From a virus, in IMG/VR virus record IMGVR_UViG_3300022821_000019, positions 1 through 64,000 of that record: a DNA stretch of 64,000 nucleotides. One strand, 5' to 3'. The notes under the pieces were generated by a model that saw only the letters and a list, made by a program, of their open reading frames with translations, was not told the DNA's origin and ran no database searches. Below are positions 1 through 64,000 of this stretch, piece by piece. The translations under genes and the position numbers were made by a program. The first letter of the stretch is position 1. The number at the start of each line of letters is the position of its first letter.

Positions 1-138
1 GTAAGCACCACTCGTGTCCAAATCATGCTCCCTCGCAAATGCAGCAAGGTTCCTCACATCCCTATATACAGTCCCGTCAGGTCCAACCAAATCTGGCTTC
101 TTCGTCAACTCACGTGACTCGTTGTATCCGCTGAGCCC
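1..138 (-). CDS. Partial ORF, NUMOD-like homing endonuclease fragment
   Basis: On the minus strand the frame is open from a TAA at 139-141 to the window edge. It reads ELTKKPDLVGPDGTVYRDV and then NLAAFAREHDL. A G-x-V-Y strand followed by a NLxxFxREHxL helix is typical of NUMOD DNA-binding repeats in phage homing endonucleases. There is no ATG; a TTG (Leu at about 108) is the only start candidate. It may be the C-terminal-proximal part of a broken gene or a gene with a rare start. The rest lies outside the window. Confidence 0.45.
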
Positions 139-212
139 TTAGAATAGGCGTTTTGAGGTGCGTTTGTAATATCCTAGGCTGAAAACCTCAATGATATCAA
201 GTACTTAGCTGG

Positions 213-1490
213 TCAACCAAAGCTTATAACATATTTCGGTGGCATAGGCATCATCTGAAGTTGTTTTAGTTGGAACTCGGCCTTATTGGCTTCGATTTCT
301 GCGAGTTTATCATAGGTTAGGTTGTCTAGTTTTTGTGAGAGCCCACCTTCACCGTATAGCAGGCTAGCTTTGTCTTCACGTCCTTGGGCGACGAGGTCGT
401 CACCATTGAGTGTGAGTTCAGCATTTGGGATTGGGAAGTTTTTGAACTTGTTGCGGACGAGCCCAAGAAGCTCACGAGCAAGGGCGAGTGTGTATTGGTA
501 GATCCAGTGTTTGGCCCAAGGGTTTAGGGTTGAGTAGTTGATCAGGCCGAATGGGATATTGGCTGGATGGGAGACACCGAAGAGGGTTCCATCGGGGATG
601 GCGGCATTCTGTCCGCTATTGAGACCGAGAGTACCACTAACGAAGTCAGTACCGACGATGCCAGGTGCAGCTGAAGGTGGGAAGGCCACACGAATCCAGA
701 GTTTGTCTGTGAAACCTGGGAGTAGGTTTGTGGGAGCAGGATAGATTCGGATATTTCGACCAGAAAGACGGTATCTATAGTGCGAGCGTCTTACCCGTTG
801 TGCTGTTTCCATCATTTGGCCACGCAAAATATCTTCAAAAAGCGGCAGCACATAGAAACGAGTATCTGGAACAAAAGATTCCACAGGCATACCTGAAGCG
901 ACAAAGTTGCTAGCCAGGTTAGAGTTGTAAACGAATTGGATTGGTCCGTTGTGGAAAACCTCGACGACCTTCATACGTCCTTGACTACCCGAGGTCATGT
1001 ACGAACTAAGAGGAGTGCCGCCTGCATCTTGCAATGCTGTGTAAAGGTCATAATCCTGTACACCAGTCTTGAGGTTAATAGAGCCGCTGTAACTATCCAG
1101 GGACTGACCAAAACCAACTTCAGATGCGTATGGTTCTGCTTGACGGATTAGGAACTCAAAGTTTGGACGTACATAGACATCAGTAAGGTTGACAGAAAGG
1201 TTTGCCGTATTGTTTGTAGGGTTGTTTGGGTCAACGGAACCTGTGGGAGAGCCTAGTAAGGTTACAAGATTTGATTTAGCCTGGTATTCTATGATTAGGG
1301 AGTTGAAGGCCAGAGTAGCTTCTTCGAAGCATGCCCAGACCATCTTTTTTGTAAGCTCCACACTCAGAACATCTTCCCCGAGTTTCCTTAAGACAAAGAA
1401 GACAACTTTATCGGCATCTTGTTGAAAGATTGGGTCAGAATCAAAAAAACCAAATGGGGTCGGTCTAAGAGTGGTTAGGAACGTTGACAT
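213..1490 (-). CDS. Virion structural protein, neck-like
   Basis: A 425-aa protein with no signal peptide or membrane segment. The C-terminal part has ALARELLGLVRNKFKNFPIP followed by a LTLNG-D-hydrophobic stretch and a Lys/Gln-rich tail. That arrangement resembles myovirus neck or head-completion proteins of marine T4-like phages. It leads the left-hand minus-strand structural block. The role is inferred from this weak likeness and from context; it could be another head-tail connector. Confidence 0.5.
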   Translation of the reverse strand: MSTFLTTLRPTPFGFFDSDPIFQQDADKVVFFVLRKLGEDVLSVELTKKMVWACFEEATLAFNSLIIEYQAKSNLVTLLGSPTGSVDPNNPTNNTANLSVNLTDVYVRPNFEFLIRQAEPYASEVGFGQSLDSYSGSINLKTGVQDYDLYTALQDAGGTPLSSYMTSGSQGRMKVVEVFHNGPIQFVYNSNLASNFVASGMPVESFVPDTRFYVLPLFEDILRGQMMETAQRVRRSHYRYRLSGRNIRIYPAPTNLLPGFTDKLWIRVAFPPSAAPGIVGTDFVSGTLGLNSGQNAAIPDGTLFGVSHPANIPFGLINYSTLNPWAKHWIYQYTLALARELLGLVRNKFKNFPIPNAELTLNGDDLVAQGREDKASLLYGEGGLSQKLDNLTYDKLAEIEANKAEFQLKQLQMMPMPPKYVISFG

Positions 1491-1500
1491 GCTTTTAAAT

Positions 1501-1798
1501 ATGGCCAGGTTCTCTCAACAACGAATAACTGATAAAGAAAACAATTGAAATCCACAACTGGGTAGATCTTCGATATGGCACAGGCAGACACTTGCTCAAT
1601 AAAGGTTTTGAAGAAACAAGAGAGGCACTGGGCTGGAAATGGACTGACGGCACAAATACGTTCAACAGACTTAAATGTCGTGCTAACATGGATAAGAGGG
1701 GTTTAAGACAAGCAGAACATGCTAAGGAGTTAGGGTGGTACAAGATATACGATGCAGGACAAAGATTATATGTCAAAAAAATTAGAAGGCATGATTGA
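1501..1798 (+). pseudogene. Frameshifted small gene, copy 1 of a two-copy family
   Basis: An ATG at 1501 opens MARFSQQRITDKENN and stops. The neighbouring frame then stays open to 1798 and encodes LLNKGFEETREALGW, a NTFNRLKCRANMDKRGL stretch and ELGWYKIYDAGQRLYVKKI. The last part is clearly related to a second copy on the minus strand at 14085-14280 (ELGWYKIYDAGQGLFVKNI). Both copies need a frameshift to read through, so they look like decayed genes. The function is unknown. It overlaps the start of the HAD gene. Confidence 0.45.
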
Positions 1799-2369
1799 CG
1801 AATGTCTCAGTGAGGTTCTGACCGAGATGGCTCATTCATATCCTGATGAGTTGAACGTTTATGATTTCGATGACACTCTTATAAAGACCGAGGGTGTGAT
1901 TCATGTCATAAATAACGATACGGGCGATCGACGGGAACTCCACCCACATGAATTTCACGAATGTCACTTGGAGTCCCATGAGAAATTTGATCTAAGCGAC
2001 TTTGACAAACTCGTAGACCCAGTGGGGCTTCCACATCTGGATCAGATGTTGGAAGACTATGCTCGGCTTGGTCCCCACGGAGTTTCAATTTGTACGGCAA
2101 GACCAGATGCGAACCCAGTCATTGATCTCATGGGAACTTTGGGGTTGCCAGATATCGAGATAGTTGCCATTGGCGATGCAGACCCCAGGGGTGATGTAGG
2201 CCGAATCAATTCTTCACGTAAGAAAAGCTACCTCAAAAATAAAATCCTACAGCGAGGACTAAAGATTCTTCGGTTCTTTGACGACAATGTCGAGAATATA
2301 GAAGCTGCCAGGGAATTAGTGGCAGAGTTCCCAGGAGTCTCAATCGAAATTGAGTTAGTCCCGACTTAA
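1752..2369 (+). CDS. HAD-superfamily phosphatase-like protein
   Basis: A protein of 205 aa (or 199 aa from the ATG at 1770; neither has a clear ribosome site). It shows HAD motif I NVYDFDDTL, motif II-like SICTAR and motif IV FFDDN. The spacing fits the HAD fold found in phage polynucleotide 3'-phosphatases and related RNA-repair proteins. The substrate is not evident. The N-terminal amphipathic helix (KKLEGMIDECLSEVLTEMA) resembles leaders found on several other proteins here. It is a plus-strand gene embedded in a minus-strand virion block and converges on the next gene with a 15-bp overlap. Confidence 0.65.
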   Translation: MQDKDYMSKKLEGMIDECLSEVLTEMAHSYPDELNVYDFDDTLIKTEGVIHVINNDTGDRRELHPHEFHECHLESHEKFDLSDFDKLVDPVGLPHLDQMLEDYARLGPHGVSICTARPDANPVIDLMGTLGLPDIEIVAIGDADPRGDVGRINSSRKKSYLKNKILQRGLKILRFFDDNVENIEAARELVAEFPGVSIEIELVPT

Positions 2370-2828
2370 GGTCTTTTTCTTGCTGGTTACTTGAACGTCG
2401 CCAACAGTCACACTTATCCGAGGCATACCTTTGCCTTCATTTACTCGAATTATGGGAGATGAAGTGGTATACCGACGTTTAAACCCTTTTAGTTCAGTCA
2501 TAGTAACAGTTGGTTCTTTGATCTCAGTATCAAAACGAGCCAGGGATTCAACAGGTACAAAGTAGTAGTCGTGCATTATGACTTCAATATACGCTCTGTA
2601 CATTTTTGAGGTTATAGATTGGGGTGCTAATCTTACGGTTGATTCATACAGACCATCCCCCAATTTTCTTGTTGGGAAGTACCAAGCGTTCCGCCCGCCC
2701 TCTTCTTGAAGAATAAGCCGTACGAATGGGCTGGCAAGTGCTGTTGACATCGTTCCTTCAACATGAACAGCAAATTCTATCTTGTTCTCTGTGGTTGGAG
2801 ATAGAAGCAGAAGTGGCATTTCGGACAT
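2355..2828 (-). CDS. Hypothetical protein, virion block
   Basis: A 157-aa, beta-rich looking protein (alternating hydrophobics, TVTMTELKGFKRRY) with no recognised motif. Its 3' end overlaps the convergent HAD gene by 15 bp and it precedes minus-strand virion genes. Context suggests a small structural or assembly protein; nothing in the sequence proves it. Confidence 0.5.
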   Translation of the reverse strand: MSEMPLLLLSPTTENKIEFAVHVEGTMSTALASPFVRLILQEEGGRNAWYFPTRKLGDGLYESTVRLAPQSITSKMYRAYIEVIMHDYYFVPVESLARFDTEIKEPTVTMTELKGFKRRYTTSSPIIRVNEGKGMPRISVTVGDVQVTSKKKTLSRD

Positions 2829-2866
2829 TGGGGCTCCTGTATGTAAGTAAGCCTAAGCTGTCCAGG

Positions 2867-3361
2867 TTACTTTTTCTTCTTTTTGTTCCGAAGTATGATT
2901 GACGAAGAAACGATAGTTCTGAGTGGAACAAGTTTTACGTTGTCTACTTTAATCTTTGGCCTGACAGAGGTTGCGATTACCTCATAAAGCCCCAGTTCGA
3001 TTTCTTCATTCCTATGGACCAGGTGTCGAATACCAACTTCAATGGGCTTGTGGGAATCCCTATAACGCTTTACGACCAGGTCTTGGTCCACCTCTTCGTC
3101 GTTCACTTTTCTGAACGCAGCTTTAATCGTCAGATCGTATTCAAACTCTGGTTTTCTACGAGGTACTGTGCTTTTGAAACCAATGGCCACGCCACGTCCG
3201 CCCGCAAGTCTTTTGCGGACTAATTCTTCGACATCTGCTCTAGGCGTGAGGAGACCCAGGGTAGCCAGGCTGATGGGAAACGGGCATTTGCCTTGTTTGT
3301 TTCTATAACCCTGCGTCGCAATCGACAGCGGGTCAATGATGTACGTGCCAGAGCCTGCCAT
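2867..3361 (-). CDS. Hypothetical protein, virion block
   Basis: A 164-aa protein with GTYIIDPLSIATQGY near the start, a basic RRKP-FEYDL strand region and a C-terminal KKKKK run. Its ATG shares a base with the stop of the tail-fibre-like gene upstream (3361), so the two are translationally linked. The function is unknown; a small tail or baseplate accessory is a reasonable inference from position. Confidence 0.5.
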   Translation of the reverse strand: MAGSGTYIIDPLSIATQGYRNKQGKCPFPISLATLGLLTPRADVEELVRKRLAGGRGVAIGFKSTVPRRKPEFEYDLTIKAAFRKVNDEEVDQDLVVKRYRDSHKPIEVGIRHLVHRNEEIELGLYEVIATSVRPKIKVDNVKLVPLRTIVSSSIILRNKKKKK

Positions 3362-4764
3362 CAGGAAGTCCTTGTGACAGTCACTACGTCACCAACACAC
3401 GAGATACTCTGAGTAATGGCTGCAACGGTTCGTTGTACATCACTTACTGTAAGCGGGGCACCAAGCTCTAATCCGAGTATCTGATAAATTTCACAGATCT
3501 TGGTAGCAAGCGCATCGGTTTGCGTGAACAGGACAGCACCAGCAGAACCCGAGGTGGTCATTGAGGAAGTAAGGGTATTCCATACGGCGTTAGCAATCGC
3601 CTGTTCGTTAATCGATACCGAAGCTGAAATCTCTGTAGCTCCAATTTGGTTCTGCAAGAATCCCATGGTTCCCGAGGCGTCATACACACCCGAGGCAGCT
3701 GACCACACACCCGAAACTACTGAAGCGATTGACTCGGTTGTTAGACTCGCAGTGACTCCATTTGCAATATTTGTAGTATTATTCAGTGTCTGACTTGTAT
3801 CAAAGCGAATGTCGTCTATCAGATTCTGAAGGAAGCCCATCGTGCCTGAGGTATTGAATGTTACATCATTTGCTTGCCACACGGAGCTGACGAATGTATT
3901 AATTGAGTCTAAGCTTATTTCAACTGAACCCGAGGCAACAATGTTCTGTATGTCTGTTGTTTGCCCAAGGATAGCATTCACACCAGAAATAAGCAACAGG
4001 GTGTCCTGAAGAATGGTTGTTGAGTTTGTGAACGTCTGGTTTTGAATGTAGCCCATTGTGCCCGACAAGTTGAACGTCGAGGTCACCGCACTCCAAACAC
4101 CAGAAACTATGTTGTTGATAGAAGCTTGAGTCACTTCTGAAGACCCTGAGGCAATTAGCAACTCAGTGTTGTCAAAAACCTGACTTGACGAGTAGACCAG
4201 GTCATCTATATTCCCACTAATGTCAGTAATAATATTGAAGATTTGCGACGAGGAAAAAACTAAGTCGACTGTGTTTTGGTATGTCAGGCTCTGAGTCTGG
4301 AACATGCGGTCAACGGTCCAGCCAAAACTATCCACACTTGAAGTGAAGTTAAGTCTGTTCGCTTCCCAGACTCCTGAAACAATTGAGTCTACATCAACTG
4401 TAAAGGAAGCGGAGACTTCACCTATCTGGATTGAGCCACTCAGGGAATTGAAGTCATCTTCGGACACCTTGAGGATTTCAGAAAAGGCGGTGGTGACGTG
4501 AGGAGGCGAAGAGGTGTCCAGCTCTACACTTACACCATATTCGCCACTACCATTAGACACGAGGAAGACTGATGGGACGTCAAAACGGTACAAGCCTGCC
4601 TTTTGTTGGCTTTGCGTGACCACCATTTGTGATGAGGTTGTATCGCTTGCATCTACGACCAGGGCTGTAAAGTCGCTGCCAGTAATGTCGGTCCTAAGCA
4701 GCCCATTATTACGAACAACTTGAAACCATACTCTGAAACCTGTATCTGATCTGGTGAAGTACAC
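3361..4764 (-). CDS. Tail-fibre-like protein with SGTMGFLQN repeats
   Basis: A 467-aa protein. An N-terminal beta domain (about 1-100) is followed by repeats built on I-x-x-VVSGVWSA ... F-x-SGTMGFLQNQ, at about residues 127, 217-241, 290-313, 348-371 and a diverged copy at 389-412. The linkers are Ser/Thr/Asn-rich and low in charge, as in extended trimeric fibre shafts. The VW ... SGTMG repeat type is common in phage fibre and baseplate proteins. It overlaps its downstream neighbour by one base. A receptor-binding or shaft role is inferred. Confidence 0.65.
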   Translation of the reverse strand: MYFTRSDTGFRVWFQVVRNNGLLRTDITGSDFTALVVDASDTTSSQMVVTQSQQKAGLYRFDVPSVFLVSNGSGEYGVSVELDTSSPPHVTTAFSEILKVSEDDFNSLSGSIQIGEVSASFTVDVDSIVSGVWEANRLNFTSSVDSFGWTVDRMFQTQSLTYQNTVDLVFSSSQIFNIITDISGNIDDLVYSSSQVFDNTELLIASGSSEVTQASINNIVSGVWSAVTSTFNLSGTMGYIQNQTFTNSTTILQDTLLLISGVNAILGQTTDIQNIVASGSVEISLDSINTFVSSVWQANDVTFNTSGTMGFLQNLIDDIRFDTSQTLNNTTNIANGVTASLTTESIASVVSGVWSAASGVYDASGTMGFLQNQIGATEISASVSINEQAIANAVWNTLTSSMTTSGSAGAVLFTQTDALATKICEIYQILGLELGAPLTVSDVQRTVAAITQSISCVGDVVTVTRTS

Positions 4765-4773
4765 TTATAAACT

Positions 4774-5232
4774 CTAACCTGTAAAGCCATTTGCAGGATC
4801 ATATTGTGCCAAGGTCCAAGTTCCAGCAATAATCTCGTCAAAATCTCGACTTGGATCTACAACAAAGTTCTTCCAGCCTCCACTGTAGTTTGCATCTGAC
4901 CCAGCAACATACCACACCCCTGCGTTTGTTCCATCACCAACATAAATTCGAAGGCCTCCGTTTGTAAAAGTATCCAATGTGGGCGTTAGACAGTTCAGCC
5001 AAACATAAATGCCTTGGCCAAAGAAAGCCCCGCCTGATGAGAAATCGAATGGAGCATCTGGTTCGCCTGAGGCGTCATAAATGAAATTAACGGTGGAGTT
5101 TGAAACCTTACTGCCAATGCACCCCGTGCCCTGCACTTCGGAGTCAGTATCCAAAGAACCACCTGACCACCCAGTTGCTGAATCAGCATCGTTGATTAGA
5201 GTAGAAATAGCCGTGACTGTAGGCGCAACCAT
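4774..5232 (-). CDS. Small virion or fibre protein, possible jelly-roll domain
   Basis: A 152-aa protein rich in Gly, Ser, Asp and aromatic residues (ATGWSGGSLDTDSEVQG, GGLRIYVGDGTNAG). The alternation suggests a concanavalin-like or carbohydrate-binding beta sandwich. Its stop and start nearly touch the genes on either side. A fibre-tip or accessory role is inferred from composition and position only. Confidence 0.5.
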   Translation of the reverse strand: MVAPTVTAISTLINDADSATGWSGGSLDTDSEVQGTGCIGSKVSNSTVNFIYDASGEPDAPFDFSSGGAFFGQGIYVWLNCLTPTLDTFTNGGLRIYVGDGTNAGVWYVAGSDANYSGGWKNFVVDPSRDFDEIIAGTWTLAQYDPANGFTG

Positions 5233-5717
5233 TAACTGTTATTTCCGCTAGTTTTCAGAAAGCGGTCACGTAAGACTATTGGTGCAACATGAACACTGTG
5301 CATTGCCCCACGACCATCCTGAAGAATTGAGACCCAAGTTCTTGTGCTATCAACCTCTGGAGCAAAGCCCATGGCTGGGCCAAATATGTACCAGGTGTTT
5401 TCATCAGCTGGGTGCTTAAAGTCTTTGAGGAACGTTGGAACAGGTAGGTCTCGGTCTGTAAACACCCATGCGGTCTCTAGGTAAATTAGAGTATCGTCCA
5501 AGTGTGCAGCCTCAAACTCTTTCAGTGAAGAGAACTTTTCAAATTGTATTTCAGTATCACGCATAGCTACCTGAGTGCCGCCAGGCACTTTGTCAATCAT
5601 GCACATCTTGCGAAGGCCGAATGCCTTACATGCATATCTCCAGCAGTCTAGATCAATTTCCCGACCGCTGAAAACGTCAATATCAAAACTTTCAAAATGA
5701 AACACTGTTCCAGACAT
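5232..5717 (-). CDS. SPOUT (SpoU/TrmH)-like RNA methyltransferase, diverged
   Basis: A 161-aa protein. The C-terminal half has FKHPADENTWYIFGPAMGF (about 100-118) and then, after a VSI strand, MHSVHVAPIVLRDRF (139-153). This matches the knot signature of SpoU-type enzymes, HP-x-x-A-x-Y-hydrophobic-G-x-x-x-G and a SLNVxxAxxIVLYDR-like end, where S-adenosylmethionine binds. The usual N of SLNV is H here. The target is probably tRNA or rRNA, but this is inference. A minus-strand promoter lies just upstream. Confidence 0.5.
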   Translation of the reverse strand: MSGTVFHFESFDIDVFSGREIDLDCWRYACKAFGLRKMCMIDKVPGGTQVAMRDTEIQFEKFSSLKEFEAAHLDDTLIYLETAWVFTDRDLPVPTFLKDFKHPADENTWYIFGPAMGFAPEVDSTRTWVSILQDGRGAMHSVHVAPIVLRDRFLKTSGNNS

Positions 5718-5739
5718 CTGTTACTCCGATAGATGTGTT

Positions 5740-5770
5740 AGTTTAACATATTTGTCACATCTGGTCAATT
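5740..5770 (-). promoter_or_regulatory. Promoter for the 5717-ward minus-strand genes
   Basis: Read on the minus strand: AATTGA, 19 bp, TAAACT, with TGT directly before the -10. It has the same geometry as the plus-strand phage promoter family of this window. In classical register it is TTGACC - 17 bp - TAAACT, a fair sigma70 promoter. It lies 23 bp upstream of the SPOUT-like gene. Confidence 0.5.
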
Positions 5771-5812
5771 GGTTACGAAATATAGTTATCTTGTTGAGCA
5801 AGAACTTTAGAC

Positions 5813-6400
5813 TCAACCTTTCAAAAGTTGTGGACCGCCAGTACGACCAACAGGCACAACGGCACTCCGCTCGACCAAGATTGTGCCTACGAAAGGTGCA
5901 CTAACTTCTACAAGGTTAAGCATATGTTGTGGGTTGACTTGAGTCAAGTCTACAACTGGGAGATTATCGATGCAGTAACATTGACTCTCACCTTTGAGTT
6001 GGAATTCCCTTCCAGCTACGCCCTGAACCTCACCACCACTTCTTACCATAGTCTGTGTATGTCCCCATTTTTCGGCCTGAACTGCACGATAAAATCGAGC
6101 ACCCTCACGGAGCATTACCATTGGAGCGCTTGCGTTTTGTGGTGATGGAACCATCCCAGGGATTGCCATTCCACCTTGTCTGCTTTGCATTATTGACATA
6201 GCATCAACGTCTCGCCATTGGCCAGTTGGCGCATGCGGATTGTGTTGTTGCTGTGGGTTGTGGGCATTGCGCTCTCTGCCTTGCGTTACGTGCAAAGGCT
6301 CATAGTGCGGTATGTCCTGGGGATGTGTGTGTCCTTGGTTTGCCTGCCGTTGCTTCTCGGCCCAATATTTACGTTCCCACTCAGGTATATCATTACTCAT
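5813..6400 (-). CDS. Hypothetical protein with Gln/His/Pro-rich N-terminus
   Basis: A 195-aa protein. The first about 75 residues are hydrophilic and disordered-looking (EKQRQANQGHTHPQDIPH, HNPQQQHNPHAPTG); the rest looks like a small beta domain. It overlaps the 863-aa gene upstream by 4 bp (ATGA-type), so the two are probably co-translated. It could be a virion or scaffold accessory. No family recognised. Confidence 0.5.
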   Translation of the reverse strand: MSNDIPEWERKYWAEKQRQANQGHTHPQDIPHYEPLHVTQGRERNAHNPQQQHNPHAPTGQWRDVDAMSIMQSRQGGMAIPGMVPSPQNASAPMVMLREGARFYRAVQAEKWGHTQTMVRSGGEVQGVAGREFQLKGESQCYCIDNLPVVDLTQVNPQHMLNLVEVSAPFVGTILVERSAVVPVGRTGGPQLLKG

Positions 6401-8988
6401 TTGTCGTCATCTCCTAGATGATAATTCTCAAGGTCTTCTACGCCTTCAGGACTTTGCTTCTCATTGTAGTCTAAAACACTCTTACGGGATTTATTAAAAG
6501 CTTCTGAGCCGCCTGTGGCTTTTCCTTCGCCCGTCTCATCATCTATGCCAGTGAAAGCCTCACCGAGCGCCTGAGACACCACGGCGGAAATGGATTCATC
6601 GAGCCAGTCATTTCCCAAGCAGCCTTCAAGGTCTTTTTCGATCGACTTGAGGGTTCCATGCTTGATGTCTTTGGAGCCGTGCATTGGAACGACGGTACTG
6701 CAAAGACCACACTGGTAGACTGCGTGCGAGCCCTTTTGTCTCACGTGGTCACAACCAGGCTCCCTATTTTTACGGAGCTTCTTGGCTAGTTTCTTTGAGG
6801 ACATCACAGTACGCTCTGCAAGCGCCTCTTTTACGAGGTGTCCAATCACCTCTTCAATTGTTTCCATGGTTTCCATGTCGATAGGTGCTTCTTTCGTTTT
6901 CGGGTGCCTCTGTTCCCAGTCCTCTGGTACGAAGTCCTTGGGGGCAGCGACATTTCCGTATGCCTGTGCTCCTGGGCTGTGATTAGCTGCGGCCATTTCT
7001 GCATGACCACCTGTGTAATCCACATGTTTGATTAGCTTCTTTGTCGCATCAGGTTCATGGTCTCTGACCAATTTACCTTGTTTGTAACGTTCAGACCCAC
7101 CTGGTGTGTTAGAACCTTGTTCCTCGATCTTTTCAGACGTTAGTGCCTTCTTCATCTCGTCTGTGAACACATAGTGATATTTGTTAGGCTTAAAACCTTT
7201 GGGTGGTTTGCCATCTATCTTCGCTGAGTTGTCCCTGGGATGAGCAATGCCGTCGGATGTGCCGATTGCAACTGTCTTGATTTCTTCTGGGGCGTGGGTG
7301 AGCCTGTCGACACCTCTTGAGTGCCCTGCCCACAGGTCTGCCTTGGGTGGTGTTGAAAAAGGCTCGCCTGAATGCATTTGGACGTCATAACCCTCATCTT
7401 CCAAGAACGATCTTATTTCCTTGTAGAAGCTGGAGGCTTCTTGGCTACCTTCGATATACTTCGGGTTTCCTTTAATGATAACGGCAGTTTTTCTAGTTTC
7501 GCTATTGCTCTCGAAGAACACACTCTTCAATGACAATTTACCCTCGCTGAAGTCCAGTTTCAGTTGTTTGGCTTTTTGAGTGCCATATTTTTGGTGTCGT
7601 TGTTTGTCAAGCCTGGCTTGAATTTCATCTCCGTAATTGTCAAAATAAACGGAAAGCATCTTTTTACGTTCTTTGTGGGTCAGCGCTTTAACTTTTTTCA
7701 CCACGGCATCCCTAGAATCTGGGCCATGGTAGATTACAGCAGCCTGAATCAAATCCTGAAGAACTTCTCTTTCATTTTCACCTTCAACATGTTCAAGTGC
7801 CCCATGACGTCTGAGGAAATCTACAAGTTTCTGACCTGTGAGTATGTGGTCTACGTGTACGTTATTTTCCGTAAACCAATCACCAGGTTCAACAGCGGGT
7901 GGGTATTCATCATAGTAACCTTCAACTTCCCAGTTTTCAGGACGTCGTCTCCACCCGTCGCCGTAATCATCGTCTTCTTCAATCTCTTTGAGAACGGCGA
8001 GCATGCCCCAACGACGAATGTCTTCAATGGTAACCTCACCGATCGACTTCCCAATCTTCTTGCCAATGTGGTAGCGAATTGCACCTTCGGCTTTACCCAT
8101 ATCGTCTTTTTGTGCAGCAAAAGTCACACCTTCTAAGGTGTCGTCGTCAAATTCCATGCCATAAGAATCTTTTACGAAATCTCCTAGCTCACCTGAAAAC
8201 CCATATTTTTCTATGCTTTCCTTGTTGTCAATGACAGTTCCGTGATAAAGGGTTCGCTCTTCCAAAGAGTCCACGCCAAACAGGCGCTTAAATTGACCTG
8301 GTGCAAACGAAAGGCCATTTAACCTCATTACGTCATTGACATATTCGTCATCTTCCAAATACACGTCCTCTTCACCATCACCATCGATGTCTCCTTCAAC
8401 TTCAGGAACAAAGTCCACAGGCTCTTCAACGGAATTCATGCGAGGCCAACCTGGAAGGTCTCTGTGCCTGCTATCAGAAGCTACGGCTCGCCCAGCGCCC
8501 CCGCCACTGGCCGTTCCACCTTGTTCCTTAAGTTCCCGCTCTTCTTCACGTCGCTGTTCTTCAGCTTCATCAGCCAGGACTACCACCTCGTCTTCAACAA
8601 CACGATCACTCCAATAGTCCTTGCGAGGATCTGTAATATACATTGAGTCAAGCTTTTGTGGACTTTTGCCCACCTGGTTCAACTCCTCTCCAGGAAAACT
8701 TGCACCAACACCACCCTTGTCTGAAATTCCAAGGCTATCTCTAGAAGCGGGGTAGCCTCGGCCTCGCTGTTGCTTGGCCTGGAAGTTAGCTCCAGCTTCA
8801 GCGTCTGTCATTTGCTTTATTCTGCGAACAGTTGGGTCTTGTTTTTTAGCGAGTTGTTTGTCCCCACCATATCCAAAAAAGCCTCCGTAGAAACTTTCTG
8901 CACCCGAACCGTGCCCTTGGCCAGCATAACCCGACTCTTCTAGAGCTTCCACAAGGGACTTAAGACTTTTTCGACGTTTTGGCATCAC
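6397..8988 (-). CDS. Multidomain protein with ART-like and HicA-like domains
   Basis: An 863-aa protein. Residues 1-235 are disordered and acidic. About 240-395 begin with LYHGT (247-251) and have GVTFAA near 287-292, matching the ADP-ribosyltransferase-like fold (H-G-T then a [S/T]-x-F/Y-A strand). About 500-615 form an alpha/beta segment (AVIIKGNPKYIEG, LWAGHSRGVDRL). About 728-790 match HicA mRNA interferases: SSKKLAKKLRK, HVRQKGSHAVYQC with the catalytic-type His, and VPMHGSKDIKHGTLKSIEK. Cys 746, 760 and 763 are an unusual addition that could bind metal. No virion fold is visible. It may be an injected effector; that is inference. Confidence 0.6.
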   Translation of the reverse strand: MMPKRRKSLKSLVEALEESGYAGQGHGSGAESFYGGFFGYGGDKQLAKKQDPTVRRIKQMTDAEAGANFQAKQQRGRGYPASRDSLGISDKGGVGASFPGEELNQVGKSPQKLDSMYITDPRKDYWSDRVVEDEVVVLADEAEEQRREEERELKEQGGTASGGGAGRAVASDSRHRDLPGWPRMNSVEEPVDFVPEVEGDIDGDGEEDVYLEDDEYVNDVMRLNGLSFAPGQFKRLFGVDSLEERTLYHGTVIDNKESIEKYGFSGELGDFVKDSYGMEFDDDTLEGVTFAAQKDDMGKAEGAIRYHIGKKIGKSIGEVTIEDIRRWGMLAVLKEIEEDDDYGDGWRRRPENWEVEGYYDEYPPAVEPGDWFTENNVHVDHILTGQKLVDFLRRHGALEHVEGENEREVLQDLIQAAVIYHGPDSRDAVVKKVKALTHKERKKMLSVYFDNYGDEIQARLDKQRHQKYGTQKAKQLKLDFSEGKLSLKSVFFESNSETRKTAVIIKGNPKYIEGSQEASSFYKEIRSFLEDEGYDVQMHSGEPFSTPPKADLWAGHSRGVDRLTHAPEEIKTVAIGTSDGIAHPRDNSAKIDGKPPKGFKPNKYHYVFTDEMKKALTSEKIEEQGSNTPGGSERYKQGKLVRDHEPDATKKLIKHVDYTGGHAEMAAANHSPGAQAYGNVAAPKDFVPEDWEQRHPKTKEAPIDMETMETIEEVIGHLVKEALAERTVMSSKKLAKKLRKNREPGCDHVRQKGSHAVYQCGLCSTVVPMHGSKDIKHGTLKSIEKDLEGCLGNDWLDESISAVVSQALGEAFTGIDDETGEGKATGGSEAFNKSRKSVLDYNEKQSPEGVEDLENYHLGDDDK

Positions 8989-9017
8989 CCATAAGTAGAG
9001 GTTCGCTATTTAACAAT

Positions 9018-9674
9018 ATGTTCAAAAAGCTGACTGTTTTGCTTATTGCCCTGGGTGTTCTATCAGGATGTGTTGCCGCTATCAATGTTCCTATCTGCGG
9101 GCAAAGACAACAGCTGCCAATTAACGGACCCAATTCAGTTGAAAACTCTTTTGGCCAACCCCTTAGATGGAGCCAAAATGCATTCCCAATCAGGGTTACG
9201 TTGGATCCAAATTTGGGAGACGAACGCCGCAGCGCAGCTTTTGAAGCGATGCTAGTTTGGAATCAACAGACAGGTTTAGAAGTTTTCACCTACGCTGGTG
9301 AAGGACCTAACCCAGAACAGACAGGAACTATTTGGGTTACCGAAAGCGAACTTGGCTCGTCTCCATGTGGTGGCCAATACTACGGGTTTGCTCATCGCCT
9401 ATATGAGGCAGATATTCTTGGAATCAAAACAAGTATCAATCGAGGTTGGGTCGAATTTCATTCTGATGTCCCTCAGGACCGAATTACCTCAACAGCCATT
9501 CACGAATTTGGGCACATGCTCGGTTTGAACCACGACCCAGAGATTGAATCAATTATGTTTCCATTCAATCAACCAGACAGAACAAACCAGATAACTCAAG
9601 AGGATATCCAATATGTCATTGACATGATTGTCGAACCTCGGAATGACCCGTTTTACTTTGAAGGTACTTTCTAA
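9018..9674 (+). CDS. Secreted lipoprotein matrixin-type metalloprotease
   Basis: A 218-aa protein from the ATG at 9018, chosen because it gives a clean signal peptide: MFKKLTVLLIALGVLSGC with lipobox LSGC (Cys18). A longer frame opens at 8979. The zinc site HEFGHMLGLNHD (His 162, 166, 172) and the following SIMFP Met-turn define the matrixin/metzincin family. The enzyme should be lipid-anchored outside the cytoplasm and cleave proteins there. It sits on the plus strand between minus-strand virion genes, which suggests independent expression or a host-derived cargo gene. Confidence 0.8.
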   Translation: MFKKLTVLLIALGVLSGCVAAINVPICGQRQQLPINGPNSVENSFGQPLRWSQNAFPIRVTLDPNLGDERRSAAFEAMLVWNQQTGLEVFTYAGEGPNPEQTGTIWVTESELGSSPCGGQYYGFAHRLYEADILGIKTSINRGWVEFHSDVPQDRITSTAIHEFGHMLGLNHDPEIESIMFPFNQPDRTNQITQEDIQYVIDMIVEPRNDPFYFEGTF

Positions 9675-9677
9675 AAC

Positions 9678-9697
9678 CACCTGTTCTAAAACAGGTG
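9678..9697. terminator. Bidirectional hairpin between convergent genes
   Basis: CACCTGTT - CTAA - AACAGGTG is a perfect 8-bp stem with a 4-nt loop. It lies between the plus-strand protease stop (9674) and the minus-strand gene ending at 9686. A-rich and T-rich flanks are short, so termination strength is uncertain. Confidence 0.55.
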
Positions 9698-10459
9698 CTT
9701 GCTTCTAAACATATCTTCAGCAGCCCGAGCGAACCAGTCATTGACCGTGTTTGCGGAGACGCCTTTTTCTCTGAGTTTAGCAACTACTTTTTTGTGGTTG
9801 TTGACCAGGGCTTTTGTTCTAGCCATTTTACTATTTTTGGGCCGATAGGCATACAGTAAGACTTCCTCCTCAGTATAAGGAACACACGGGTTATCTTCCG
9901 TAGCGCCCACGTCAAAGGGATCCGACACTTCTGGGTCTGCAATATATTTGCTGGTGTAAAGTTCTGGATGTTTCTTCATCCACTCCCAAACATAAAGAGC
10001 CTGGCTAGATACAGTTTGCCTGTCTGACATAATCCATTTAAAAACAGACCCAGCGACATCATACATGAATGGACCATAGCCACGCTCCGCTGCGACCAGT
10101 TCAACTTCAAATGCTCCGCAGCTGCGGTTCCAGCTACCGTCTATCATCCCATAACCAACTTCGGAACCGTCGAGTTCAGCTAGGGCCGCATTAGTCCAAA
10201 GTTGTTTTTGTTTCTTTGGGATGCGTACTCCTTCTGACTCCTCCTCAGCGCCATTCAATAAAAGCTCTTCAAGTACTGTGGCTAAAAGAGCATTGCCGTC
10301 ATAAAGAAAAGCCTTTAGGCCACCCGAGTATCTGAAGAGGTATAAGGACAGACCCTCGCCCCTGAGTTCTTTTGCTGTCTTTGCTGGCATATGACTAAAT
10401 AGGTCGCCTAGCCAAGATCCCCATTCCTTGCATTCTTGCAAATCAGATTTCTCAAGCAA
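9686..10459 (-). CDS. Hypothetical phage protein, possibly GNAT-like
   Basis: A 257-aa protein. The central part has GYGMIDGSWNRSCGAFEVE, then AERGYGPFMYDVAGSVF and IMSDRQTVSSQALYVWEW. The order GAFEV ... GYGP-x-x-YD-hydrophobic-A ... SDR-x-x-VSxxAxxVW recurs in phage proteins with an acetyltransferase-like fold. I recognise the pattern but not a named enzyme. It follows the HNH gene in the same orientation. Confidence 0.5.
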   Translation of the reverse strand: MLEKSDLQECKEWGSWLGDLFSHMPAKTAKELRGEGLSLYLFRYSGGLKAFLYDGNALLATVLEELLLNGAEEESEGVRIPKKQKQLWTNAALAELDGSEVGYGMIDGSWNRSCGAFEVELVAAERGYGPFMYDVAGSVFKWIMSDRQTVSSQALYVWEWMKKHPELYTSKYIADPEVSDPFDVGATEDNPCVPYTEEEVLLYAYRPKNSKMARTKALVNNHKKVVAKLREKGVSANTVNDWFARAAEDMFRSKHLF

Positions 10460-10520
10460 TCGGCTGAGTCAAGTTCGCTTGTGCAATGATATTATGTGAA
10501 CTTTGGTAACATTTACTTCT

Positions 10521-11300
10521 TTAGCTATAGTGAGAAATTCGTTTTGCGAATGAACTCGTTGTCTTGTGGCATTCGACACACAGTGTTCTGCCATTTTTGA
10601 TATCCCACAACAGCTTACATTTAATTGCTTGCTCAAGAGTTGTAATTTTATTTTCTTTTATGATCAATGCAAATGGCTTGATGTGATCAGCGTTCAGACA
10701 ACATTTATTGTCATTGCCAGTGTTTTTTCCACACCAAACACACGTGTACTTGTCACGCTTGTAAACGGATGTACGCCAGCTTTTGTACTGGGTACAAGTT
10801 CGAACTAGCATTAAAAGGCTAGTCACTCTTTCGTTTGGTTTTTTATACCAATGGTGTTCACTGCCAGTTCGCAATTTTCCTTTAATTGCTTTGGAGATTT
10901 TCTTTCGTGTTTCCAAAGAGTGTTTCTCGCCCCACATCGGATTATTTTGACCAGATACGTTTGCGTGATTTTTGGATATTTTCTGTTTTGTTTCAGCTGA
11001 GACTACTTTGCCCTTGTGTGCCTCGCTAATTTTCTTTTTTGTCTCTTCGGAAAGCGGACCCCAACGCTGACCTTTGTTGGCCTTACTAATTTTTTGCCGA
11101 GCCGCAGATGTATGCGTCTTTCCTAAAAATGGATTAGGATAGTCCGTTTTTTTTCTTACGGGAATGCCGAACTTTTTTAAACGTCGATAAATTGTGCCAT
11201 AGCTGCTGTCAAGTTTCTTGGCAATCTTTTGGATAGACAATTTTTGAGCTATGTAAAGTTCAAACAATGTTGCAGGCAAAGTTTCGTCAGTAACAACCAT
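10521..11300 (-). CDS. HNH homing endonuclease with NUMOD repeats
   Basis: A 259-aa protein. The N-terminus carries a helix-turn-helix (LSIQKIAKKLDSSYGTIYRRL), then repeated NUMOD3-type blocks (NPFLGKTHTSAARQKIS, EETKKKISEAHKGK, NNPMWGEKHSLETRKKIS). The HNH nuclease is at the C-terminus: YTCVWCG, LNADHIKPFAL, NGRTLCVECHK. It is a free-standing mobile gene inserted between virion genes, right after the LamG-type gene. Intact by all visible criteria. Confidence 0.88.
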   Translation of the reverse strand: MVVTDETLPATLFELYIAQKLSIQKIAKKLDSSYGTIYRRLKKFGIPVRKKTDYPNPFLGKTHTSAARQKISKANKGQRWGPLSEETKKKISEAHKGKVVSAETKQKISKNHANVSGQNNPMWGEKHSLETRKKISKAIKGKLRTGSEHHWYKKPNERVTSLLMLVRTCTQYKSWRTSVYKRDKYTCVWCGKNTGNDNKCCLNADHIKPFALIIKENKITTLEQAIKCKLLWDIKNGRTLCVECHKTTSSFAKRISHYS

Positions 11301-11350
11301 TCCGTTAGTGTGTCACAAATCATCTAAATGTGCAGAAACACCTGTTGTGA

Positions 11351-13699
11351 TCAGAAATCTAATTTGATCTTAAAGAGAAATTTATCACCGCTGCGCTTTA
11401 AAACGGGCTGGGCTAGATTCGTGCGAGCAATGATGTTTAAGTTGTCATCGTGAAGATTTATGCCTGTAATCCATGTAGCCTTTGAATCTGTTTCGTTTGC
11501 CAGCTCATTGATAACGAAGGGCTGGTATGATGGATTAGAAGAAGTCACCTCCCTCAGAGAACGTGCAAATGCATTGACAGTCAATATATGGATGTTGTTC
11601 TCACCCTGTAGCTCAACCGTAAAGCCGCCCTCACCGAAGAAGTACAGTTGTGGGTGTTTAAGAACAATTATTCCCTCGTTATAGAAGACATTACCTACTG
11701 AGTTCCAAGTTGCATGTGAGCCACTCGCATCTCCCCTGTAGAGGTTTCCAAGCCCATCATCTCGTACGGTGATTGCAAGAGCGCCACCAGAGTACGATAA
11801 AGCTGTATCAGAAAGTACAACAGAACCAGGCTTAATCCTATTTCCATAGAAGAGATTTGACACATCAAAGAAAACGACCTGGTTAGAACTTGGGTCCTTG
11901 GTGCGATGAAGGACAGCGAGAGAATCGCCAGGCAGCACATTAACCGAGCCAGACTCAGGTTGAACACCAAGCACATCGTCAAGAATTGAACCCGATGTAA
12001 GAATGGTCGACGAAGCACGAGCACCTGCCGAATCAACAATGTTGTTTAGGGTGATTATACCAAGTTCTGTGTTTCCAAGGTCATTTACAAATTTGGAACC
12101 AGAGAGCTTTGATAGCAAATCAAAGTTGGGCTGAAAGTTGCCATTGTCGCATGGGAGAATGGTGTAAAGGCGACGGCGAACAGAACCAGTCTGATACATA
12201 AAATCATTAGCACTGAGAACTGTGGTAGACGGTGGTTCAAACGTAGAACCACTCAATTGCCAAAGCCTTGGGTAGCAACCAGTAACTAACTCTCTAGTGT
12301 AATTCTCAAGGTTGATATAATGCCCACCTGCTCCGAAAGCCATTTCGCCTGCGTAAGGTGTCTCAGTCGTCCCGTCTACGGCAAAGAACGGGGTGTATAG
12401 AACACCACCGAAATTATTTAAATCCTGCCTAAATGGTGATTCCTGAGTAAAGAATGGTGGGAGATAAAATCTAAGATTGTCAAGGTTTGTAGGGCCTGAT
12501 GCAGACAATTGACTAATATCGTCAAGAGTCAGGTACTTGTCATACAACTTTATGTCATGAATTTCAGCGTTTAAAGGATGAGTGAATGAAGAAGTTGAAG
12601 GGGCGAACACATCAGTGGTTGTATTGAGTTGTAAGATGCCATCTCTTGTAGCCGAGTCTTGAGCAAAAAATCGGTCTAAGGCCGTGGTCGAATTGTTTTC
12701 GCCCTCGTAATAGTTGCCCACAACAAGAACTGAAGGGTCTTCTCCGTTTTCGTAGAAACCCGCTGAAAACGATTCGGTAATATTGAACCTTCCCCTGTTG
12801 ACACTGTCAACAACGAATGAGCCAGAACCAAAGTTGTAATCGGTTCCGCCCCATCGTACAGTTACGTGTTGCCATTCATCCTTAGACAGGGCGTTGTCGT
12901 CACTAAAATGTACAAACTCCTGACCCTCAAGAAGCTGGCTGGGCGCTGTATTGGCTGCGCTCGACACGGCAAGAGCAATTCTATACCTATTTGGCAAGCC
13001 ACTGATGTCCTTACTGGACCCTGAATGGAGCGTCAGCGAATACCCACCAGTTAGGTGCATAAGTGTGCCTGGCTTGTATTCAGCTGACTCAACAAGCGTC
13101 GTATACTTTGGGCGGATATGGAAGTCGAAAGAGAATGCACCCGTAATTTGGAATTTCGATCCAGTTGCCTGCACAGAAATATCAACCGACCTGGTATTTG
13201 GATACAGAAGTGCTGAGTCGGTTGGAACAGTGCTACTTGTGAAGAAGTTGAGGCAGTTGTAATTGCCTATTGTCCACTGGGCTCTTGGACTAACTGTTCT
13301 GTAATACGGCATCAAAAGCTGACGAACAATGTTTTTGCGAAGAGTGTTTGACGAGAATCTGAAAGAAGGTGTGAAACGAATAATCTCAACCTGCTGTTGT
13401 TTTCTAATTGATTGTTGTTGACCCTGCACCCCACTCATATAGGAAATAATCGAGTCTTCAATATTTGATGAAGTAGTAGTAACGGCAATAACCCGAAGGT
13501 CATCTAAATTACTGTCTTGGTATAGAGAGGCACTGAACAACGAAAGTGGTTGAACCTCTTTCTCGTAGGTTGAACGTCTCGGGAATATGTTTACCGAACC
13601 CGTTACTCCTTCGGTGCCCGAACCAGATGTGAAAGTTCGCCGTGGGTTTGTGACTAAACTAAAGAACTCGAAGTTGTCAGGTGTAAGTTTGGTAATCAT
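11351..13699 (-). CDS. Large virion protein with LamG/concanavalin-like domain
   Basis: A 782-aa protein. Residues about 195-400 look like a LamG sandwich: FSFDFHIRP, LMHLTGGYSLTLHSGS, ALSKDEWQHVTVRWGG and AEIHDIKLYDKYLTLDDI. The C-terminus ends PVLKRSGDKFLFKIKLDF, which is closely matched by the end of the 391-aa neighbour (PVLKDDERDITFKVRLDY). The shared tail suggests that both attach to the same virion partner. Probably a tail sheath-associated, baseplate or fibre protein. Confidence 0.65.
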   Translation of the reverse strand: MITKLTPDNFEFFSLVTNPRRTFTSGSGTEGVTGSVNIFPRRSTYEKEVQPLSLFSASLYQDSNLDDLRVIAVTTTSSNIEDSIISYMSGVQGQQQSIRKQQQVEIIRFTPSFRFSSNTLRKNIVRQLLMPYYRTVSPRAQWTIGNYNCLNFFTSSTVPTDSALLYPNTRSVDISVQATGSKFQITGAFSFDFHIRPKYTTLVESAEYKPGTLMHLTGGYSLTLHSGSSKDISGLPNRYRIALAVSSAANTAPSQLLEGQEFVHFSDDNALSKDEWQHVTVRWGGTDYNFGSGSFVVDSVNRGRFNITESFSAGFYENGEDPSVLVVGNYYEGENNSTTALDRFFAQDSATRDGILQLNTTTDVFAPSTSSFTHPLNAEIHDIKLYDKYLTLDDISQLSASGPTNLDNLRFYLPPFFTQESPFRQDLNNFGGVLYTPFFAVDGTTETPYAGEMAFGAGGHYINLENYTRELVTGCYPRLWQLSGSTFEPPSTTVLSANDFMYQTGSVRRRLYTILPCDNGNFQPNFDLLSKLSGSKFVNDLGNTELGIITLNNIVDSAGARASSTILTSGSILDDVLGVQPESGSVNVLPGDSLAVLHRTKDPSSNQVVFFDVSNLFYGNRIKPGSVVLSDTALSYSGGALAITVRDDGLGNLYRGDASGSHATWNSVGNVFYNEGIIVLKHPQLYFFGEGGFTVELQGENNIHILTVNAFARSLREVTSSNPSYQPFVINELANETDSKATWITGINLHDDNLNIIARTNLAQPVLKRSGDKFLFKIKLDF

Positions 13700-13747
13700 T
13701 TAGTTTCCAAAGGTAAATAGACAGTATGCATTTTATGTATCAAAATG

Positions 13748-14068
13748 TCACCTGGTCTTTACACCACTATTGTTCTTAACCAGCCAAAACTCCTCTGCTA
13801 GGGGAGCCTCTTCGCCCTTGCGATGCCACATGACGATTCTTCCGCCAGTGCTTTTGTAAACACCGAGAATGATAGCTTCCCCCGTATGAACCAGGTTGTG
13901 GCACGAACCACAAATTACAGCGAGGTTTCCATTATTGTTGTGGCTTCTTGGGTCGTGTCGGGGGATAACGTGGTGTTCCTCAAGAGCACTTGGTTCATCA
14001 AGGCCACACATCTCACACTTGACCTTTTTCAGCTTTGGCTGCCCGTAACGTCTTCTGATGGATACCAT
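13748..14068 (-). CDS. Small HNH endonuclease
   Basis: A 106-aa protein with CEMCG, LEEHHVIPRHDPRSHNNNGN and VICGSCHNLVHTG, a compact HNH fold with two CxxC zinc pairs. There is no NUMOD DNA-binding domain. It lies between the 782-aa and 391-aa virion genes, next to a decayed small gene, so it is probably a mobile intruder. It is a different HNH subtype from the NUMOD-bearing copies here. Confidence 0.8.
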   Translation of the reverse strand: MVSIRRRYGQPKLKKVKCEMCGLDEPSALEEHHVIPRHDPRSHNNNGNLAVICGSCHNLVHTGEAIILGVYKSTGGRIVMWHRKGEEAPLAEEFWLVKNNSGVKTR

Positions 14069-14084
14069 AACATTAGGTATGATA

Positions 14085-14280
14085 CTACGTTGACTTTGAT
14101 AAGCCTATGTTTTTTACGAACAACCCTTGCCCCGCATCATAGATTTTATACCAACCTAACTCATTTGCGTGCTCACTTTGAGGCAACTTCCTTTCATCCA
14201 TGTTTGCAAATCTCTATATCGTCTCTGCCTTGCTCTGCAAAGCGCTTTTCAATTTCACCAAACGTTATTCTTCTTGCCAT
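14085..14280 (-). pseudogene. Frameshifted small gene, copy 2 of a two-copy family
   Basis: The minus-strand ATG at 14280 gives MARRITFGEIEKRFAEQG and stops after 28 codons. Another frame continues as NMDERKLPQSEHANELGWY and KIYDAGQGLFVKNIG to a TAG at 14085. The second half aligns closely with the copy at 1501-1798. Compared with that copy, the middle segment is missing. Function unknown; it looks decayed. Confidence 0.45.
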
Positions 14281-14281
14281 A

Positions 14282-14318
14282 ACAAAACCTCGCCAACTAC
14301 TAAGTAGCATAGCGAGGT
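14282..14318 (-). terminator. Minus-strand intrinsic terminator
   Basis: ACCTCGC (14287-14293) pairs with GCGAGGT (14312-14318), and an inner CTACT/AGTAG stem extends the hairpin. On the minus strand it is followed by TTTTGTT. It lies 29 bp after the stop of the 391-aa virion gene and before the decayed small gene and the HNH gene. Confidence 0.6.
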
Positions 14319-14346
14319 CTCATGGGGCTGCACAGCTTAGCTTCTG

Positions 14347-15522
14347 TTAGTAGTCCAGCCTTACTTTGAAGGTGATATCCCTTTCGTCGTCCTTTAGAAC
14401 GGGACGACTCAGCTTAGCGACGGCCAATAAGTTATCAAAAGCATCATACATGCCGATGCTTGAAACAAATGTAAAGCTTCTTTGGGTTTCCTCTTGGCCT
14501 TCGTCGATGACAACGATACGATTTTCGGAATCTACGTAAGAAGGGTTACTTGAGTAGTTGAATTCATCGGCAGCAAGTCGAGCAAAGAAAAGTGATGAAT
14601 TGATGTTTGTGATGTTCTGAAATGTGATTGCTGTCTGGTCAACGGTTCCCGAGAGGAATCTGGTGGATGCCAAATGATCAACAACATCATCAATCGATGC
14701 CGAAAGCAGCAGCTTATCGAATGTACCAGAAAGGAAGGCAGTGCCTGTAGCTGTTACGCCATCAATTGCTCCTGAGATTTCCACTGTCTGATCCATAGAC
14801 CTAGAAAGGTCCATGACAAAGATGCCTTTATCAATGAACAAAAGCCCAAGAGGGACAGCTGTATTTGATGAATCGACAACCGTAGAGACCTGACCGCCAA
14901 AAGTGAACTCCTTATTTACAGACGAGTTGATATCTGTAAGGATTTTTGTAGCGCTCTCTGGTGGGGTACTGATAGTCGGGGTATCGGCATTTTTGAAACC
15001 ATCCAGACTAGCAGTTGGGAAGTAGCGCAAGGCAAAAGTCTCACGCTTCATCTGATCACGGGAGAACAATCGCTTAAAGCAAAGGAACCCAGCTTCCTTA
15101 ATTTGGAAGGAGGTAGAGCCTGAGCGAGCTGTGAAAACAGCGGCGGAATCCCCAAGAAGGTTTTGGGCAAATTGGCGGTAGAGATCCATCTTTTCACGCA
15201 TCATGAGAGTGTCAGAGCCAAACAGATATTTGCCGTTAGCATCAATCGTCGGGTTAGCATTCTGAACAACCTCTGAGCCGCTAGCAAGTCCAATCGTTAT
15301 ATCGAAAACAGGGTTTGCTGTCTGGAGAGTGAAGTCTTGATCGTATACAGTCTGGAACAATGATGACGTTACACCAGGTCCCACACCGCCAGTCACAAAA
15401 ACTTGAAATTTTCTTCGTGTGCTCGATGCATAAATATCTGTGTTGATCACGTCCACTAATTGGTTCAAAAAGCTTCTGCTTGTTTTCACATCTTCTGCTG
15501 CGAATTCTTTGAATGTAGCCAA
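14347..15522 (-). CDS. Virion structural protein
   Basis: A 391-aa protein, Ser/Thr-rich with many beta-type stretches. Its C-terminal KLSRPVLKDDERDITFKVRLDY is shared with the 782-aa protein. It lies between HNH-related genes and is followed by an intrinsic terminator, so it probably closes a transcription unit. A tail or baseplate role is inferred from the neighbourhood. Confidence 0.6.
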   Translation of the reverse strand: MATFKEFAAEDVKTSRSFLNQLVDVINTDIYASSTRRKFQVFVTGGVGPGVTSSLFQTVYDQDFTLQTANPVFDITIGLASGSEVVQNANPTIDANGKYLFGSDTLMMREKMDLYRQFAQNLLGDSAAVFTARSGSTSFQIKEAGFLCFKRLFSRDQMKRETFALRYFPTASLDGFKNADTPTISTPPESATKILTDINSSVNKEFTFGGQVSTVVDSSNTAVPLGLLFIDKGIFVMDLSRSMDQTVEISGAIDGVTATGTAFLSGTFDKLLLSASIDDVVDHLASTRFLSGTVDQTAITFQNITNINSSLFFARLAADEFNYSSNPSYVDSENRIVVIDEGQEETQRSFTFVSSIGMYDAFDNLLAVAKLSRPVLKDDERDITFKVRLDY

Positions 15523-15532
15523 AATATACCTT

Positions 15533-15781
15533 CTACTTGCTTATTTGCTGTTGGTTAATTAAAGGCAGACCATACGTTGTAGTTGCCCTGTGACATTGTT
15601 CACACAATGTTCTACCATTTTTAATATCCCAAAGCGCCTCACAGCTTTGCGCTTCGTGTGTTGATTTCAACTTATTGCGATGTACGATTAAAGCAAAGGG
15701 CTTAATATGATTAACATTTAGTTGCACATGTGTAGCACCGCAAAATTTCTTAGTGAACTCTTCTATGGATGTGTTTTGCAT
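15533..15781 (-). pseudogene. Degenerate HNH homing endonuclease remnant
   Basis: The first ATG after the upstream gene's stop (15781) gives 82 aa. They match only the C-terminal HNH part of the copy at 10521-11300: VNHIKPFALIVHRNKL, ALWDIKNGRTLCEQCH. The NUMOD region is gone, and the first zinc CxxC of the family is reduced to a single Cys (KKFCGATH). The catalytic ADH is changed to VNH. It is probably inactive. Confidence 0.65.
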
Positions 15782-15794
15782 AAAAAGTATTAGA

Positions 15795-16508
15795 TCATGT
15801 GTTCTTTGAGATTTGTGTCTCAAATTCGTATACAGCGCCTGACTGCACACCTGAGATTTTAACAAAGGTGCTGATCAAGCTCTTGTTGAATGTTGCTCCG
15901 TAAATTTGGAACTGCGATTCTGTTATCGCCTTGGTTGCAAGAGTGAAAGAGAGCCGTGAACCGCCAACAGCGGTTTCAACAGCATCACGAGTTAACAAGT
16001 AAGTTGCTCTCTGCTGACCATCGATATCTTCTGGAGTGGAGCCGAGCACCTGTAGGAACTGATTGTTCATTTCCACAATGAAAGCCTGGTCTCTCAGCTC
16101 TACGTCAATGGAGTTTTCATCCTGAATGTCTTGAGCAACGGTGAGGTTTCGTCGTTTGACGGTAGTGCTGCCAATAGAGACGACGTTGGTAGTTGCAGTA
16201 ACACCTTCACCTGTCAGGGACAGGGTTGGCAGGCGGATCAAGCTCGGATTGGACACACTGATCATTCTATATTTTTGGGCGAGGCCTTGGTTGGTCAATG
16301 CTTCAAAAATTGGTGTGTTCTTTTCCAGCTTCTCTTTGCCGACTGTTCGGCCGAATTTCTGAATGATCGTATAATCTATCTCGTCATCTCCAGGGGAGAA
16401 TTTGACGATAGAAAAACTGCCATCGTTTCTGGCCAAGAACTCACGGCCCTTGTCTGTTAAAACAGCGTCTAAAATGATGTTGTTTGTATCGTTCTGTAGA
16501 AATCCCAT
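15795..16508 (-). CDS. Virion structural protein
   Basis: A 237-aa protein starting MGFLQNDTNNIILDAVLTDKGREFLA. That opening is typical of a widespread family of phage tail or fibre-associated structural proteins. No enzymatic motif is visible. Its end abuts the HNH remnant. Confidence 0.6.
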   Translation of the reverse strand: MGFLQNDTNNIILDAVLTDKGREFLARNDGSFSIVKFSPGDDEIDYTIIQKFGRTVGKEKLEKNTPIFEALTNQGLAQKYRMISVSNPSLIRLPTLSLTGEGVTATTNVVSIGSTTVKRRNLTVAQDIQDENSIDVELRDQAFIVEMNNQFLQVLGSTPEDIDGQQRATYLLTRDAVETAVGGSRLSFTLATKAITESQFQIYGATFNKSLISTFVKISGVQSGAVYEFETQISKNT

Positions 16509-16572
16509 TATCTTACCCTAAGCCTGTTAATAAATTCTTTGGCTGGAAGCGTGCCGAACTCTTTGACTGTTC

Positions 16573-18381
16573 TTACTCTTCATTATTCTTCTCTGTAGTT
16601 GTTCTTTTGTCTTGTAACTTAATTTTGACAACTTGTTGTTGTTGTAGATCGATGTTTATCAGCTGCAATCGGTAATCAGCACCACGGTCCGTTTTAAGTA
16701 GGCCGAGATCGTTGTTTTGTGAGTCAATGACATTCAGATATTCTGGGTTAAAGTAAACTTTGACCTTCTTGTGCCCTGAATCACGAATTGAATCAACGAA
16801 TGTATCCTCCTGAAGGAAGGCATTGGGGTAAGCTTTCGGGGCACCCGTTAGTGAGATCAGCTTCTTCTCGATCTTGTTTGTGTACCTGTTGAAGGATGCT
16901 TCAAATTGTATGCTATAACCAGAAGTAAATCCGTGTGCATCAACAGCCGCAACTGCGTATATGTACCTGGAATCCTTGTCGAACTCCTTATCGATGTAAT
17001 ATGACTGGGGCGAAGAAAGTTTTATTATGAGCTGTGGGTCTGGGAATTCCCTGGCTGGCGATTTAACAACAGAGTTATCGAAATCGAACTCACGAATTAG
17101 TTGGAATGGTTCTAGAATAGAAGACCGTCTAAAGACCTGGAATTTCTTGATGTCTCTTTGCGGATTTACAGGAAAGTTCCACATAAGCCTGGCAGCCTGA
17201 CTGGTATAACACCAATTTACATTGAAGTCACACGGTGGGGGCGGGGCTACACTTTCTTCGGTGCGTACCAAGACCCTCTTAGTTGGCTTAGAAGAAATGA
17301 GGAAGCTGATTGCAACGACTGAATTTGAGTCCGTGTCTTCAACTTGAAGTTCCACAAACGCAATAGTGCGGATAGTGTAGCCATAGGTGGTTCCATATCT
17401 CACCCGAAGATCAACAGCAGCATTTGCTCTTGGATTTTCAACAATAATTGGGTCGTGGTCGACGGACCCACCATCGGCCAGGTATTCAATTTTATCAACC
17501 ACATAACCAATAACCTGAACGGTTGGGTCAAAAGCATTTGGGTCTACTTCACGGTAGTCAAGGAATTCCAGGACTTCGAAGTCGTAATCACGGCCATCTA
17601 AGATGGTAGAGTTCTTCTGGGAGGTTGCCTCTTGCTGTATTTGGTTGGCACTTTCTAGTAGCTGACTAGCTTCGTCATCAAAAATATTGATTGTGTTCTC
17701 CTGCGTAGTTTTCAGCAGCGTCGCAGCGACCTTATTGTTTAGTTGGGTTCTGACTCGAACTTGAGATATTTCATCGGTTAAACTCTCTACCACCTTCTCA
17801 CGACCACGACTATCCAGGAAGGTGTATCCGTTTTCCGACATCGTAAAGAAGGTGTTGGTTAAAAACCTTGTGTCAATTCTGCGATTTGTTTTGGTTCTCA
17901 AAAATCGCAGAATGTCAATTGGGGATTCTTCATCGTTTGGATTCTGGTGGTCTCTTACTTCCTGAAGTAAACGATTTAAGAAAAAGTCCATTTTCTCGTC
18001 GGCGCCGTTATCCTGAAGATAGACATTGGTGTACTCATCTGTAACGAAAGTTTGTTCATTGTGGATCTTCTTCAAGTTGGACTGAATACTCACGTTGTTT
18101 ATTGTCGGGTTTTCTATACTTCCAAGTCTGCTTTGGTCAACTGTTGGAGTCCAAGAAAAACGTACAAACCTCGGGGTAAAACGTCGGAAATTAATTGAAT
18201 CGATAAAGGAATTGTCGAATCCTCCTGCTGAGCGGTTGCGGATAAATTCTGGTGATTCAAGTTCTGAATCGCTAACTCTCTCATCAGCCTCAAAGAAGCC
18301 ATAGACAAACGACGCATCAAAGGTTTTAACCTCTGGAACGTCCACGTATGCGATACGCTTTGAAGGAAGGGACTGGGCCAT
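16573..18381 (-). CDS. Large virion protein with FN3-like region
   Basis: A 602-aa protein. Around residues 390-480 it reads AARLMWNFPVNPQRDIKKFQ, then VFRRSS and SRYIYAVAAVDAHGFTSGYS, the strand pattern of a fibronectin type III domain. The C-terminal tail is Gln/Lys/Thr/Glu-rich. Its start overlaps the stop of the 1364-aa gene by one base. A tail or baseplate assembly is likely. Confidence 0.6.
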   Translation of the reverse strand: MAQSLPSKRIAYVDVPEVKTFDASFVYGFFEADERVSDSELESPEFIRNRSAGGFDNSFIDSINFRRFTPRFVRFSWTPTVDQSRLGSIENPTINNVSIQSNLKKIHNEQTFVTDEYTNVYLQDNGADEKMDFFLNRLLQEVRDHQNPNDEESPIDILRFLRTKTNRRIDTRFLTNTFFTMSENGYTFLDSRGREKVVESLTDEISQVRVRTQLNNKVAATLLKTTQENTINIFDDEASQLLESANQIQQEATSQKNSTILDGRDYDFEVLEFLDYREVDPNAFDPTVQVIGYVVDKIEYLADGGSVDHDPIIVENPRANAAVDLRVRYGTTYGYTIRTIAFVELQVEDTDSNSVVAISFLISSKPTKRVLVRTEESVAPPPPCDFNVNWCYTSQAARLMWNFPVNPQRDIKKFQVFRRSSILEPFQLIREFDFDNSVVKSPAREFPDPQLIIKLSSPQSYYIDKEFDKDSRYIYAVAAVDAHGFTSGYSIQFEASFNRYTNKIEKKLISLTGAPKAYPNAFLQEDTFVDSIRDSGHKKVKVYFNPEYLNVIDSQNNDLGLLKTDRGADYRLQLINIDLQQQQVVKIKLQDKRTTTEKNNEE

Positions 18382-21300
18382 TATATTGAGTTCTCCACGA
18401 CTACAAAGTAGTCTTCAAATACAAGTTCGTTTCTGGTCTTTGGGCGTAAGTACAGAATACCGTTTTGATTCACAATGCGTTCTTGAACAACGGATTTTTG
18501 GAATGTGAGTTTGCCGCTCTCTGAATCTAGTGTCTCTTCCTCATCAATTTCGAAATCTTCTGTATTGAATGCGAGATGAAAAACTCGATCAAACATTTTA
18601 GGGCTTGTAACTTTGGAGCGAAGAACTTCGGGCTCAAATACAGCGTTACCATAAGTCAAGAGCCTCAAAACATCTTTTGTTTCATCGTCCACGTTGTTGT
18701 TGGCGAGCAAGTCAGGAATTGGCTGATTAGGCACCTTCTTTTTGAGGGTGTCTCGCAAATAGGTAAAGACAAGATTGTTCAATTCTTCGCTAAAGGTCGT
18801 ACCAGGTTCAATCTTGTTCTTGGCAAAAGTAGCTTCGTCAATACGCATGCCTGTTAGCAATCTCATATACAGGCCTAGCAGCCCATCAGCAGTATGATTT
18901 TCTATGAGTTCACGCTTCTGTCCAAGAGATAAAAAGTCATACCCATCATCGTCAGCAATGTTGTTCCAGGAACGAGTCTTAGGGTTTGAGACAATGCCAA
19001 GGTCAAGAATTTTGTTTCGCTGTACAATCTTCGACCAGGCCTCACCTTTATTTGCCTGAGTAAGTTCTAGGTTTTCTTCCTGAAACAAGCTGAGGTCGAA
19101 CAGGAATGTCTTTGGTTTAAAGATAATATCCTCAAAACGTTGGTCACGCTTGTAAAGCTTAATTGCCACGACATCGAACTGTTTGTCTTTGAAGCTTCTT
19201 TGGTTTATGTCCATGCGCTCAATTCGGTCTGCTAGCTGCTGGGAAAAACCAGATGGGATTCCAACGGAAATAATCTTGGTTCTAAGATCAGCATTTGACC
19301 CCAAGAGATATTTGGGCTCAGACAACAAAGAAATTAGTGCGTTCCTGGTTGACGGAAATATGATTTCATCATCCACAAGAGCATTCTCTGCACGCCCCAA
19401 ACCCAAGGCACGGCCCAGGCCTGTTTGGGCTGCCTGATCAGTTTCAGCAAAATTGCGAGAGCGATTCCTGGCTTCACGTTGGATGAAGGCGGCTGTACGG
19501 ACCTGAGATGGGTTTCGAGCAATAGCCAAGTCCTCAATCGAGTTTTCTGTAAGGAAGTTATTTAGGAATTCTGGAGAGAAGAAGTTTACCATACTCCTTT
19601 TTCCGCTTCGAATTCGACCTTCAACAACTGAAAGGATATTGAGGATATTTTCAATAATCTTATCCTCAGTAACCACCTTGTTTTTTGTCGCCTTCAGGTT
19701 GTTTTTGAGGTTGATTGTGTCACGTGAGAATGACAGAGCTTCAATATTTGCAGGCCCCAATTTCTGAATAAGGCGGGTCCCAAGGAAAGCTGAGCCTAGG
19801 TTCCTATTAACCAGCGTTTTCGTATTGCCTGAAGTCCGACTGTTGTTGTCGGTCAAGAAGCTAAGCGTGCTCGCAGCCATGGCTGTCTTACTAGTGTTCG
19901 CTGTGGAATCTCCTGAACGCATAATCCTGGTAAGAGTCGGAGTGAGTAACCTACTAAATGCAGTCGATGTCTTTGAGTTTTTGGATGCGAGTGTTGTCAG
20001 CGCTGCACGTGGAAGACGAGTAGTGGAACGTCTGAGTAGCGCAGGTGAAAATTGAATAGGTCGGACCGTAATGACGTCGTTGATTGATTTAACAACGAAA
20101 TCGCTTTTTTGTGCATCGATTGTGATGAAGGTGCTAAAAATACTTCTTGATCTACCAAAGCTCGAAAAACTGTATTTGGATGTCATGCTTGCAAGGATTT
20201 CAAAAATGATCAAAAGCTGGGTACTTGTGCTAAGGAAGTTGAACCGAGTGCGGCCCGATTGATCGTCAAGGAGGTGAACGGATTCTCCGTTGTGAGTTGC
20301 GGCTTGCGTAAGTGAATTTGCGATATCTACAAATTGTTTAATAAGATTTGTTGAGGTTGCAGATTTCGGATCCACGTTGCTCATCAGAATTTTACGGATG
20401 GTGTAACGAGGGATGTTGATAGTAGTTTGGTTGAAGGTCAAAGCGTTAACGGAAAGTCTCGCATGGGCTGAAAGGTTGATGTCTCTCGGAGACTTGGTTG
20501 CTCTGAACCTGGTATAATCTGGACTGGCTCTTAGGACTAGACCAAGGTTAAACTTGGGAGCAGAAGTTGTCAGGGCAATAACTCGATTTTCTATGTCCGC
20601 CGCTAGGCGTTGCAGGTATGGTCGTAAAGTACGGATCCCGCCGCCCAGCCTTGGGTTCCTTCGCTTGGAAACATTTACATTAGGGAAGGAACGGATATTC
20701 CCAAATTCACGAGCAAGCTCCTGAAACACAGGCTTTTGATCGTTAGGTGAGGTGCTTGCAAGGCCCGAAAGCATACAGAATTGGAATAACTTACTTTTGA
20801 GTTCGTTGTCTGTGTTAGCCAGTTTAAAGATAGCAGTGATTACTGCCTGGTCACGATTCAAGCTGTTTAGATCAATCATGCCAACAGTGGCATCCCTGAA
20901 AGAAGTATAAACAAGGTCCACGAGCGGGTCAGCGTTTAAAGTTCCTTGCTTATTGAGACTGAACATCTCAGAGATGAGATTGCTTGCTTCGTTGATTCGG
21001 CTGGAAACCTGGTTAGCAAAATTCACGTAAGGTTGTGTGTTGAATCGGCCATCAGTGATCTGGAGCACGGAGTCGACAAAAAAGCCACTCCCAGGAATGA
21101 ATGTCTTTTTGCTGTCACTCGCATCAACGTATTTCTTCTCAAGTGGAAGCACGACCGAGTTTTCTGATAAGGGTTGTACAAACAAAGAAGATAGTGATCT
21201 GTCCCCGAGCGGCTGCTCAAATATATCAGTTCCAGGAATGCCGATTATGTTGTCAAAAGGTGAGCCTGTATCTCCGCTTGCAAAGACATCCTGTAATTTT

Positions 21301-22475
21301 CTTTTAATTTTAGGGATACCAAGACTTCTAGAAATGCGGTATTCTTTGCTGATTATTGTCAACAGCAAACGAAGTCTATCATCAGGATCATTTGGTAACG
21401 AGTTCAAGAAGGTGTTGAAAAAGGAACGCTGAGCTGCATTCGCTGCTAAGTTCCTTGAACGTATTTGGTCAATCGTGAATGAAAACCCATCATTCAGTGT
21501 GTAGGTGGTGTCGATGCTAACTGGGTCAAAATCATTGACTCGATCGCTGTCTTCTAGGTCAAGCAGGTTGACCGAGTAGTTTTCAGAAATTTCCTTGAAA
21601 TCAGCAAGCAGTTGAAGGATGATTTTGGTATCAGAAAAGGCGTCGAGCTTATCTTTTGAGAGCTGCATTCGGCGGTCAAAAAAGTCATCCAATGGGAGAA
21701 GGTGCTTGTCAAAGTCCGACCTAGGAATGTCCTTGAGATCAAGCAGCTTTTTAATCACTTCAACCTTATCAAGGATTTGACCATACCACTCTATAGTTCT
21801 GTCAGTTCGTCCCAAATTGCTCTGCCATCGGTTGCGAATCCCTGACAAAATTTCCGCTGTTCTTTGGTTGTTGTCTTTGGACATGCCTTCCAGAAGACCG
21901 ACCAATGTGTCACGTCGGAGCCACAGTGCATTGTATTGAGTGTCAATGAGTTTGCCAGCAGGTGAGAAATCCTTAAGGTAACGTGCTTGTGACCTATCCT
22001 TCCATACAGGCAGGAAGTCTGTTATTTGGATTATTTCAGGGCGAAATGCAGAAATGCCATTACGTTCAAGTGGAACGAATTGTGAGTTTGCGAGACGAGT
22101 TTCAGACACATCTAGAACATCCTCAGAGTATTTCTCGGCAGGGGGTCGCTTCAACAGCGGAAGCTGAAGTTTGAATTGTGGCAATCTTATGGTGCGAGTT
22201 AACCGACGAAGGTCGGCGACCCCACTAATATTCAGATTGTTCGTTACAGGCAGTTGTCGAAGAGTAAGCGGCGACGTGCCCCTGGGACTGGACCGAGGAA
22301 AGACAGCTGTTACAGCTGGCCTTTTGGTTCCCACCCTTGAAACTGAGGTCGAAGCCGAACTCGTCCGAGTTGACGTTCTTCTGCTTGTACTTGTAGGTAC
22401 AACCGCCTGGGTTGACAAACGTCCGAGCACGGCTGCCGTCCCAGTTGACTTGGTTCTGCGCTTTCTACGTGCCAT
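18381..22475 (-). CDS. Very large virion structural protein
   Basis: A 1364-aa protein with a basic, Arg/Ser/Thr-rich N-terminus (ARRKRRTKSTG). It is otherwise helical and polar, with many Asn/Asp/Ile stretches and no recognised catalytic motif or membrane segment. It overlaps by one base with both neighbours (602 aa and 813 aa), so the three form one translational unit. The size and position suggest a baseplate, tail or internal virion protein. Confidence 0.6.
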   Translation of the reverse strand: MARRKRRTKSTGTAAVLGRLSTQAVVPTSTSRRTSTRTSSASTSVSRVGTKRPAVTAVFPRSSPRGTSPLTLRQLPVTNNLNISGVADLRRLTRTIRLPQFKLQLPLLKRPPAEKYSEDVLDVSETRLANSQFVPLERNGISAFRPEIIQITDFLPVWKDRSQARYLKDFSPAGKLIDTQYNALWLRRDTLVGLLEGMSKDNNQRTAEILSGIRNRWQSNLGRTDRTIEWYGQILDKVEVIKKLLDLKDIPRSDFDKHLLPLDDFFDRRMQLSKDKLDAFSDTKIILQLLADFKEISENYSVNLLDLEDSDRVNDFDPVSIDTTYTLNDGFSFTIDQIRSRNLAANAAQRSFFNTFLNSLPNDPDDRLRLLLTIISKEYRISRSLGIPKIKRKLQDVFASGDTGSPFDNIIGIPGTDIFEQPLGDRSLSSLFVQPLSENSVVLPLEKKYVDASDSKKTFIPGSGFFVDSVLQITDGRFNTQPYVNFANQVSSRINEASNLISEMFSLNKQGTLNADPLVDLVYTSFRDATVGMIDLNSLNRDQAVITAIFKLANTDNELKSKLFQFCMLSGLASTSPNDQKPVFQELAREFGNIRSFPNVNVSKRRNPRLGGGIRTLRPYLQRLAADIENRVIALTTSAPKFNLGLVLRASPDYTRFRATKSPRDINLSAHARLSVNALTFNQTTINIPRYTIRKILMSNVDPKSATSTNLIKQFVDIANSLTQAATHNGESVHLLDDQSGRTRFNFLSTSTQLLIIFEILASMTSKYSFSSFGRSRSIFSTFITIDAQKSDFVVKSINDVITVRPIQFSPALLRRSTTRLPRAALTTLASKNSKTSTAFSRLLTPTLTRIMRSGDSTANTSKTAMAASTLSFLTDNNSRTSGNTKTLVNRNLGSAFLGTRLIQKLGPANIEALSFSRDTINLKNNLKATKNKVVTEDKIIENILNILSVVEGRIRSGKRSMVNFFSPEFLNNFLTENSIEDLAIARNPSQVRTAAFIQREARNRSRNFAETDQAAQTGLGRALGLGRAENALVDDEIIFPSTRNALISLLSEPKYLLGSNADLRTKIISVGIPSGFSQQLADRIERMDINQRSFKDKQFDVVAIKLYKRDQRFEDIIFKPKTFLFDLSLFQEENLELTQANKGEAWSKIVQRNKILDLGIVSNPKTRSWNNIADDDGYDFLSLGQKRELIENHTADGLLGLYMRLLTGMRIDEATFAKNKIEPGTTFSEELNNLVFTYLRDTLKKKVPNQPIPDLLANNNVDDETKDVLRLLTYGNAVFEPEVLRSKVTSPKMFDRVFHLAFNTEDFEIDEEETLDSESGKLTFQKSVVQERIVNQNGILYLRPKTRNELVFEDYFVVVENSI

Positions 22476-24916
22476 TAAATTACCACCGAGTTTGTTTTGA
22501 GTTCTGGACCCCGACTATAGTCGAACATCACAGGAACAATGTAGTAGGTCAATTCTCCACACTCTTGGTTTGTAAGTTCATCTACAAATTGGAAGTAGTT
22601 GGAATTCGTGATGTTGTGTGATTTGCCAACAACAGTTCGAATGCCAAGAACGTCAAGGATAACTATGAAATGGTCTATCTTATTGACATTACCCTGAACT
22701 TTCCATTGGATAAAAATATTACTCTCTCCAAACTGGCTGATCTTGCCCTCGGTCAAAGAAGGAATTATGTCAGCTAAAGATACAACTACATTTTGTGTAT
22801 CAACAACCCGACCAAAAGTAAAGGTACTCTTTGAGTGGTTTCTTAGTCGAGAAGATTGACTAGAGAGATTGCCCCTGAGCAGAGCCAATGGGTGTTTCCA
22901 CTTAGCTGGTGCAAATGAGTAACTGACATTTGTTCGTGGAGTAATTGTTCTAGATAAGGTTTCAAAGAGTGTGTCCGTTTCTCGGGCGTGAGCTGTGATA
23001 TTGTAGTTATAACCAAACCCACCCTGCAAAGGTTTTACTCCTTTAACTCTCCCGAATTTCTTGTCTGAGAAATCTGCACTATCAATAATGCCAAAATCTT
23101 CCAATTCACCAGTGCCCAGGTTGGTTCTGGTAATTCTGACAGCAAACAAATCTTGAAGCAAGTTACGGTTGGCCAGCAGCTGGTCTTGGTATTCCGATGT
23201 AAATCCCTGCTCACCTAGGAAAGTTTTAACTAAATCTGCGTCCCCCTGGATTACATTTTTTGTTATATTGAAGATGACATCAACGTCATCTCCTGATTCC
23301 TCCACCTCTGGCTCGGTGACCTCCAAACTCAGAATGTTGTTAGCGATAGGGCAAAATTCGATGATAAGGTTATTTGCTGCTATCTCCGAAGCTCCATCAA
23401 TGAACAATAGAATTACACGGTACTCATAGATGCGGTCTTCCTTAACCGAGGAATCCTCAAATACAATAGGAGCGTTAGAATCTTCATCTACTAGTGTGAT
23501 GTCACCGATGCTCGTAAACGTCCTTTGGTTTATCGTCTTATCCTTGCGTTGTAAACTAACGGCGATAGGCCCTGAAGGAACATCAGAGACTGAAATGACG
23601 ATAGAGCTATCCAAAATTTCGTGTGTAACTGAAACGTAATAGGTTCGTCGGAAAAAGTTAGTTCTAGAGGCCAAGTTCCCTCTTTGTTGTTGAACGACGA
23701 CAGAGTCGAATTCAGCGCCTAGAATACCATTTGAGTTTACTGGCACAACACGGTAGATGATAGGATTGGTAGATGCGTACACGTCTTCTATTTTTCTGAA
23801 ACCATATCCTTGTTCAATATCAAGGGAACCTACTAGGTCATACTGTGCATCGATATTTGGTACAGCTTTTTTGACATCACGTCTGTAGATGTTGACGGAT
23901 GTTGCATTGAGGTCGTTCTGTTTAATATTCAAAACAGTTTTACCGAGTTTCCCAATGGGGACAGCAGAAACGGTTGGAGCCTTTGTTGGAATTTGAAGTT
24001 GGGATACATTTTTGCTGTGAGGCACAGCACGTGTGATAGTTTGAACACGAATATTCCGCATATCGACCAGTTCAAAAATATAGTAGAACTCGTCCTCATC
24101 AAGGTCGCCGATGGGAATGCGCAGCTCTTCTTCAATTTCGATCCAGGAAGACTCTTCACGGACGATTGTGTTGAGAAAACGTGATGAATTGACTTGAGCC
24201 TGATTGGAGTACCGTCGGTTATTCAAAAGAGACCCGACCAACAGTCTCCCTGGGGCAAGCCTGGACTGATTTGACGGAGTCTTTTTCGAGACGGTTCCAG
24301 CAGAGGCTCTAACCGCAGAACGAATAACGTTTGTACGAGCACCAACGAAGCTTGCTGGGTCACACTTGCAGCCAAAAAGCAACCTTGTGGCTGAAGAACG
24401 AATCAGCCGAGTTGAGACTGTTCTATCTGAATCGATGTTACGATTTAGGTTTTGGTCTAGAACTGGTAGACGTAAGTTTCTATCTGTTAAATCACTTGCT
24501 AGTGCAGGACGTATTCGTCGAACCTTCGTAGCGATCTGGGGCGCTGTGAAAACGCCTTTCGACAGGTGTATGGTTCGGCTATTTGGAATTCGTTTAGTGA
24601 TATCCGACAAATAGGTAAAAAACCTAGCGCTATCCCTTTGCCGAGCAATGTCCTTGAGCGCCGCTGGACGTGCTAACAAGCGTTTGGTGATAAGTTCGGC
24701 ATTGAAATTGGTAAAGGTCCGAAAGGTCTTCTTTACCTCAGGCTGCTCAGCAGCTGAGATACGAACTTTGAATGCCTTGGCCCTCGCAGCCTTGACTGGG
24801 TCAATCCTGAATTTGACTTTGTAAACAAACTCACCACCCTGGGTAATTTTTTCCAGTTTGGCAAACTCGCTTGGGACTTGCATGATATTCGCAGTTCTTT
24901 TGATTCGTGCTCTCAT
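22475..24916 (-). CDS. Large virion protein with FN3-like repeats
   Basis: An 813-aa protein. Several stretches look like FN3 strands (DEFYYIFELVDMRNI, IYEYRVILLFIDGASEIA, GNVNKIDHFIVILDVLG, ELTYYIVPVMFDYSRGPE). It is the first gene of the three-gene minus-strand unit that runs to 16573. The plus-strand replication block begins about 100 bp beyond its start, so divergent promoters must lie in 24917-25012; none there is convincing. Confidence 0.6.
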   Translation of the reverse strand: MRARIKRTANIMQVPSEFAKLEKITQGGEFVYKVKFRIDPVKAARAKAFKVRISAAEQPEVKKTFRTFTNFNAELITKRLLARPAALKDIARQRDSARFFTYLSDITKRIPNSRTIHLSKGVFTAPQIATKVRRIRPALASDLTDRNLRLPVLDQNLNRNIDSDRTVSTRLIRSSATRLLFGCKCDPASFVGARTNVIRSAVRASAGTVSKKTPSNQSRLAPGRLLVGSLLNNRRYSNQAQVNSSRFLNTIVREESSWIEIEEELRIPIGDLDEDEFYYIFELVDMRNIRVQTITRAVPHSKNVSQLQIPTKAPTVSAVPIGKLGKTVLNIKQNDLNATSVNIYRRDVKKAVPNIDAQYDLVGSLDIEQGYGFRKIEDVYASTNPIIYRVVPVNSNGILGAEFDSVVVQQQRGNLASRTNFFRRTYYVSVTHEILDSSIVISVSDVPSGPIAVSLQRKDKTINQRTFTSIGDITLVDEDSNAPIVFEDSSVKEDRIYEYRVILLFIDGASEIAANNLIIEFCPIANNILSLEVTEPEVEESGDDVDVIFNITKNVIQGDADLVKTFLGEQGFTSEYQDQLLANRNLLQDLFAVRITRTNLGTGELEDFGIIDSADFSDKKFGRVKGVKPLQGGFGYNYNITAHARETDTLFETLSRTITPRTNVSYSFAPAKWKHPLALLRGNLSSQSSRLRNHSKSTFTFGRVVDTQNVVVSLADIIPSLTEGKISQFGESNIFIQWKVQGNVNKIDHFIVILDVLGIRTVVGKSHNITNSNYFQFVDELTNQECGELTYYIVPVMFDYSRGPELKTNSVVI

Positions 24917-25012
24917 CTATAGATTCACCGTCTGTCAGTAAGTAGAGTTTAGGCTAACTTTCAATGATAACCTAACCTATCTGTACTAATATGATCGAAC
25001 AATATTATAAGG

Positions 25013-25138
25013 ATGGGTCAAGAAAGTTATTTGTCGGCCAAAACTGCCATTAACAGAAAAGGGTTCACTTGGTACCGAGCATTAGGTTATAGTGATATAG
25101 CACTTTCTAAAACAGACTGGAACGACGAGAATGGCTAG
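25013..25138 (+). CDS. Possible 41-aa leader gene
   Basis: ATG at 25013 opens 41 codons with protein-like composition: MGQESYLSAKTAINRKGFTW and YRALGYSDIALS. It ends TAG at 25136-25138, overlapping the ATG of the next gene (25131) by 8 bp. AAGG lies unusually close to the start. No family recognised; coding status is uncertain. Confidence 0.35.
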   Translation: MGQESYLSAKTAINRKGFTWYRALGYSDIALSKTDWNDENG

Positions 25139-25553
25139 AGAAATTGATGATCCGAGGAAGCCGCACCTTTGGCCTGTGGGTCAGACAGTGTACCTTCAGG
25201 GCAATGCCAAGCAGGTACGAAGCAAACAGAGTCAGGTGTCAGCTGCCGCATTTTCCAAACAGGCCATTGTTGACTGGCTAATGGGTCAACACGGCATGAT
25301 CCTGGGGTCTGAGGATATTTATCCAGATGGTTCCGAGGCTCCTAGCCGATTTGCCGAAGCTACTGAGCAGGTACACTTCGAGAGCGGGTCCCACGGCATG
25401 GTCTTGTCACAGTTTTGGATCGAGTCACTGCCCACCGAGGAAGAACTACAGAAGAATCCTGAGTTGGAACCTGGCTACGCCATTTACTGCTTCATCATGG
25501 TCAAGGACAAGATGATCCTTGTTCCCCACAAGGTTTGTACAAAGGTGGCCTAA
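25131..25553 (+). CDS. Hypothetical protein before the primase
   Basis: A 140-aa soluble protein with no recognised motif (HLWPVGQTVYLQGNAK near the start, MVLSQFWIESLPTEEEL in the second half). It lies 12 bp before the primase gene in the same orientation, so co-expression is likely. Function unknown. Confidence 0.55.
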   Translation: MAREIDDPRKPHLWPVGQTVYLQGNAKQVRSKQSQVSAAAFSKQAIVDWLMGQHGMILGSEDIYPDGSEAPSRFAEATEQVHFESGSHGMVLSQFWIESLPTEEELQKNPELEPGYAIYCFIMVKDKMILVPHKVCTKVA

Positions 25554-25565
25554 GACAGAAGTCAG

Positions 25566-26594
25566 ATGAGTCAAAATTATTTCACACAAGGTCAAGCAAT
25601 TGACTTCATAGAAAAGGTTTTTGGCGATGGAAAACCTTCAAACGGCGGGAAAAACTTTTCCGTCGTTTGTCCTATGTGCAGGCAATTTAAAGGTTCATCT
25701 TACACTAAGCAGAAGCTGGTCATTAAGACGGTTCATCCGCATTTTGTTCACTGTTGGGTTTGTGGGTATAAGGCTCGCAACATCTACAAGCTTATCGCCA
25801 AATACCATCCTGCAAATCTCAAAGAGTACAAGGAATCTTTTGTAAACGCTGAGGAGCTTGAGGCCCAGGATTCGGATGAAGGGCCAGAAGAAACTGTTGT
25901 CGAACTCCCAGCGGGTTTTAAGTTATTGGCAGAGCTTGTCAGGGACTTCGACTCCATACATTCTCCTGTCACACGACGTTATGTGCAACAGGCACTCGAA
26001 TATTTAAAATCGAGGAATATAAATACAAGGACTGAGTTGTGGTATTGGAAGCTTGGCATCACAGAAGACCGTGAAGCTAGGTGCAAGTATCGCATTATCA
26101 TTCCGTCTTATGATTCAAGCGGAGAACTATCTTATTGGACGGCTCGTTCCTGGACAAGGAAGCCAATGTTCAATTACAAGAACCCGCCAAGCGACCGACG
26201 TAAGATAATCTTCAATGAATTGAACATTGATTGGGAAGAGCCCTTGACTATAGTCGAAGGCCCCTTTGATTTGCTGAAGGCGAACCAGAATGCTACAGCG
26301 GTTCTTGGCTCTGAGGAATTGACTTTAGAATTTGCGCTTTTACAGAAAATCGTTATCAATAAGACACCAGTTGTATTGGCATTTGACCCTGAACCCAAGG
26401 CTCAGAAAAAACAATTTAGGCTTGCAAAACGCCTGGCAGAGTTTGATATATCAGTTCGGATTCTCGAATACCCCTCCTGGGACAAGGATATCGGCGACAT
26501 GACTCGAAACGAGTTTATGAAACTACTCAACTCTGCTAAACCTCTTACAGAGAACTACGAACTCAGAATGAGAATCACGTCTCTGTTAAATTAA
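25566..26594 (+). CDS. DNA primase (CHC2 zinc finger plus TOPRIM)
   Basis: A 342-aa protein. The zinc ribbon is CPMC (Cys 35, 38) and CWVC (Cys 63, 66) near the N-terminus. The TOPRIM domain follows with LTIVEGPFDLLKA (catalytic-type Glu) and VVLAFDPEPKAQ (D-x-E type, with Pro between). This matches bacteriophage and DnaG-type primases that lay RNA primers at the fork. There is no fused helicase domain, unlike T7 gp4, so the helicase must be elsewhere. The next gene is an HNH intruder followed by the recombination nuclease. Confidence 0.82.
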   Translation: MSQNYFTQGQAIDFIEKVFGDGKPSNGGKNFSVVCPMCRQFKGSSYTKQKLVIKTVHPHFVHCWVCGYKARNIYKLIAKYHPANLKEYKESFVNAEELEAQDSDEGPEETVVELPAGFKLLAELVRDFDSIHSPVTRRYVQQALEYLKSRNINTRTELWYWKLGITEDREARCKYRIIIPSYDSSGELSYWTARSWTRKPMFNYKNPPSDRRKIIFNELNIDWEEPLTIVEGPFDLLKANQNATAVLGSEELTLEFALLQKIVINKTPVVLAFDPEPKAQKKQFRLAKRLAEFDISVRILEYPSWDKDIGDMTRNEFMKLLNSAKPLTENYELRMRITSLLN

Positions 26595-26671
26595 CAAAGA
26601 GTTTTGAATTTACTCATTTCATACATTGTGTGCATGGGAAGAAAGTAGTTACTCATAGATCGTAAAATAAT

Positions 26672-26711
26672 ATGAAAATTGCTCACATATCTGGTATTCA
26701 TTGGCGTGGCA
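26672..26711 (+). repeat. Direct repeat, upstream copy of the sbcD 5' end
   Basis: These 40 bp match 27358-27397 at 35 positions. All five differences lie in the middle and three of them are at synonymous-type positions. It is the start codon and first 13 codons of the HNH gene. It marks the border of the HNH insertion. Confidence 0.85.
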
Positions 26712-27361
26712 CTAACAAAGAAACACTTACCAAACTGTATTGCACACAAGAGTTATCTTTAAGGCAAGTTGCAGAGTTGTTTGGCGTTACGTATGCGACT
26801 GTGCGAGCCAAGTTGATTAAATTTGGCATCCCGAGAAGAACTAGAACAGAAGCTGCCCAGGGCAACAAAAATGCTTTTTTTGGTCGTAAGCACACAAGGC
26901 AATCTTTGGAAAAGATGTCTCGGGCGACTTGTGGTAAGAACAATGGATTTTTTGGAAAAACTCATTCTGACCACACCAAGAACAAAATAAGCAAGGCAAA
27001 CAAAGGAAGGTTGGCTGGGAGGAAGAGTCCCAACTGGAAACCAGTAGACCAACACAAGAAAACCTTAAACAAAGCCTTGCGAGATAGAATTGAATCCAAG
27101 AATTGGCGGCAAGCAGTTTTTGAAAAAGATGATTACACCTGTCAATTTTGCAAAACAAAAGGTGGAAATCTGAATGCAGACCATATTGTTCCTCTGGCTC
27201 TGTTGATACAGAGAAATGCCATCGAGACCCTGGAGGAAGCTGTGAAATGTGTCGAACTGTGGGATATTGGTAACGGAAGAACACTTTGTATTTCATGCCA
27301 CAAAAAAACAAAAACTTGGGGGGCTCGGACCAAAGCCCTTCTGAAAAAGGACTCAATATGA
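26672..27361 (+). CDS. HNH homing endonuclease carrying a copy of the sbcD 5' end
   Basis: A 229-aa protein. Its first 13 residues, MKIAHISGIHWRG, copy the start of the downstream nuclease gene (MKIAHISDIHWRG). After them come a helix-turn-helix (LSLRQVAELFGVTYATVRAK), NUMOD3-like blocks (NAFFGRKHTRQSLEKMS, NNGFFGKTHSDHTKNKIS) and HNH (YTCQFC, LNADHIVPLAL, NGRTLCISCHKK). It ends overlapping the ATG of the downstream gene. It has captured the target gene's initiation region, while the target keeps an intact copy 686 bp downstream. Confidence 0.85.
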   Translation: MKIAHISGIHWRGTNKETLTKLYCTQELSLRQVAELFGVTYATVRAKLIKFGIPRRTRTEAAQGNKNAFFGRKHTRQSLEKMSRATCGKNNGFFGKTHSDHTKNKISKANKGRLAGRKSPNWKPVDQHKKTLNKALRDRIESKNWRQAVFEKDDYTCQFCKTKGGNLNADHIVPLALLIQRNAIETLEEAVKCVELWDIGNGRTLCISCHKKTKTWGARTKALLKKDSI

Positions 27362-27397
27362 AAATTGCTCACATCTCCGACATACATTGGCGTGGCA
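27358..27397 (+). repeat. Direct repeat, downstream copy (real sbcD 5' end)
   Basis: The partner of 26672-26711. Here the sequence continues in frame into the complete nuclease gene (D8 and H10 of the phosphoesterase motif are intact, whereas the upstream copy has Gly in place of Asp8). Confidence 0.85.
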
Positions 27398-30300
27398 TTT
27401 CTCGTCATAAAGAGTACGTTCAAGCTTTTGAACGTCTTTTTGAAGAGCTTCGACACCACAAGCCAGACCTAATTGTGAATACAGGGGATACGTTCCATAC
27501 CAAAACCCAGGGTATAACACCAGAAATCATTGAACGGCTTGCTTGGATGTTTCGCTCGCTTGCGGACATCGCACCGTCTTACACCATCTTAGGGAATCAC
27601 GATGGCAATCTGACGAATTTATATCGCAAGGATACAATCACACCAATTCACGAATCCATTGCGCACCCTCGTGCTCACCTACTACGTGAATCAGGAACTT
27701 TCAAACTCAGCGAGAAAGTTAAAGGAAAAGACGTCCATCTGTGTGTATATTCCCCTTTTGATCAAAAGGGCTGGCCCAAAGTCAAACCTATCGAAGGGGC
27801 GATCAATATAGCATTATACCACGGTTCGGTTGCAGGTTCTTTAATGGACAACAACTGGAAGATGCCAGAAGGCATCGCCGAAGCAGTGACTACTGACTTT
27901 GCACAGTTTGATTTTACTTTGCTTGGTGACATTCACAAGCACCAGACTCTAGCACAGCGTAAAGACAAAAATGGAAAACTTAAGCCTTGGATGGCTTACC
28001 CTGGCTCCCTGATTCAACAAAACTTCGGAGAATCCGAAAAGAAGGGTTACTTGATTTGGGACATAAAGGACAAGGATGACTGGTCCATCAAGTTCCATGA
28101 GCTTGAGAACCGCATGCCCTTTATAACCATTGGCTGGGAAGGCTCAGTTGAAAACACACTGCAAAAAGTCAAGGATTCAAGGGGCACACGAGCTTTCCTC
28201 AAGGGCAGCCGTTTCCGTGTGTCCTCCTCTTCAGCAATTCCTAGTGTCGAAGCCCGAAAATTGGTCCATTCGCTCAGGGAAGAGAAGAAAGCTTCTGAGG
28301 TAGTCTTTAAATACAATATGTTGTCAAGAATGGACCATGTGTCTACAAATGACAACCTTAAGATTTCCAAAAAAAGCCTAAGGCAGGATCCAGACGCAGT
28401 TGTTCGGCTTTACTTAGATTATCTAACAGCTCATATCGCTAGCTACAACTTTGACCGTGATGCTATCGAAGAAGCAGACCAGCTTATTCGTGGTTACATG
28501 TCAAAGCTCATGATTCGAGACTCAGACAAAATTGCCAGGACAACCAACTGGTCGATCAAATATCTGGAGTTTGACAACATTTTCCGTTACGGCGAAGGCA
28601 ATAAAATTGATTTCTCAGACCTAGAGGGCATAGTAGGTATTTTCGGTCCAAACAAGATAGGGAAAAGCAGCATTGTCGGAGCCTTGATGTATGTTTTGTA
28701 CAACACCACCGATCGTGGTCCGATGAAAAATGCTCACATCATTAACCGACGTAAAAATTGGTGTCGTGGTAAGGTCCGTATCAATGTGGGTGGCACGGAT
28801 TATATCGTTGAACGAAAGAGCACTAGGGTCGTCCCTAAAAAGAAGACTTCAAAGCGAGACCCGAACAAGACCACCACCACTTTGAATTTCTATCGCATTG
28901 AACGGGATGAAGTAACAGGTCACGAGAAAAAAGTGGTTATGAACTCCGTCACTCGTGACGACACGGACAAAGAAATCAGAAAGCTTGTCGGAACATCCAA
29001 TGACTTTCTACTGACTGCCCTGTCCTCTCAGGGCTCGGTAGATCGCTTTATCAAGGAAGGCCCAACAGAGCGAAAGAAAATTCTGGCTCGCTTCCTAGAA
29101 CTTGATATATTTGACAACCTCTATTACCTCTGCAAGGATGATTACAGCGGACTTAACACTCGTGGAAACTCTCTTTCACCACAGACCGTAAGCAATCAAA
29201 TCGTGAAAACGAGGAAGATAATTGCCCAGGGAGAAAATGAAGTTGGCTCACTTGAGGAGCGACTACGAAAACTCCGTGAGCAAAAGGATTCAGTCAAGCT
29301 TTGGCTGATGCATCACGAAAAAAATGCTGCGGATGTCGACCTCGCTCACATGGAAGAGCTGGAGCGAAAGGTGATTGCTGGTGAAAAGACTGTCAAGGCA
29401 AAGTCAGACAGTCTTGTAAGACTAAAATCAGGACTCAAATCTAATGAAACTAAGCTGAAAGACGTAAAGGCTGACAAGAAGAAAATCGACGTTGTGTCGC
29501 TCAAGGAACAGCTTGAAGAATTTGAATCCTTAAAGTCGCTTTTGCATGAACTTAGAGCAGAGCTGAACTCGCACAAGGCCGTACTAAACAACCAGAAAAA
29601 GAACATCAAAAAACTGGAAGTCGTGCCTTGTGGTGACCAGTTTCCAGACTGCCATTATATCAAAGACGGTCACCGAGACAAAAAGAAGGTTAAAACTCAA
29701 GAAGAGCTGGTAAAGAAACTCACGTCCCAATATGAGATAAATGAAAAGACTTTTGAAGAGTACGTTGCTAAAAAACTTCGTGAGCAGATTACCACACACC
29801 AAACCTTGGACCGTCAGGAATTTGATCTTATTCGCACTATTGAATCAAGCAAAAAGCACCGTGAACTCCTGAAAAAGGAGTTCACATCAACAAAACTTGA
29901 AGTCAAGAAAATCAAGGACGAAATTTCTTCATTGAAGAAGAAGGTCAACGTGTTAGAGGGCAAAGAGTATGAGAAGAAGAAAATTCAGCTTGATAAATGT
30001 CGTCAACTAGTTACGGATATTGAAACAAGGCGCCAGGAAACCCTGGTAAAACTAGGCGGCAAGAAAGAGGGGTTGAAAAACCTTATTATGGAAGAGGAAG
30101 AAACAAAATCGTTGATAGGCAAATTGAAGATTTATGACTCCATCCTATCCGCATTCTCAAAGACGGGAATCCCCGCTATGGTCCTCAAGTCCCAGCTTCC
30201 TGCCATCAACGAAGAACTGTCAAAGATTCTTGAGGGTATCACCGACTTCAAGATTGGTCTGGAGACTGATATTAACTCCAATGTCATGGACGTCTATATT

Positions 30301-30606
30301 CAGGATGAACACAGCCAGCGTATTATCGAGTTGGCTTCTGGCATGGAAAAGACAATTGCAAGCATGGCCCTAAGGGCTGCGTTAATCAACCTATCGTCGC
30401 TTCCAAAACCCGATGTGCTCATTATCGATGAGGGCTTCGGTGCGTTGGATGAAAATAACATCCAGAGCTGTATGGATATGCTTACCTTCCTTCGTGGGTA
30501 CTTCAAGACGATTCTTGTGATTTCGCATGTCACTCCAGTCAAGGAGGTTGCTGAACGAATGATCGAAGTCAAAAACGACGGCATCGAATCGAAAGTTCTC
30601 GCCTAA
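27358..30606 (+). CDS. Single-chain SbcD-SbcC (Mre11-Rad50) recombination nuclease
   Basis: A 1082-aa protein; the ATG at 27358 is chosen because MKIAHISDIH is the first phosphoesterase motif and AAAGGACT lies just upstream. Residues 1-about 330 are the Mre11-type nuclease: D8/H10, GDTFH (43-47), GNHD (79-82), H155, GDIHKH (190-195). The Rad50-type ATPase follows: Walker A GPNKIGKSS (430-438), coiled coils about 600-930, signature LASGMEKTI (992-), Walker B DVLIIDEGFGALDE (1019-1032), H1057. The hook region has CGDQFPDC, a C-x6-C instead of CxxC. In T4 these are two genes (gp47, gp46). It processes DNA ends for recombination. Confidence 0.9.
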   Translation: MKIAHISDIHWRGISRHKEYVQAFERLFEELRHHKPDLIVNTGDTFHTKTQGITPEIIERLAWMFRSLADIAPSYTILGNHDGNLTNLYRKDTITPIHESIAHPRAHLLRESGTFKLSEKVKGKDVHLCVYSPFDQKGWPKVKPIEGAINIALYHGSVAGSLMDNNWKMPEGIAEAVTTDFAQFDFTLLGDIHKHQTLAQRKDKNGKLKPWMAYPGSLIQQNFGESEKKGYLIWDIKDKDDWSIKFHELENRMPFITIGWEGSVENTLQKVKDSRGTRAFLKGSRFRVSSSSAIPSVEARKLVHSLREEKKASEVVFKYNMLSRMDHVSTNDNLKISKKSLRQDPDAVVRLYLDYLTAHIASYNFDRDAIEEADQLIRGYMSKLMIRDSDKIARTTNWSIKYLEFDNIFRYGEGNKIDFSDLEGIVGIFGPNKIGKSSIVGALMYVLYNTTDRGPMKNAHIINRRKNWCRGKVRINVGGTDYIVERKSTRVVPKKKTSKRDPNKTTTTLNFYRIERDEVTGHEKKVVMNSVTRDDTDKEIRKLVGTSNDFLLTALSSQGSVDRFIKEGPTERKKILARFLELDIFDNLYYLCKDDYSGLNTRGNSLSPQTVSNQIVKTRKIIAQGENEVGSLEERLRKLREQKDSVKLWLMHHEKNAADVDLAHMEELERKVIAGEKTVKAKSDSLVRLKSGLKSNETKLKDVKADKKKIDVVSLKEQLEEFESLKSLLHELRAELNSHKAVLNNQKKNIKKLEVVPCGDQFPDCHYIKDGHRDKKKVKTQEELVKKLTSQYEINEKTFEEYVAKKLREQITTHQTLDRQEFDLIRTIESSKKHRELLKKEFTSTKLEVKKIKDEISSLKKKVNVLEGKEYEKKKIQLDKCRQLVTDIETRRQETLVKLGGKKEGLKNLIMEEEETKSLIGKLKIYDSILSAFSKTGIPAMVLKSQLPAINEELSKILEGITDFKIGLETDINSNVMDVYIQDEHSQRIIELASGMEKTIASMALRAALINLSSLPKPDVLIIDEGFGALDENNIQSCMDMLTFLRGYFKTILVISHVTPVKEVAERMIEVKNDGIESKVLA

Positions 30607-30622
30607 CACAGGAACGTACAAC

Positions 30623-31267
30623 ATGAATACATTTTTTACGATATTGAGAATATGCTCTGTGCCACTACTTGCCCTTTTTGGCTGGCTGGTAGTTTTGGTC
30701 ATCCATGCAATGTGGGGTCGGCGGCTTTTCTGGTGGGAAGGTGCACTTTGTACCGTTCTGAGAAATGACTCTTGGCCTGTCAATGATGAGAAAAAGTTTG
30801 GAGGGTGGTACCTCCTTGAAAAGACTTACTCAGATGGCTCTAAGCACAAGAAACCCTGGAACGGCACTGCTTTGTTCCCTTACGCCATCATGCTTTCTGA
30901 AAATGGAATGAACACATTTACATTACACCACGAAATGAGGCATGTTCGCCAATCAGTACAACGAGGGTTCACTTTTGGGCTTTTGGGGCTTTTTGTGGGG
31001 CTTGCAACCATTGGCACAGGACTATGGTGGCTAGGACTTCTCATATGGCTAATCTGTCCGAGTTCTCTCCTCGTTACGAAACTGTCAATTGTTCTTGAAT
31101 CAGTTACCAATATGGTTGGGGAGCACCGAGGACGAGCCTATTATGACAATATTATGGAGCAGCATGCCCGAGGAGCCAAGAGTGAAGTACGCTTCGGAAA
31201 AATTGATGACATCTTGGATGGGAAAACCAGTAAGACTGACATCTACACAAATCCTTCAACCTGGTAA
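30623..31267 (+). CDS. Membrane protein with HExxH motif
   Basis: A 214-aa protein with a ribosome site AGGAAC before ATG. A membrane segment lies at about 10-28, an external or luminal-type loop carries LHHEMRHVRQ (His103, Glu104, His107), and two more hydrophobic segments fill about 117-157. HExxH with flanking membrane helices suggests a zinc metalloprotease-like protein. A third zinc ligand is not obvious. It follows the nuclease gene by 16 bp. Confidence 0.55.
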   Translation: MNTFFTILRICSVPLLALFGWLVVLVIHAMWGRRLFWWEGALCTVLRNDSWPVNDEKKFGGWYLLEKTYSDGSKHKKPWNGTALFPYAIMLSENGMNTFTLHHEMRHVRQSVQRGFTFGLLGLFVGLATIGTGLWWLGLLIWLICPSSLLVTKLSIVLESVTNMVGEHRGRAYYDNIMEQHARGAKSEVRFGKIDDILDGKTSKTDIYTNPSTW

Positions 31268-31323
31268 CGTTATTTGAACAAGGCAGGTGATCCAAATGGT
31301 AGAACAGAAAGCACAATACAGGT

Positions 31324-31800
31324 ATGAGTGAAGAACATCAAGAGCCAACGTTTCAAGGCCCCATTGAGTCAGGAAAGACAGCAAAGCTTCCAGCAGAACC
31401 CGCTCCTGGGGAACCAGTCCACAAGGACCACTTCTTTGTGGAAGGATTAGAAGTTGAGCAGGAAGACATAAAAAGCATTATTCTTCCCAAATACATATTC
31501 AACGATTTAAATCCCAAAGTTGGCTATTCAGAGAAGGGCTATCTGCTCTTCACATTCAATGGTAGCCACAAAAATGGCGTCTTTGGTGAAATCCTTAGGT
31601 CGGTAAACGAAGGCATGGAAGAACTCAGAATTAACTTTCTTGATGAAGAGGAGGCTGCGATACTTTCAACCTGGACTTTCCACGAGCCTACTGTACATGC
31701 GATTGATTTTGGCTATGCTGCTCAAGTAAGACCCGAGGCATGCGAGTTTTCCGTAGAATTTGATTACACTAAGTTTGACATTGATGGACACTCTATTTAA
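31324..31800 (+). CDS. Hypothetical protein
   Basis: A 158-aa protein; the N-terminus is Glu/Pro-rich and flexible, followed by a compact domain (LPKYIFNDLNPKVGYSEKGY, ILSTWTFHEPTVHAIDFGYA). No family recognised. It immediately precedes the array of six paralogues but is not obviously one of them. Confidence 0.55.
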   Translation: MSEEHQEPTFQGPIESGKTAKLPAEPAPGEPVHKDHFFVEGLEVEQEDIKSIILPKYIFNDLNPKVGYSEKGYLLFTFNGSHKNGVFGEILRSVNEGMEELRINFLDEEEAAILSTWTFHEPTVHAIDFGYAAQVRPEACEFSVEFDYTKFDIDGHSI

Positions 31801-31805
31801 CTTAT

Positions 31806-32105
31806 GTGGAAATAAAACCTGGTCAGCTCCTAGTCACCAAGACAACCATGGAGGTTTCGGAGATTCCACTGGACTTCTCAGATCAACTAAAGTTGTCCAT
31901 AGACAAGCGTAAAACACTTCGAGGCTTCAAAATCAGTAGAGACCAGATTCTAATGGTGGTAGAGGTACCAACAGACACGACACACTACTTTCCAGGGTGG
32001 ACTTCAGCCGTTATCGCAAAAAGCATTGTTTTCCTATACGGGGAGAAGTTGTGCATATCTACATCCGTCCACACTTGGAGCGAATATTTCGATGTTGTAC
32101 AATAA
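31806..32105 (+). CDS. Tandem paralogue array, member 1
   Basis: A 99-aa protein from a GTG at 31806 (the ATG two bases upstream is immediately closed). It has the three family marks: IKPGQLLV near the N-terminus, QILMVVEVP in the middle and IVFLYGEKL near the C-terminus. Alternating hydrophobics suggest a small beta barrel. Function unknown. It follows the previous stop by 5 bp. Confidence 0.6.
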   Translation: MEIKPGQLLVTKTTMEVSEIPLDFSDQLKLSIDKRKTLRGFKISRDQILMVVEVPTDTTHYFPGWTSAVIAKSIVFLYGEKLCISTSVHTWSEYFDVVQ

Positions 32106-32418
32106 CGCCGAAAACCCGAACCCATTATTTTGGAAAAAAATTGAGCGGGCATATAAACCTGGAATGCTTCTGGTAAACCAACACCCAATTAGTGTACGTA
32201 TTCTTAAAGGTGACGATGAGGAGCTGTATCGCTACAAGACTTTTGAGACAGACACAATATTCTTGCTTGTTAAAGTTCCAAGGCTTGAAACCGAACAAGC
32301 CATGATGGCAGCACTACAATTTGACCTGTTACAAGGCGAAAAAATTGTTCGATTCTTTTGTTATCTGCCACCCTGGAATATTTTTTCCATCCCAGATCAA
32401 AGAATTGGTGAAGAATAG
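32092..32418 (+). CDS. Tandem paralogue array, member 2
   Basis: A 108-aa protein; the ATG at 32092 is chosen as the first after the body of member 1 (14-bp overlap). Family marks: YKPGMLLV, TIFLLVKVP and LLQGEKIV. Function unknown. Confidence 0.6.
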   Translation: MLYNNAENPNPLFWKKIERAYKPGMLLVNQHPISVRILKGDDEELYRYKTFETDTIFLLVKVPRLETEQAMMAALQFDLLQGEKIVRFFCYLPPWNIFSIPDQRIGEE

Positions 32419-32442
32419 TATCCGTCTGCACACTTACCCTAT

Positions 32443-32787
32443 ATGCAGAGCTGCAATACTTTGAAACCAGGGCAGTTAGTTGTTATAAACCGAAACATGC
32501 TGGCATACCGCTTGTCCGACCTTGACGATATCCCGAAACAGCCAAGTTTTTGGGGCGTTTCCAACCATCTGACAGAAGGTGCTTCTGTTATGGTAATGAG
32601 ACACTACGTCCTCAGTGGCAGTATCCACAACCATTACTCTCCCGAGCAACCAATGTTTAGCGAAGTTCTTGTCTTCTTGCATGACAGTAGGCTTTTTTAC
32701 ATATCGGGCAATAGGTTAACCAACCAAAGTGAGTCAAGTTTGGTTGGGAAACATGTTACCATACCAGCATGTTTGAACCCAAAATAA
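32443..32787 (+). CDS. Tandem paralogue array, member 3
   Basis: A 114-aa protein. Family marks: LKPGQLVV, SVMVMRHYV (the middle strand, diverged) and VLVFLHDSRLFYISG. No clear ribosome site precedes the ATG. Function unknown. Confidence 0.6.
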   Translation: MQSCNTLKPGQLVVINRNMLAYRLSDLDDIPKQPSFWGVSNHLTEGASVMVMRHYVLSGSIHNHYSPEQPMFSEVLVFLHDSRLFYISGNRLTNQSESSLVGKHVTIPACLNPK

Positions 32788-33110
32788 GAGCTGGTAAGCT
32801 CTACCAGGTTTGTGTGGATACATATTTCATAAGAGCACAAACGGCGCAGATGGTGCTCGGCGCCGACGGTTGGGACGTTTGGGACGCTATGGTTGGCTGC
32901 GATTTTGAATTAGTACCAGTTCCAGCTAACGCAATTATTATGGTAGTAAAAGTAAATACCCTGACCTTTAGAACCGAAAGTGGCAAAAACCCATACTTGC
33001 GAGTCTACTCTCTGTATAACGAACAGATACTCCATATGGGAGACCTCCAGAGTCGCATTTCGGGGATCATACGACCTATTAATAATAGCGAGGCACATGT
33101 TAACCTATAG
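32769..33110 (+). CDS. Tandem paralogue array, member 4
   Basis: A 113-aa protein overlapping member 3 by 19 bp. Family marks: IRAGKLYQV, AIIMVVKVNTL and YSLYNEQILHMGD. Function unknown. Confidence 0.58.
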   Translation: MFEPKIRAGKLYQVCVDTYFIRAQTAQMVLGADGWDVWDAMVGCDFELVPVPANAIIMVVKVNTLTFRTESGKNPYLRVYSLYNEQILHMGDLQSRISGIIRPINNSEAHVNL

Positions 33111-33573
33111 CTACGAATACAACAAACAGGCTTTCCTCAAGTCCCTTTTTGAGTCCAAACTTGATGCGGCAAAATATGCATCTGATGTTTTGAAACCTGG
33201 AAATCTCATAAGGCCTCGTTTTTCACTTTTGGCACTTCCTCTTGAGTCACCAATTCCAGGAACATCTTTAGGCCGCCCAAAGACCCATTTGCACTTTATG
33301 ACCGAGGCCATCCTGCTTGTTGTGAAAAAACCTACTTGGTGTCACTGCCAACAACATTACGAGAAATCTGCTAAAAGGGGTTCCTGGGCCCTAAACCATT
33401 TGGGTTATGCCTCGCTTATCCTCCTTTCGGGAGACAAGTTGTACGAGTCTGTCATAGCCGTACAGAAGGACGAAGGTATTGGCAGGTCCCTCCTCAAATA
33501 CACTACAGAAGAAAAATTGTCGAAGCATCCAGGATTAGTGTTTATTCCCTTGATCGAACCTGCTAAGATATAG
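33097..33573 (+). CDS. Tandem paralogue array, member 5
   Basis: A 158-aa protein from the ATG at 33097 (14-bp overlap with member 4). It carries an extra N-terminal helical stretch before the family marks LKPGNLIRP, AILLVVKKPTW and ASLILLSGDKLYESV. Function unknown. Confidence 0.58.
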   Translation: MLTYSYEYNKQAFLKSLFESKLDAAKYASDVLKPGNLIRPRFSLLALPLESPIPGTSLGRPKTHLHFMTEAILLVVKKPTWCHCQQHYEKSAKRGSWALNHLGYASLILLSGDKLYESVIAVQKDEGIGRSLLKYTTEEKLSKHPGLVFIPLIEPAKI

Positions 33574-33583
33574 TCAATAAACG

Positions 33584-33985
33584 ATGCCCAAGTATCACCC
33601 AGGCAAACTCGTCTACATTAATGACGACAAAAAGTCACTTTGTTGGAGAGTTCTGTCAGAGGAACTTTTTGAATCTTCAGAAGGTAATTCGATTAGGGTT
33701 GAGCCGCACTTGGAACAGTTTTTTAGAACAGTGGTGCTTGATCATTCATCACGGATGTATGAAGAATGTGCCCCTAGTTGGATTTTATCCTCATCTTTAA
33801 CGAGGGACGAAGACAAATGGTTAGGAAGGTCACCAGAGCTTCCAGCGTTAGGAATGTTCTTGAAAAGGTTTTTGGTCACAACTGGGAATAAGACAAGACA
33901 TATGGCTTGTATCCTAGGATTTGATCGGAAGTACCTTGTCCCGCTACACCTACTTTCGCCCGCCAAAAAACTTAAAACTCCCTGA
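33584..33985 (+). CDS. Tandem paralogue array, member 6
   Basis: A 133-aa protein, the most diverged member: YHPGKLVYI at the start and GMFLKRFLVTTGN, MACILGFDRKYLVPL near the end. Last of the array. Function unknown. Confidence 0.55.
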   Translation: MPKYHPGKLVYINDDKKSLCWRVLSEELFESSEGNSIRVEPHLEQFFRTVVLDHSSRMYEECAPSWILSSSLTRDEDKWLGRSPELPALGMFLKRFLVTTGNKTRHMACILGFDRKYLVPLHLLSPAKKLKTP

Positions 33986-33993
33986 AAATAATG

Positions 33994-34024
33994 GGTTCAA
34001 CTAATTGAGCCCACATGATACCAC
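33994..34024 (+). promoter_or_regulatory. Weak member of the phage promoter family
   Basis: GGTTCA, 19 bp, TACCAC with TGA before the -10. The spacing and extended element fit the family, but the -10 box is poor. It lies 46 bp before the gene at 34070. A CGACC-AAAT-GGTCG hairpin sits in the presumed leader (34041-34054). Confidence 0.35.
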
Positions 34025-34069
34025 TAGTTGGTAACCTAATCGACCAAATGGTCGCTACGAAGAGGCAAA

Positions 34070-34450
34070 ATGAGCAGAGATTACGTAAAGAAAAAGCCCA
34101 GTGGTCCAAAAACCAGCGAGACTTCCAGTTCAACGAGTGACAAAGAAACAGAGAGAGACAAACGCAGACAACGTGCGGAAAGGAATCGTCTTAGGACGAT
34201 CAAGTACGTCCATAAGCTCCTCGACCAAGTTGTCGAGGGTGTAAGTGATGGCTTCAATCACCACGGTTGGTGTAATGCTGCGACTTCACTAAAGATGGCT
34301 GCAACTTATCTGGAGCCTCAGGAGCACGAGGCCATTGGAGCCTCATGGGCTCCTCTATACGCAGAAGAAGACGGCTCAAGCGAGCACCTTGTCTATGTGA
34401 TTTCACGTATCAAGGAGCGTATTGCTGGCAACCTTCTAGAACGGCTCTGA
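34070..34450 (+). CDS. Hypothetical protein
   Basis: A 126-aa protein. The first about 45 residues are charged and disordered (KKKPSGPKTSETSSSTSDK), followed by a helical domain with NHHGWCNAATSLKMAATYL. No family recognised. It is followed by a strong intrinsic terminator. Confidence 0.55.
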   Translation: MSRDYVKKKPSGPKTSETSSSTSDKETERDKRRQRAERNRLRTIKYVHKLLDQVVEGVSDGFNHHGWCNAATSLKMAATYLEPQEHEAIGASWAPLYAEEDGSSEHLVYVISRIKERIAGNLLERL

Positions 34451-34491
34451 AACCCAGCCCATGTGTGGTCTTTAAATCTCCTTTTTCGTGT

Positions 34492-34526
34492 GAACCCCAT
34501 AGGTTTTTTACCTATGGGGTTCATTT
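34492..34526 (+). terminator. Strong intrinsic terminator overlapping the next promoter
   Basis: GAACCCCATAGGT (34492-34504) pairs perfectly with ACCTATGGGGTTC (34510-34522) around a T5 loop, followed by ATTTT. The 3' arm contains the GGTTCA box of the next promoter (34518-34523). Confidence 0.85.
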
Positions 34527-34548
34527 TGGCATATAAATCTGCTATAAT
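34518..34548 (+). promoter_or_regulatory. Phage family promoter for 34579
   Basis: GGTTCA (34518-34523), 19 bp, TATAAT (34543-34548), with TGC before the -10. The -35 element is embedded in the 3' arm of the preceding terminator. The leader carries AAGGAAACGAGGAG before the gene at 34579. Confidence 0.8.
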
Positions 34549-34578
34549 CAATTAGAAGGAAACGAGGAGTAGAGTCAG

Positions 34579-34833
34579 ATGAGCAATCCAGCCAAAATTC
34601 GTAAGTTCATGTTTCAGACTCTCCAAGATTACGATTGTGGTCTTTGGGACGAACATGGAGATGTCAACTGCACCAAACTAGCCGAAGAGGCTGCTTTGCA
34701 CTTCGATTGCCTTGCATGGCTCGACGATGACACCCATTTTGTGTGGGACCTTGCGGTAGACACTGCTTCAGCAGCCGAGGAACGACGTCACCGCAGCCCG
34801 AAAAAGCGGGATTCTGCTGATATTTCCTGGTAA
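34579..34833 (+). CDS. Hypothetical small acidic protein
   Basis: An 84-aa protein, Asp/Glu-rich (DYDCGLWDEHGDVNCTKLAE, LDDDTHFVWDLAVD) with a basic C-terminal end. No family recognised. It is expressed from its own promoter and precedes the DNA ligase promoter. Confidence 0.6.
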   Translation: MSNPAKIRKFMFQTLQDYDCGLWDEHGDVNCTKLAEEAALHFDCLAWLDDDTHFVWDLAVDTASAAEERRHRSPKKRDSADISW

Positions 34834-34836
34834 ATA

Positions 34837-34867
34837 GGTTCAAATGTGACCTCGAAACTGGTATAAT
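34837..34867 (+). promoter_or_regulatory. Phage family promoter for the DNA ligase
   Basis: GGTTCA (34837-34842), 19 bp, TATAAT (34862-34867), with TGG before the -10. The start codon is at 34895, with AAGGAAACGAA as its ribosome site. Confidence 0.85.
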
Positions 34868-34894
34868 TGAAGAATGGAAAACTAAGGAAACGAA

Positions 34895-35956
34895 ATGACT
34901 AAAGTGTTTTTGAACGACGGCGACTCAATCGAAGTAAAGGGTTCAGGAAAGAAACCATACCTGCTCAGAAACGTCGGCGGCGTGGTGGACTGTTCTTGCC
35001 CCGCCTGGCGGAACATCGGAGGCCCTCTTGATCTCCGTGTCTGCAAGCACATCCGTGCGAACGTTGACCGTGCCTGCTTGCTCCCGCAGGCCCATGCGAT
35101 GTACGACAGCAAAAAGGCCAAACCGAAGAAGGGCGGCAAGGGCGCTCCGAGAAAGGCTGCCGTCAAAAAGGATGCTGCACCTCCCGTGTTACTCGCCCAC
35201 AAGTGGGAGAATGAGGACCCGACTGATTGGTGGATGTCCGAAAAGCTTGATGGCGTTCGAGCCTGGTGGACTGGTGAGCGCTTTCTAAGTCGCAATGGCA
35301 ATGAGTTCCATGCACCCAAGTGGTTTAAGGAACAGTTGCCCAGGGGCGTTGTTCTTGATGGCGAGCTTTTTGCTGGTCGAGGAAACTTTACCAAGACCTC
35401 GGGCGCTGCCCGTAAGCTCATCCCGAATGATGACGAGTGGAACAACATCACATATGTGATTTTCGACGCTCCAGAGCAAGGTGACGCTTTTGAGGTTCGT
35501 GTTGAGTTTCTCAAGGGGCTTTTTCCTGTCTGGGAGCCTGGTTCAAAGGGTGGGGTTGCTCGTGTGCTTCCGCACACCAGGTGTAAGTCCGCTGCTGATC
35601 TTACCAGGCGAGTCGACAAGATTGTCGCTGAGGGCGGCGAGGGCATCATGATTCGCATGCCTGGTTCAATGTATGAAGAGGGTAAGTCCAACACCTGCCT
35701 GAAGGTGAAGAAGTGGTTCGATGATGAGGGTGTGGTCGTTGGATACATCGATGGTAAGGGCCAACACAAGGGTAGGGTTGGCTCGATCCGTTTGAAGTGG
35801 GGCAATGTTGAAACTAAGGTTGGTGGGCTTACACACAAGCTCCGCAAAAACCCACCGCCACTTGGGTCGGTAATTACTTTTCGATACACAGAAACGTTCA
35901 AGGAAACTGGTGTGCCAAGATTTCCACAGTTCGTAGCGGTGCGGGACTACGAGTGA
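34895..35956 (+). CDS. ATP-dependent DNA ligase with N-terminal SWIM finger
   Basis: A 353-aa protein. Residues 30-55 form a SWIM zinc finger (C33-S-C35 ... C50-K-H52). The adenylation domain has motif I EKLDGVRA (Lys117), VVLDGELFAG near 152-161, motif IV EGIMIR (249-254) and motif V CLKVKKW. A C-terminal OB-like domain follows (VGSIRLKWGN). It seals nicks at the fork and in recombination. The SWIM finger may direct DNA or protein binding. The size is in the range of small phage and bacterial Lig enzymes. Confidence 0.87.
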   Translation: MTKVFLNDGDSIEVKGSGKKPYLLRNVGGVVDCSCPAWRNIGGPLDLRVCKHIRANVDRACLLPQAHAMYDSKKAKPKKGGKGAPRKAAVKKDAAPPVLLAHKWENEDPTDWWMSEKLDGVRAWWTGERFLSRNGNEFHAPKWFKEQLPRGVVLDGELFAGRGNFTKTSGAARKLIPNDDEWNNITYVIFDAPEQGDAFEVRVEFLKGLFPVWEPGSKGGVARVLPHTRCKSAADLTRRVDKIVAEGGEGIMIRMPGSMYEEGKSNTCLKVKKWFDDEGVVVGYIDGKGQHKGRVGSIRLKWGNVETKVGGLTHKLRKNPPPLGSVITFRYTETFKETGVPRFPQFVAVRDYE

Positions 35957-36168
35957 GTAAAGGTAAGTACACACACATTTATTCAGAGAATGCTGCCGAG
36001 CGGGCGGCATGTGGTGCACCTCTGATTGTTCATGGTGACTTTCTGGTGTCTACATCTAATGTGTCGGTAACACCAACCTGCCCACGTTTGCGTGTGTTGA
36101 AAGTATTCAGTAGGCTCTGTAAAATAAAGAACGGCAGCCTCACAAAAAAAGGTGAAAAGGTGATTTGA
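35953..36168 (+). CDS. Possible small protein after the ligase
   Basis: A 71-aa frame with a GTG start overlapping the ligase stop by 4 bp. It begins SKGKYTHIYSENAAERAACG and has a basic C-terminus. No family recognised. Overlap with the ligase stop favours a real gene, but composition evidence is weak. Confidence 0.4.
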   Translation: MSKGKYTHIYSENAAERAACGAPLIVHGDFLVSTSNVSVTPTCPRLRVLKVFSRLCKIKNGSLTKKGEKVI

Positions 36169-36199
36169 GGTTCAGATTCTGCCTATTCTTTGCTAGAAA
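36169..36199 (+). promoter_or_regulatory. Phage family promoter for the noncoding/tRNA segment
   Basis: GGTTCA (36169-36174), 19 bp, TAGAAA (36194-36199), with TGC before the -10. It starts transcription into a 430-bp segment without good ORFs that ends in tRNA-Lys. Confidence 0.7.
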
Positions 36200-36223
36200 G
36201 AAGACAGGTCTTTGAAAGTCTTT

Positions 36224-36402
36224 GTACGTTGTGAGAGTGCTGTGACACCTGGTGGAGGAGGCATTGACCTCCGATGAAGCTGGTCAGACATCCTGTAGAA
36301 GCCCGTTCGCCTGGGATCGTCTAACCGAAAAAGATTAGATTAAAATGTACTAAGATGGCAACTTGGCAGGTAAACTGACTCGGTTCAAATCCGACAGCGT
36401 AC
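36224..36402 (+). ncRNA. tRNA-like structured RNA, about 179 nt
   Basis: A T-arm-like hairpin TCGG-TTCAAAT-CCGA (36380-36394) is followed directly by AGCGTAC (36396-36402). That heptamer pairs with GTACGTT (36224-36230) through seven base pairs including one G-U. This is the acceptor/T-arm layout of a tRNA, but the two halves are separated by about 150 nt. Inside are stems such as GGAGG/CCTCC. I could not fit a D arm or an anticodon arm. It may be an expanded tRNA, a tmRNA-like RNA, or a decayed tRNA. Confidence 0.4.
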
Positions 36403-36411
36403 GAAAAATTC

Positions 36412-36479
36412 TGGGTTTTCAAAGGTTGAGCGGGATAGAACAACATAGGTTGTGGTTCCAAACAACCAGGCGCTACCCA
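36412..36479 (+). ncRNA. Nested-helix RNA element
   Basis: TGGGT (36412-16), AGCG (36429-32) and GGTTGT (36448-53) pair in nested order with ACAACC (36462-67), CGCT (36471-74) and ACCCA (36475-79). The two outer 3' strands are contiguous, so it forms one coaxial hairpin with a 5' bulge. It lies between the tRNA-like element and tRNA-Lys. Function unknown. Confidence 0.4.
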
Positions 36480-36525
36480 ATGTGAACGCAAAGCTATAAA
36501 TAGAGAATATAAAAGCGCCAAACCT

Positions 36526-36597
36526 GGGTCTATAGCACAATGGCAGTGCAGGAAGCTTTTAACTTCTTGGTTCTCAGTTCGAATCTGAGTGGACCCA
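36526..36597 (+). tRNA. tRNA-Lys (anticodon UUU)
   Basis: A complete 72-nt cloverleaf: acceptor GGGTCTA/TGGACCC, D stem GCAC/GTGC with GG in the loop, anticodon arm GGAAG-CTTTTAA-CTTCT, T arm CTCAG-TTCGAAT-CTGAG, discriminator A. The gene continues CTA, so the CCA end must be added. It is the last element before the next coding gene. Confidence 0.95.
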
Positions 36598-36627
36598 CTA
36601 AATGAATAGAAAGAGAAGATAACCCCG

Positions 36628-36882
36628 ATGAACAAAAATGATCACAGTTCAGACTTCATTTTCAATCTCCTGGATATGGCTCTCGATAGGATGTCCGAGG
36701 AGGGGACCGACGAGTATCACCTCCTTATTCGGCATGTTGAAGAGGAATTGAACTGCACGATCATGTGCTCTGGACTTCTCAACGGGACCAACTCCAACTC
36801 ACGAGTTCTTGAACTTGAGGATGCTCACGGGAACAAGCACCTCTGGAGCATTGTTGCCAACAAGTTGACCAAGGTTGATTGA
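36628..36882 (+). CDS. Hypothetical small protein
   Basis: An 84-aa protein beginning NKNDHSSDFIFNLLDMALDR. The middle contains EELNCTIMCSG. No family recognised. First coding gene after the tRNA segment. Confidence 0.55.
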   Translation: MNKNDHSSDFIFNLLDMALDRMSEEGTDEYHLLIRHVEEELNCTIMCSGLLNGTNSNSRVLELEDAHGNKHLWSIVANKLTKVD

Positions 36883-36894
36883 CAGGGCGTGCCG

Positions 36895-37005
36895 ATGAGT
36901 AAGAAGAAAAAGAAGAAAAGCCAAATTGAGTTAGCTCAGGAGTATGGTCGCATCCTAGCGACCAGGTTGTTTGAGTTCTTTCAAGATGAATCTAACCAGG
37001 GCTGA
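36895..37005 (+). CDS. Micro-gene, Lys-rich 36-aa peptide
   Basis: ATG at 36895 encodes MSKKKKKKSQIELAQEYGRI followed by a short amphipathic helix ending DESNQG. It sits 12 bp after the previous stop. A Lys run followed by a helix is common in small phage proteins. Function unknown. Confidence 0.45.
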   Translation: MSKKKKKKSQIELAQEYGRILATRLFEFFQDESNQG

Positions 37006-37011
37006 AATTCA

Positions 37012-37030
37012 CCTGGGAGAAGTTCCCAGG
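37012..37030 (+). promoter_or_regulatory. Hairpin directly before the 37032 start codon
   Basis: CCTGGGA (37012-37018) pairs with TCCCAGG (37024-37030) around GAAGT. GGGAGAAG, the only ribosome-site-like sequence for the next ATG (37032), lies inside the stem and loop. The hairpin could hide it and make translation conditional on the upstream micro-gene. Confidence 0.4.
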
Positions 37031-37031
37031 A

Positions 37032-37202
37032 ATGGTGGCAAACTTGGCTGAGGTCCAGGTATTTACCACCTTTGCTAATGACATCGGCCCCGAAATTGAA
37101 CAAGCGGCAGCTCAAGAGGCTCGTTCATATGCGACAACTCTTGTCAATAGCCTAGAACCATATTCACAGGAATACAAATCCGCTACAGATGCATCTGATT
37201 GA
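37032..37202 (+). CDS. Micro-gene, 56-aa acidic/helical peptide
   Basis: ATG at 37032, 57 codons to TGA at 37200-37202. It begins VANLAEVQVFTTFANDIGPE and has an Ala/Gln/Glu-rich helical middle. No family recognised. It lies in the gap between better-supported genes. Confidence 0.45.
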   Translation: MVANLAEVQVFTTFANDIGPEIEQAAAQEARSYATTLVNSLEPYSQEYKSATDASD

Positions 37203-37238
37203 AACACAGTACACAAATATGTGCAGAAGGGGTGTTGT

Positions 37239-37799
37239 ATGCCATTTAGGAAATTTGGGACAGAAAGAACCCGAGATGAACACAGCGAAGAACTCCGAAA
37301 TCTGGCACTGAGGTTTTTTTCATTTGATGAGGAATATCGTTCTGAACGTACCCTAAAATACATGGAGTGGGCTATGGTCCTAAAGAGTCAAGCAGAACAC
37401 CTGGAGGAAATGCTTGATATTATGAGAGGATGCAGTGGATTCGACCGACTGGCGCCCCAGGAATACCCAGAAAAATATACCAACTATACGAACAGTGATG
37501 TGGCGAAGGATATCAGGCTTGGACTGAACCAATATTCCTCCGAGACCCTGTTCCAGACGTTGAAAGTAAAAGCAGTTAGGGCTGCTCAATGGAAGAGCGA
37601 CCATGGACTCGTTCCAAATGCAGAGGCTTCAGCCTGGCTTTCTTATTTTTGCGATTGGGGACCCAAAGAGCCAGCACAGTGTGGACACGGATATAAGGGT
37701 GATTTTGTCCCGAACAAAAACTGGCATTCTTTCTATAAGGAAAACTTTGCCTCCCATAGCAAAACGGTCAAAAAAGTTAAGAAACAGAAAAAAGCCTAA
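37239..37799 (+). CDS. Hypothetical protein
   Basis: A 186-aa protein; the ATG at 37239 is chosen because AGAAGGGG lies at a good distance (an in-frame ATG at 37221 lacks one). It is largely helical (EELRNLALRFFSFDEEYRSE), with a basic C-terminus KKVKKQKKA. No family recognised. A hairpin terminator follows. Confidence 0.6.
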   Translation: MPFRKFGTERTRDEHSEELRNLALRFFSFDEEYRSERTLKYMEWAMVLKSQAEHLEEMLDIMRGCSGFDRLAPQEYPEKYTNYTNSDVAKDIRLGLNQYSSETLFQTLKVKAVRAAQWKSDHGLVPNAEASAWLSYFCDWGPKEPAQCGHGYKGDFVPNKNWHSFYKENFASHSKTVKKVKKQKKA

Positions 37800-37804
37800 A
37801 AGCT

Positions 37805-37850
37805 CACAGGACCGTGGGATTCATTTCCCAGCCTGTGCAACCTTTTCGTT
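37805..37850 (+). terminator. Hairpin terminator after 37799
   Basis: CACAGG (37805-10) pairs with CCTGTG (37832-37), with an inner TGGGA/TCCCA stem, followed by CAACCTTTTCGTTATTT. It separates the preceding gene from the next promoter. Confidence 0.6.
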
Positions 37851-37867
37851 ATTTGCGTCCCAGAAAC

Positions 37868-37898
37868 AGTTTATAAGGATTACCAGGCATGGTAAAGT
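37868..37898 (+). promoter_or_regulatory. Phage family promoter placing uvdE mRNA at its start codon
   Basis: AGTTTA (37868-73), 19 bp, TAAAGT (37893-98), with TGG before the -10. The ATG of the next gene begins exactly 7 nt after the -10, where transcription normally starts. This predicts a leaderless mRNA. Confidence 0.6.
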
Positions 37899-37904
37899 AA
37901 CCTC

Positions 37905-38864
37905 ATGACAACTCGTACTGATCATTACGCTTCGCTAGGCTATGCCTGTATCAACATGACGTTGACGAACGTGAAGCCTAAAAAGAATCGTGTTACCACC
38001 AATCGCACAATGCGCAAAGCAACCTTTGAAGCCAAAGGCTTAGCTTACGCATCTGAGCTGCTTCTTCAAAACGCCAGGGATTTGCTTACTATTCTAAAGT
38101 GGAATGAAGAGCACAACATTACCTTCTTCCGACTTTCAAGTGACATTTGTCCCTGGGCTTCCGAGTACAACCTTTCTGACTTGCCCGACTACGGCGAGAT
38201 TGTGACGACTCTCAGGGCTGCTGGTGATTTTGCCAAGCAGCATGGTCATCGCATCACTTCACACCCTGGTCCGTTCAACAAGCTGGCAAGTTCCAAACCA
38301 AGAGTTGTGGCAAATACCATTCGTGACTTGGAGATTCACGGCGAAGTTTTTGACCTTATTGGCCTTTCACGGACTCCATTCAACAAGATCAATATTCATG
38401 TAGGCGCAGCCTATGATGACAAGCCCGCTGCTCTCAAGCAGTTCTGTCAAAACTTCGATAAACTTCCTGATTCGGTCAAAACTCGTCTCACGGTTGAGAA
38501 TGATGACCGACCCTCGTTGTACTCCACCAAGGAACTATATGAATATGTACACAAACCTCTCGGTATCCCCGTTGTGTTTGATTTCCACCACCACAAGTTC
38601 CGCTCTGATCTTCCTGTCCTGGACGCCCTAGAACTTGCGATGTCCACCTGGGGACACGTCAGACCTGTAACACACTACTCGGAGACTAAGCGCAATGCCG
38701 ACGGCACCGACTACTGCAAACCTCAAGCACACTCTGACTACATCTTCAACCCTATCGGCGATCACGGTAAGAGTATCGATATTATGATCGAAGCCAAGGC
38801 CAAAGAACTAGCCCTGCTAAGATATCGTAAGGAATGGGACTGTGTCGGAGTGGGCAGTGATTAA
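37905..38864 (+). CDS. uvsE: UV-damage endonuclease (UvdE/UvsE family)
   Basis: A 319-aa protein of the usual family length. The TIM-barrel marks are visible: LGYACINMTL at the N-terminus, ITFFRLSSDICPWAS, HRITSHPGPF, NIHVGAAYDD, LTVENDD, VVFDFHHHKF and VTHYSETK, which supply the metal-binding His, Glu and Asp residues. It nicks DNA 5' to UV photoproducts, starting excision repair. It is preceded by a promoter in leaderless position and followed by a GNAT gene. Confidence 0.92.
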   Translation: MTTRTDHYASLGYACINMTLTNVKPKKNRVTTNRTMRKATFEAKGLAYASELLLQNARDLLTILKWNEEHNITFFRLSSDICPWASEYNLSDLPDYGEIVTTLRAAGDFAKQHGHRITSHPGPFNKLASSKPRVVANTIRDLEIHGEVFDLIGLSRTPFNKINIHVGAAYDDKPAALKQFCQNFDKLPDSVKTRLTVENDDRPSLYSTKELYEYVHKPLGIPVVFDFHHHKFRSDLPVLDALELAMSTWGHVRPVTHYSETKRNADGTDYCKPQAHSDYIFNPIGDHGKSIDIMIEAKAKELALLRYRKEWDCVGVGSD

Positions 38865-38868
38865 AATC

Positions 38869-39303
38869 ATGCGCTATGAAAGTGCCTACGTTTTTCAAAA
38901 AAGGTTCAAGCTAGTTGATTACCTTCAAGACCATCTCAACAACTACGCCGACGGCAACTGGGACATTGGTTCGGGGATGAACTCGGATTTGGATCTCGGG
39001 CGGCCTATGATGATGTTCGTTGCCTGGGAACACGGTAAACCGATAGGCTGGGCTTCCGTAACCTTCAACCCAACAAAAAAGGGGGTTGGTCAAGTTGGAT
39101 GTTTCGTTGGCTCAAAACACAGGCGCCGAGGGGTTGGCTCACGATTAATCGCTAAGGCTAAAGCCTGGTGCAAGGCAAACAGGCTAACAATGCGTTCCAA
39201 TTCCTGGAACGAGGCAGGTCGAAGCTTCTACAGTTCCAACGATGTCCCCGACATTCCAGTGAGCTGGGCCTACATAGACCGCAGAAAGAACATGCCAGTT
39301 TAG
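38869..39303 (+). CDS. GNAT-family N-acetyltransferase
   Basis: About 144 aa from the ATG at 38869 (an in-frame GTG at 38842 would overlap uvsE). Motif A is VGCFVGSKHRRRGVGSRLIA, the R-x-x-G-x-G acetyl-CoA loop, preceded by WASVTFNP and followed by a WNEAGRSFY helix. The acceptor substrate is not evident. It follows uvsE closely and is probably co-transcribed. Confidence 0.8.
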   Translation: MRYESAYVFQKRFKLVDYLQDHLNNYADGNWDIGSGMNSDLDLGRPMMMFVAWEHGKPIGWASVTFNPTKKGVGQVGCFVGSKHRRRGVGSRLIAKAKAWCKANRLTMRSNSWNEAGRSFYSSNDVPDIPVSWAYIDRRKNMPV

Positions 39304-39328
39304 CCTTTTGGTTAAATGTCCGAAAGTT

Positions 39329-39359
39329 GGTTCAAACCCTATCTTCATTTTGGTATAAT
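39329..39359 (+). promoter_or_regulatory. Phage family promoter for 39381
   Basis: GGTTCA (39329-34), 19 bp, TATAAT (39354-59), with TGG before the -10. It is one of the best matches. The gene at 39381 follows with GGAAGGTAAG as its ribosome site. Confidence 0.85.
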
Positions 39360-39380
39360 GAAGATAGGAAGGTAAGACCA

Positions 39381-39758
39381 ATGATTCACCCGATAATGCT
39401 TTGCACACGTTGTAAGGCTCGAAAACCCCCACTGACGCCTGAACGAGATGAGGAACTCTTTCTCTATTGTTCCCAGGAGTGTAGAGACCTCCATGAATCC
39501 GAGAGCCTTGCTCGACGTCTAGAGGCTATGAAGACTCACGATCCAGCTACTCGCCGAGTGAAATCTGAGGGTGAACTTCGAGCAATGGGAGTGGTCCTTC
39601 GCCTTTCTTCAGTTAAGGAGGGCATTGACAGCGGCAATAGTACTCAGGAGCTGGCCCGCCCTAAGCGGGTTGAACGTAAGAAAAATGTTCGCAAGTGTGG
39701 CAAGTGTGGAAACGCTGGCCATAATGCACGCACCTGTAAGGTCAGAAAGAAAGATTGA
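39381..39758 (+). CDS. Small zinc-binding protein with CCHC knuckle
   Basis: 125 aa from the ATG at 39381, chosen because the promoter excludes upstream starts. The N-terminus has CTRC and YCSQEC (zinc ribbon-like), and the C-terminus has CGKCGNAGHNARTC, a retroviral-type zinc knuckle that usually binds single-stranded nucleic acid. A role in RNA or ssDNA binding is inferred. Confidence 0.65.
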   Translation: MIHPIMLCTRCKARKPPLTPERDEELFLYCSQECRDLHESESLARRLEAMKTHDPATRRVKSEGELRAMGVVLRLSSVKEGIDSGNSTQELARPKRVERKKNVRKCGKCGNAGHNARTCKVRKKD

Positions 39759-39762
39759 AAAA

Positions 39763-40095
39763 ATGTCTGTGGCAATTGTGAAGCGTAGGCAGCTGAAGGT
39801 ACTGGGGTTCTTTACCCAGGTTGTATTCAAAACTGGGGTTTGGTTTGGCCGAGAAGTCTCTGGAAGCCCAGAAAATGACCTGGATGGTCTGCTGTGGCCT
39901 ATTTTCCTGATGCATGTCGAACTGACCAAAATCCATGCAAACATCACTAAGGGCTGGTTTGCTCAATGGAGCATTAGGTCTGAGAACCTGCGTAACCTGT
40001 GGTTTTATTACTGGAGCTTCCAGTCTCAGGAATATCGCCAGAAATCCAAGGTTGTGGTCCGCCGAATAACCCAACTGTACAAGGAAAAGCAATGA
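39763..40095 (+). CDS. Hypothetical protein
   Basis: 110 aa from the ATG at 39763, 4 bp after the zinc-knuckle gene. It is basic and aromatic-rich (WPIFLMHVELTKIHANITKG, LWFYYWSFQSQ). No family recognised. The coupling suggests work with the preceding protein. Confidence 0.55.
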   Translation: MSVAIVKRRQLKVLGFFTQVVFKTGVWFGREVSGSPENDLDGLLWPIFLMHVELTKIHANITKGWFAQWSIRSENLRNLWFYYWSFQSQEYRQKSKVVVRRITQLYKEKQ

Positions 40096-40137
40096 ACCAG
40101 TCAGAAAGAAGAAAACCAGCTTAAAATGAGAAATAGC

Positions 40138-40168
40138 GGTTCATATGCCATCCCAAATATGGTATAAT
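40138..40168 (+). promoter_or_regulatory. Phage family promoter, leaderless position
   Basis: GGTTCA (40138-43), 19 bp, TATAAT (40163-68), with TGG before the -10. The ATG at 40175 starts 7 nt after the -10, exactly at the expected transcription start. Confidence 0.85.
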
Positions 40169-40174
40169 GGAAGA

Positions 40175-40786
40175 ATGAAAAAGGCAGGAACAACGACTAC
40201 AGTACACGTGAACAGTTTCGTCAGGCGCCAGACCCCTGAGAGTGAGTTCTCACACTTCGATGGCCCTCCTGGGGCTGCTGATGTTTGGGAGAACCTTCGT
40301 GCCTCCATTGAGCTGATGCTAGCTGATGGAGTTAGCAAGCCTGGATACCGTGATGGTGTAGTGCTTGTTCCATGCAACCCACAATACTTCTTTTCGGGGG
40401 TAGTTACTCTTGAAGAGGGCAGTGAGCTTCGTGGTTCATTCAAGGCCCGACGGGCTGGTGAGGCGCCACGAAAGAGTGTTGGCGCCGTGGCAGCGGACAA
40501 GCTTCCTGCGAAGTCTGTAGAGATCGTACTCTACGCCTCGACGGTCCTTGCTGAGGGTGGTGATAACGAACTTCCCGCAGAAGAGGGGAATTGGGAGATT
40601 ATCTCAATCAACGCAAACCCTTGTGAGGGCGAAATGCCCATCGGGCCGAATGTCCTAATGCATAACCACTTTGGTTCTAATGGCGGGACCGACACGGGGC
40701 TCTCTGACGAAGACTTTGTCAAGATGCTTCGGGAGTCCTTTATGTTCTGGAAGGACAAGGCTATGGTTGCACCTTTGGAAGACTAG
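40175..40786 (+). CDS. DUF3228-like conserved protein
   Basis: 203 aa from the ATG at 40175; longer starts fall inside the promoter. It contains VHVNSFVRRQTP, YRDGVVLVPCNPQYFFSGV, SVEIVLYASTVLAEGGDNEL and GPNVLMHNHFG-SNGGT near the end. This order matches the uncharacterised DUF3228 family as I know it; the biochemical role is unknown. If the start is right, the mRNA is leaderless. Confidence 0.6.
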   Translation: MKKAGTTTTVHVNSFVRRQTPESEFSHFDGPPGAADVWENLRASIELMLADGVSKPGYRDGVVLVPCNPQYFFSGVVTLEEGSELRGSFKARRAGEAPRKSVGAVAADKLPAKSVEIVLYASTVLAEGGDNELPAEEGNWEIISINANPCEGEMPIGPNVLMHNHFGSNGGTDTGLSDEDFVKMLRESFMFWKDKAMVAPLED

Positions 40787-40879
40787 GATGTTCCTTGGAA
40801 TGCTGAGTGATGGCCTGAAAGTAGCGAACAACTGAAATACAATTTTCCCTATTTAGGGACACTTAGAAAAAGCTAAATG

Positions 40880-40910
40880 GGTTCACTTGTGGGCCCATTG
40901 CTGTTATAAT
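40880..40910 (+). promoter_or_regulatory. Phage family promoter for RNA ligase 1
   Basis: GGTTCA (40880-85), 19 bp, TATAAT (40905-10), with TGT before the -10. The start codon is at 40931 after a TAGGAGAAT ribosome site. Confidence 0.85.
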
Positions 40911-40930
40911 CAAGCATAGGAGAATTAGTA

Positions 40931-42175
40931 ATGACGTTGGTACAAGAGTATCTCAAGAAGCATTCGTTGGACGACTTGGAGCTTGCACATGGAGTGAAGG
41001 CTCGTGTGTGTGGGCATAAGTTTAGCCTGAACTATAACCAGATCGAGTCTCGTGATGATGATGTTTTGGCACAACAGTGCCGTGGTCTGATTCTGCGGGT
41101 AGCAGATCCCGATTCACAAGTTATCGTCTCCGATCGCCCGATTGGTGAGACGGTTGTGCTTGCTCGCCCTTTTGATCGCTTCTTCAACCTTGGTCAGGCT
41201 GCTGCTGCTGAGGTGGATATCGATCACCCTGCAACCTCATTCTATGAGAAGATGGACGGCACTCTTTGTATCGTCTACTACGATGATCACAAAAAGGAAT
41301 GGCATGTCGCAACTCGCTCTGTCCCAGAAGCGGATTTGCCGATGTCTGGTTTCGAAGAGTTTACTTTCCGTACTCTGTTTGAGAAGGCGGTCCTTGAGAC
41401 CGTTGGCAAGGACTTTGGTGTATGGACCGAGAAGATGCTTTTCCGTGACACTACGTACATGTTTGAGCTGACGACGCCACTAAACCGTATCGTTGTTGAC
41501 TATGAGGGTTATGGGATCACTCTACTTGCAGCCCGTAAGACTCGCACAGGCAAGGAGCTTTTCCCTGCGTTTGTCCAGGCAAAGGTAAAGACTCCAGTTG
41601 CTGAGCGCTTCCGTTTTGGTTCACTCAAGGAAATGGTTGATTTCGTATCTGAACGAGATCCGTCCGCTTACGAGGGGATCGTGGTCTGCGACCAGAACTT
41701 CAACCGAATTAAGGTTAAGAACGCTGGGTATTTGGCCTTGAACAAGATCCGAGACTCTGTTCTCAACTCACCTCGTGGTATCGTTGAACTAATCCTTATG
41801 GAGAAGCTAGATGATGCTCTTCCGCTTCTCCCAGAGGAGATTGTAAAGCGTGCAGAGGCTCTGCGTGAAAACTTTCGTAAGCTTGTTATCTCGCATAAGT
41901 CCATATTCCAAGAGTGTTTGGACGAAGCTAACGCTGCCCTGAAGGTCACATACGACGATGAAGGGGCACCACTTGTCGGGGATGCATACCAGTGTGAACA
42001 CCGTAAGGCGTTTGCGCTTGCCGTAAACGCCCGAAAGGCTTGGATGTCACCGCTAATGCAGCAATACCAGGGCAATGTGACTGACTTGTTGGACTGGGCG
42101 ACCAAGAAGCGTCATGTCAATGGTGGTTGGGCAAATAACTTCCTTGATTCTATCCTTCGTCAAACAGAGAACTGA
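40931..42175 (+). CDS. T4 Rnl1-type RNA ligase
   Basis: A 414-aa protein. The nucleotidyl-transferase Lys is in YEKMDGTL (Lys107); the motif III-type FELTTPLNRIVV, motif IV YEGIVV and motif V RIKVKNAGYLAL follow. The C-terminal helical domain (about 280-414) fits Rnl1-type enzymes, which reseal tRNA cut in the anticodon loop by host nucleases. The phage also encodes tRNAs, an Rnl2-like ligase and end-processing enzymes. It has its own promoter and its own terminator. Confidence 0.85.
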   Translation: MTLVQEYLKKHSLDDLELAHGVKARVCGHKFSLNYNQIESRDDDVLAQQCRGLILRVADPDSQVIVSDRPIGETVVLARPFDRFFNLGQAAAAEVDIDHPATSFYEKMDGTLCIVYYDDHKKEWHVATRSVPEADLPMSGFEEFTFRTLFEKAVLETVGKDFGVWTEKMLFRDTTYMFELTTPLNRIVVDYEGYGITLLAARKTRTGKELFPAFVQAKVKTPVAERFRFGSLKEMVDFVSERDPSAYEGIVVCDQNFNRIKVKNAGYLALNKIRDSVLNSPRGIVELILMEKLDDALPLLPEEIVKRAEALRENFRKLVISHKSIFQECLDEANAALKVTYDDEGAPLVGDAYQCEHRKAFALAVNARKAWMSPLMQQYQGNVTDLLDWATKKRHVNGGWANNFLDSILRQTEN

Positions 42176-42177
42176 AA

Positions 42178-42200
42178 AAACCCTGCTTGCAGGGTTTCTT
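42178..42200 (+). terminator. Intrinsic terminator after RNA ligase 1
   Basis: AAACCCTG - CTTG - CAGGGTTT followed by CTTC, starting 2 bp after the ligase stop. The stem is perfect. Confidence 0.8.
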
Positions 42201-42216
42201 CAATTAGAGATTAACT

Positions 42217-42846
42217 ATGAGTACTAAGATTTACTGTGCCTACCGATTCCCGATCACACGTGTGGAAAAAGGTATCCAACATTTCCATGAACTTCTTTTG
42301 GAGGGCTCCCTCATCTCTTATACAACAGCACTGAATATGCTGACCGTTGAGAGGTTCAATGCTGTGGCAACTGACGAAGACAATCGACTCACTCCCAAGT
42401 CCCCAGAAAAGGTATTTAGCATCGAGGCAAAAATCCTTGCATTACAAGACATGCTTGTTCTAGGGGACGAATATATCAAGAGTTTGTATGACAGCATGAG
42501 TTGTGGGTTCAATGCCTGGTTCCACGATGGATTTGTATATGTTATTCCCTGGGGTTCTTATAGGCCAGAGCGATTTCTTGAATCTGCGGAGCACCCTGAA
42601 TGGATAGAAGAGTTCGGTTACTGGGACAACACCGATCCACCTGATGAATTTAGAAGTGAGCCTGGCTATGCTCGTTGGAAAGAACGTGGCAGCATTTGGG
42701 AGAAGGTTGGGCCTGGAGGCTACAAGCCAGGCCCAGAGCCTGGATGTCTTACTCACGAGGTGGTCGACTTCTCAAGATTTACTGGGTCCTATGAGCTAGT
42801 AAAGCTTTATAGAAAGCGTAATGGACTCAAGAGCCCTTGGACTTAG
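42217..42846 (+). CDS. Hypothetical protein
   Basis: A 209-aa protein starting STKIYCAYRFPITRVEKGIQ. The second half is aromatic and acidic (FVYVIPWGSYRPERFLES, WIEEFGYWDNTDPPDEF). No family recognised. It is the first gene after a terminator, so a promoter or leader read-through is needed; none is clear in the 16-bp gap. Confidence 0.55.
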   Translation: MSTKIYCAYRFPITRVEKGIQHFHELLLEGSLISYTTALNMLTVERFNAVATDEDNRLTPKSPEKVFSIEAKILALQDMLVLGDEYIKSLYDSMSCGFNAWFHDGFVYVIPWGSYRPERFLESAEHPEWIEEFGYWDNTDPPDEFRSEPGYARWKERGSIWEKVGPGGYKPGPEPGCLTHEVVDFSRFTGSYELVKLYRKRNGLKSPWT

Positions 42847-43118
42847 TGGTGTTTGACCCATTTGCAAAAAACTGGGAGCCTATCGAGCAAAATACAATTG
42901 TTTCTGTTCGGTGCACTTCTATCTTTAATGATGACAAAGTTCGGAGAGGAAGAGTTTATGGGTGGCATATTGCCACAGGGCACGACCCAGAGCGCCGTGA
43001 CCCTTTTGAGGAAGCCAAGCCAATCCTGGAGTATGAAATCAAGTTTTTCAGGACGCAAACCAGGCACTGGGTTCCTGTAAAAGACATTACGGGTTTCTTA
43101 AAAAGAGTGCAAGGCTAA
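42846..43118 (+). CDS. Hypothetical protein
   Basis: 90 aa from a GTG at 42846 that shares a base with the preceding stop (TAGTG), indicating translational coupling. It has a beta-rich N-terminal part (IVSVRCTSIF) and GWHIATGHDPERRDPFE. No family recognised. Confidence 0.5.
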   Translation: MVFDPFAKNWEPIEQNTIVSVRCTSIFNDDKVRRGRVYGWHIATGHDPERRDPFEEAKPILEYEIKFFRTQTRHWVPVKDITGFLKRVQG

Positions 43119-43125
43119 AGACACA

Positions 43126-43344
43126 GTGGACAAACTCGAAAAGCAATTTCTGATTCGAATAATCCAGATCTGGATGAGAAAAATCGAAATACGCTTTTCC
43201 GAGAACTGGGCACAAACAGAAGCTGAGAAGGCTCACTACAGGGGTAGACACCGAGCGTACAAGGAAATACTGGAAGTATTGACAGGCGAGACTGTCGTCG
43301 GGTTTCCTGTTCCTGAGACGACGGCAAAAAAAGACAAGAAGTGA
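43126..43344 (+). CDS. Hypothetical small helical protein
   Basis: 72 aa from a GTG at 43126. It is mostly helical (DKLEKQFLIRIIQIWMRKIE) and has a Lys-rich end. It overlaps the next gene by 4 bp. No family recognised. Confidence 0.45.
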   Translation: MDKLEKQFLIRIIQIWMRKIEIRFSENWAQTEAEKAHYRGRHRAYKEILEVLTGETVVGFPVPETTAKKDKK

Positions 43345-43523
43345 AACTAAACCCAAGAAAATCAAACCTAACAGAGCTTGTAGCAGGGTTTTTAAAAGAC
43401 AGGCAACTTGCTCGTTCAGGCGCAGCACGCTGTTACGATGTTACTGTTGTTCAGCAGGAGGCTACGGTTGTTTTTGAGGGGGCGTTTTACAAGTATTTTG
43501 CCGAAAAGTATTTCACGATTTGA
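43341..43523 (+). CDS. Hypothetical small protein
   Basis: 60 aa. ATG overlaps the preceding stop by 4 bp (ATGA-type coupling). It contains DVTVVQQEATVVFEGAFYKY. No family recognised. Confidence 0.45.
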   Translation: MKLNPRKSNLTELVAGFLKDRQLARSGAARCYDVTVVQQEATVVFEGAFYKYFAEKYFTI

Positions 43524-43582
43524 AATTTGGACAGAGTATGGAAGGAAGGCTGAACTGACAAACAGTAGATGCCTTATCACGT

Positions 43583-44110
43583 ATGACGAATAAATGGAAC
43601 TTCCCACTTAGGGGCTGGGAAGGTGAAATCCCAACTGGTCCTCACCCAGGTGCGTTTGCCGCTAAAAGAAAATATGATCACCACACTGGCGTTGACCTGT
43701 ATGTTTTAGGCAACGAATCTGTTTATGCGGTTGAAGATGGCATTGTAGTTCAGGTAGAAGATTACACTGGTCCAAAAGCTAAGTCTCCCTGGTGGCTCCC
43801 GACCAAATCTATATTGATTGAGGGAAGCTCAGGCGTCGTGTGCTACGGCGAGGTAACCCCCTCAAATCTTGCTGTAAGAGACAGGGTTGAGCGGGGTCAG
43901 TTGGTTGCTCACGTGATGCCCGTTCTCCAGGAAGGAAAAAGGCGCACTGATATCCCTGGCCACTCCAGATTTATGCTGCACTTTGAGTTATATAAACCTG
44001 GGACAACCAAATCAACCTGGTGGCTCTCTAACCAGGCAATGCCTCAAAACCTTCTTGATCCGACAGGCTTTCTCCTTGATTCACTCGACAGACGTTTAAA
44101 CAGGAGTTAA
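43583..44110 (+). CDS. M23-like peptidase-fold protein, catalytic His altered
   Basis: A 175-aa protein with the M23 (LytM/lysostaphin) fold: zinc ligands in HHTGVDLY (His34, Asp38) and MLHFELY (His133), and AVEDGIVVQVED between. In active enzymes the middle strand ends Y-G-H and the last motif is HLH. Here they are CYGE and MLH, so both residues that normally assist catalysis are changed. No signal peptide. It may be an endolysin-like or virion-associated peptidoglycan-binding protein with altered activity. Confidence 0.65.
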   Translation: MTNKWNFPLRGWEGEIPTGPHPGAFAAKRKYDHHTGVDLYVLGNESVYAVEDGIVVQVEDYTGPKAKSPWWLPTKSILIEGSSGVVCYGEVTPSNLAVRDRVERGQLVAHVMPVLQEGKRRTDIPGHSRFMLHFELYKPGTTKSTWWLSNQAMPQNLLDPTGFLLDSLDRRLNRS

Positions 44111-44123
44111 TTTGTGGTACTGT
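44093..44123 (+). promoter_or_regulatory. Possible phage family promoter for 44182
   Basis: CGTTTA (44093-98), 19 bp, TACTGT (44118-23), with TGG before the -10. It fits the geometry, with a weak -35. The -35 part overlaps the end of the M23-like gene. Confidence 0.45.
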
Positions 44124-44181
44124 GGAAGTAAGATAAATTAAAGGTCGAGTTGAGTACTGCAAACCTTTCATAGTTACAGTT

Positions 44182-44484
44182 ATGAGCAAGAAAATCAAAC
44201 CTACTGCAATAGATGTCACAAGCCAGACACAACATAGTAGGCTAAGTGAACGACTTACTGCTGTAGTGAAAAAAAAGGTTTGTACGATCCTGTCTGGCCG
44301 AGGCCTAGAGTTGAAGCACGTATATGAAATCGACTTTCATAAACAACAGGACGTGTTCGACTTTGAAGACTCAGATTTTTGTCTGGAAATGACAGGTCAA
44401 ACCATTAAAGATTTCCTTGAAACACTCATGCTTGAGCCTTCTCTTCGTGAGATAATTCTTGATTACGTCAAAGATAACCCGTAA
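44182..44484 (+). CDS. Hypothetical protein
   Basis: A 100-aa protein starting SKKIKPTAIDVTSQTQHSRL. The C-terminal half is acidic and helical (CLEMTGQTIKDFLETLMLE). No family recognised. First gene of the group that runs into the cupin and synthetase-like genes. Confidence 0.5.
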   Translation: MSKKIKPTAIDVTSQTQHSRLSERLTAVVKKKVCTILSGRGLELKHVYEIDFHKQQDVFDFEDSDFCLEMTGQTIKDFLETLMLEPSLREIILDYVKDNP

Positions 44485-44505
44485 CCCAAGTTCCTGAAGG
44501 GCGAA

Positions 44506-45012
44506 ATGAAACTCTTCGAAAAAGTAAAAGAAATTCGTTCTCGTGAAGGTGTGCTGCACTTTGAGAGATATGCCATTATCGAAACGTCGATTTTTGCTCT
44601 CTATGTTCATACCATCCACAAGCATGATGAAGATAAACACCTGCACAGCCACCCTTGGAATTTCCTCACCGTTGTTCTCTCAGGTTGCTACTTGGCTATT
44701 AGCCAAAAGGGCTATGCTGCGATTAAATCTCCTGGGTCTTTCTCAAAAATGTCACGATACGGTTTCCACAAAATTGGGTCTATCCTGAATGGCCCTGTGA
44801 AAACTCTTTTCCTTGCTTATGGTCGCCGCACACCATGGCACTTTTTGGTCAATGGTACCAAGGTTGAATCCTCCGAATATCGAGTGATGAAACACGAAGG
44901 AAAGTTCGACAAGAAGTTGAATTATTGCGAAAAAAGAACGTTGATATCAGAGGACCAGGACTTTTATTGGCTCTACCCTGATGGCACCCGTGTTCTTAAA
45001 GAAAATAAATGA
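44506..45012 (+). CDS. Cupin-fold protein
   Basis: A 168-aa protein with a GAAGGGCGAA ribosome site. The cupin metal motif is DKHLHSHPWNF (His 45, 47, 49), followed by VVLSGCYLAI and, in the second half, a FHKIGSI ... TPWHFLV stretch. Cupins of this type are small-molecule enzymes or metal-binding proteins; the substrate is unknown. It overlaps the next gene by 4 bp and opens a chain of coupled genes up to 47392. Confidence 0.65.
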   Translation: MKLFEKVKEIRSREGVLHFERYAIIETSIFALYVHTIHKHDEDKHLHSHPWNFLTVVLSGCYLAISQKGYAAIKSPGSFSKMSRYGFHKIGSILNGPVKTLFLAYGRRTPWHFLVNGTKVESSEYRVMKHEGKFDKKLNYCEKRTLISEDQDFYWLYPDGTRVLKENK

Positions 45013-45314
45013 CCAACATAAGACTCCATTTTGATTACAGCTCAGTTATATGGGTTAGGTTGGGTACACCCGACCGAGAACCTTACGCAGTTAACCAAGA
45101 GGCGGTCACTGCTATTGGAGACTTTAAGCGTTTCCTTCAAAAGGAAAAACTCAGTCCTGCCCGTACCATGACAAGTGGAGGGGGTCGCTTTGAAGGGTTC
45201 TTTTGGGTCGATGATTGGCCGAAAGTTGAAGCCTGGCTAAGCCAAAACGGCTTAAAACAAGGCACGACGTCTCCTGGTATTGACTGGGGTAACTACGAAA
45301 AAATGGGGGGATAA
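45009..45314 (+). CDS. Hypothetical protein in the synthetase-like operon
   Basis: 101 aa, overlapping the cupin gene by 4 bp and directly abutting the next gene. It contains FKRFLQKEKLSPARTMTSGG and GFFWVDDWPKVEAWLSQNG. No family recognised; tight coupling suggests a shared function. Confidence 0.5.
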   Translation: MTNIRLHFDYSSVIWVRLGTPDREPYAVNQEAVTAIGDFKRFLQKEKLSPARTMTSGGGRFEGFFWVDDWPKVEAWLSQNGLKQGTTSPGIDWGNYEKMGG

Positions 45315-45581
45315 ATGGGCTACCACAAACGAGAAATTCCGAGAGGAAAGTTTGGTGATTTTTCCAAAATTGAAGAAGAGTTTTGGGAAGCGAAGGACGC
45401 CAATGAGCGAGGCATAATTGTCATGGAGCTAACCGAGCTATCGGACATGTACGGTGCAATGCAAGCTTACTTGGAGAAGCACCATAGGATGTCAATGGAG
45501 GATTTGGCTAAGATGTCAAAAGTCACTTCAGAAGCTTTTGGGGATGGAACACGAGTAGCTAGGGAAGTTTCGGATGACTAA
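45315..45581 (+). CDS. MazG-like nucleotide pyrophosphohydrolase
   Basis: An 88-aa all-helical protein. KIEEEFWEAKDA (Glu 20-25) and VMELTELSDMYGAM (Glu38/41, Asp44) form the E-x2-E ... E-x2-D metal-binding pattern of MazG-type all-alpha NTP pyrophosphatases. Its ATG follows the previous stop without a gap, and it overlaps the next gene by 8 bp. Confidence 0.65.
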   Translation: MGYHKREIPRGKFGDFSKIEEEFWEAKDANERGIIVMELTELSDMYGAMQAYLEKHHRMSMEDLAKMSKVTSEAFGDGTRVAREVSDD

Positions 45582-46329
45582 AAAGAGGCTTAAGAAAACT
45601 TCTCTTGAACTCCGTGACCAGGAACGAAGAGAAATCCACCGTGCACATGAAAAAGAGATGGCCTGGCTAGATATTGACTGGTCCAGAATTGCCCGAGCAG
45701 TCGAGTTTTATGAATCGCTAGGATACAAGAAAGTAGAAGTTCCATGGCTAGTTGAGCCAGTATATCGAGAGCTGACCTATCCTCACAAAAATGCCTTCCA
45801 GACTTCTAAAGGCGACCTCGTTGGGTCAGCTGAGCAGTCTTTTTTGCAACTTGCATTTAAGGACAAAATACAAGTAAAAACTTACATGTGGGGGCAGCGG
45901 CCTAACGAACGACTGGATTATGCTGGTCGTTACGTCGCTGTGACACCCTGCTTCCGTGATTCACAACCTGTTGATGCCTTACATCAGCCATATTTTATGA
46001 AGGTTGAACTTTTTGAACCAATTTGGGACGGGGCAGAGTGTTACACACGTGATAAAAAACCAGCGCAGCTATTTCATGATGCAGGCCAATTTTTTGCAAG
46101 TGAAGGAGCGCTCCCACAAAGCGAGGAGACGGACGAAGGTATTGACTGGACCGTTGGTGGTATAGAAGTAGGTTCCTACGGCCTGAGGGTTTATGACGAT
46201 TTTGGATGGCTATTTGGGACGGGGCTAGCCGAACCACGATTCTCCCAGGCCCTAAAACAGCAAAGGCGACATCTCGCTGAAAGGGTGCCATGCATCAGAA
46301 ATGAGGTCATCTTAGATGAGGAACTATAA
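45574..46329 (+). CDS. Stand-alone class II aminoacyl-tRNA-synthetase-like enzyme
   Basis: A 251-aa protein. It shows class II core marks in order: a motif 1-like YKKVEVPWLVEP (51-62), a GSAEQSFLQLA loop, motif 2 YVAVTPCFRDSQ then YFMKVELFEP (120-149), an IEVGSYGLRVYDD strand and motif 3 GTGLAEPRFSQAL (215-227) with its Arg. There is no anticodon-binding domain. Such paralogues activate amino or other carboxylic acids on non-tRNA or unusual acceptors. The gene overlaps its neighbours on both sides (8 and 14 bp). Confidence 0.65.
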   Translation: MTKKRLKKTSLELRDQERREIHRAHEKEMAWLDIDWSRIARAVEFYESLGYKKVEVPWLVEPVYRELTYPHKNAFQTSKGDLVGSAEQSFLQLAFKDKIQVKTYMWGQRPNERLDYAGRYVAVTPCFRDSQPVDALHQPYFMKVELFEPIWDGAECYTRDKKPAQLFHDAGQFFASEGALPQSEETDEGIDWTVGGIEVGSYGLRVYDDFGWLFGTGLAEPRFSQALKQQRRHLAERVPCIRNEVILDEEL

Positions 46330-47392
46330 AGGCATCGACACGGATACCCTAAATTACTACCCGCTTCAGGACGGGAGGGTACCAGCATCATCGGCTAAGA
46401 TGAAGCGACTTTCCACCCTCCCAGCGGAACGGCAATCCCTCTTTCAAATCGATAAATGGGTCAAACAAACATTAGTCCATAAATTGCAGCTGAATACTTC
46501 TAATAGAAAAGATATGTACTTTTCCAAAAGGAAGAGCGGACCGCTCAGCTTTGATGGTGAGTTGGCAGCGCTATACTCATTTATCGTCAAACACTTGACT
46601 GAAGCATACCCATCATTTTTCAACTCCTGCTATGACCCATCTCGGAATACATTAAATTTGCACTGCCTCCTAACAGGGGAAGTTCTAACCTTTACCAATG
46701 ATCGGAAGGGACTGCACTACCAACATTTCCAGGAAATAGCAGAGAGTAATGGATTGCCGTTTGGGTATCCGAATGAGTACAAAATCCATTACACAAGGAC
46801 AGGGTTCGAGGCATTGGCGATGCAAGTCCCAGAAGACATTGTTTTCTACGCCAGAAAAAACGACTCAGACATTGGTGAAGTTGCCTGGGCTCATCTTATG
46901 AGCCCAGCAGGCTGGTCAACTGAGTGGGCAATTGGCAAATCTTTCACTGAGATTCACGCCAAAGTCAAGAAGTCAGATGGTACTCCTGTCATTAAACACC
47001 CGCCTGGAATGATCAATGGAATAATGAGGATGAAAGAAGGTGTCGAGCGGGTCGGAGCCATTTCTTTTAGAACATACTTTAAGCAGGATTTGCACCCAGA
47101 TGTTGAACCAGAATGCTCTTGGAACTTTGATGAAAACCAAGAACTTTACATTCGATTCGAGCGACAAACCGTCACTCCGTTTCCACCCCTGAACGGCTTT
47201 CTGTTTACTGTCAGGCCATATTACGCTAACCTCCTCAACCCCAAGAGGATTAGCAAAGCTATAGAAGCCCTGGAGAACATTGACGATAGTTCGTACTATC
47301 GTAACTTATTAGAGGAACGTGGCACCGATATCATTGCTTTTTTGAAACACAAAAAAGATGAATACGGACGATTGGGGTTTACAGTAGAATAA
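46316..47392 (+). CDS. DUF3445-like (heme-dependent oxidative N-demethylase family)
   Basis: A 358-aa protein. Marks in order: SPAGWSTEWAIGKSFTEIHA (196-215), VGAISFRTYF (246-255) and LYIRFERQTVTPFPPLNGFL then FTVRPY (277-302). They match the W-P-x-x-K-x-G-x-x-x-x-x-IHxPVP and R-x-ERQTLxRLPxTGAxLFTIRTY pattern of DUF3445, whose studied members oxidatively demethylate amines. It overlaps the synthetase-like gene by 14 bp. A joint modification pathway is inferred. Confidence 0.6.
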   Translation: MRNYKGIDTDTLNYYPLQDGRVPASSAKMKRLSTLPAERQSLFQIDKWVKQTLVHKLQLNTSNRKDMYFSKRKSGPLSFDGELAALYSFIVKHLTEAYPSFFNSCYDPSRNTLNLHCLLTGEVLTFTNDRKGLHYQHFQEIAESNGLPFGYPNEYKIHYTRTGFEALAMQVPEDIVFYARKNDSDIGEVAWAHLMSPAGWSTEWAIGKSFTEIHAKVKKSDGTPVIKHPPGMINGIMRMKEGVERVGAISFRTYFKQDLHPDVEPECSWNFDENQELYIRFERQTVTPFPPLNGFLFTVRPYYANLLNPKRISKAIEALENIDDSSYYRNLLEERGTDIIAFLKHKKDEYGRLGFTVE

Positions 47393-47453
47393 ATCAATAG
47401 TAAGGTATACCCTGACCGCACCCAATTCTCTTAGAAGGCTAGAAGGTTCTAGA

Positions 47454-47648
47454 ATGAACGAGCATATACGCAACATCCTTTATGCAATTATTGTGATCGC
47501 TGTCTCTATGACTAACGGTGTTTTTTGGACACTGTTTTTCCTGCCCGCAGCAGGAGCCTGGATTACTGCTCTTGCCATAGTCGTGTCAGGAGGGATTATT
47601 GGTCTTGGTGGAATGTTGATACACAAGCGTGTATGGGGAGAAAAATGA
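47454..47648 (+). CDS. Small membrane protein, two helices
   Basis: 64 aa. Hydrophobic segments lie at about 8-28 and 32-54 (NILYAIIVIAVSMTNGVFW, ITALAIVVSGGIIGLGGML). It overlaps the next membrane gene by ATGATGA. Candidate holin or membrane accessory; the pair layout is suggestive only. Confidence 0.55.
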   Translation: MNEHIRNILYAIIVIAVSMTNGVFWTLFFLPAAGAWITALAIVVSGGIIGLGGMLIHKRVWGEK

Positions 47649-47869
47649 TGTATTCAGAAAAGGGAAATATGGTATTCATGGGAACCGTAGGAACTGCTGC
47701 TGTACTTGCAGCCACAGCCGTTGCAGTACTTGGGCTTACAAACGTTTCCTTGGCAATCTTAATTATCGCAACCATTAGTTCCGTTTTACTTGGGAGATGG
47801 CTGGAGACCCTTGTTGAAACCAGGGAAGAAGAGAGGTTTCAAACACAGTTCGAAGAGGATGAAACGTAA
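47645..47869 (+). CDS. Small membrane protein, two helices
   Basis: 74 aa; start ATG at 47645 or 47648, overlapping the preceding stop. The hydrophobic stretches FMGTVGTAAVLAATAVAVLG and VSLAILIIATISSVLLG are followed by an acidic tail (EEERFQTQFEEDE). It may work with the preceding gene, as holin-antiholin-like pairs do; this is inference. Confidence 0.55.
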   Translation: MMYSEKGNMVFMGTVGTAAVLAATAVAVLGLTNVSLAILIIATISSVLLGRWLETLVETREEERFQTQFEEDET

Positions 47870-48001
47870 TTCCCTAAAAAGGTTGCAATTACAATAACAT
47901 AGAACCCTTAGGTATTTTGCAAATAACCTTGAGTGGCCTAAATCAAAATAGAGATTCAAAAATGACAGGTCGGGTCTAGTCAGACCGATTCTTCAAACGA
48001 A

Positions 48002-48033
48002 CAAAACGGGAGTTGTTTACAACTCCCGTTTTG
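48002..48033 (+). terminator. Long perfect hairpin terminator
   Basis: CAAAACGGGAGTTGT - TT - ACAACTCCCGTTTTG is a 15-bp perfect stem, ending in TTTTG. The upstream gap (47870-48001) also has a smaller TCGGGTCT-AGTC-AGACCGA hairpin at about 47969-47987; I see no gene in it. Confidence 0.85.
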
Positions 48034-48065
48034 CGTTGTACAGTTATCCAAATGAGGAGTAAGAC

Positions 48066-48917
48066 ATGACCAAAAATGATAAGAAGGCCAAGGTCGGCAT
48101 TGCATTCAGAATGCTTGAAGAAAAAAAAGAAGTTGGGGCCGTCGATGAGAAGCCCTCAGAAGACGCAGAAGAAAAGTCGGTGCCAACACCATACAGTACA
48201 CAAATGCGTGTTGAGAAAGCTGAAGAAGAGGCGATGTATGCAAAACGTGGTGACATTGCACTGAGGAGTTATTACCGTCACTTAAAGGATATTTCCGAGG
48301 TTGCTCTCAAAGAACACAGTCTGCAATTCCACAATTATTTGTCCCTAGCTCGGAGGCGACAAGCACTTGATGACATCCGAAACGAAAAGGCACGAAAGAG
48401 CCTTCCTTCAGAAGGTGAGATGGGCATGGGCAAGGTTGTTGACGAGCGTCTGGCATCGGCACTCAAACAAGCTGCAAAGACCTTGGAGTATAAACTTCGA
48501 GCAAAAGACAAGGAAATCGAGCGGCTGCAAAAAGGACTCGAAGAGAAAAAGCCGGAACTAAAGGCTTTGGAACGTCGTATCCAACGTAAAGCACGCAAGG
48601 TAAAGGTACACGACGTGATCAATGATACTTTCCGATTCCCACTTTTCCAGAAGGTGGCAAGAAAACTTTATGAGGCTGATCAGGCCATTTCTGAATTTCT
48701 GTTAGACGTAGGCAGTGCCGAGTATGTGGTCACTAAAGAAAACATTATTTCCACAACGGCACGCAGGCTGATGGATGCCCGATCTATCGATGAGCCTGAT
48801 TACTTTTTCGATGAAGGGGGCAATATCATTTCCAGGTGGGCTTTCCTAGCCAGAGGACATTCCGACAAGGACTTCTCAAAACTCAAAAAAGCTAGAAAGA
48901 AAATTTTTAACTTTTAG
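48066..48917 (+). CDS. Coiled-coil protein
   Basis: A 283-aa protein with GAGGAG ribosome site. The middle third is a charged coiled coil (KLRAKDKEIERLQKGLEEKK) and the ends are compact. No catalytic motif. It follows a strong terminator, so it starts a new unit. Structural, scaffolding or nucleic-acid-bridging roles are possible. Confidence 0.6.
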   Translation: MTKNDKKAKVGIAFRMLEEKKEVGAVDEKPSEDAEEKSVPTPYSTQMRVEKAEEEAMYAKRGDIALRSYYRHLKDISEVALKEHSLQFHNYLSLARRRQALDDIRNEKARKSLPSEGEMGMGKVVDERLASALKQAAKTLEYKLRAKDKEIERLQKGLEEKKPELKALERRIQRKARKVKVHDVINDTFRFPLFQKVARKLYEADQAISEFLLDVGSAEYVVTKENIISTTARRLMDARSIDEPDYFFDEGGNIISRWAFLARGHSDKDFSKLKKARKKIFNF

Positions 48918-49002
48918 GAGCAAGGATTGGCCTTGTTAAACGCCTATGAGACTTTTTGTGCGGTTGTTGATATTTATCATCGTTCACTTAACGAGGTAAA
49001 TA

Positions 49003-49182
49003 ATGGATAAAGTAAAAAAAGTAGCAAGATGGGGCGGTCCAGCCGCAGCACTCCTTGCATTGTACGGCGCAACCACAGGTATCCCAAGTCTTCCACTCGC
49101 AGCTCTGCTTGTTGGTGCTGGCCTGGTACTTTCTTGGGGCGTTCCAAAGCTTGTAGACTTTGTAAAAAGTAAGCTTGGCTAA
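49003..49182 (+). CDS. Small membrane protein
   Basis: 59 aa from ATG at 49003 with AACGAGG upstream. Two hydrophobic segments (GPAAALLALYGATTG and LAALLVGAGLVLSWGVP) are flanked by basic ends (KVKKVARWG, DFVKSKLG). The topology is that of a small holin-like or membrane-anchoring protein. Confidence 0.55.
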   Translation: MDKVKKVARWGGPAAALLALYGATTGIPSLPLAALLVGAGLVLSWGVPKLVDFVKSKLG

Positions 49183-49206
49183 AACACAGTCCCTATCCAA
49201 GAGACT

Positions 49207-49278
49207 TCGGGAATAGGTAACAGGCAAGTTTTCTGAATCAATTTTAGGTCACTCTAGGTTCAAGTCCTAGTTCCCGAA
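49207..49278 (+). tRNA. tRNA-like gene, anticodon uncertain (best fit CAA)
   Basis: 72 nt. Acceptor TCGGGAA/TTCCCGA is perfect (7 bp), the T arm CTAGG-TTCAAGT-CCTAG is perfect, and the discriminator A is followed by CTA as in the phage tRNA-Lys. The anticodon arm only forms with wobbles (TCTGA/TTAGG, loop ATCAATT, anticodon CAA) and the D stem is weak. CAA would be Leu, but bacterial tRNA-Leu normally has a long variable arm, absent here, and position 37 is T. It may be a decaying or non-standard tRNA. Confidence 0.55.
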
Positions 49279-49310
49279 CTAATTTCTTATATTCGCTGTT
49301 TCGTTAGAAA

Positions 49311-50069
49311 ATGGTAGCGTTTCGACGCATACTATGCTCTATGAGAGAAGCACACATCTACAGACATTACCTGCGCTCTGAAAGCGTTGAGGAGGATTGT
49401 CGGCCAAGACATTATCTGGACACAAGAACGTTTAAGATTTTTGCCTCGATGCCCGAAGAGGTTTCGAGCCACGGACCATATTCATTTAGGTGGACAAGGT
49501 CAAAGAAGCAGACCAATAGGTGGAAAAGCCGATACTGGGTTGACATAACCACCTATATCTCCACAGGTGATAACCAATGGTTGCCATTTTCTTGTGGCAG
49601 ACTGCCACGTGTGAGACAGGCGCTTGGGAATACCAATAACCGCATCTCAGACTTAGATGTCAAGAACCTGGAATCTCCACGGGTTATCCTAGACGAGCTT
49701 ACTAAGATTCGTGCTGATTTCAAAAAAAGGCGGACCTCTCGCCTGGCGAGAGAGCGAAGAGCAAGAATCAAAGCGAAGCAAGCTGAGTGCAACATGTCGG
49801 AAAAAGAGGCGATTGCTTCCATCGCTGAGGAAAAGTTCAACGAACGTAATAGCAGGGCCACCAAGGCTGATGTCCAACGCACAAAAAGAATTATTGCGGT
49901 TGCTCCGTTGATCCGTGACTTAAAGACTGAGGTGGATGCCATCATGAAACAGTTGGAGTCAGACCCAAGTTGCGTTAAAATCACGTACGTCAAACGAGCC
50001 AGTCGTGACATTGCTAGCGCAACAAACTTTTTGTCGGCGTGGAACAAAGGAATTAGGAGACAGTCATGA
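49311..50069 (+). CDS. Basic helical protein, paralogue pair member 1
   Basis: A 252-aa protein; the start is uncertain because no ribosome site precedes 49311 (another ATG is at 49341). An N-terminal aromatic/basic domain (RWTRSKKQTNRWKSRYWVD) is followed by a Lys/Arg/Glu-rich helix (SRLARERRARIKAKQAEC). It shares layout with the next gene: DELTKIRADFKKRRTSRLAR versus KDELRAEIVKKHKEFKRKRS. Nucleic-acid binding is likely from composition. Confidence 0.55.
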   Translation: MVAFRRILCSMREAHIYRHYLRSESVEEDCRPRHYLDTRTFKIFASMPEEVSSHGPYSFRWTRSKKQTNRWKSRYWVDITTYISTGDNQWLPFSCGRLPRVRQALGNTNNRISDLDVKNLESPRVILDELTKIRADFKKRRTSRLARERRARIKAKQAECNMSEKEAIASIAEEKFNERNSRATKADVQRTKRIIAVAPLIRDLKTEVDAIMKQLESDPSCVKITYVKRASRDIASATNFLSAWNKGIRRQS

Positions 50070-50848
50070 GTGTAATGCCACACAGCTCAGATAAGTCTGA
50101 AACAAATTGTGAGTACGACCCAACCTTGTCAGGACATCCAGAAGATGCTAAGGCGTACAAGAACTCCAGGCCTTCCAATAACCGCCGTATATATGATTTG
50201 AGGCTAGGTAAAATTTTTCAAGTTTGGCCTGATTACCCAATGCAGGTGGTTCGGTATGGAAAGTATTGTTTGAGGTGGTATACCCGTTCAAGTGCCACAA
50301 ACCATTACGCTGGTTATCGAAACCAAGACGAAGTAATTCCACAGGTGTCAGTTGACGAAAAAGATTGGGTGCACTTTGACACCATTGGTTACAAACCAAC
50401 AAAATGGTCTAACAGGTCTCCTGGGCCACAGAAATCGTGGTGGGATAAAGATGAACTTAGAGCCGAGATAGTAAAGAAGCACAAAGAATTTAAGCGCAAA
50501 AGAAGTCGAATGCTAGCTAAAGTACGCAAGGAAAACCTGAGAAAGGAAGCGATGCAGGCTGGCGTAAAAGTCAACGAGTATATAGACAAGAAGGCTATGG
50601 AGGATAAAAAGAAACGTGAGAAGAAGCGTAGACTCAGGGCTGGTGAGCAAATGGCAGATAACCTTGGCCGAAAAATCAAACTTGCTATGGCTCTCAAGGA
50701 TCTGTATGATGAAACAGCAGGCCTACGAGAAAAACTCAAAGATGAAACAAGAGAATTGGACCTTACCTATATTGACAACAAAATCGACAAGATTACTACG
50801 GCCACACGAACACTCAAACACATCGGCCATGAGCGAAACAAAAAATGA
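50066..50848 (+). CDS. Basic helical protein, paralogue pair member 2
   Basis: 260 aa, overlapping the previous gene by 4 bp. It has the same layout as member 1: a beta/aromatic N-terminal domain (MQVVRYGKYCLRWYTRSSA), then long charged helices (KAMEDKKKREKKRRLRAGEQ) and a C-terminal helix. No enzymatic motif. Confidence 0.55.
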   Translation: MSVMPHSSDKSETNCEYDPTLSGHPEDAKAYKNSRPSNNRRIYDLRLGKIFQVWPDYPMQVVRYGKYCLRWYTRSSATNHYAGYRNQDEVIPQVSVDEKDWVHFDTIGYKPTKWSNRSPGPQKSWWDKDELRAEIVKKHKEFKRKRSRMLAKVRKENLRKEAMQAGVKVNEYIDKKAMEDKKKREKKRRLRAGEQMADNLGRKIKLAMALKDLYDETAGLREKLKDETRELDLTYIDNKIDKITTATRTLKHIGHERNKK

Positions 50849-51294
50849 GCAAGGGAAACCCAACTCAAGAGGAAATGCAGACTCGTGTTGAGCGCACCAA
50901 AAAGTTAATGAAGGCTGGAGCTAAGCTCCGAGATTACAGAGATAGAATTGACGATGCGCTCAAGGCCATCGGCTCAGAGCAATTTCATTCTGAAATAGCC
51001 AATGATTGTATCGACATTGGCATAGGTTTGCAAGATGTTAGCAGCATTATCCGTCGTCTGTCTGTAGAAGGAGAGCAGAAGGCAAAGAAGAAGGTAGCTA
51101 AATCAGAATGGACTAGGCTAAAAGATGAGATGAACAGACTCCTGGGGACTGAGGAGTATCAGGAGTGGCTTGACCTATTCTCAGTGAAGATTCCGAAGTA
51201 TTCGCATGGTAAGGGAGATAGACAATATTTCTATTACGGTCCAAGCGAAAATTTCATGGAGACTTACATTAAATCAGAAGACGACAATACTTGA
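50845..51294 (+). CDS. Hypothetical helical protein, possibly related to the preceding pair
   Basis: 149 aa, overlapping the previous gene by 4 bp. It is helical and charged (RVERTKKLMKAGAKLRDYRD, IDDALKAIG), ending with an aromatic segment (DRQYFYYGPSENFMETY). The three coupled genes form one unit. Function unknown. Confidence 0.5.
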   Translation: MSKGNPTQEEMQTRVERTKKLMKAGAKLRDYRDRIDDALKAIGSEQFHSEIANDCIDIGIGLQDVSSIIRRLSVEGEQKAKKKVAKSEWTRLKDEMNRLLGTEEYQEWLDLFSVKIPKYSHGKGDRQYFYYGPSENFMETYIKSEDDNT

Positions 51295-51354
51295 AAAAGG
51301 CATGCCTTCCTCATACTTACTTGTAAATATCCTGCGCAGGATAAGGAGTAAAAA

Positions 51355-51630
51355 ATGAAGCTAAACAAAAATCAACTGCTAGAAACCATTCGAGATACCA
51401 TCTACGAGGTTCTTGAAGAGGAAATTGATCGTCGCCTTACTGAGGCCAAGTCCAGCAAGTCAAAAGCATTGAAGGAAGGTCGGGTCGCACGCATTAAAGC
51501 ACTTAGGGCTGCTAAGGCCAAGTCTGCAAAGCGTGCTAAGATTCAAGCTCGCAAAAGGCAGCTCAAGGAAGCCTATGACAAGCTGACCACTGCCGAGAAG
51601 GGCCTGGCCCGTACTCGTCGAACCCGCTGA
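51355..51630 (+). CDS. Very basic Lys/Ala-rich protein
   Basis: 91 aa. It starts KLNKNQLLETIRDTIYEVLE, the amphipathic leader seen on other proteins of this phage. Then comes a Lys/Arg/Ala-rich stretch (RIKALRAAKAKSAKRAKIQA) like histone tails and small DNA-condensing proteins. DNA binding is likely; packaging with the genome is speculative. Confidence 0.6.
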   Translation: MKLNKNQLLETIRDTIYEVLEEEIDRRLTEAKSSKSKALKEGRVARIKALRAAKAKSAKRAKIQARKRQLKEAYDKLTTAEKGLARTRRTR

Positions 51631-51674
51631 GTCGTGATGAGCAAATAGCCTCGGCAAACGATGTTCGTTTTCTT

Positions 51675-51712
51675 AAGTCCGAATAAACCTATTAGGTTTA
51701 TTCGGACTTTAT
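51675..51712. terminator. Near-perfect 17-bp palindrome terminator
   Basis: AAGTCCGAATAAACCTA and TAGGTTTATTCGGACTT flank a single T, and TTTATTTT follows. It can terminate on both strands. It lies 45 bp after the basic protein gene. Confidence 0.8.
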
Positions 51713-51795
51713 TTTGTGGCAACCTCCTCTCAGAACTGATGCTTGCTAGAGTAGCTAGAGTGCGGCAGCGGCAGCATTTAGTCTTGGAGTAGCTA

Positions 51796-52233
51796 ATGGA
51801 CCCATATCGAGAAAAATACATCAATGCGGAAGCTCGCCTAGCAAACCTTGAAAGTGACGTCGAATATCTAAAAAAAGAATTTGTTGGCACAAAAGGCACT
51901 GTTCTTAAGGGTATCCGTGAAAGTCTCTATGACAACTTTAAAGATGAGCCTGCTTGGGGTTATTTCGGATCCTTAATAACCATTGTGTCATTAATCTTTG
52001 CAGTTCCTCTGACTGTATATTCTTGTTCGGATACCCCAGAAGGTATCAGGGCAAGATTAGAAACCGAGCAAGCTCTTAGAGCAGGTATGGAGGAATCATG
52101 TCAAGCTATGAATATGCATTTCATTGGTTGGGATGTGGGTAGCGATATCTTGACTTGTGGTAATGATAGTGAAATCATTACGATTGATATCAATAACCAA
52201 GAGATGCAAACAAGCTCAGTGCATGTTCAGTAG
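51796..52233 (+). CDS. Membrane protein with N-terminal coiled coil
   Basis: 145 aa. A short coiled coil (INAEARLANLESDVEYLKKE), one membrane helix (about 57-76, GSLITIVSLIFAVPLTVYSC) and a C-terminal soluble domain with three Cys. An extended -10 (TGC-TAGAGT) lies about 45 bp upstream without a clear -35. Function unknown; a spanin- or anchor-like role is only a guess. Confidence 0.5.
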   Translation: MDPYREKYINAEARLANLESDVEYLKKEFVGTKGTVLKGIRESLYDNFKDEPAWGYFGSLITIVSLIFAVPLTVYSCSDTPEGIRARLETEQALRAGMEESCQAMNMHFIGWDVGSDILTCGNDSEIITIDINNQEMQTSSVHVQ

Positions 52234-52242
52234 GCAACTAGC

Positions 52243-52608
52243 ATGAGAGTCTTTGTTTACCGAAACCTACACAAGGACTGCTATTCTGTTAGAGCACTGC
52301 AAGGTCCAAGTAAAGGTAGGGTCATTGCACGGGTAAAGTGGGCTGTTATTCAAAATCCTGAGTTTGTGGTCTCGGAGAAAGGCAGGCAAAGGGTCCTACA
52401 TCGAAAGCAAAAGAATGTACATGCTGGGATCCGTGGCAAATGGCTTGGCACTGCACCTTATCCCTTCCACTCTCTAACAGGTGCAGCACGAATAACTTAT
52501 AACCCTTATAGGTTTATCTCATTCACGAAATGTGGTACGCTAATACCAGTGTATGCAGCTAGGCTTGCCTCATGTGAGCCTACAGGAGTTTGGATTTTAG
52601 ATGACTGA
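52243..52608 (+). CDS. Conserved hypothetical phage protein
   Basis: A 121-aa basic protein: RVLHRKQKNVHAGIRGKWLG and YNPYRFISFTKCG. The R-x-x-KNVHAxxRG and NPxxxxSF elements look like a conserved family of small phage and plasmid proteins of unknown function. It overlaps the next gene by 8 bp. Confidence 0.55.
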   Translation: MRVFVYRNLHKDCYSVRALQGPSKGRVIARVKWAVIQNPEFVVSEKGRQRVLHRKQKNVHAGIRGKWLGTAPYPFHSLTGAARITYNPYRFISFTKCGTLIPVYAARLASCEPTGVWILDD

Positions 52609-52825
52609 CTATCGCCAGTTTCCAGCAGTGGAAGAAGAGACGCCAGAAAGGGAAATTGAACTGATCAGCCTCAACCATGATGAAGTTCGATTCTGGGAGC
52701 AGGTTTTTCTTGTTGAGTCGAAAAATGTGTCCACTAGCTGGGCAGCTGATTTGGCTGACGAAGCTGTCAAAGAAAGACGGCTTCGATACAACCCAAATCC
52801 AGATATTGAAGGACCATACCGATGA
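52601..52825 (+). CDS. Hypothetical acidic small protein
   Basis: 74 aa, overlapping neighbours by 8 and 4 bp. Glu/Asp-rich (FPAVEEETPEREIELISLNH). No family recognised. Confidence 0.5.
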   Translation: MTDYRQFPAVEEETPEREIELISLNHDEVRFWEQVFLVESKNVSTSWAADLADEAVKERRLRYNPNPDIEGPYR

Positions 52826-53091
52826 TCAAGCCTAGCTATCCCTGGCCATGTCCTCCACCGACTCCTCAGAGAGATGGATATCGTTCGGAAGCATATCACT
52901 ATCATAACTGCGGAAGTGCAGAAAATACGCTCGGCGTCGGAACCTGGTTGTCTGATTGCGAAGGCTCTACTCAAAATAGACTGGTACTTTGCAAAACGTG
53001 TTACGAAAGACTCAACCACGAAATGCTGAGTAGAGACTTCATAAGGAGTTTGAAAACTCGATTCAAAGTTCTGTTCACTGGAAAACTTTAG
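52822..53091 (+). CDS. Hypothetical small Cys-containing protein
   Basis: 89 aa with CPPPTPQRDGY near the start, YHNCGSAENTLG and CKTCYERLNHE in the middle. The CxxC and other Cys/His residues suggest a zinc-binding mini-domain. No family recognised. Confidence 0.5.
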   Translation: MIKPSYPWPCPPPTPQRDGYRSEAYHYHNCGSAENTLGVGTWLSDCEGSTQNRLVLCKTCYERLNHEMLSRDFIRSLKTRFKVLFTGKL

Positions 53092-53101
53092 TAGGAAAAC
53101 A

Positions 53102-53347
53102 ATGACTGAACCAAGAAGTCTTATAGAGGTTGTCAAAGAAAAGACATTTAAACAGCTGTCGGTCAACCTGGGAATCATTTTTTTCGGTTTTGCCCTGGTC
53201 ATCGTACTTGCAGCCACACACAGCCTAATTGGCCTTTGGATTTGCTTGTGCGGGGCTCTCGCTGGCCTCTCCTTTGGTGTAAATCTATTTGCCTGGCTTT
53301 TGAAAGCCGAAACATGCTTCAACGAGGAAGAGACTAAAAATGACTGA
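53102..53347 (+). CDS. Small membrane protein
   Basis: 81 aa. Two hydrophobic segments (LGIIFFGFALVIVLAATHS and IGLWICLCGALAGLSFGVNL) and an acidic end. It overlaps the Thg1-like fragment by 8 bp. Function unknown. Confidence 0.55.
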   Translation: MTEPRSLIEVVKEKTFKQLSVNLGIIFFGFALVIVLAATHSLIGLWICLCGALAGLSFGVNLFAWLLKAETCFNEEETKND

Positions 53348-53612
53348 TAAAAGTTCCCTGGGCGACCGCATGAAGGATTATGAAAGTGCCTTCAAGCGCA
53401 ACCTGCCTAATCGCCTTCCAGTCGTGCTCAGATGCGACGGAAAAGCTTTCCACACTTACACCAAAGCCATCCCAAAAAAGAAAGGTGAGGCTTACAACAA
53501 AGACCTCATCGAGGTGATGGACCTAACAGCTATCAAACTCTGCGAAGAAATTCAGGGTGCTCAGATGGCTGAAATTGCGGACAAAGCCCTACGTAGGCGT
53601 GAAGAGGAATGA
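53340..53612 (+). CDS. Truncated Thg1 (tRNA-His guanylyltransferase)-like protein
   Basis: 90 aa. GDRMKDYESAF, then LPVVLRCDGKAFHTYTKAI (Asp33 is the first metal-binding residue) and LCEEIQGAQMA match the first about 75 residues of Thg1/TLP enzymes. Family members are normally well over 200 aa and continue AY-x-QSDE. Here the frame leaves the family right at that point and ends in ADKALRRREEE. It lacks the second catalytic Asp, so 3'-5' polymerase activity is not expected. Confidence 0.7.
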   Translation: MTDKSSLGDRMKDYESAFKRNLPNRLPVVLRCDGKAFHTYTKAIPKKKGEAYNKDLIEVMDLTAIKLCEEIQGAQMAEIADKALRRREEE

Positions 53613-53615
53613 CAA

Positions 53616-53873
53616 ATGGATTATTACAACGCAAATGACCCAGCCAGTATAGGATACAGAGTTGAATTTGAAGGCGTCTTCAGGAATGATGCTGTCGAAG
53701 CCTCGACCTCGGGCGGCTGGGTAAAGACGGAAAAGAAAACGACGGATGGTTGGGGTGGAACCAAAACAAGAAGGCAGACCCTTTGGGGTCGAGTGTTCAT
53801 TGTAAAATACGGAATTGACGAACCTGGGGTCGAATTAGAGTCCAAACAGGTTCCCGAGCCAACTTATGACTGA
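53616..53873 (+). CDS. Hypothetical protein
   Basis: 85 aa: DYYNANDPASIGYRVEFEGV, a Gly/Trp/Lys-rich middle (KKTTDGWGGTKTRRQTLWGR) and an acidic end. It does not continue the Thg1 fold. It overlaps the next gene by 8 bp. No family recognised. Confidence 0.5.
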   Translation: MDYYNANDPASIGYRVEFEGVFRNDAVEASTSGGWVKTEKKTTDGWGGTKTRRQTLWGRVFIVKYGIDEPGVELESKQVPEPTYD

Positions 53874-54351
53874 CAACCCAGCAATGTTACCGATGAATGA
53901 CTCAGAACTTGATGCAGCTATTGATGCGTTAGACTATATGTTTCAAGAAGCTGAGCCATTCAAAGAACCTCCTGACGAAGCAGTAGAGGCAGATTTGCAG
54001 GAGTTCGTGGACTTTATGGGTTTTCACCCTGGAACACTACATCAATGCTACATCCGCTACTTGTGGTTTCATGGGGATGTGGAAAATCCAGCATGGTTGG
54101 GGGAAATGTCGCACAGGACCGATGTCAACATCACTTTTGAAACTGAGCCCGAGGAACCGTTTATAGTAGCCGACACCCTTCTTTTGGCTGAAGCCTATGG
54201 TGCACCTTATCGGGAGGATACCTACTGCTATTACCTCAAGATCTTGGTGCGTGACAAGGTTGCATACGCCCCAATCCCCATTGGCCAAATTGACGAAAAT
54301 GTTGCCAACCACTTCAAGTCCCTATTTTCTCAGATAGTGACTGACCGCTAA
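53866..54351 (+). CDS. Hypothetical protein
   Basis: A 161-aa acidic protein (SELDAAIDALDYMFQEAEPF), with no recognised motif. Its end overlaps the convergent nucleotidyltransferase gene by 4 bp. Confidence 0.5.
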   Translation: MTDNPAMLPMNDSELDAAIDALDYMFQEAEPFKEPPDEAVEADLQEFVDFMGFHPGTLHQCYIRYLWFHGDVENPAWLGEMSHRTDVNITFETEPEEPFIVADTLLLAEAYGAPYREDTYCYYLKILVRDKVAYAPIPIGQIDENVANHFKSLFSQIVTDR

Positions 54352-55094
54352 TCGATAGTCATTAGTGCATCGTAGGCTTCGATTTTTACATTCCAAAGCT
54401 TCTCAAGCGTTCCATTACGTCGCAAAACCTTGTAGGTCAAGTTCTCGACAGAGAATTCACCACCAGATTCTAGACCACACTGGCGCATCTTTTTAAGCTT
54501 GTCTGAGAGAGCTTCGGCAGATTGAATCGCACCATCATAATTCTCTTCACGCATTTTATCGAGTACTAGGTCGTCTGTTAGGCGCATGATGACTTTAGAT
54601 TTCTGTGTAATGGCTTCTTTGTCGATCGCTGGCTTTGTTGGTTCAGGCTCTACAATCCAATCATCATTCATGACGCTATACATGCCAGAAGCATAATGGA
54701 TCGCTTCGTTGTCTTCGACGTAAACTTCAACGTCAAAACCATGAATTGAAATATCGTGCGAGCTGTTCCACAGATTCTTTCGTGCGTTGAAGTATGCCTC
54801 AACAAAATCTTCATTCTCATCGACCAGGGTATAATCTACAATGAGATGAAGGTCTATATCGCTATACTTTGACCAGTTGTAGTTGGCCAAGGAACCAGTA
54901 AATTTAACATCCTCTAATTCGGCCCAGGGAATGTCTAATTCCTCATAAAAGTTTTCAGCTATAGTCAGAAGGTGTTTACGGATCTCAGGCTTTAGTTTCC
55001 TATCTGCCGTCCACACATCATCATTTAAGCTATCTTTCACAGTTAGAGATTTGATATCAATTGTCACGGCAATAAGTATCGAACTACTTACCAT
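54348..55094 (-). CDS. Pol-beta-fold nucleotidyltransferase
   Basis: Up to 248 aa; the ATG at 55094 lies only 5 bp from the start of the divergent gene, so the GTG at 55067 may be the true start. Marks: VKFTGSLANYNWSKYSDIDL (G-S then D-x-D) and a third Asp in GFDVEVYVED. This is the minimal nucleotidyltransferase catalytic triad. The N-terminal helices are charged. Substrate unknown; RNA or protein nucleotidylation are possible. It is one of the few minus-strand genes in this block. Confidence 0.7.
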   Translation of the reverse strand: MVSSSILIAVTIDIKSLTVKDSLNDDVWTADRKLKPEIRKHLLTIAENFYEELDIPWAELEDVKFTGSLANYNWSKYSDIDLHLIVDYTLVDENEDFVEAYFNARKNLWNSSHDISIHGFDVEVYVEDNEAIHYASGMYSVMNDDWIVEPEPTKPAIDKEAITQKSKVIMRLTDDLVLDKMREENYDGAIQSAEALSDKLKKMRQCGLESGGEFSVENLTYKVLRRNGTLEKLWNVKIEAYDALMTID

Positions 55095-55099
55095 TTGAT

Positions 55100-56188
55100 A
55101 TGGTTATGCGAAAACTAGATACTTTACAAGAATTGATCTCTTTGCAGGTCAGGAAGATACTTCGAGAGGGTGGCTGGACTTCTCTAAAAACCCAACAGAA
55201 TAAGCTGACTCCGATGCTTCTAAAAAGTGCCGATGAGTTTACCAGGAAATTGATAGGCGATTTTAATTCTTGGCTAGCAACCAAACAACCAGAACTCCCG
55301 CCGCTCAACCCAGTAAGGCCAGTTGGTTCAGGTATATACTACGAGAAAGATATCGAAGAAGACCCAGGCAAGGCTTATGGTGATATTGACTTCCTCGTTG
55401 AGTACCCAGTCCTGCCTGCTACGGACAATGCTCGGAAGAACGAAACGACTTCAACAAAATTCTACAACAAAAAGTTGTTTGAGTTTTTACGAGAAGTTAA
55501 GCCGACTGGTGTCGAAATCGAAGAGTCAAAGGGTGACGGTGGAATGGTTGCCGTGATCATAGCTGAAGTTGAACCTGAAAAATGGGTTCAAATTGATTTC
55601 ATGGTTACCCACAAGGACTATTCGGGATGGGCACTAAAGCGATTTACACCAATCAGAAACATCAAAGGCTTTATCACAGGTAGTCTTTATACTTCTCTTG
55701 CAGATGCTTTGCTTATTAGCATGGGCGAACGAGGAGTAAGAGCAAAGCTCCGCAATGGAGTCCTGGTTCCATATAACCTCCGCAAAGACACAAAAGAACA
55801 TGAGATCTCCCTTCAGTTCGATAGCATGTTCCAAGATATTCTCGACTTCCTTGTTTCGTTGAAGCACGGAGAATCAAAAGCTGAGGCTGTTACTCAAGCT
55901 GCTGGAATCTCTGTTGACAACCTTTCTATCGAAAGTATCGTACTGGGAATCCAAGACCTAGCTTCAGCTCTAGATAGTGCGGGTATATTTGACGGTCAAA
56001 TATTTGAATACACTTCAAGTGCTGAATTTCTCGCTTCTTTTAAAACCTTTTTCAATGGTAGAATGGATAAGATGCTTAACAGCAAGAAATTCGAAAAGGC
56101 TGATACCGAAATGGCCATGAATGCACGTGACAAGGTCTTTAAGACTGCTCGGGATGCCAAACAAGCTGTAGCCGACCTTTTGGGCTAA
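55100..56188 (+). CDS. Pol-beta-fold nucleotidyltransferase, larger
   Basis: A 362-aa protein. RPVGSGIYYEKDIEEDPGKA followed by YGDIDFLVEYP (GS, DxD) and WVQIDFMVTH (third Asp) give a nucleotidyltransferase triad. A C-terminal helical region (about 220-362) follows, with an amphipathic leader at the start (LDTLQELISLQVRKILREGG). It diverges from the smaller nucleotidyltransferase. Substrate unknown. Confidence 0.65.
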   Translation: MVMRKLDTLQELISLQVRKILREGGWTSLKTQQNKLTPMLLKSADEFTRKLIGDFNSWLATKQPELPPLNPVRPVGSGIYYEKDIEEDPGKAYGDIDFLVEYPVLPATDNARKNETTSTKFYNKKLFEFLREVKPTGVEIEESKGDGGMVAVIIAEVEPEKWVQIDFMVTHKDYSGWALKRFTPIRNIKGFITGSLYTSLADALLISMGERGVRAKLRNGVLVPYNLRKDTKEHEISLQFDSMFQDILDFLVSLKHGESKAEAVTQAAGISVDNLSIESIVLGIQDLASALDSAGIFDGQIFEYTSSAEFLASFKTFFNGRMDKMLNSKKFEKADTEMAMNARDKVFKTARDAKQAVADLLG

Positions 56189-56191
56189 AAT

Positions 56192-56222
56192 GGTTTGTAG
56201 CCTTAGGCTTCTGTGGTATACT
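56192..56222 (+). promoter_or_regulatory. Phage family promoter for RNA ligase 2-like gene
   Basis: GGTTTG (56192-97), 19 bp, TATACT (56217-22), with TGG before the -10. The ligase start is at 56247 behind ATAGGGGAGA. Confidence 0.75.
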
Positions 56223-56246
56223 TGCCTAGAGATAGGGGAGATAGCC

Positions 56247-56879
56247 ATGTTGATCAAATACCAGCGCACGTTCCACATGCCTTGGAGCCCTGGTGCTACC
56301 CGAGATGACCGAGTTTTGGACAGCATGAAACCTTTCTACGGCCGCAAGGTCATTGTAACGGAGAAAATGGATGGCGAAAACACAAGCATCTACCGAGACC
56401 ACATCCACGCAAGATCACTCTCAAGCGGAGACCACCCAAGTCGAACCTGGGTTAAAGGACTCTGGGGGCGTGTACGTCATAACCTCCCCGAAGACTGGCG
56501 TATCTGTGGAGAAAATCTCTTTGCCCAACATTCGATTGCCTATGAAAGACTCAGCTCATATTTCCTTGCGTTCTCGATCTGGAACGAAGAAAACGTCTGC
56601 CTGAGCTGGGAGGACACTCTTGAGTGGTGTGAATTGCTAGAAGTCCAAACCGTTCCCGTCCTCTATGAAGGTCTCTTTGATGAGGGCCTCATCAAGGCCT
56701 CCTGGCAGCCCAAGAAGGGCTGTCAAGAATCAGAAGGTTACGTAGTTCGTTTGGCGGACTCTTTTCCTTACGAGGCTTTTAAAGAATCTTTGGCAAAGTA
56801 TGTCCGAGGTAACCATGTACAGACAGATTCGCACTGGAAGCACAAGGCAGTTGTACCAAATGGCTTGAAAGACGCCTAA
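56247..56879 (+). CDS. Rnl2-like RNA ligase
   Basis: 210 aa from the ATG at 56247 (ribosome site GGGGAG; upstream frame excluded by the promoter). Motif I VTEKMDGENTSIY (Lys40), RICGENLFAQHS, motif IV SEGYVVR and motif V KYVRGNHVQTDSHW match the covalent nucleotidyltransferase core of Rnl2-type and related RNA ligases. It is short and has no separate C-terminal domain. It seals RNA nicks; the partner in tRNA repair is inferred. Confidence 0.8.
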   Translation: MLIKYQRTFHMPWSPGATRDDRVLDSMKPFYGRKVIVTEKMDGENTSIYRDHIHARSLSSGDHPSRTWVKGLWGRVRHNLPEDWRICGENLFAQHSIAYERLSSYFLAFSIWNEENVCLSWEDTLEWCELLEVQTVPVLYEGLFDEGLIKASWQPKKGCQESEGYVVRLADSFPYEAFKESLAKYVRGNHVQTDSHWKHKAVVPNGLKDA

Positions 56880-56891
56880 GAGCAATTGTTT

Positions 56892-56922
56892 GGTGAAAAC
56901 CCAGAGGCAACCATGCTAGGCT
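56892..56922 (+). promoter_or_regulatory. Possible phage family promoter, leaderless position
   Basis: GGTGAA (56892-97), 19 bp, TAGGCT (56917-22), with TGC before the -10. The GTG of the polymerase gene is 7 nt after the -10. The boxes are weaker than in the best family members; the geometry is exact. Confidence 0.5.
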
Positions 56923-56928
56923 GATGTC

Positions 56929-58200
56929 GTGCAGCTGGTCGTAAAAAAGAAGGTTCTCGGGACCAAGTACGACCTAATTGTGGAAGAGGATGGAACACAC
57001 CACTATGCCACTATTGGGGAGCAACTACCCAAAGATGCACTCGTAGTTCCAAGTAGACGCTATCACGAAATACGTAAGCTCTACGGGCTAAAGTGGCGAT
57101 CATTCCCACCAGAACGTTTTAAACGGCCCTATGAGGTTCTTCTGCAAGATAGACGGCTGGACCTACCCTGGGAAAAACTAATCCCGCAAACACTTTTCAA
57201 GAAAGCCTTGGCAGTTTATGTTCAAGGCTTATGGTCAGACCTTTGTAGTTTGAAACCTCGGTATTACGAAAGCGTCTTTGAGAAGCATTCACCGCTTTTT
57301 TATTCACTGGAAAGGGCCGCAATTGATGTTGGCCTTTTCAATAGATTCATGAGAAAAGCAGAAGGTTCGGCCACAGGTGCCATCCTGAAATCATTTAATC
57401 CAGTGAAGCCAGTCCGTGGGGTATGGTATGCTGACCCTGTTGAGTATGACCGCATATCATCCCTCACGGGTCGCTTGAAAATTCGTAAGGGTCCTGGCAT
57501 TCTTCATCTCAAGAGAGAATACCGTCCTTGCATAGTTTCAAGGTATGGGGATGATGGAGCGATCTACTATTTGGACTATAAGTCTCTTGAGCCTAGACTG
57601 CTTCTTTCCATCTGTGATCCCGAAGCCGAAATTCCAAAAGACCCATACCTCTATGCGGCTCGAACAATGGGTGTGGAAGATGATATCGACCGTGAACATA
57701 TTAAGACAGCAATTATCAGTATGATCTACGGAGCTGGTGACAGCGAGCTGGTTCGGCAGCTAAAACCTTACATTTCGTACCCAGAAGATTTTGTAAAGTC
57801 AGTAAAAGAGCGATTTGGCGTTGAGGAACTAAAAGAACGTCTTCGAACAGAGTACGAGGCCCACGGTGGTCGCATGATTTACAACCGATATGGTCGACCT
57901 ATCTTCTCTGAAGGTACGGCTCCTTATGTACTTGTAAACTATTTCATTCAGTCTACTGCTGTTGATATCGCTCTTTTTGGCTTTTCACGGATTGTCGACA
58001 AAATATTGAAGTCGGGTGCAATCGATCTAATAAAGCCCCTGTTCGTGCTACACGATGCTTTGATTCTTGACGTCCACAAGGATGTGGCCCATATACTACC
58101 AAAACTTGCTGAGCTAGGGTCCTCGGATATCCCAGAATTCGAGGGAACAAAATTCTGGATTGAAGTCGAACGTCTTCCAAATACATTGGACAATACATGA
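56929..58200 (+). CDS. Small family A DNA polymerase, motif C altered
   Basis: 423 aa from GTG. Motif A YYLDYKSLEPRLLLS (Asp216), motif B REHIKTAIISMIYG (Lys259, Tyr267) and motif C FVLHDALILD (His375, Asp376) define the polymerase I palm and fingers. There is no 3'-5' exonuclease domain, and motif C is HDA where most family members have HDE. The N-terminal about 200 residues are not a recognised domain. It may be the replicase core, a translesion enzyme or a reduced relative with altered activity. Confidence 0.78.
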   Translation: MQLVVKKKVLGTKYDLIVEEDGTHHYATIGEQLPKDALVVPSRRYHEIRKLYGLKWRSFPPERFKRPYEVLLQDRRLDLPWEKLIPQTLFKKALAVYVQGLWSDLCSLKPRYYESVFEKHSPLFYSLERAAIDVGLFNRFMRKAEGSATGAILKSFNPVKPVRGVWYADPVEYDRISSLTGRLKIRKGPGILHLKREYRPCIVSRYGDDGAIYYLDYKSLEPRLLLSICDPEAEIPKDPYLYAARTMGVEDDIDREHIKTAIISMIYGAGDSELVRQLKPYISYPEDFVKSVKERFGVEELKERLRTEYEAHGGRMIYNRYGRPIFSEGTAPYVLVNYFIQSTAVDIALFGFSRIVDKILKSGAIDLIKPLFVLHDALILDVHKDVAHILPKLAELGSSDIPEFEGTKFWIEVERLPNTLDNT

Positions 58201-58249
58201 CACACGTTTCATGCTTTCATTGTTGGTAACTCAACAAGAAGGTATAAAC

Positions 58250-58546
58250 ATGTCCGAAGAAGAAAACCAGACACAAGAAAACCAAGACTCGTTCCGCCTG
58301 GGTGATGACCTAATAGCAGTAGTCCGAGAGTTGATTCAACTCTCACTCCTAACAGGGACAAACATTGTAGATCATATGCGTGCTGTTCGATGCGAGGTTG
58401 TAGAAGGAACAGTTGTCCCAACTACGGAATATATTGAAGCATACAACTCCCAGATAGAAGAGCTTGCTCGTCGAGCACAAGAAGAAGCAGAAGCCATGCA
58501 GGAACAACTTGCTGGTGACAAAGATAATAGTTCAGCTGTTCACTGA
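58250..58546 (+). CDS. Hypothetical acidic helical protein
   Basis: 98 aa from ATG at 58250 behind AAGAAGG. It is acidic and helical (LGDDLIAVVRELIQLSLLTG), with a Glu/Gln-rich C-terminal coil (EEAEAMQEQLAGDKD). No family recognised. Its end overlaps a convergent gene by 15 bp. Confidence 0.55.
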   Translation: MSEEENQTQENQDSFRLGDDLIAVVRELIQLSLLTGTNIVDHMRAVRCEVVEGTVVPTTEYIEAYNSQIEELARRAQEEAEAMQEQLAGDKDNSSAVH

Positions 58547-59098
58547 TAGCTTCTTTTCAATCTCTGATTTTTTGATTGGCCATAGGAATTCGTACTGAAT
58601 ATATCCTATGGCCATTTCTGTTAAAACTTCAATTTGCCTAGTTTCAAGAGAATAGTCATTATCCCAGGCATTTCGTTCAATGTACTTGCCTGTTGCGAAC
58701 AGAATACTGCCAGGCATAACAAACTTAGGTGGCCCTGTCTCATTGACCTGGTAACGGCCGTAGCGATCAAGCCTTTCATCATAAAATCCAAGTTCGTATT
58801 TCACGTCTGTGTAAGCCCAGGGCTTCGGTGGCATCGGTGGAAAACCTTCCAAGAAGTCTTGTCTCCCAGATCCTCGGCATTTTGAGCATTGCTTATGTAG
58901 CTCGTGGTGTTCTTTCACTCTAAACAAGTGGCCAGCTAATTTTTCGCTGGTTTGAAGTTTCCAGCGGCGGGGCCTAAACATCGCCTTTAGTTCGTCTTTT
59001 CTTTTGTTAAAGAGGTCAGCGCCAATTTTGCTATTCCATCGCTTGCGCCAAGCCTCAATGCGTTCATCTAATGTCGTGTCGTCAGTCATGTCAGCCAC
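58532..59098 (-). CDS. Hypothetical protein with CxxCxGxG motif
   Basis: A 188-aa protein on the minus strand within a plus-strand block. CSKCRGSGRQ is a single DnaJ-type zinc-finger half; Trp/Tyr-rich segments follow (PWAYTDVKYELGFYDERLDR). No family recognised. Strand and position suggest independent acquisition. Confidence 0.5.
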   Translation of the reverse strand: MADMTDDTTLDERIEAWRKRWNSKIGADLFNKRKDELKAMFRPRRWKLQTSEKLAGHLFRVKEHHELHKQCSKCRGSGRQDFLEGFPPMPPKPWAYTDVKYELGFYDERLDRYGRYQVNETGPPKFVMPGSILFATGKYIERNAWDNDYSLETRQIEVLTEMAIGYIQYEFLWPIKKSEIEKKLSVNS

Positions 59099-59142
59099 AT
59101 CCTATTTCTAACTTTCATACATCAAAATGAAATGTCCAACAT

Positions 59143-59173
59143 GGTTCAATTGCCATTTTAATTCTGTTATACT
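59143..59173 (+). promoter_or_regulatory. Phage family promoter for 59195
   Basis: GGTTCA (59143-48), 19 bp, TATACT (59168-73), with TGT before the -10. GGAGG precedes the ATG at 59195. Confidence 0.85.
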
Positions 59174-59194
59174 GTTTACTGGAGGCAAGGCAAG

Positions 59195-59566
59195 ATGTAC
59201 ACAGCGCTAGTTCTAGATGAAAAAAGCCAGGCGAGGCTCAAGGAGACTTTTTCCGATCTCATTCCTGAGACCTGGGAGGTGGTCGCTCATCACATGACCA
59301 TTAATATGGGTCCTCTACGAAAAGGTCCGTGTGATCCTGAACTTCTTGGAGCATCACAAACTCTAAAAGTTGTGTCCTTTGCTAGCAATGACCTTGTGAT
59401 GGCAGTGGGCGTGGAGTCGGAAATTCCGAGCAAGAACACACAGAAACACATTACTCTGACGGTCAATCGTGACGGCGGCGGAAAGCCTTTTTTTAGCAAC
59501 AAGTTGAAGGAATGGGTTCTGCTGGATGAGCCCTTTGAGTTGACAGGCGCCGTCCTTGAAGTATGA
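59195..59566 (+). CDS. 2H phosphoesterase-like protein
   Basis: A 123-aa protein with two H-x-T/S-hydrophobic motifs: AHHMTINMG (His33-x-Thr35) and QKHITLTVN (His85-x-Thr87), the twin signature of LigT/2H phosphoesterases that open 2',3'-cyclic phosphates. It is shorter than LigT. The nearby RNA ligases suggest end-healing of cut RNA. Own promoter and strong ribosome site. Confidence 0.7.
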   Translation: MYTALVLDEKSQARLKETFSDLIPETWEVVAHHMTINMGPLRKGPCDPELLGASQTLKVVSFASNDLVMAVGVESEIPSKNTQKHITLTVNRDGGGKPFFSNKLKEWVLLDEPFELTGAVLEV

Positions 59567-59648
59567 ACAACCAAGAGCAGATGACGGTGGAATACAAGTT
59601 TATTTTGGTAACTACGAAATAGACCTAAACGAGATTATATTTATTTAG

Positions 59649-59894
59649 GTGACATCATACGAGCAGCGGCCAACAAACCTTTTAGAGAAACTGTTTTTGT
59701 TCGCCTTGTTTGCAACTTGCTTGTTATGTATCGGGTTCCTGCTAATTTCGTTTCTTGTTGTTTTCGGGTTCTTGGCCTGTGTCAAAATATCGTATGAATT
59801 TGCGATGCTGCTAATAAAAAAACTATTCAGTCGTGAGCAAAAGAAAAAAACAAATAAGGGCAGCCTTTCGAGACGACGTCTTCAAAAGAGATGA
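59649..59894 (+). CDS. Small membrane protein
   Basis: 81 aa from GTG. The long hydrophobic region LFLFALFATCLLCIGFLLIS and FLVVFGFLACV is followed by a strongly basic tail. Its 3' end overlaps the HNH gene by 62 bp, an unusually long overlap, so the HNH gene may have intruded on the tail. Confidence 0.5.
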   Translation: MTSYEQRPTNLLEKLFLFALFATCLLCIGFLLISFLVVFGFLACVKISYEFAMLLIKKLFSREQKKKTNKGSLSRRRLQKR

Positions 59895-60165
59895 ATACCG
59901 CTGTACCATATGCGGGCTGAAAGCCAACAAAGAAGACCCCGAGGCTACTTTGGATGCTCATCATATAGTCCCAAGAGTCGATATGCCCTTTGGGGGATAC
60001 GTCAAAGAGAACGGCATTACGCTTTGTAAAGCGAAGTGTCACCTCATGGCAGAAGAGTTCTTGCAAGGGACTGCATTCCATGAGGGCTTCGCACCTGAAA
60101 CTCTCTATGAAAAAATTGGTTCAGACCACGAAGCTGCCAAAAGAGCTTCGTCGAAACTTGCCTGA
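59833..60165 (+). CDS. HNH endonuclease
   Basis: 110 aa from GTG. FKRDEYRCTICG, LDAHHIVPRVDMPFGG and ITLCKAKCHLMA give the CxxC and His/Asn/His nuclease fold. It has no NUMOD domain. A free-standing phage HNH; could be a homing enzyme or a packaging-type nuclease. Confidence 0.78.
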   Translation: MSKRKKQIRAAFRDDVFKRDEYRCTICGLKANKEDPEATLDAHHIVPRVDMPFGGYVKENGITLCKAKCHLMAEEFLQGTAFHEGFAPETLYEKIGSDHEAAKRASSKLA

Positions 60166-60196
60166 CCAATACTGACACCTAGGCATACCTACTAAC

Positions 60197-60415
60197 ATGG
60201 AAATCGTATTAGCAGCATTTAGCTGGGTCTTCGTTGTCGCCTCGATCCTTGGCATTCTTTCTCTGCCAATTTCTTTGATACTTGAGAAAACTATCAAAGG
60301 CTGGGAAGGTTCTAAAGGCGAGAAAATTTACATGTATGTCCAATACAGTTTGCTCGGACTCGCCCTGGTGGCCCTAATTGCCACACTTGGGTTTATGTTC
60401 GGCATACACGCATAA
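60197..60415 (+). CDS. Small membrane protein, two helices
   Basis: 72 aa. Two membrane segments (ASILGILSLPISLILE and LLGLALVALIATLGFMFG) are joined by a basic loop. Function unknown. Confidence 0.55.
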   Translation: MEIVLAAFSWVFVVASILGILSLPISLILEKTIKGWEGSKGEKIYMYVQYSLLGLALVALIATLGFMFGIHA

Positions 60416-60424
60416 GCAATAAAC

Positions 60425-60455
60425 AGTTCACAAATCAGTCGGACTGTGCTACTAT
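60425..60455 (+). promoter_or_regulatory. Phage family promoter for the tRNA-Arg/HNH unit
   Basis: AGTTCA (60425-30), 19 bp, TACTAT (60450-55), with TGC before the -10. It lies just upstream of the tRNA-Arg 5' relic, as expected for the original tRNA gene promoter. Confidence 0.65.
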
Positions 60456-60472
60456 AGATGAATAGCAGGTCT

Positions 60473-60515
60473 GGGCCCATGGTGAAAGGGACTATCGCAG
60501 GAACCTCCTAAGCAT
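60473..60515 (+). pseudogene. tRNA-Arg 5'-half relic
   Basis: GGGCCCATGGTGAAAGGGACT continues with D-arm and a CTCCTAA anticodon loop. About 80% of 42 nt match the 5' half of the intact tRNA-Arg at 60938-61010. The anticodon stem no longer pairs (GGAAC/GCATT) and no T arm follows, because the HNH gene interrupts it. Confidence 0.75.
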
Positions 60516-60544
60516 TGCTTTGTTTTAGAGTCATACTTTGAGAC

Positions 60545-60976
60545 GTGAAACACTGTTCAAAATGCAACATCGCCAAACCTGTAAAGTCATTCTCCAAAAA
60601 CAAACGCAAGAAAGACGGGTTGCAGACCGAATGTAAAACATGTCGGGCCTTGTACCTAAAAACACATTACCACAAGAACAAAGAGTATTACAAAGAAAAA
60701 GCCAAGAAAAAAACACAGAAGTTGCGACAAATGGTTTTTGACCAGAAGCACATGCAACCTTGTACAGATTGTGGTAAAAGGTACCCGTACTATGTAATGG
60801 AGTTTGACCATCTAAACCCCAATCAAAAAGACAAATGCATAGCTCAGCTAGTTAATTTTGGAAACAAATCGAGGCTACAAGAAGAAATTAATAAATGTGA
60901 AATAGTCTGTGCCAACTGTCACAGAGAACGAACGCACGGATCCATGGTGAAACAGGATATCACAGGAGCCTCCTAA
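60545..60976 (+). CDS. HNH homing endonuclease ending inside tRNA-Arg
   Basis: 143 aa from GTG. N-terminal KHCSKCNIAKPVKSFSKNKR and CKTCR form a zinc finger; the nuclease is CTDCGKRYPYYVMEFDHLNP and IVCANCHRERTHG. The last codons (SMVKQDITGAS, stop) are read from the 5' half of the tRNA-Arg gene, and the TAA stop is in the anticodon loop. It separates a relic of the tRNA 5' half from the intact tRNA. Confidence 0.85.
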   Translation: MKHCSKCNIAKPVKSFSKNKRKKDGLQTECKTCRALYLKTHYHKNKEYYKEKAKKKTQKLRQMVFDQKHMQPCTDCGKRYPYYVMEFDHLNPNQKDKCIAQLVNFGNKSRLQEEINKCEIVCANCHRERTHGSMVKQDITGAS

Positions 60977-61010
60977 GCTCTTATTCCAGGTTCAAGTCCT
61001 GGTGGGTCTG
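60938..61010 (+). tRNA. tRNA-Arg (anticodon CCU)
   Basis: 73 nt. Acceptor GGATCCA/TGGGTCT (two G-U wobbles), D stem GTGA/TCAC perfect, anticodon arm GGAGC-CTCCTAA-GCTCT, T arm CCAGG-TTCAAGT-CCTGG, discriminator G, then CTA. Its first 39 nt are also the end of the HNH gene. CCU reads the rare AGG codon in many bacteria. Confidence 0.9.
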
Positions 61011-61050
61011 CTAACATTTGTTCTTAGGAACAATATTTTGGAGTTATAGT

Positions 61051-62176
61051 ATGAATACGTCAACAAAGACGGGGTCTCACTGGAGGTCCCTTTACCTGGT
61101 TTCCTTCTAGTACAGAAACCAAAATTCGATTTGCCGATAAACCCCTTAGAATCAAGTTCGGCATCGACCCAACACGAGATCGCTTGCATCTCGGCCATTT
61201 TGTTCCCTTGCGTATTTGCCGTGAGCTACAGGAACAAGGCCACAAGCTAGATCTGATTCTAGGAACTTTCACTGCACAACTCGGTGACCCAAGCGGCCAG
61301 GACAAGACCAGGCCTTTCTTGACCGAGGAGGTGACCAAGCGCAACGCTGAAAAGCTGCTCGTGCAAGCGAGTAAAGTGCTACTACCTGGGTTCGAGGTTC
61401 ATCGAAATCATGAATTTGTGAAAGACATGAACATTCCATTCTTCTTGTCCAGACTCGCCAGCAAATTTACAGTTGCCAACATGATGGCTCGGGACGGGTT
61501 CAAAAGGCGAAGCGAAGCTGGCGCACCTATTTCACTCCACGAGTTCCTTGTCCCCCTTTTGCAGGGCTGGGATTCCGTAGTCCTAGATTCAGATATCGAG
61601 ATTGGCGGGACGGACCAATTGTTCAACTTCCAGGTTGCTCGCTCTCTTCAGGAAAGTGAAGGGCAGAAGCCTGAGTCGTGTATTCTAACTCCTATCATCC
61701 GAGGTACTGATGGTCGAAAGATGAGCAAGTCTTTCAATAACACTATTTGGTTGGATGAAAAACCAGAGGAAATGTTTGGTCAGGTAATGAGCATCCCTGA
61801 TAGTGTTACGGATGAATGGGTTGAACTATTGACAAGTTTGACCAACCTTCCTGGACATCCAATGGTCAAGAAAAAACTACTTGCCTGGGATATTGTTCGA
61901 CAACTACACGGTGAAGTAGCTGCTTGTCAGGCTCAAAAACTTTTCGAAGCTCGGGTGCAACGCAAAGAGGCACCTCGGGAGATGCCCGTGGTTGACTCTG
62001 ACTTCCTTCTAAAGATTGTTGCGGTAATTCGAAACGAAAGTAACAACAGAGCAAGAAAGTTGATTTGCCAAGGCGGTGTTTCAGTCAACGATGAAAAAAT
62101 CCTGGACCCATTGTTCTTTCCTGAGTCTGGAAGCCAAATTAAAATCGGTAAGAGGAAATTTGTAATCGTGAAGTGA
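61051..62176 (+). CDS. tyrS: Tyrosyl-tRNA synthetase, needs +1 frameshift near its start
   Basis: From KFGIDPTRDRLHLGH on, the frame is a full TyrRS: HIGH-type HLGH, LGTFTAQLGDPSGQDKTRP, GGTDQLFN, KMSKS (GRKMSKSFNN) and a C-terminal S4-like RNA-binding domain (SNNRARKLICQGGVSVN). No start codon exists in that frame before the TTG at 61184 within LHLGH. An ATG at 61051 with GGAG upstream opens the adjacent frame and stops at TAG 61108. A +1 shift there joins LYLVSF to STETKIRFADKPLRIKFGID, giving the normal N-terminal length. It charges tRNA with Tyr. Confidence 0.8.
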
Positions 62177-62211
62177 TTACTTACAAGTAACCAACCCGAG
62201 TTCCAGGTAAA

Positions 62212-62517
62212 TTGAAGACATCCTTAGCAAAACTCACTCTAGAAAACTTGGCGACAAAGATCGTCGTTCCTGAGTTTTTAGTGAACGTTGCTGCAAAATT
62301 TGGAATCCCCCCTCTCGCTGTTATCAAGTGGGGAACCTGGGCTTTACTTCCATGGCCTATCATGATAGGCTTACTAGCATATTGGGGATACAAAGGTTAC
62401 AAAACATGGAAAACCAAAAAAGAACTGAAGAGCGACCCTGGGGAAAATTTACCATCATTGATGAAGGCCACAACTATAGAGTCAAACGAATCTTTGTTCG
62501 AAAAGGTCGACGACTGA
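62212..62517 (+). CDS. Small membrane protein
   Basis: 101 aa from TTG at 62212 behind CCAGGTAAA. One or two membrane segments (WGTWALLPWPIMIGLLAYWG) and a charged tail. It overlaps the following cupin gene by 112 bp, so one of the two may be shorter than drawn. Confidence 0.45.
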   Translation: MKTSLAKLTLENLATKIVVPEFLVNVAAKFGIPPLAVIKWGTWALLPWPIMIGLLAYWGYKGYKTWKTKKELKSDPGENLPSLMKATTIESNESLFEKVDD

Positions 62518-62840
62518 GTTTACAACGTCACGAGCACCGAGACGAGCATTGGTCTTTTGTTTCTGGCATTGGCACCCTGACTCTCGAACTACCAGGTAAC
62601 CTCCTGGCTGTTTTAAAGAATTCTGGAGAGCCTCTACTAAAAACAACGATGGTGGGTCCCAACTTCCAAGCTAAAATCCCAAAAGGCCTTCTGCACCGTG
62701 TAGAAGCTATAACTGATTTGGTTTTCTTTGAAGTCGCTATCGGCGATGTTGACGAAAACGATATCGAACGAGTAGAAGACGATTACGGTAGGCTTGACAA
62801 AGTTCGTGATAAGGCAAAATGGACTTCAGAAAATGAATAA
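62406..62840 (+). CDS. Mannose-6-phosphate isomerase-type cupin
   Basis: 144 aa from ATG at 62406. ERPWGKFTIIDEGHNYRVKR, then SLQRHEHRDEHWSFVSG, IPKGLLHRVEA and ENDIERVEDDYGR reproduce the C-terminal isomerase domain of ManC/type II PMI. Zinc ligands His, His, Glu and His are present. The guanylyltransferase half is absent. It may interconvert hexose phosphates or bind another sugar. Confidence 0.8.
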   Translation: MENQKRTEERPWGKFTIIDEGHNYRVKRIFVRKGRRLSLQRHEHRDEHWSFVSGIGTLTLELPGNLLAVLKNSGEPLLKTTMVGPNFQAKIPKGLLHRVEAITDLVFFEVAIGDVDENDIERVEDDYGRLDKVRDKAKWTSENE

Positions 62841-63030
62841 GGTAAGTAAGGCAACAGCAATAAAGCCACACTGGTACCTGAGGCATATCAGGGAATGCCC
62901 CGTGTGTGGTGCCGACGACAGCTATCGTGTACGCATGTACACGCCTAGGCCAGAAAACCCTGACGAACGTATTGTCTACGGTACGACTTCACAAGGATAT
63001 TGTGGTTGTATGGACAAACAGTTTTACTAA
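62833..63030 (+). CDS. Small zinc-binding protein
   Basis: 65 aa from ATG at 62833, overlapping the cupin gene by 8 bp. HIRECPVCGADDSYRVRMY and GYCGCMDKQFY give two CxxC/CxC pairs for one zinc. It shares its stop with the next start (TAATG). Function unknown. Confidence 0.6.
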   Translation: MNKVSKATAIKPHWYLRHIRECPVCGADDSYRVRMYTPRPENPDERIVYGTTSQGYCGCMDKQFY

Positions 63031-63221
63031 TGGGATTCTTGGAAACCTTAGGCTTGTTTTTTCTGGCCGCCGTCGGTTCGCTAACCGTACCTGCTTTCCT
63101 GTTCATGGTTGTTGCGTACCTAACTTGGCACTTAGGAAAGCCCAATTGGATTCAAAAATTAGCCAGCAAATGCATTTTTAAACCTCTGGCACTGATAAGA
63201 GGCTGGTTCGGAATCAAGTAA
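63030..63221 (+). CDS. Small membrane protein
   Basis: 63 aa from ATG at 63030 overlapping the previous stop by one base. Hydrophobic TLGLFFLAAVGSLTVPAFLF and MVVAYLTWHLG, basic end. Last plus-strand gene; its end overlaps the convergent fibre-like gene by 8 bp. Confidence 0.5.
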   Translation: MGFLETLGLFFLAAVGSLTVPAFLFMVVAYLTWHLGKPNWIQKLASKCIFKPLALIRGWFGIK

Positions 63222-64000
63222 ACACGAATTCCGAATTGTGGATTACAGTTATAGGGGAAGCAGAACCTGAGCCAAATACTCTGACTTCATACACAGATGG
63301 TGTTGTTAGATCGAAATTGGTAGCTGTTGTAAGCTCTACTGATTGAACATTTGCTGGAGTAATGCTGCTTGTTGAAATTTGAGTCGACGAAGCTCCTCCA
63401 ATGTGCACCAGTGCGCCTGAGGTTAAGTTGTAAAGTTGGACAATAGCTGCATCAGAGCCAGTTGTAGTTGATAGGATAGACCTGAAAATGACTGAATTCA
63501 AGGAGTGTTCGCTTGGGACTAAGTAGCCTCCACCAACTACCTGAGGATTGGATGAGGTTGCCGTTGACAGCGTATAGCTGCCTAGAGACAAATGTTCGGA
63601 TGCGAGACTGACAACACCCGTTACAAGGAAGGCCGATGCGCCGATTGTTACAATCGTGCTCTCACTACTTGAAGAGACTTGCAGTTCATAATTTGATGAA
63701 CTAATGGCATTGAAGTTGGCTGCCGATTTAAGATCAACGGAAGTTAATTTAGTTGGAGTTGTTGAAGCTGCGCCCAGATGTTCTTGGCTGCCGCCGCCAA
63801 TAGCAACGTAAGCAAAATCATCAAGATTATAAAGTCTTATTGAAGAGGAAACGGCAGCAGCTGTGGCGGACACTAAGGCGGATAAGTAAATCGATCCACT
63901 GTATTCCGAACCAGTGAATGTGATTTGGCCAACCGTTGTTGAAGAGGTGGTGCTCGTTGTAGCATAATCAACGATACCAACTTGAAGTTGGTTGGCCTGC
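63214..64000 (-). CDS. Fibre-like virion protein with tandem repeats, partial
   Basis: The frame stays open to the window edge, so only the C-terminal about 262 residues are seen. Two similar blocks of about 95 aa are visible: RLYNLDDFAYVAIGGGSQ ... SVDLKSAANF ... YELQVSSSS ... TIVTIG, and QLYNLTSGALVHIGGASS ... SVELTTATNF ... YEVRVFGSG ... ITVIHN. Ser/Thr/Ala-rich, low-charge composition is typical of tail fibres or head decorations. It returns to the minus strand used by the virion block. Confidence 0.65.
   Translation of the reverse strand, partial: QANQLQVGIVDYATTSTTSSTTVGQITFTGSEYSGSIYLSALVSATAAAVSSSIRLYNLDDFAYVAIGGGSQEHLGAASTTPTKLTSVDLKSAANFNAISSSNYELQVSSSSESTIVTIGASAFLVTGVVSLASEHLSLGSYTLSTATSSNPQVVGGGYLVPSEHSLNSVIFRSILSTTTGSDAAIVQLYNLTSGALVHIGGASSTQISTSSITPANVQSVELTTATNFDLTTPSVYEVRVFGSGSASPITVIHNSEFVFT

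Follow-up and report, generated by a model that had tools for sequence, protein, structure and literature searches.

Elements mobilised by tyrosine integrases restore the end of the tRNA gene at their attB/attP sites, and the anticodon loop is a known sublocation of such sites. In fungal mitochondria, mobile ORFs such as that of Allomyces atp6 bring with them a substitute for one end of the host gene. The homing endonuclease I-TevI binds an operator that resembles its homing site and thereby represses its gene (PMC2988022). HNH genes have already been reported from tRNA arrays, and SegB from the vicinity of tRNAs (PMC5966550, PMC6409571, PMC13096335). SegB is said to cut within tRNA-containing DNA, and HNH endonucleases of phage and mycobacterial tRNA arrays are linked to the diversity of the tRNA repertoire (Pope 2014, via PMC5966550; PMC6409571).

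We analysed positions 1-64,000 of the 64,585-base IMG/VR record IMGVR_UViG_3300022821_000019, a near-complete stretch that we call the window. Its phage genes include a T4-type RNA ligase/tail-fibre attachment catalyst, an SbcC-like nuclease subunit, a head-tail adaptor, and DNA polymerase A. It also holds an HNH gene that ends inside a tRNA-Arg(CCU). Sequence comparison leads us to a reading to which we give a probability of about 0.74: a free-standing HNH homing cassette would have inserted just past the anticodon loop of the tRNA gene, bringing a new 5' half instead of relying on splicing. Like the integrase elements, this cassette carries a piece of tRNA gene and the tRNA stays functional, but it has neither an integrase nor a conserved identical att repeat (the two halves agree at 33/40 positions in the window), and its tRNA piece is coding sequence of its own gene. 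As in the ORFs of the Allomyces atp6 type, an endonuclease insertion displaces part of the host gene and offers a substitute in frame, although there the hosts are organelle protein genes and the 3' ends are concerned, whereas here it is the 5' half of a phage tRNA. The likeness to I-TevI, a case of group I intron homing, lies in the insertion at the target and in the target-like operator over the endonuclease promoter (PMC2988022); unlike I-TevI, the HNH cassette has no intron and no splicing, resupplies the 5' part, and has as its putative operator an inverted repeat of the anticodon loop. SegB of phages T4 and T6 is also a free-standing homing gene among phage tRNAs, but it belongs to another nuclease family (GIY-YIG), and the texts consulted describe no split relic, rebuilt 5' half, or loop-matched operator. 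For the HNH genes of tRNA arrays, the texts consulted (PMC5966550; PMC6409571) report the association only, with no insertion site, relic, or rebuilt tRNA. We found no description of a split tRNA with relic, rebuilt 5' half, and loop-matched operator in the open-access papers searched. The cassette is thus apparently an undescribed variant of intronless homing, although such a negative does not prove novelty.

The tRNA-Arg(CCU) of the window is intact at 60938-61011 and is called by both ARAGORN and Rfam (60938-61010/61011, 54.7 bits). Its first 39 nt overlap the HNH gene (Table 1), which bears out the proposal of the first-pass annotation that a second, intact 5' half forms the last codons of this gene and completes the tRNA. 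The annotation had also placed the stop codon of the HNH gene in the anticodon loop: this TAA is at 60974-60976, within the loop, and its T is the third anticodon base. A relic of the original 5' half precedes the HNH gene and reads GGGCCCATGGTGAAAGGGACTATCGCAGGAACCTCCTAA. It is 84% identical to the rebuilt half over 37 nt without gaps (33/40 with gaps), and the alignment scores 12.5 standard deviations above shuffled sequences, with a p-value at the floor of 300 shuffles. The relic had been claimed to extend over 60473-60515; its existence is well supported, but its end falls at 60511-60513. ARAGORN still recognises a tRNA-Arg(CCT) when the relic is rejoined in silico to the 3' half, and all the acceptor pairs (7/7) form. 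The anticodon stem is partly decayed: the relic makes 4/5 of its pairs when combined with the 3' half, and 3/5 when combined with the 3' flank of the relic itself. A promoter had been claimed ahead of the relic, but the motif there is at chance level: one such motif was found for 1.6 expected in shuffles, and we therefore regard it as weak. No intrinsic terminator was found between the relic and the HNH gene. Rfam gave no group I intron match in the window, and the tRNA is complete without splicing. The insert consists of a single HNH ORF, and the two copies of the half, alike as they are over 37 nt, diverge in their stems, which does not fit an integrase element. Elsewhere in the window (49207-49279), ARAGORN predicts a tRNA-Leu(CAA) of only 73 nt without Rfam support, which may be spurious or degenerate.

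Table 1. Features of the tRNA-Arg(CCU)/HNH locus, in window coordinates.
Feature	Coordinates	Strand	Remarks
Promoter-like site TTCACA-17-TACTAT upstream of the relic, possible promoter of the uninterrupted tRNA	60427-60455	+	Weak motif
Relic of the original tRNA-Arg(CCU) 5' half, from acceptor 5' strand to anticodon loop	60473-60511	+	Similarity extends to 60513
Relic anticodon loop CTCCTAA, first half-site of the operator-like inverted repeat	60505-60511	+	
TTTAGAG, imperfect reverse complement of the loop (5/7), after a 12-nt spacer	60524-60530	+	Weak alone
HNH endonuclease gene, GTG start, 143 aa, phrog_2255	60545-60976	+	Codons 132-143 are tRNA 5' half
Rebuilt tRNA-Arg(CCU) 5' half, last 39 nt of the HNH gene	60938-60976	+	
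Rebuilt tRNA anticodon loop CTCCTAA	60970-60976	+	Contains the HNH stop
tRNA-Arg(CCU) 3' half	60977-61011	+	34/36 identical to the empty allele in L002

If the HNH gene was inserted, a relative lacking it should join the 5' and 3' halves directly, as the first-pass annotation predicted. Such an empty allele is present in L002 (IMGVR_UViG_3300025364_000003), a related phage of 206 kb whose TyrRS is 77% identical to the one downstream of our locus. By inspection, the HNH and small membrane-protein genes that lie upstream in the window have counterparts in L002, which carries between these and TyrRS a single uninterrupted tRNA-Arg(CCT) at 4106-4180. A stretch containing TATAG occupies a place similar to that of the promoter-like site. 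The relic and the rebuilt half are equally distant from the L002 tRNA (35/39 each), and this pair alone thus cannot tell which half is native. L002 is the only viral contig with a close TyrRS or with a match to the tRNA 3' part, which leaves the window with a single empty relative; a DNA search of the locus in isolate phages gave no matches. We made three further observations on the surroundings. The upstream HNH gene (PF01844, window 59833-60165, L002 3454-3801) lies just 5' of the tRNA locus and looks unrelated to the inserted one; since it is present in the relative with the empty allele, it predates the insertion in the tRNA. A tRNA-Arg(TCT) directly follows the tRNA-Arg(CCT) of L002 (4184-4257) and is absent from the window. 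Finally, homology to TyrRS extends 5' of the first in-frame start in the window (61051-61184, start at 61184), the ATG at 61051 being out of frame; L002 has an in-frame ATG, so that the window may have a frameshift or an unusual start.

Closer comparisons come from isolate phages. Presence or absence of the HNH gene at one site was found in four pairs (Wofford/Karimac, PaoP5/K5, crAss001/PhiCrAssBcn4, and FelixO1/fKMPT1), the window/L002 pair being more distant. KIL1/KIL2 was left out as a clean pair, the entire tRNA-Thr being different. On the left side, the Streptomyces phage Wofford is exactly identical to Karimac up to 3 nt past the loop CTCATAA, a stretch that takes in the 5' half of the second tRNA-Met(CAT) of Karimac. 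Next come the HNH gene and then a different complete tRNA-Met(CAT), the first 38 nt of which are the 3' end of the HNH gene. Here the whole tRNA, beyond the 5' half, was swapped for another with the same anticodon. Among the matches listed, around 25 related records align only up to this breakpoint. In the Pseudomonas phage PaoP5, the 5' half of the tRNA-Lys(UUU) of K5 is kept (36/37 identical) and the break comes directly after CTTTTAA; the HNH gene follows the relic, and 469 bases in PaoP5 take the place of 11 in K5. This phage did not regain a functional tRNA-Lys, so restoration is not guaranteed. PAK_P4 has a different HNH gene, whose TAA stop falls within the anticodon loop of a tRNA-Lys; this tRNA appears in the authors' annotation and is not called by ARAGORN. 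Together with L002, the Wofford/Karimac and PaoP5/K5 pairs support the earlier suggestion that the insertion replaced the interrupted half, and the window and Wofford show the tRNA being kept. In FelixO1 versus fKMPT1 and in crAss001 versus PhiCrAssBcn4, the gene lies directly 5' of an essentially unchanged tRNA, and direct comparison reveals no relic. The difference between relic-bearing and relic-free pairs leads us to distinguish two modes of insertion. The insert of crAss001 (NC_049977, L121:1106-1602) comprises a tRNA-Gly(GCC) and an HNH gene, both absent from about 20 otherwise near-identical PhiCrAssBcn phages.

We then surveyed 213 HNH ORFs taken from 197 viral loci, isolates included. 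Among ORFs with a same-strand tRNA starting -60 to 300 from their stop, 58 of 97 HNH stops overlapped the tRNA, compared with 18 of 118 stops of the other long ORFs at the same loci (odds ratio 8.3, Fisher p = 1.3e-11). The overlaps cluster at 10 (the commonest), 15, and 37-39 nt, which in the sequences correspond to stops at T8-A9-G10, in the D loop, and in the anticodon loop. The non-redundant set comprises 79 phage HNH genes of this family that adjoin a tRNA; the majority end within its 5' part. Aligning the upstream region to the 5' half of the following tRNA is a weak test when the supplied half is recoded, and indeed only 7/77 loci reached p≤0.01 with the cognate 5' half (3/77 with non-cognate halves, 1/77 with the 3' half). 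We therefore adopted two other tests. A profile of tRNA 5' halves detected relics upstream of 11/79 genes, and none in reverse complements or shuffles. The anticodon-loop 7-mer of the following tRNA was found upstream in 19/79 (expected, 0.57), and the signal peaks sharply at the loop. With all methods pooled, 13 of the 16 readable relics have the anticodon of the following tRNA: CCU, UCC, ACG (three), UCU, UAC, CAA, UUG, CAU, UGU, and UUU (two). It differs in L032, L124, and the second HNH of L026. These same-anticodon relics (at least 13/79) are usually broken just past the anticodon loop, and the supplied half matches the relic at 24-33 of 37-42 positions (seven cases). Relics range from complete to internally deleted (L035, L069) to absent, around 60 of the 79 members having no detectable one. 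The tree of the HNH proteins requires 51 changes of tRNA identity among 74 proteins, when 26 identities imply a minimum of 25, and tRNA genes were therefore entered many times. At the level of sequence, we thus observe that the gene is inserted at the anticodon loop, that the 5' half is kept, that a same-anticodon 5' part serves as the end of the nuclease gene, and that this arrangement arose repeatedly.

The loop copy upstream of the HNH gene is often half of a palindrome. In 15/79 loci, the loop 7-mer is followed 11-14 nt later (mostly 12) by its reverse complement, with at most one mismatch in total; non-cognate loops, used as a control, gave 0.08 expected. The sense arm always comes first, and the opposite order never occurs at this threshold. 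The arms change in step with the tRNA: CTTCCAA (Gly), CTTTTAA and CTCTTAA (Lys), TTTGTAA (Thr), CTCATAA (Met), TTTGGGA (Pro), CTTCTAA and CTACGAA (Arg), and CTCAAAA (Leu). HNH promoters bearing it include those of L005, L019, L035, L116, L117, L132, L137, L154, L155, L158, and L193, among others. The palindrome of the window has two mismatches, a level at which 22 cognate cases stand against 1.1 non-cognate ones. Of the two half-sites in Wofford, the first is part of the tRNA sequence of Karimac itself, and the second arrives with the cassette. Several palindrome loci keep no other tRNA sequence, suggesting that the loop copy is under selection. At many of them, a TATAAT-like box and the HNH start lie within about 30 nt downstream; the -10 box follows the palindrome at several loci, which would place the palindrome outside the transcript. 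An RNA hairpin was set aside as an explanation on this ground and because the mismatches are mostly not G-U changes. The palindrome is possibly an autoregulatory operator that predicts the specificity of the nuclease, I-TevI being the closest precedent.

The HNH protein of the window matches phrog_2255 (E = 7e-34), with an EFDH ... CANCH motif and invariant C73, C76, D88, H89, C122, N124, C125, and H126. Neither Pfam nor a sequence search of the PDB gave a match. The fold model has a mean pLDDT of 89, and Foldseek finds as best PDB match, a weak one, the Gme HNH nickase 4h9d (probability 0.92, E = 0.07). Residues 133-143 are below 50 whereas the rest is at around 90 or more. These residues are nearly the entire tail encoded by the tRNA (132-143), which, being disordered in the model, looks free to follow the sequence needs of the tRNA.

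The homing reading could work as follows. The HNH protein would cut or nick tRNA genes near the anticodon loop, as the breakpoints there indirectly suggest, and the break would be repaired from a phage bearing the cassette, the relic serving as the left homology arm and the 3' part of the tRNA as the right one. In the sequence, the original 5' half remains to the left of the insertion, and the last codons of the HNH gene make up an intact tRNA with a 3' half. In an otherwise intron-like layout, splicing is not needed because the 5' exon is supplied again at the 3' end of the cassette. Sequence differences between the relic and the supplied half could make the filled allele resistant to cutting; that the rebuilt loop of the window is the same as the relic loop counts against this part of the reading. 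The palindrome over the HNH promoter might copy the target site and allow the protein to repress its own gene. If so, insertion at the right tRNA would complete the repressor site and thereby report the specificity of the enzyme. Cleavage by RNase P at the tRNA 5' end would sever the HNH message ahead of the stop codon, which would put tRNA maturation in competition with synthesis of the nuclease.

Other histories could place a 5' half on each side of an HNH gene. The upstream half might never have been a remnant, but a selected leader, a tRNA mimic or decoy regulating HNH expression. The retention of the loop 7-mer as a palindrome arm even without other tRNA sequence is what one would expect of such an element. 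Yet relics may be complete, internally deleted, or absent, and in the isolate pairs the relic is the 5' half of the very tRNA found in the other phage, which makes this account unlikely; regulation may be a later use of part of the relic. We regard as quite unlikely a tandem duplication giving two tRNA-Arg(CCU), with the HNH gene inserted between them and the 3' half of the upstream copy decayed. Duplicates are common in tRNA arrays, and at 8/77 tested loci an intact upstream tRNA with the same anticodon makes a co-linear tRNA duplication hard to exclude case by case. However, such a tRNA is present only once in the empty alleles of L002 and K5, relics break off at the anticodon loop instead of at scattered positions, and the alignment test given above shows no excess of 3' halves ahead of HNH genes. 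Karimac does have two tRNA-Met(CAT), yet the break in the interrupted one falls exactly at its own loop, and this tRNA matches the relic.

An ordinary free-standing homing gene might also have settled in the spacer before the tRNA, the overlap being a convenient in-frame stop and the relic an unrelated pseudo-tRNA. This holds for FelixO1 and crAss001, with their unchanged tRNA and no relic, and the stops on conserved tRNA triplets such as T8-A9-G10, the site of the commonest overlap, fit it as well. It leaves unexplained the same-anticodon relics, their common breakpoint, and the Wofford/Karimac and PaoP5/K5 pairs, and is contradicted at relic-bearing loci, including the window, where we hold it to be very unlikely. 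Finally, the HNH protein could be mainly a work-horse of DNA packaging whose location in tRNAs is incidental. The packaging of PaoP5 DNA is reported to require its HNH (PMC13083879), and this gene, Orf50 in PMC12846349, is the one inserted in the tRNA-Lys. It is nonetheless missing from most of the Pakpunavirus records matched, as PMC12846349 also notes, and the family enters many tRNAs in unrelated phages; we find this account highly improbable. The PaoP5 gene reported as needed for packaging (NC_029083, L106:2455-2926) is thus the very insertion that destroyed the tRNA-Lys. It may be read anew as a gained mobile gene, and its role in packaging merits a second look.

The homing reading, if correct, means that a selfish gene can inhabit an RNA gene without intron or intein, the substitute for the severed part doubling as its own last codons. 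The finding of the same arrangement in many unrelated phages suggests that splicing is not needed for a parasite to settle in an RNA gene and keep it whole. Such insertions occur in much-studied phages (crAss001, FelixO1, PaoP5, and the Streptomyces Karimacvirus). They would account for the crowding of HNH genes in phage tRNA arrays and for their overlap with tRNAs, and offer a route for the replacement and diversification of phage tRNA genes. Whether all these loci form one widespread class is, in our view, an even bet. Judging from the surveyed loci, its cassettes would target the anticodon loops of many tRNAs, use the interrupted 5' half as homology arm, end the nuclease gene in a recoded 5' half or tRNA, and carry in the promoter a palindromic loop operator, one half of which comes from the target tRNA. 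The loop-matched palindrome would then reveal the probable target of each nuclease from its promoter, making specificity directly testable. We also noted, just 5' of an HNH gene of the same family (L016:3780-3945), a group-I-intron-like sequence together with a tRNA 3' half, which may represent an intron-borne relative of these cassettes.
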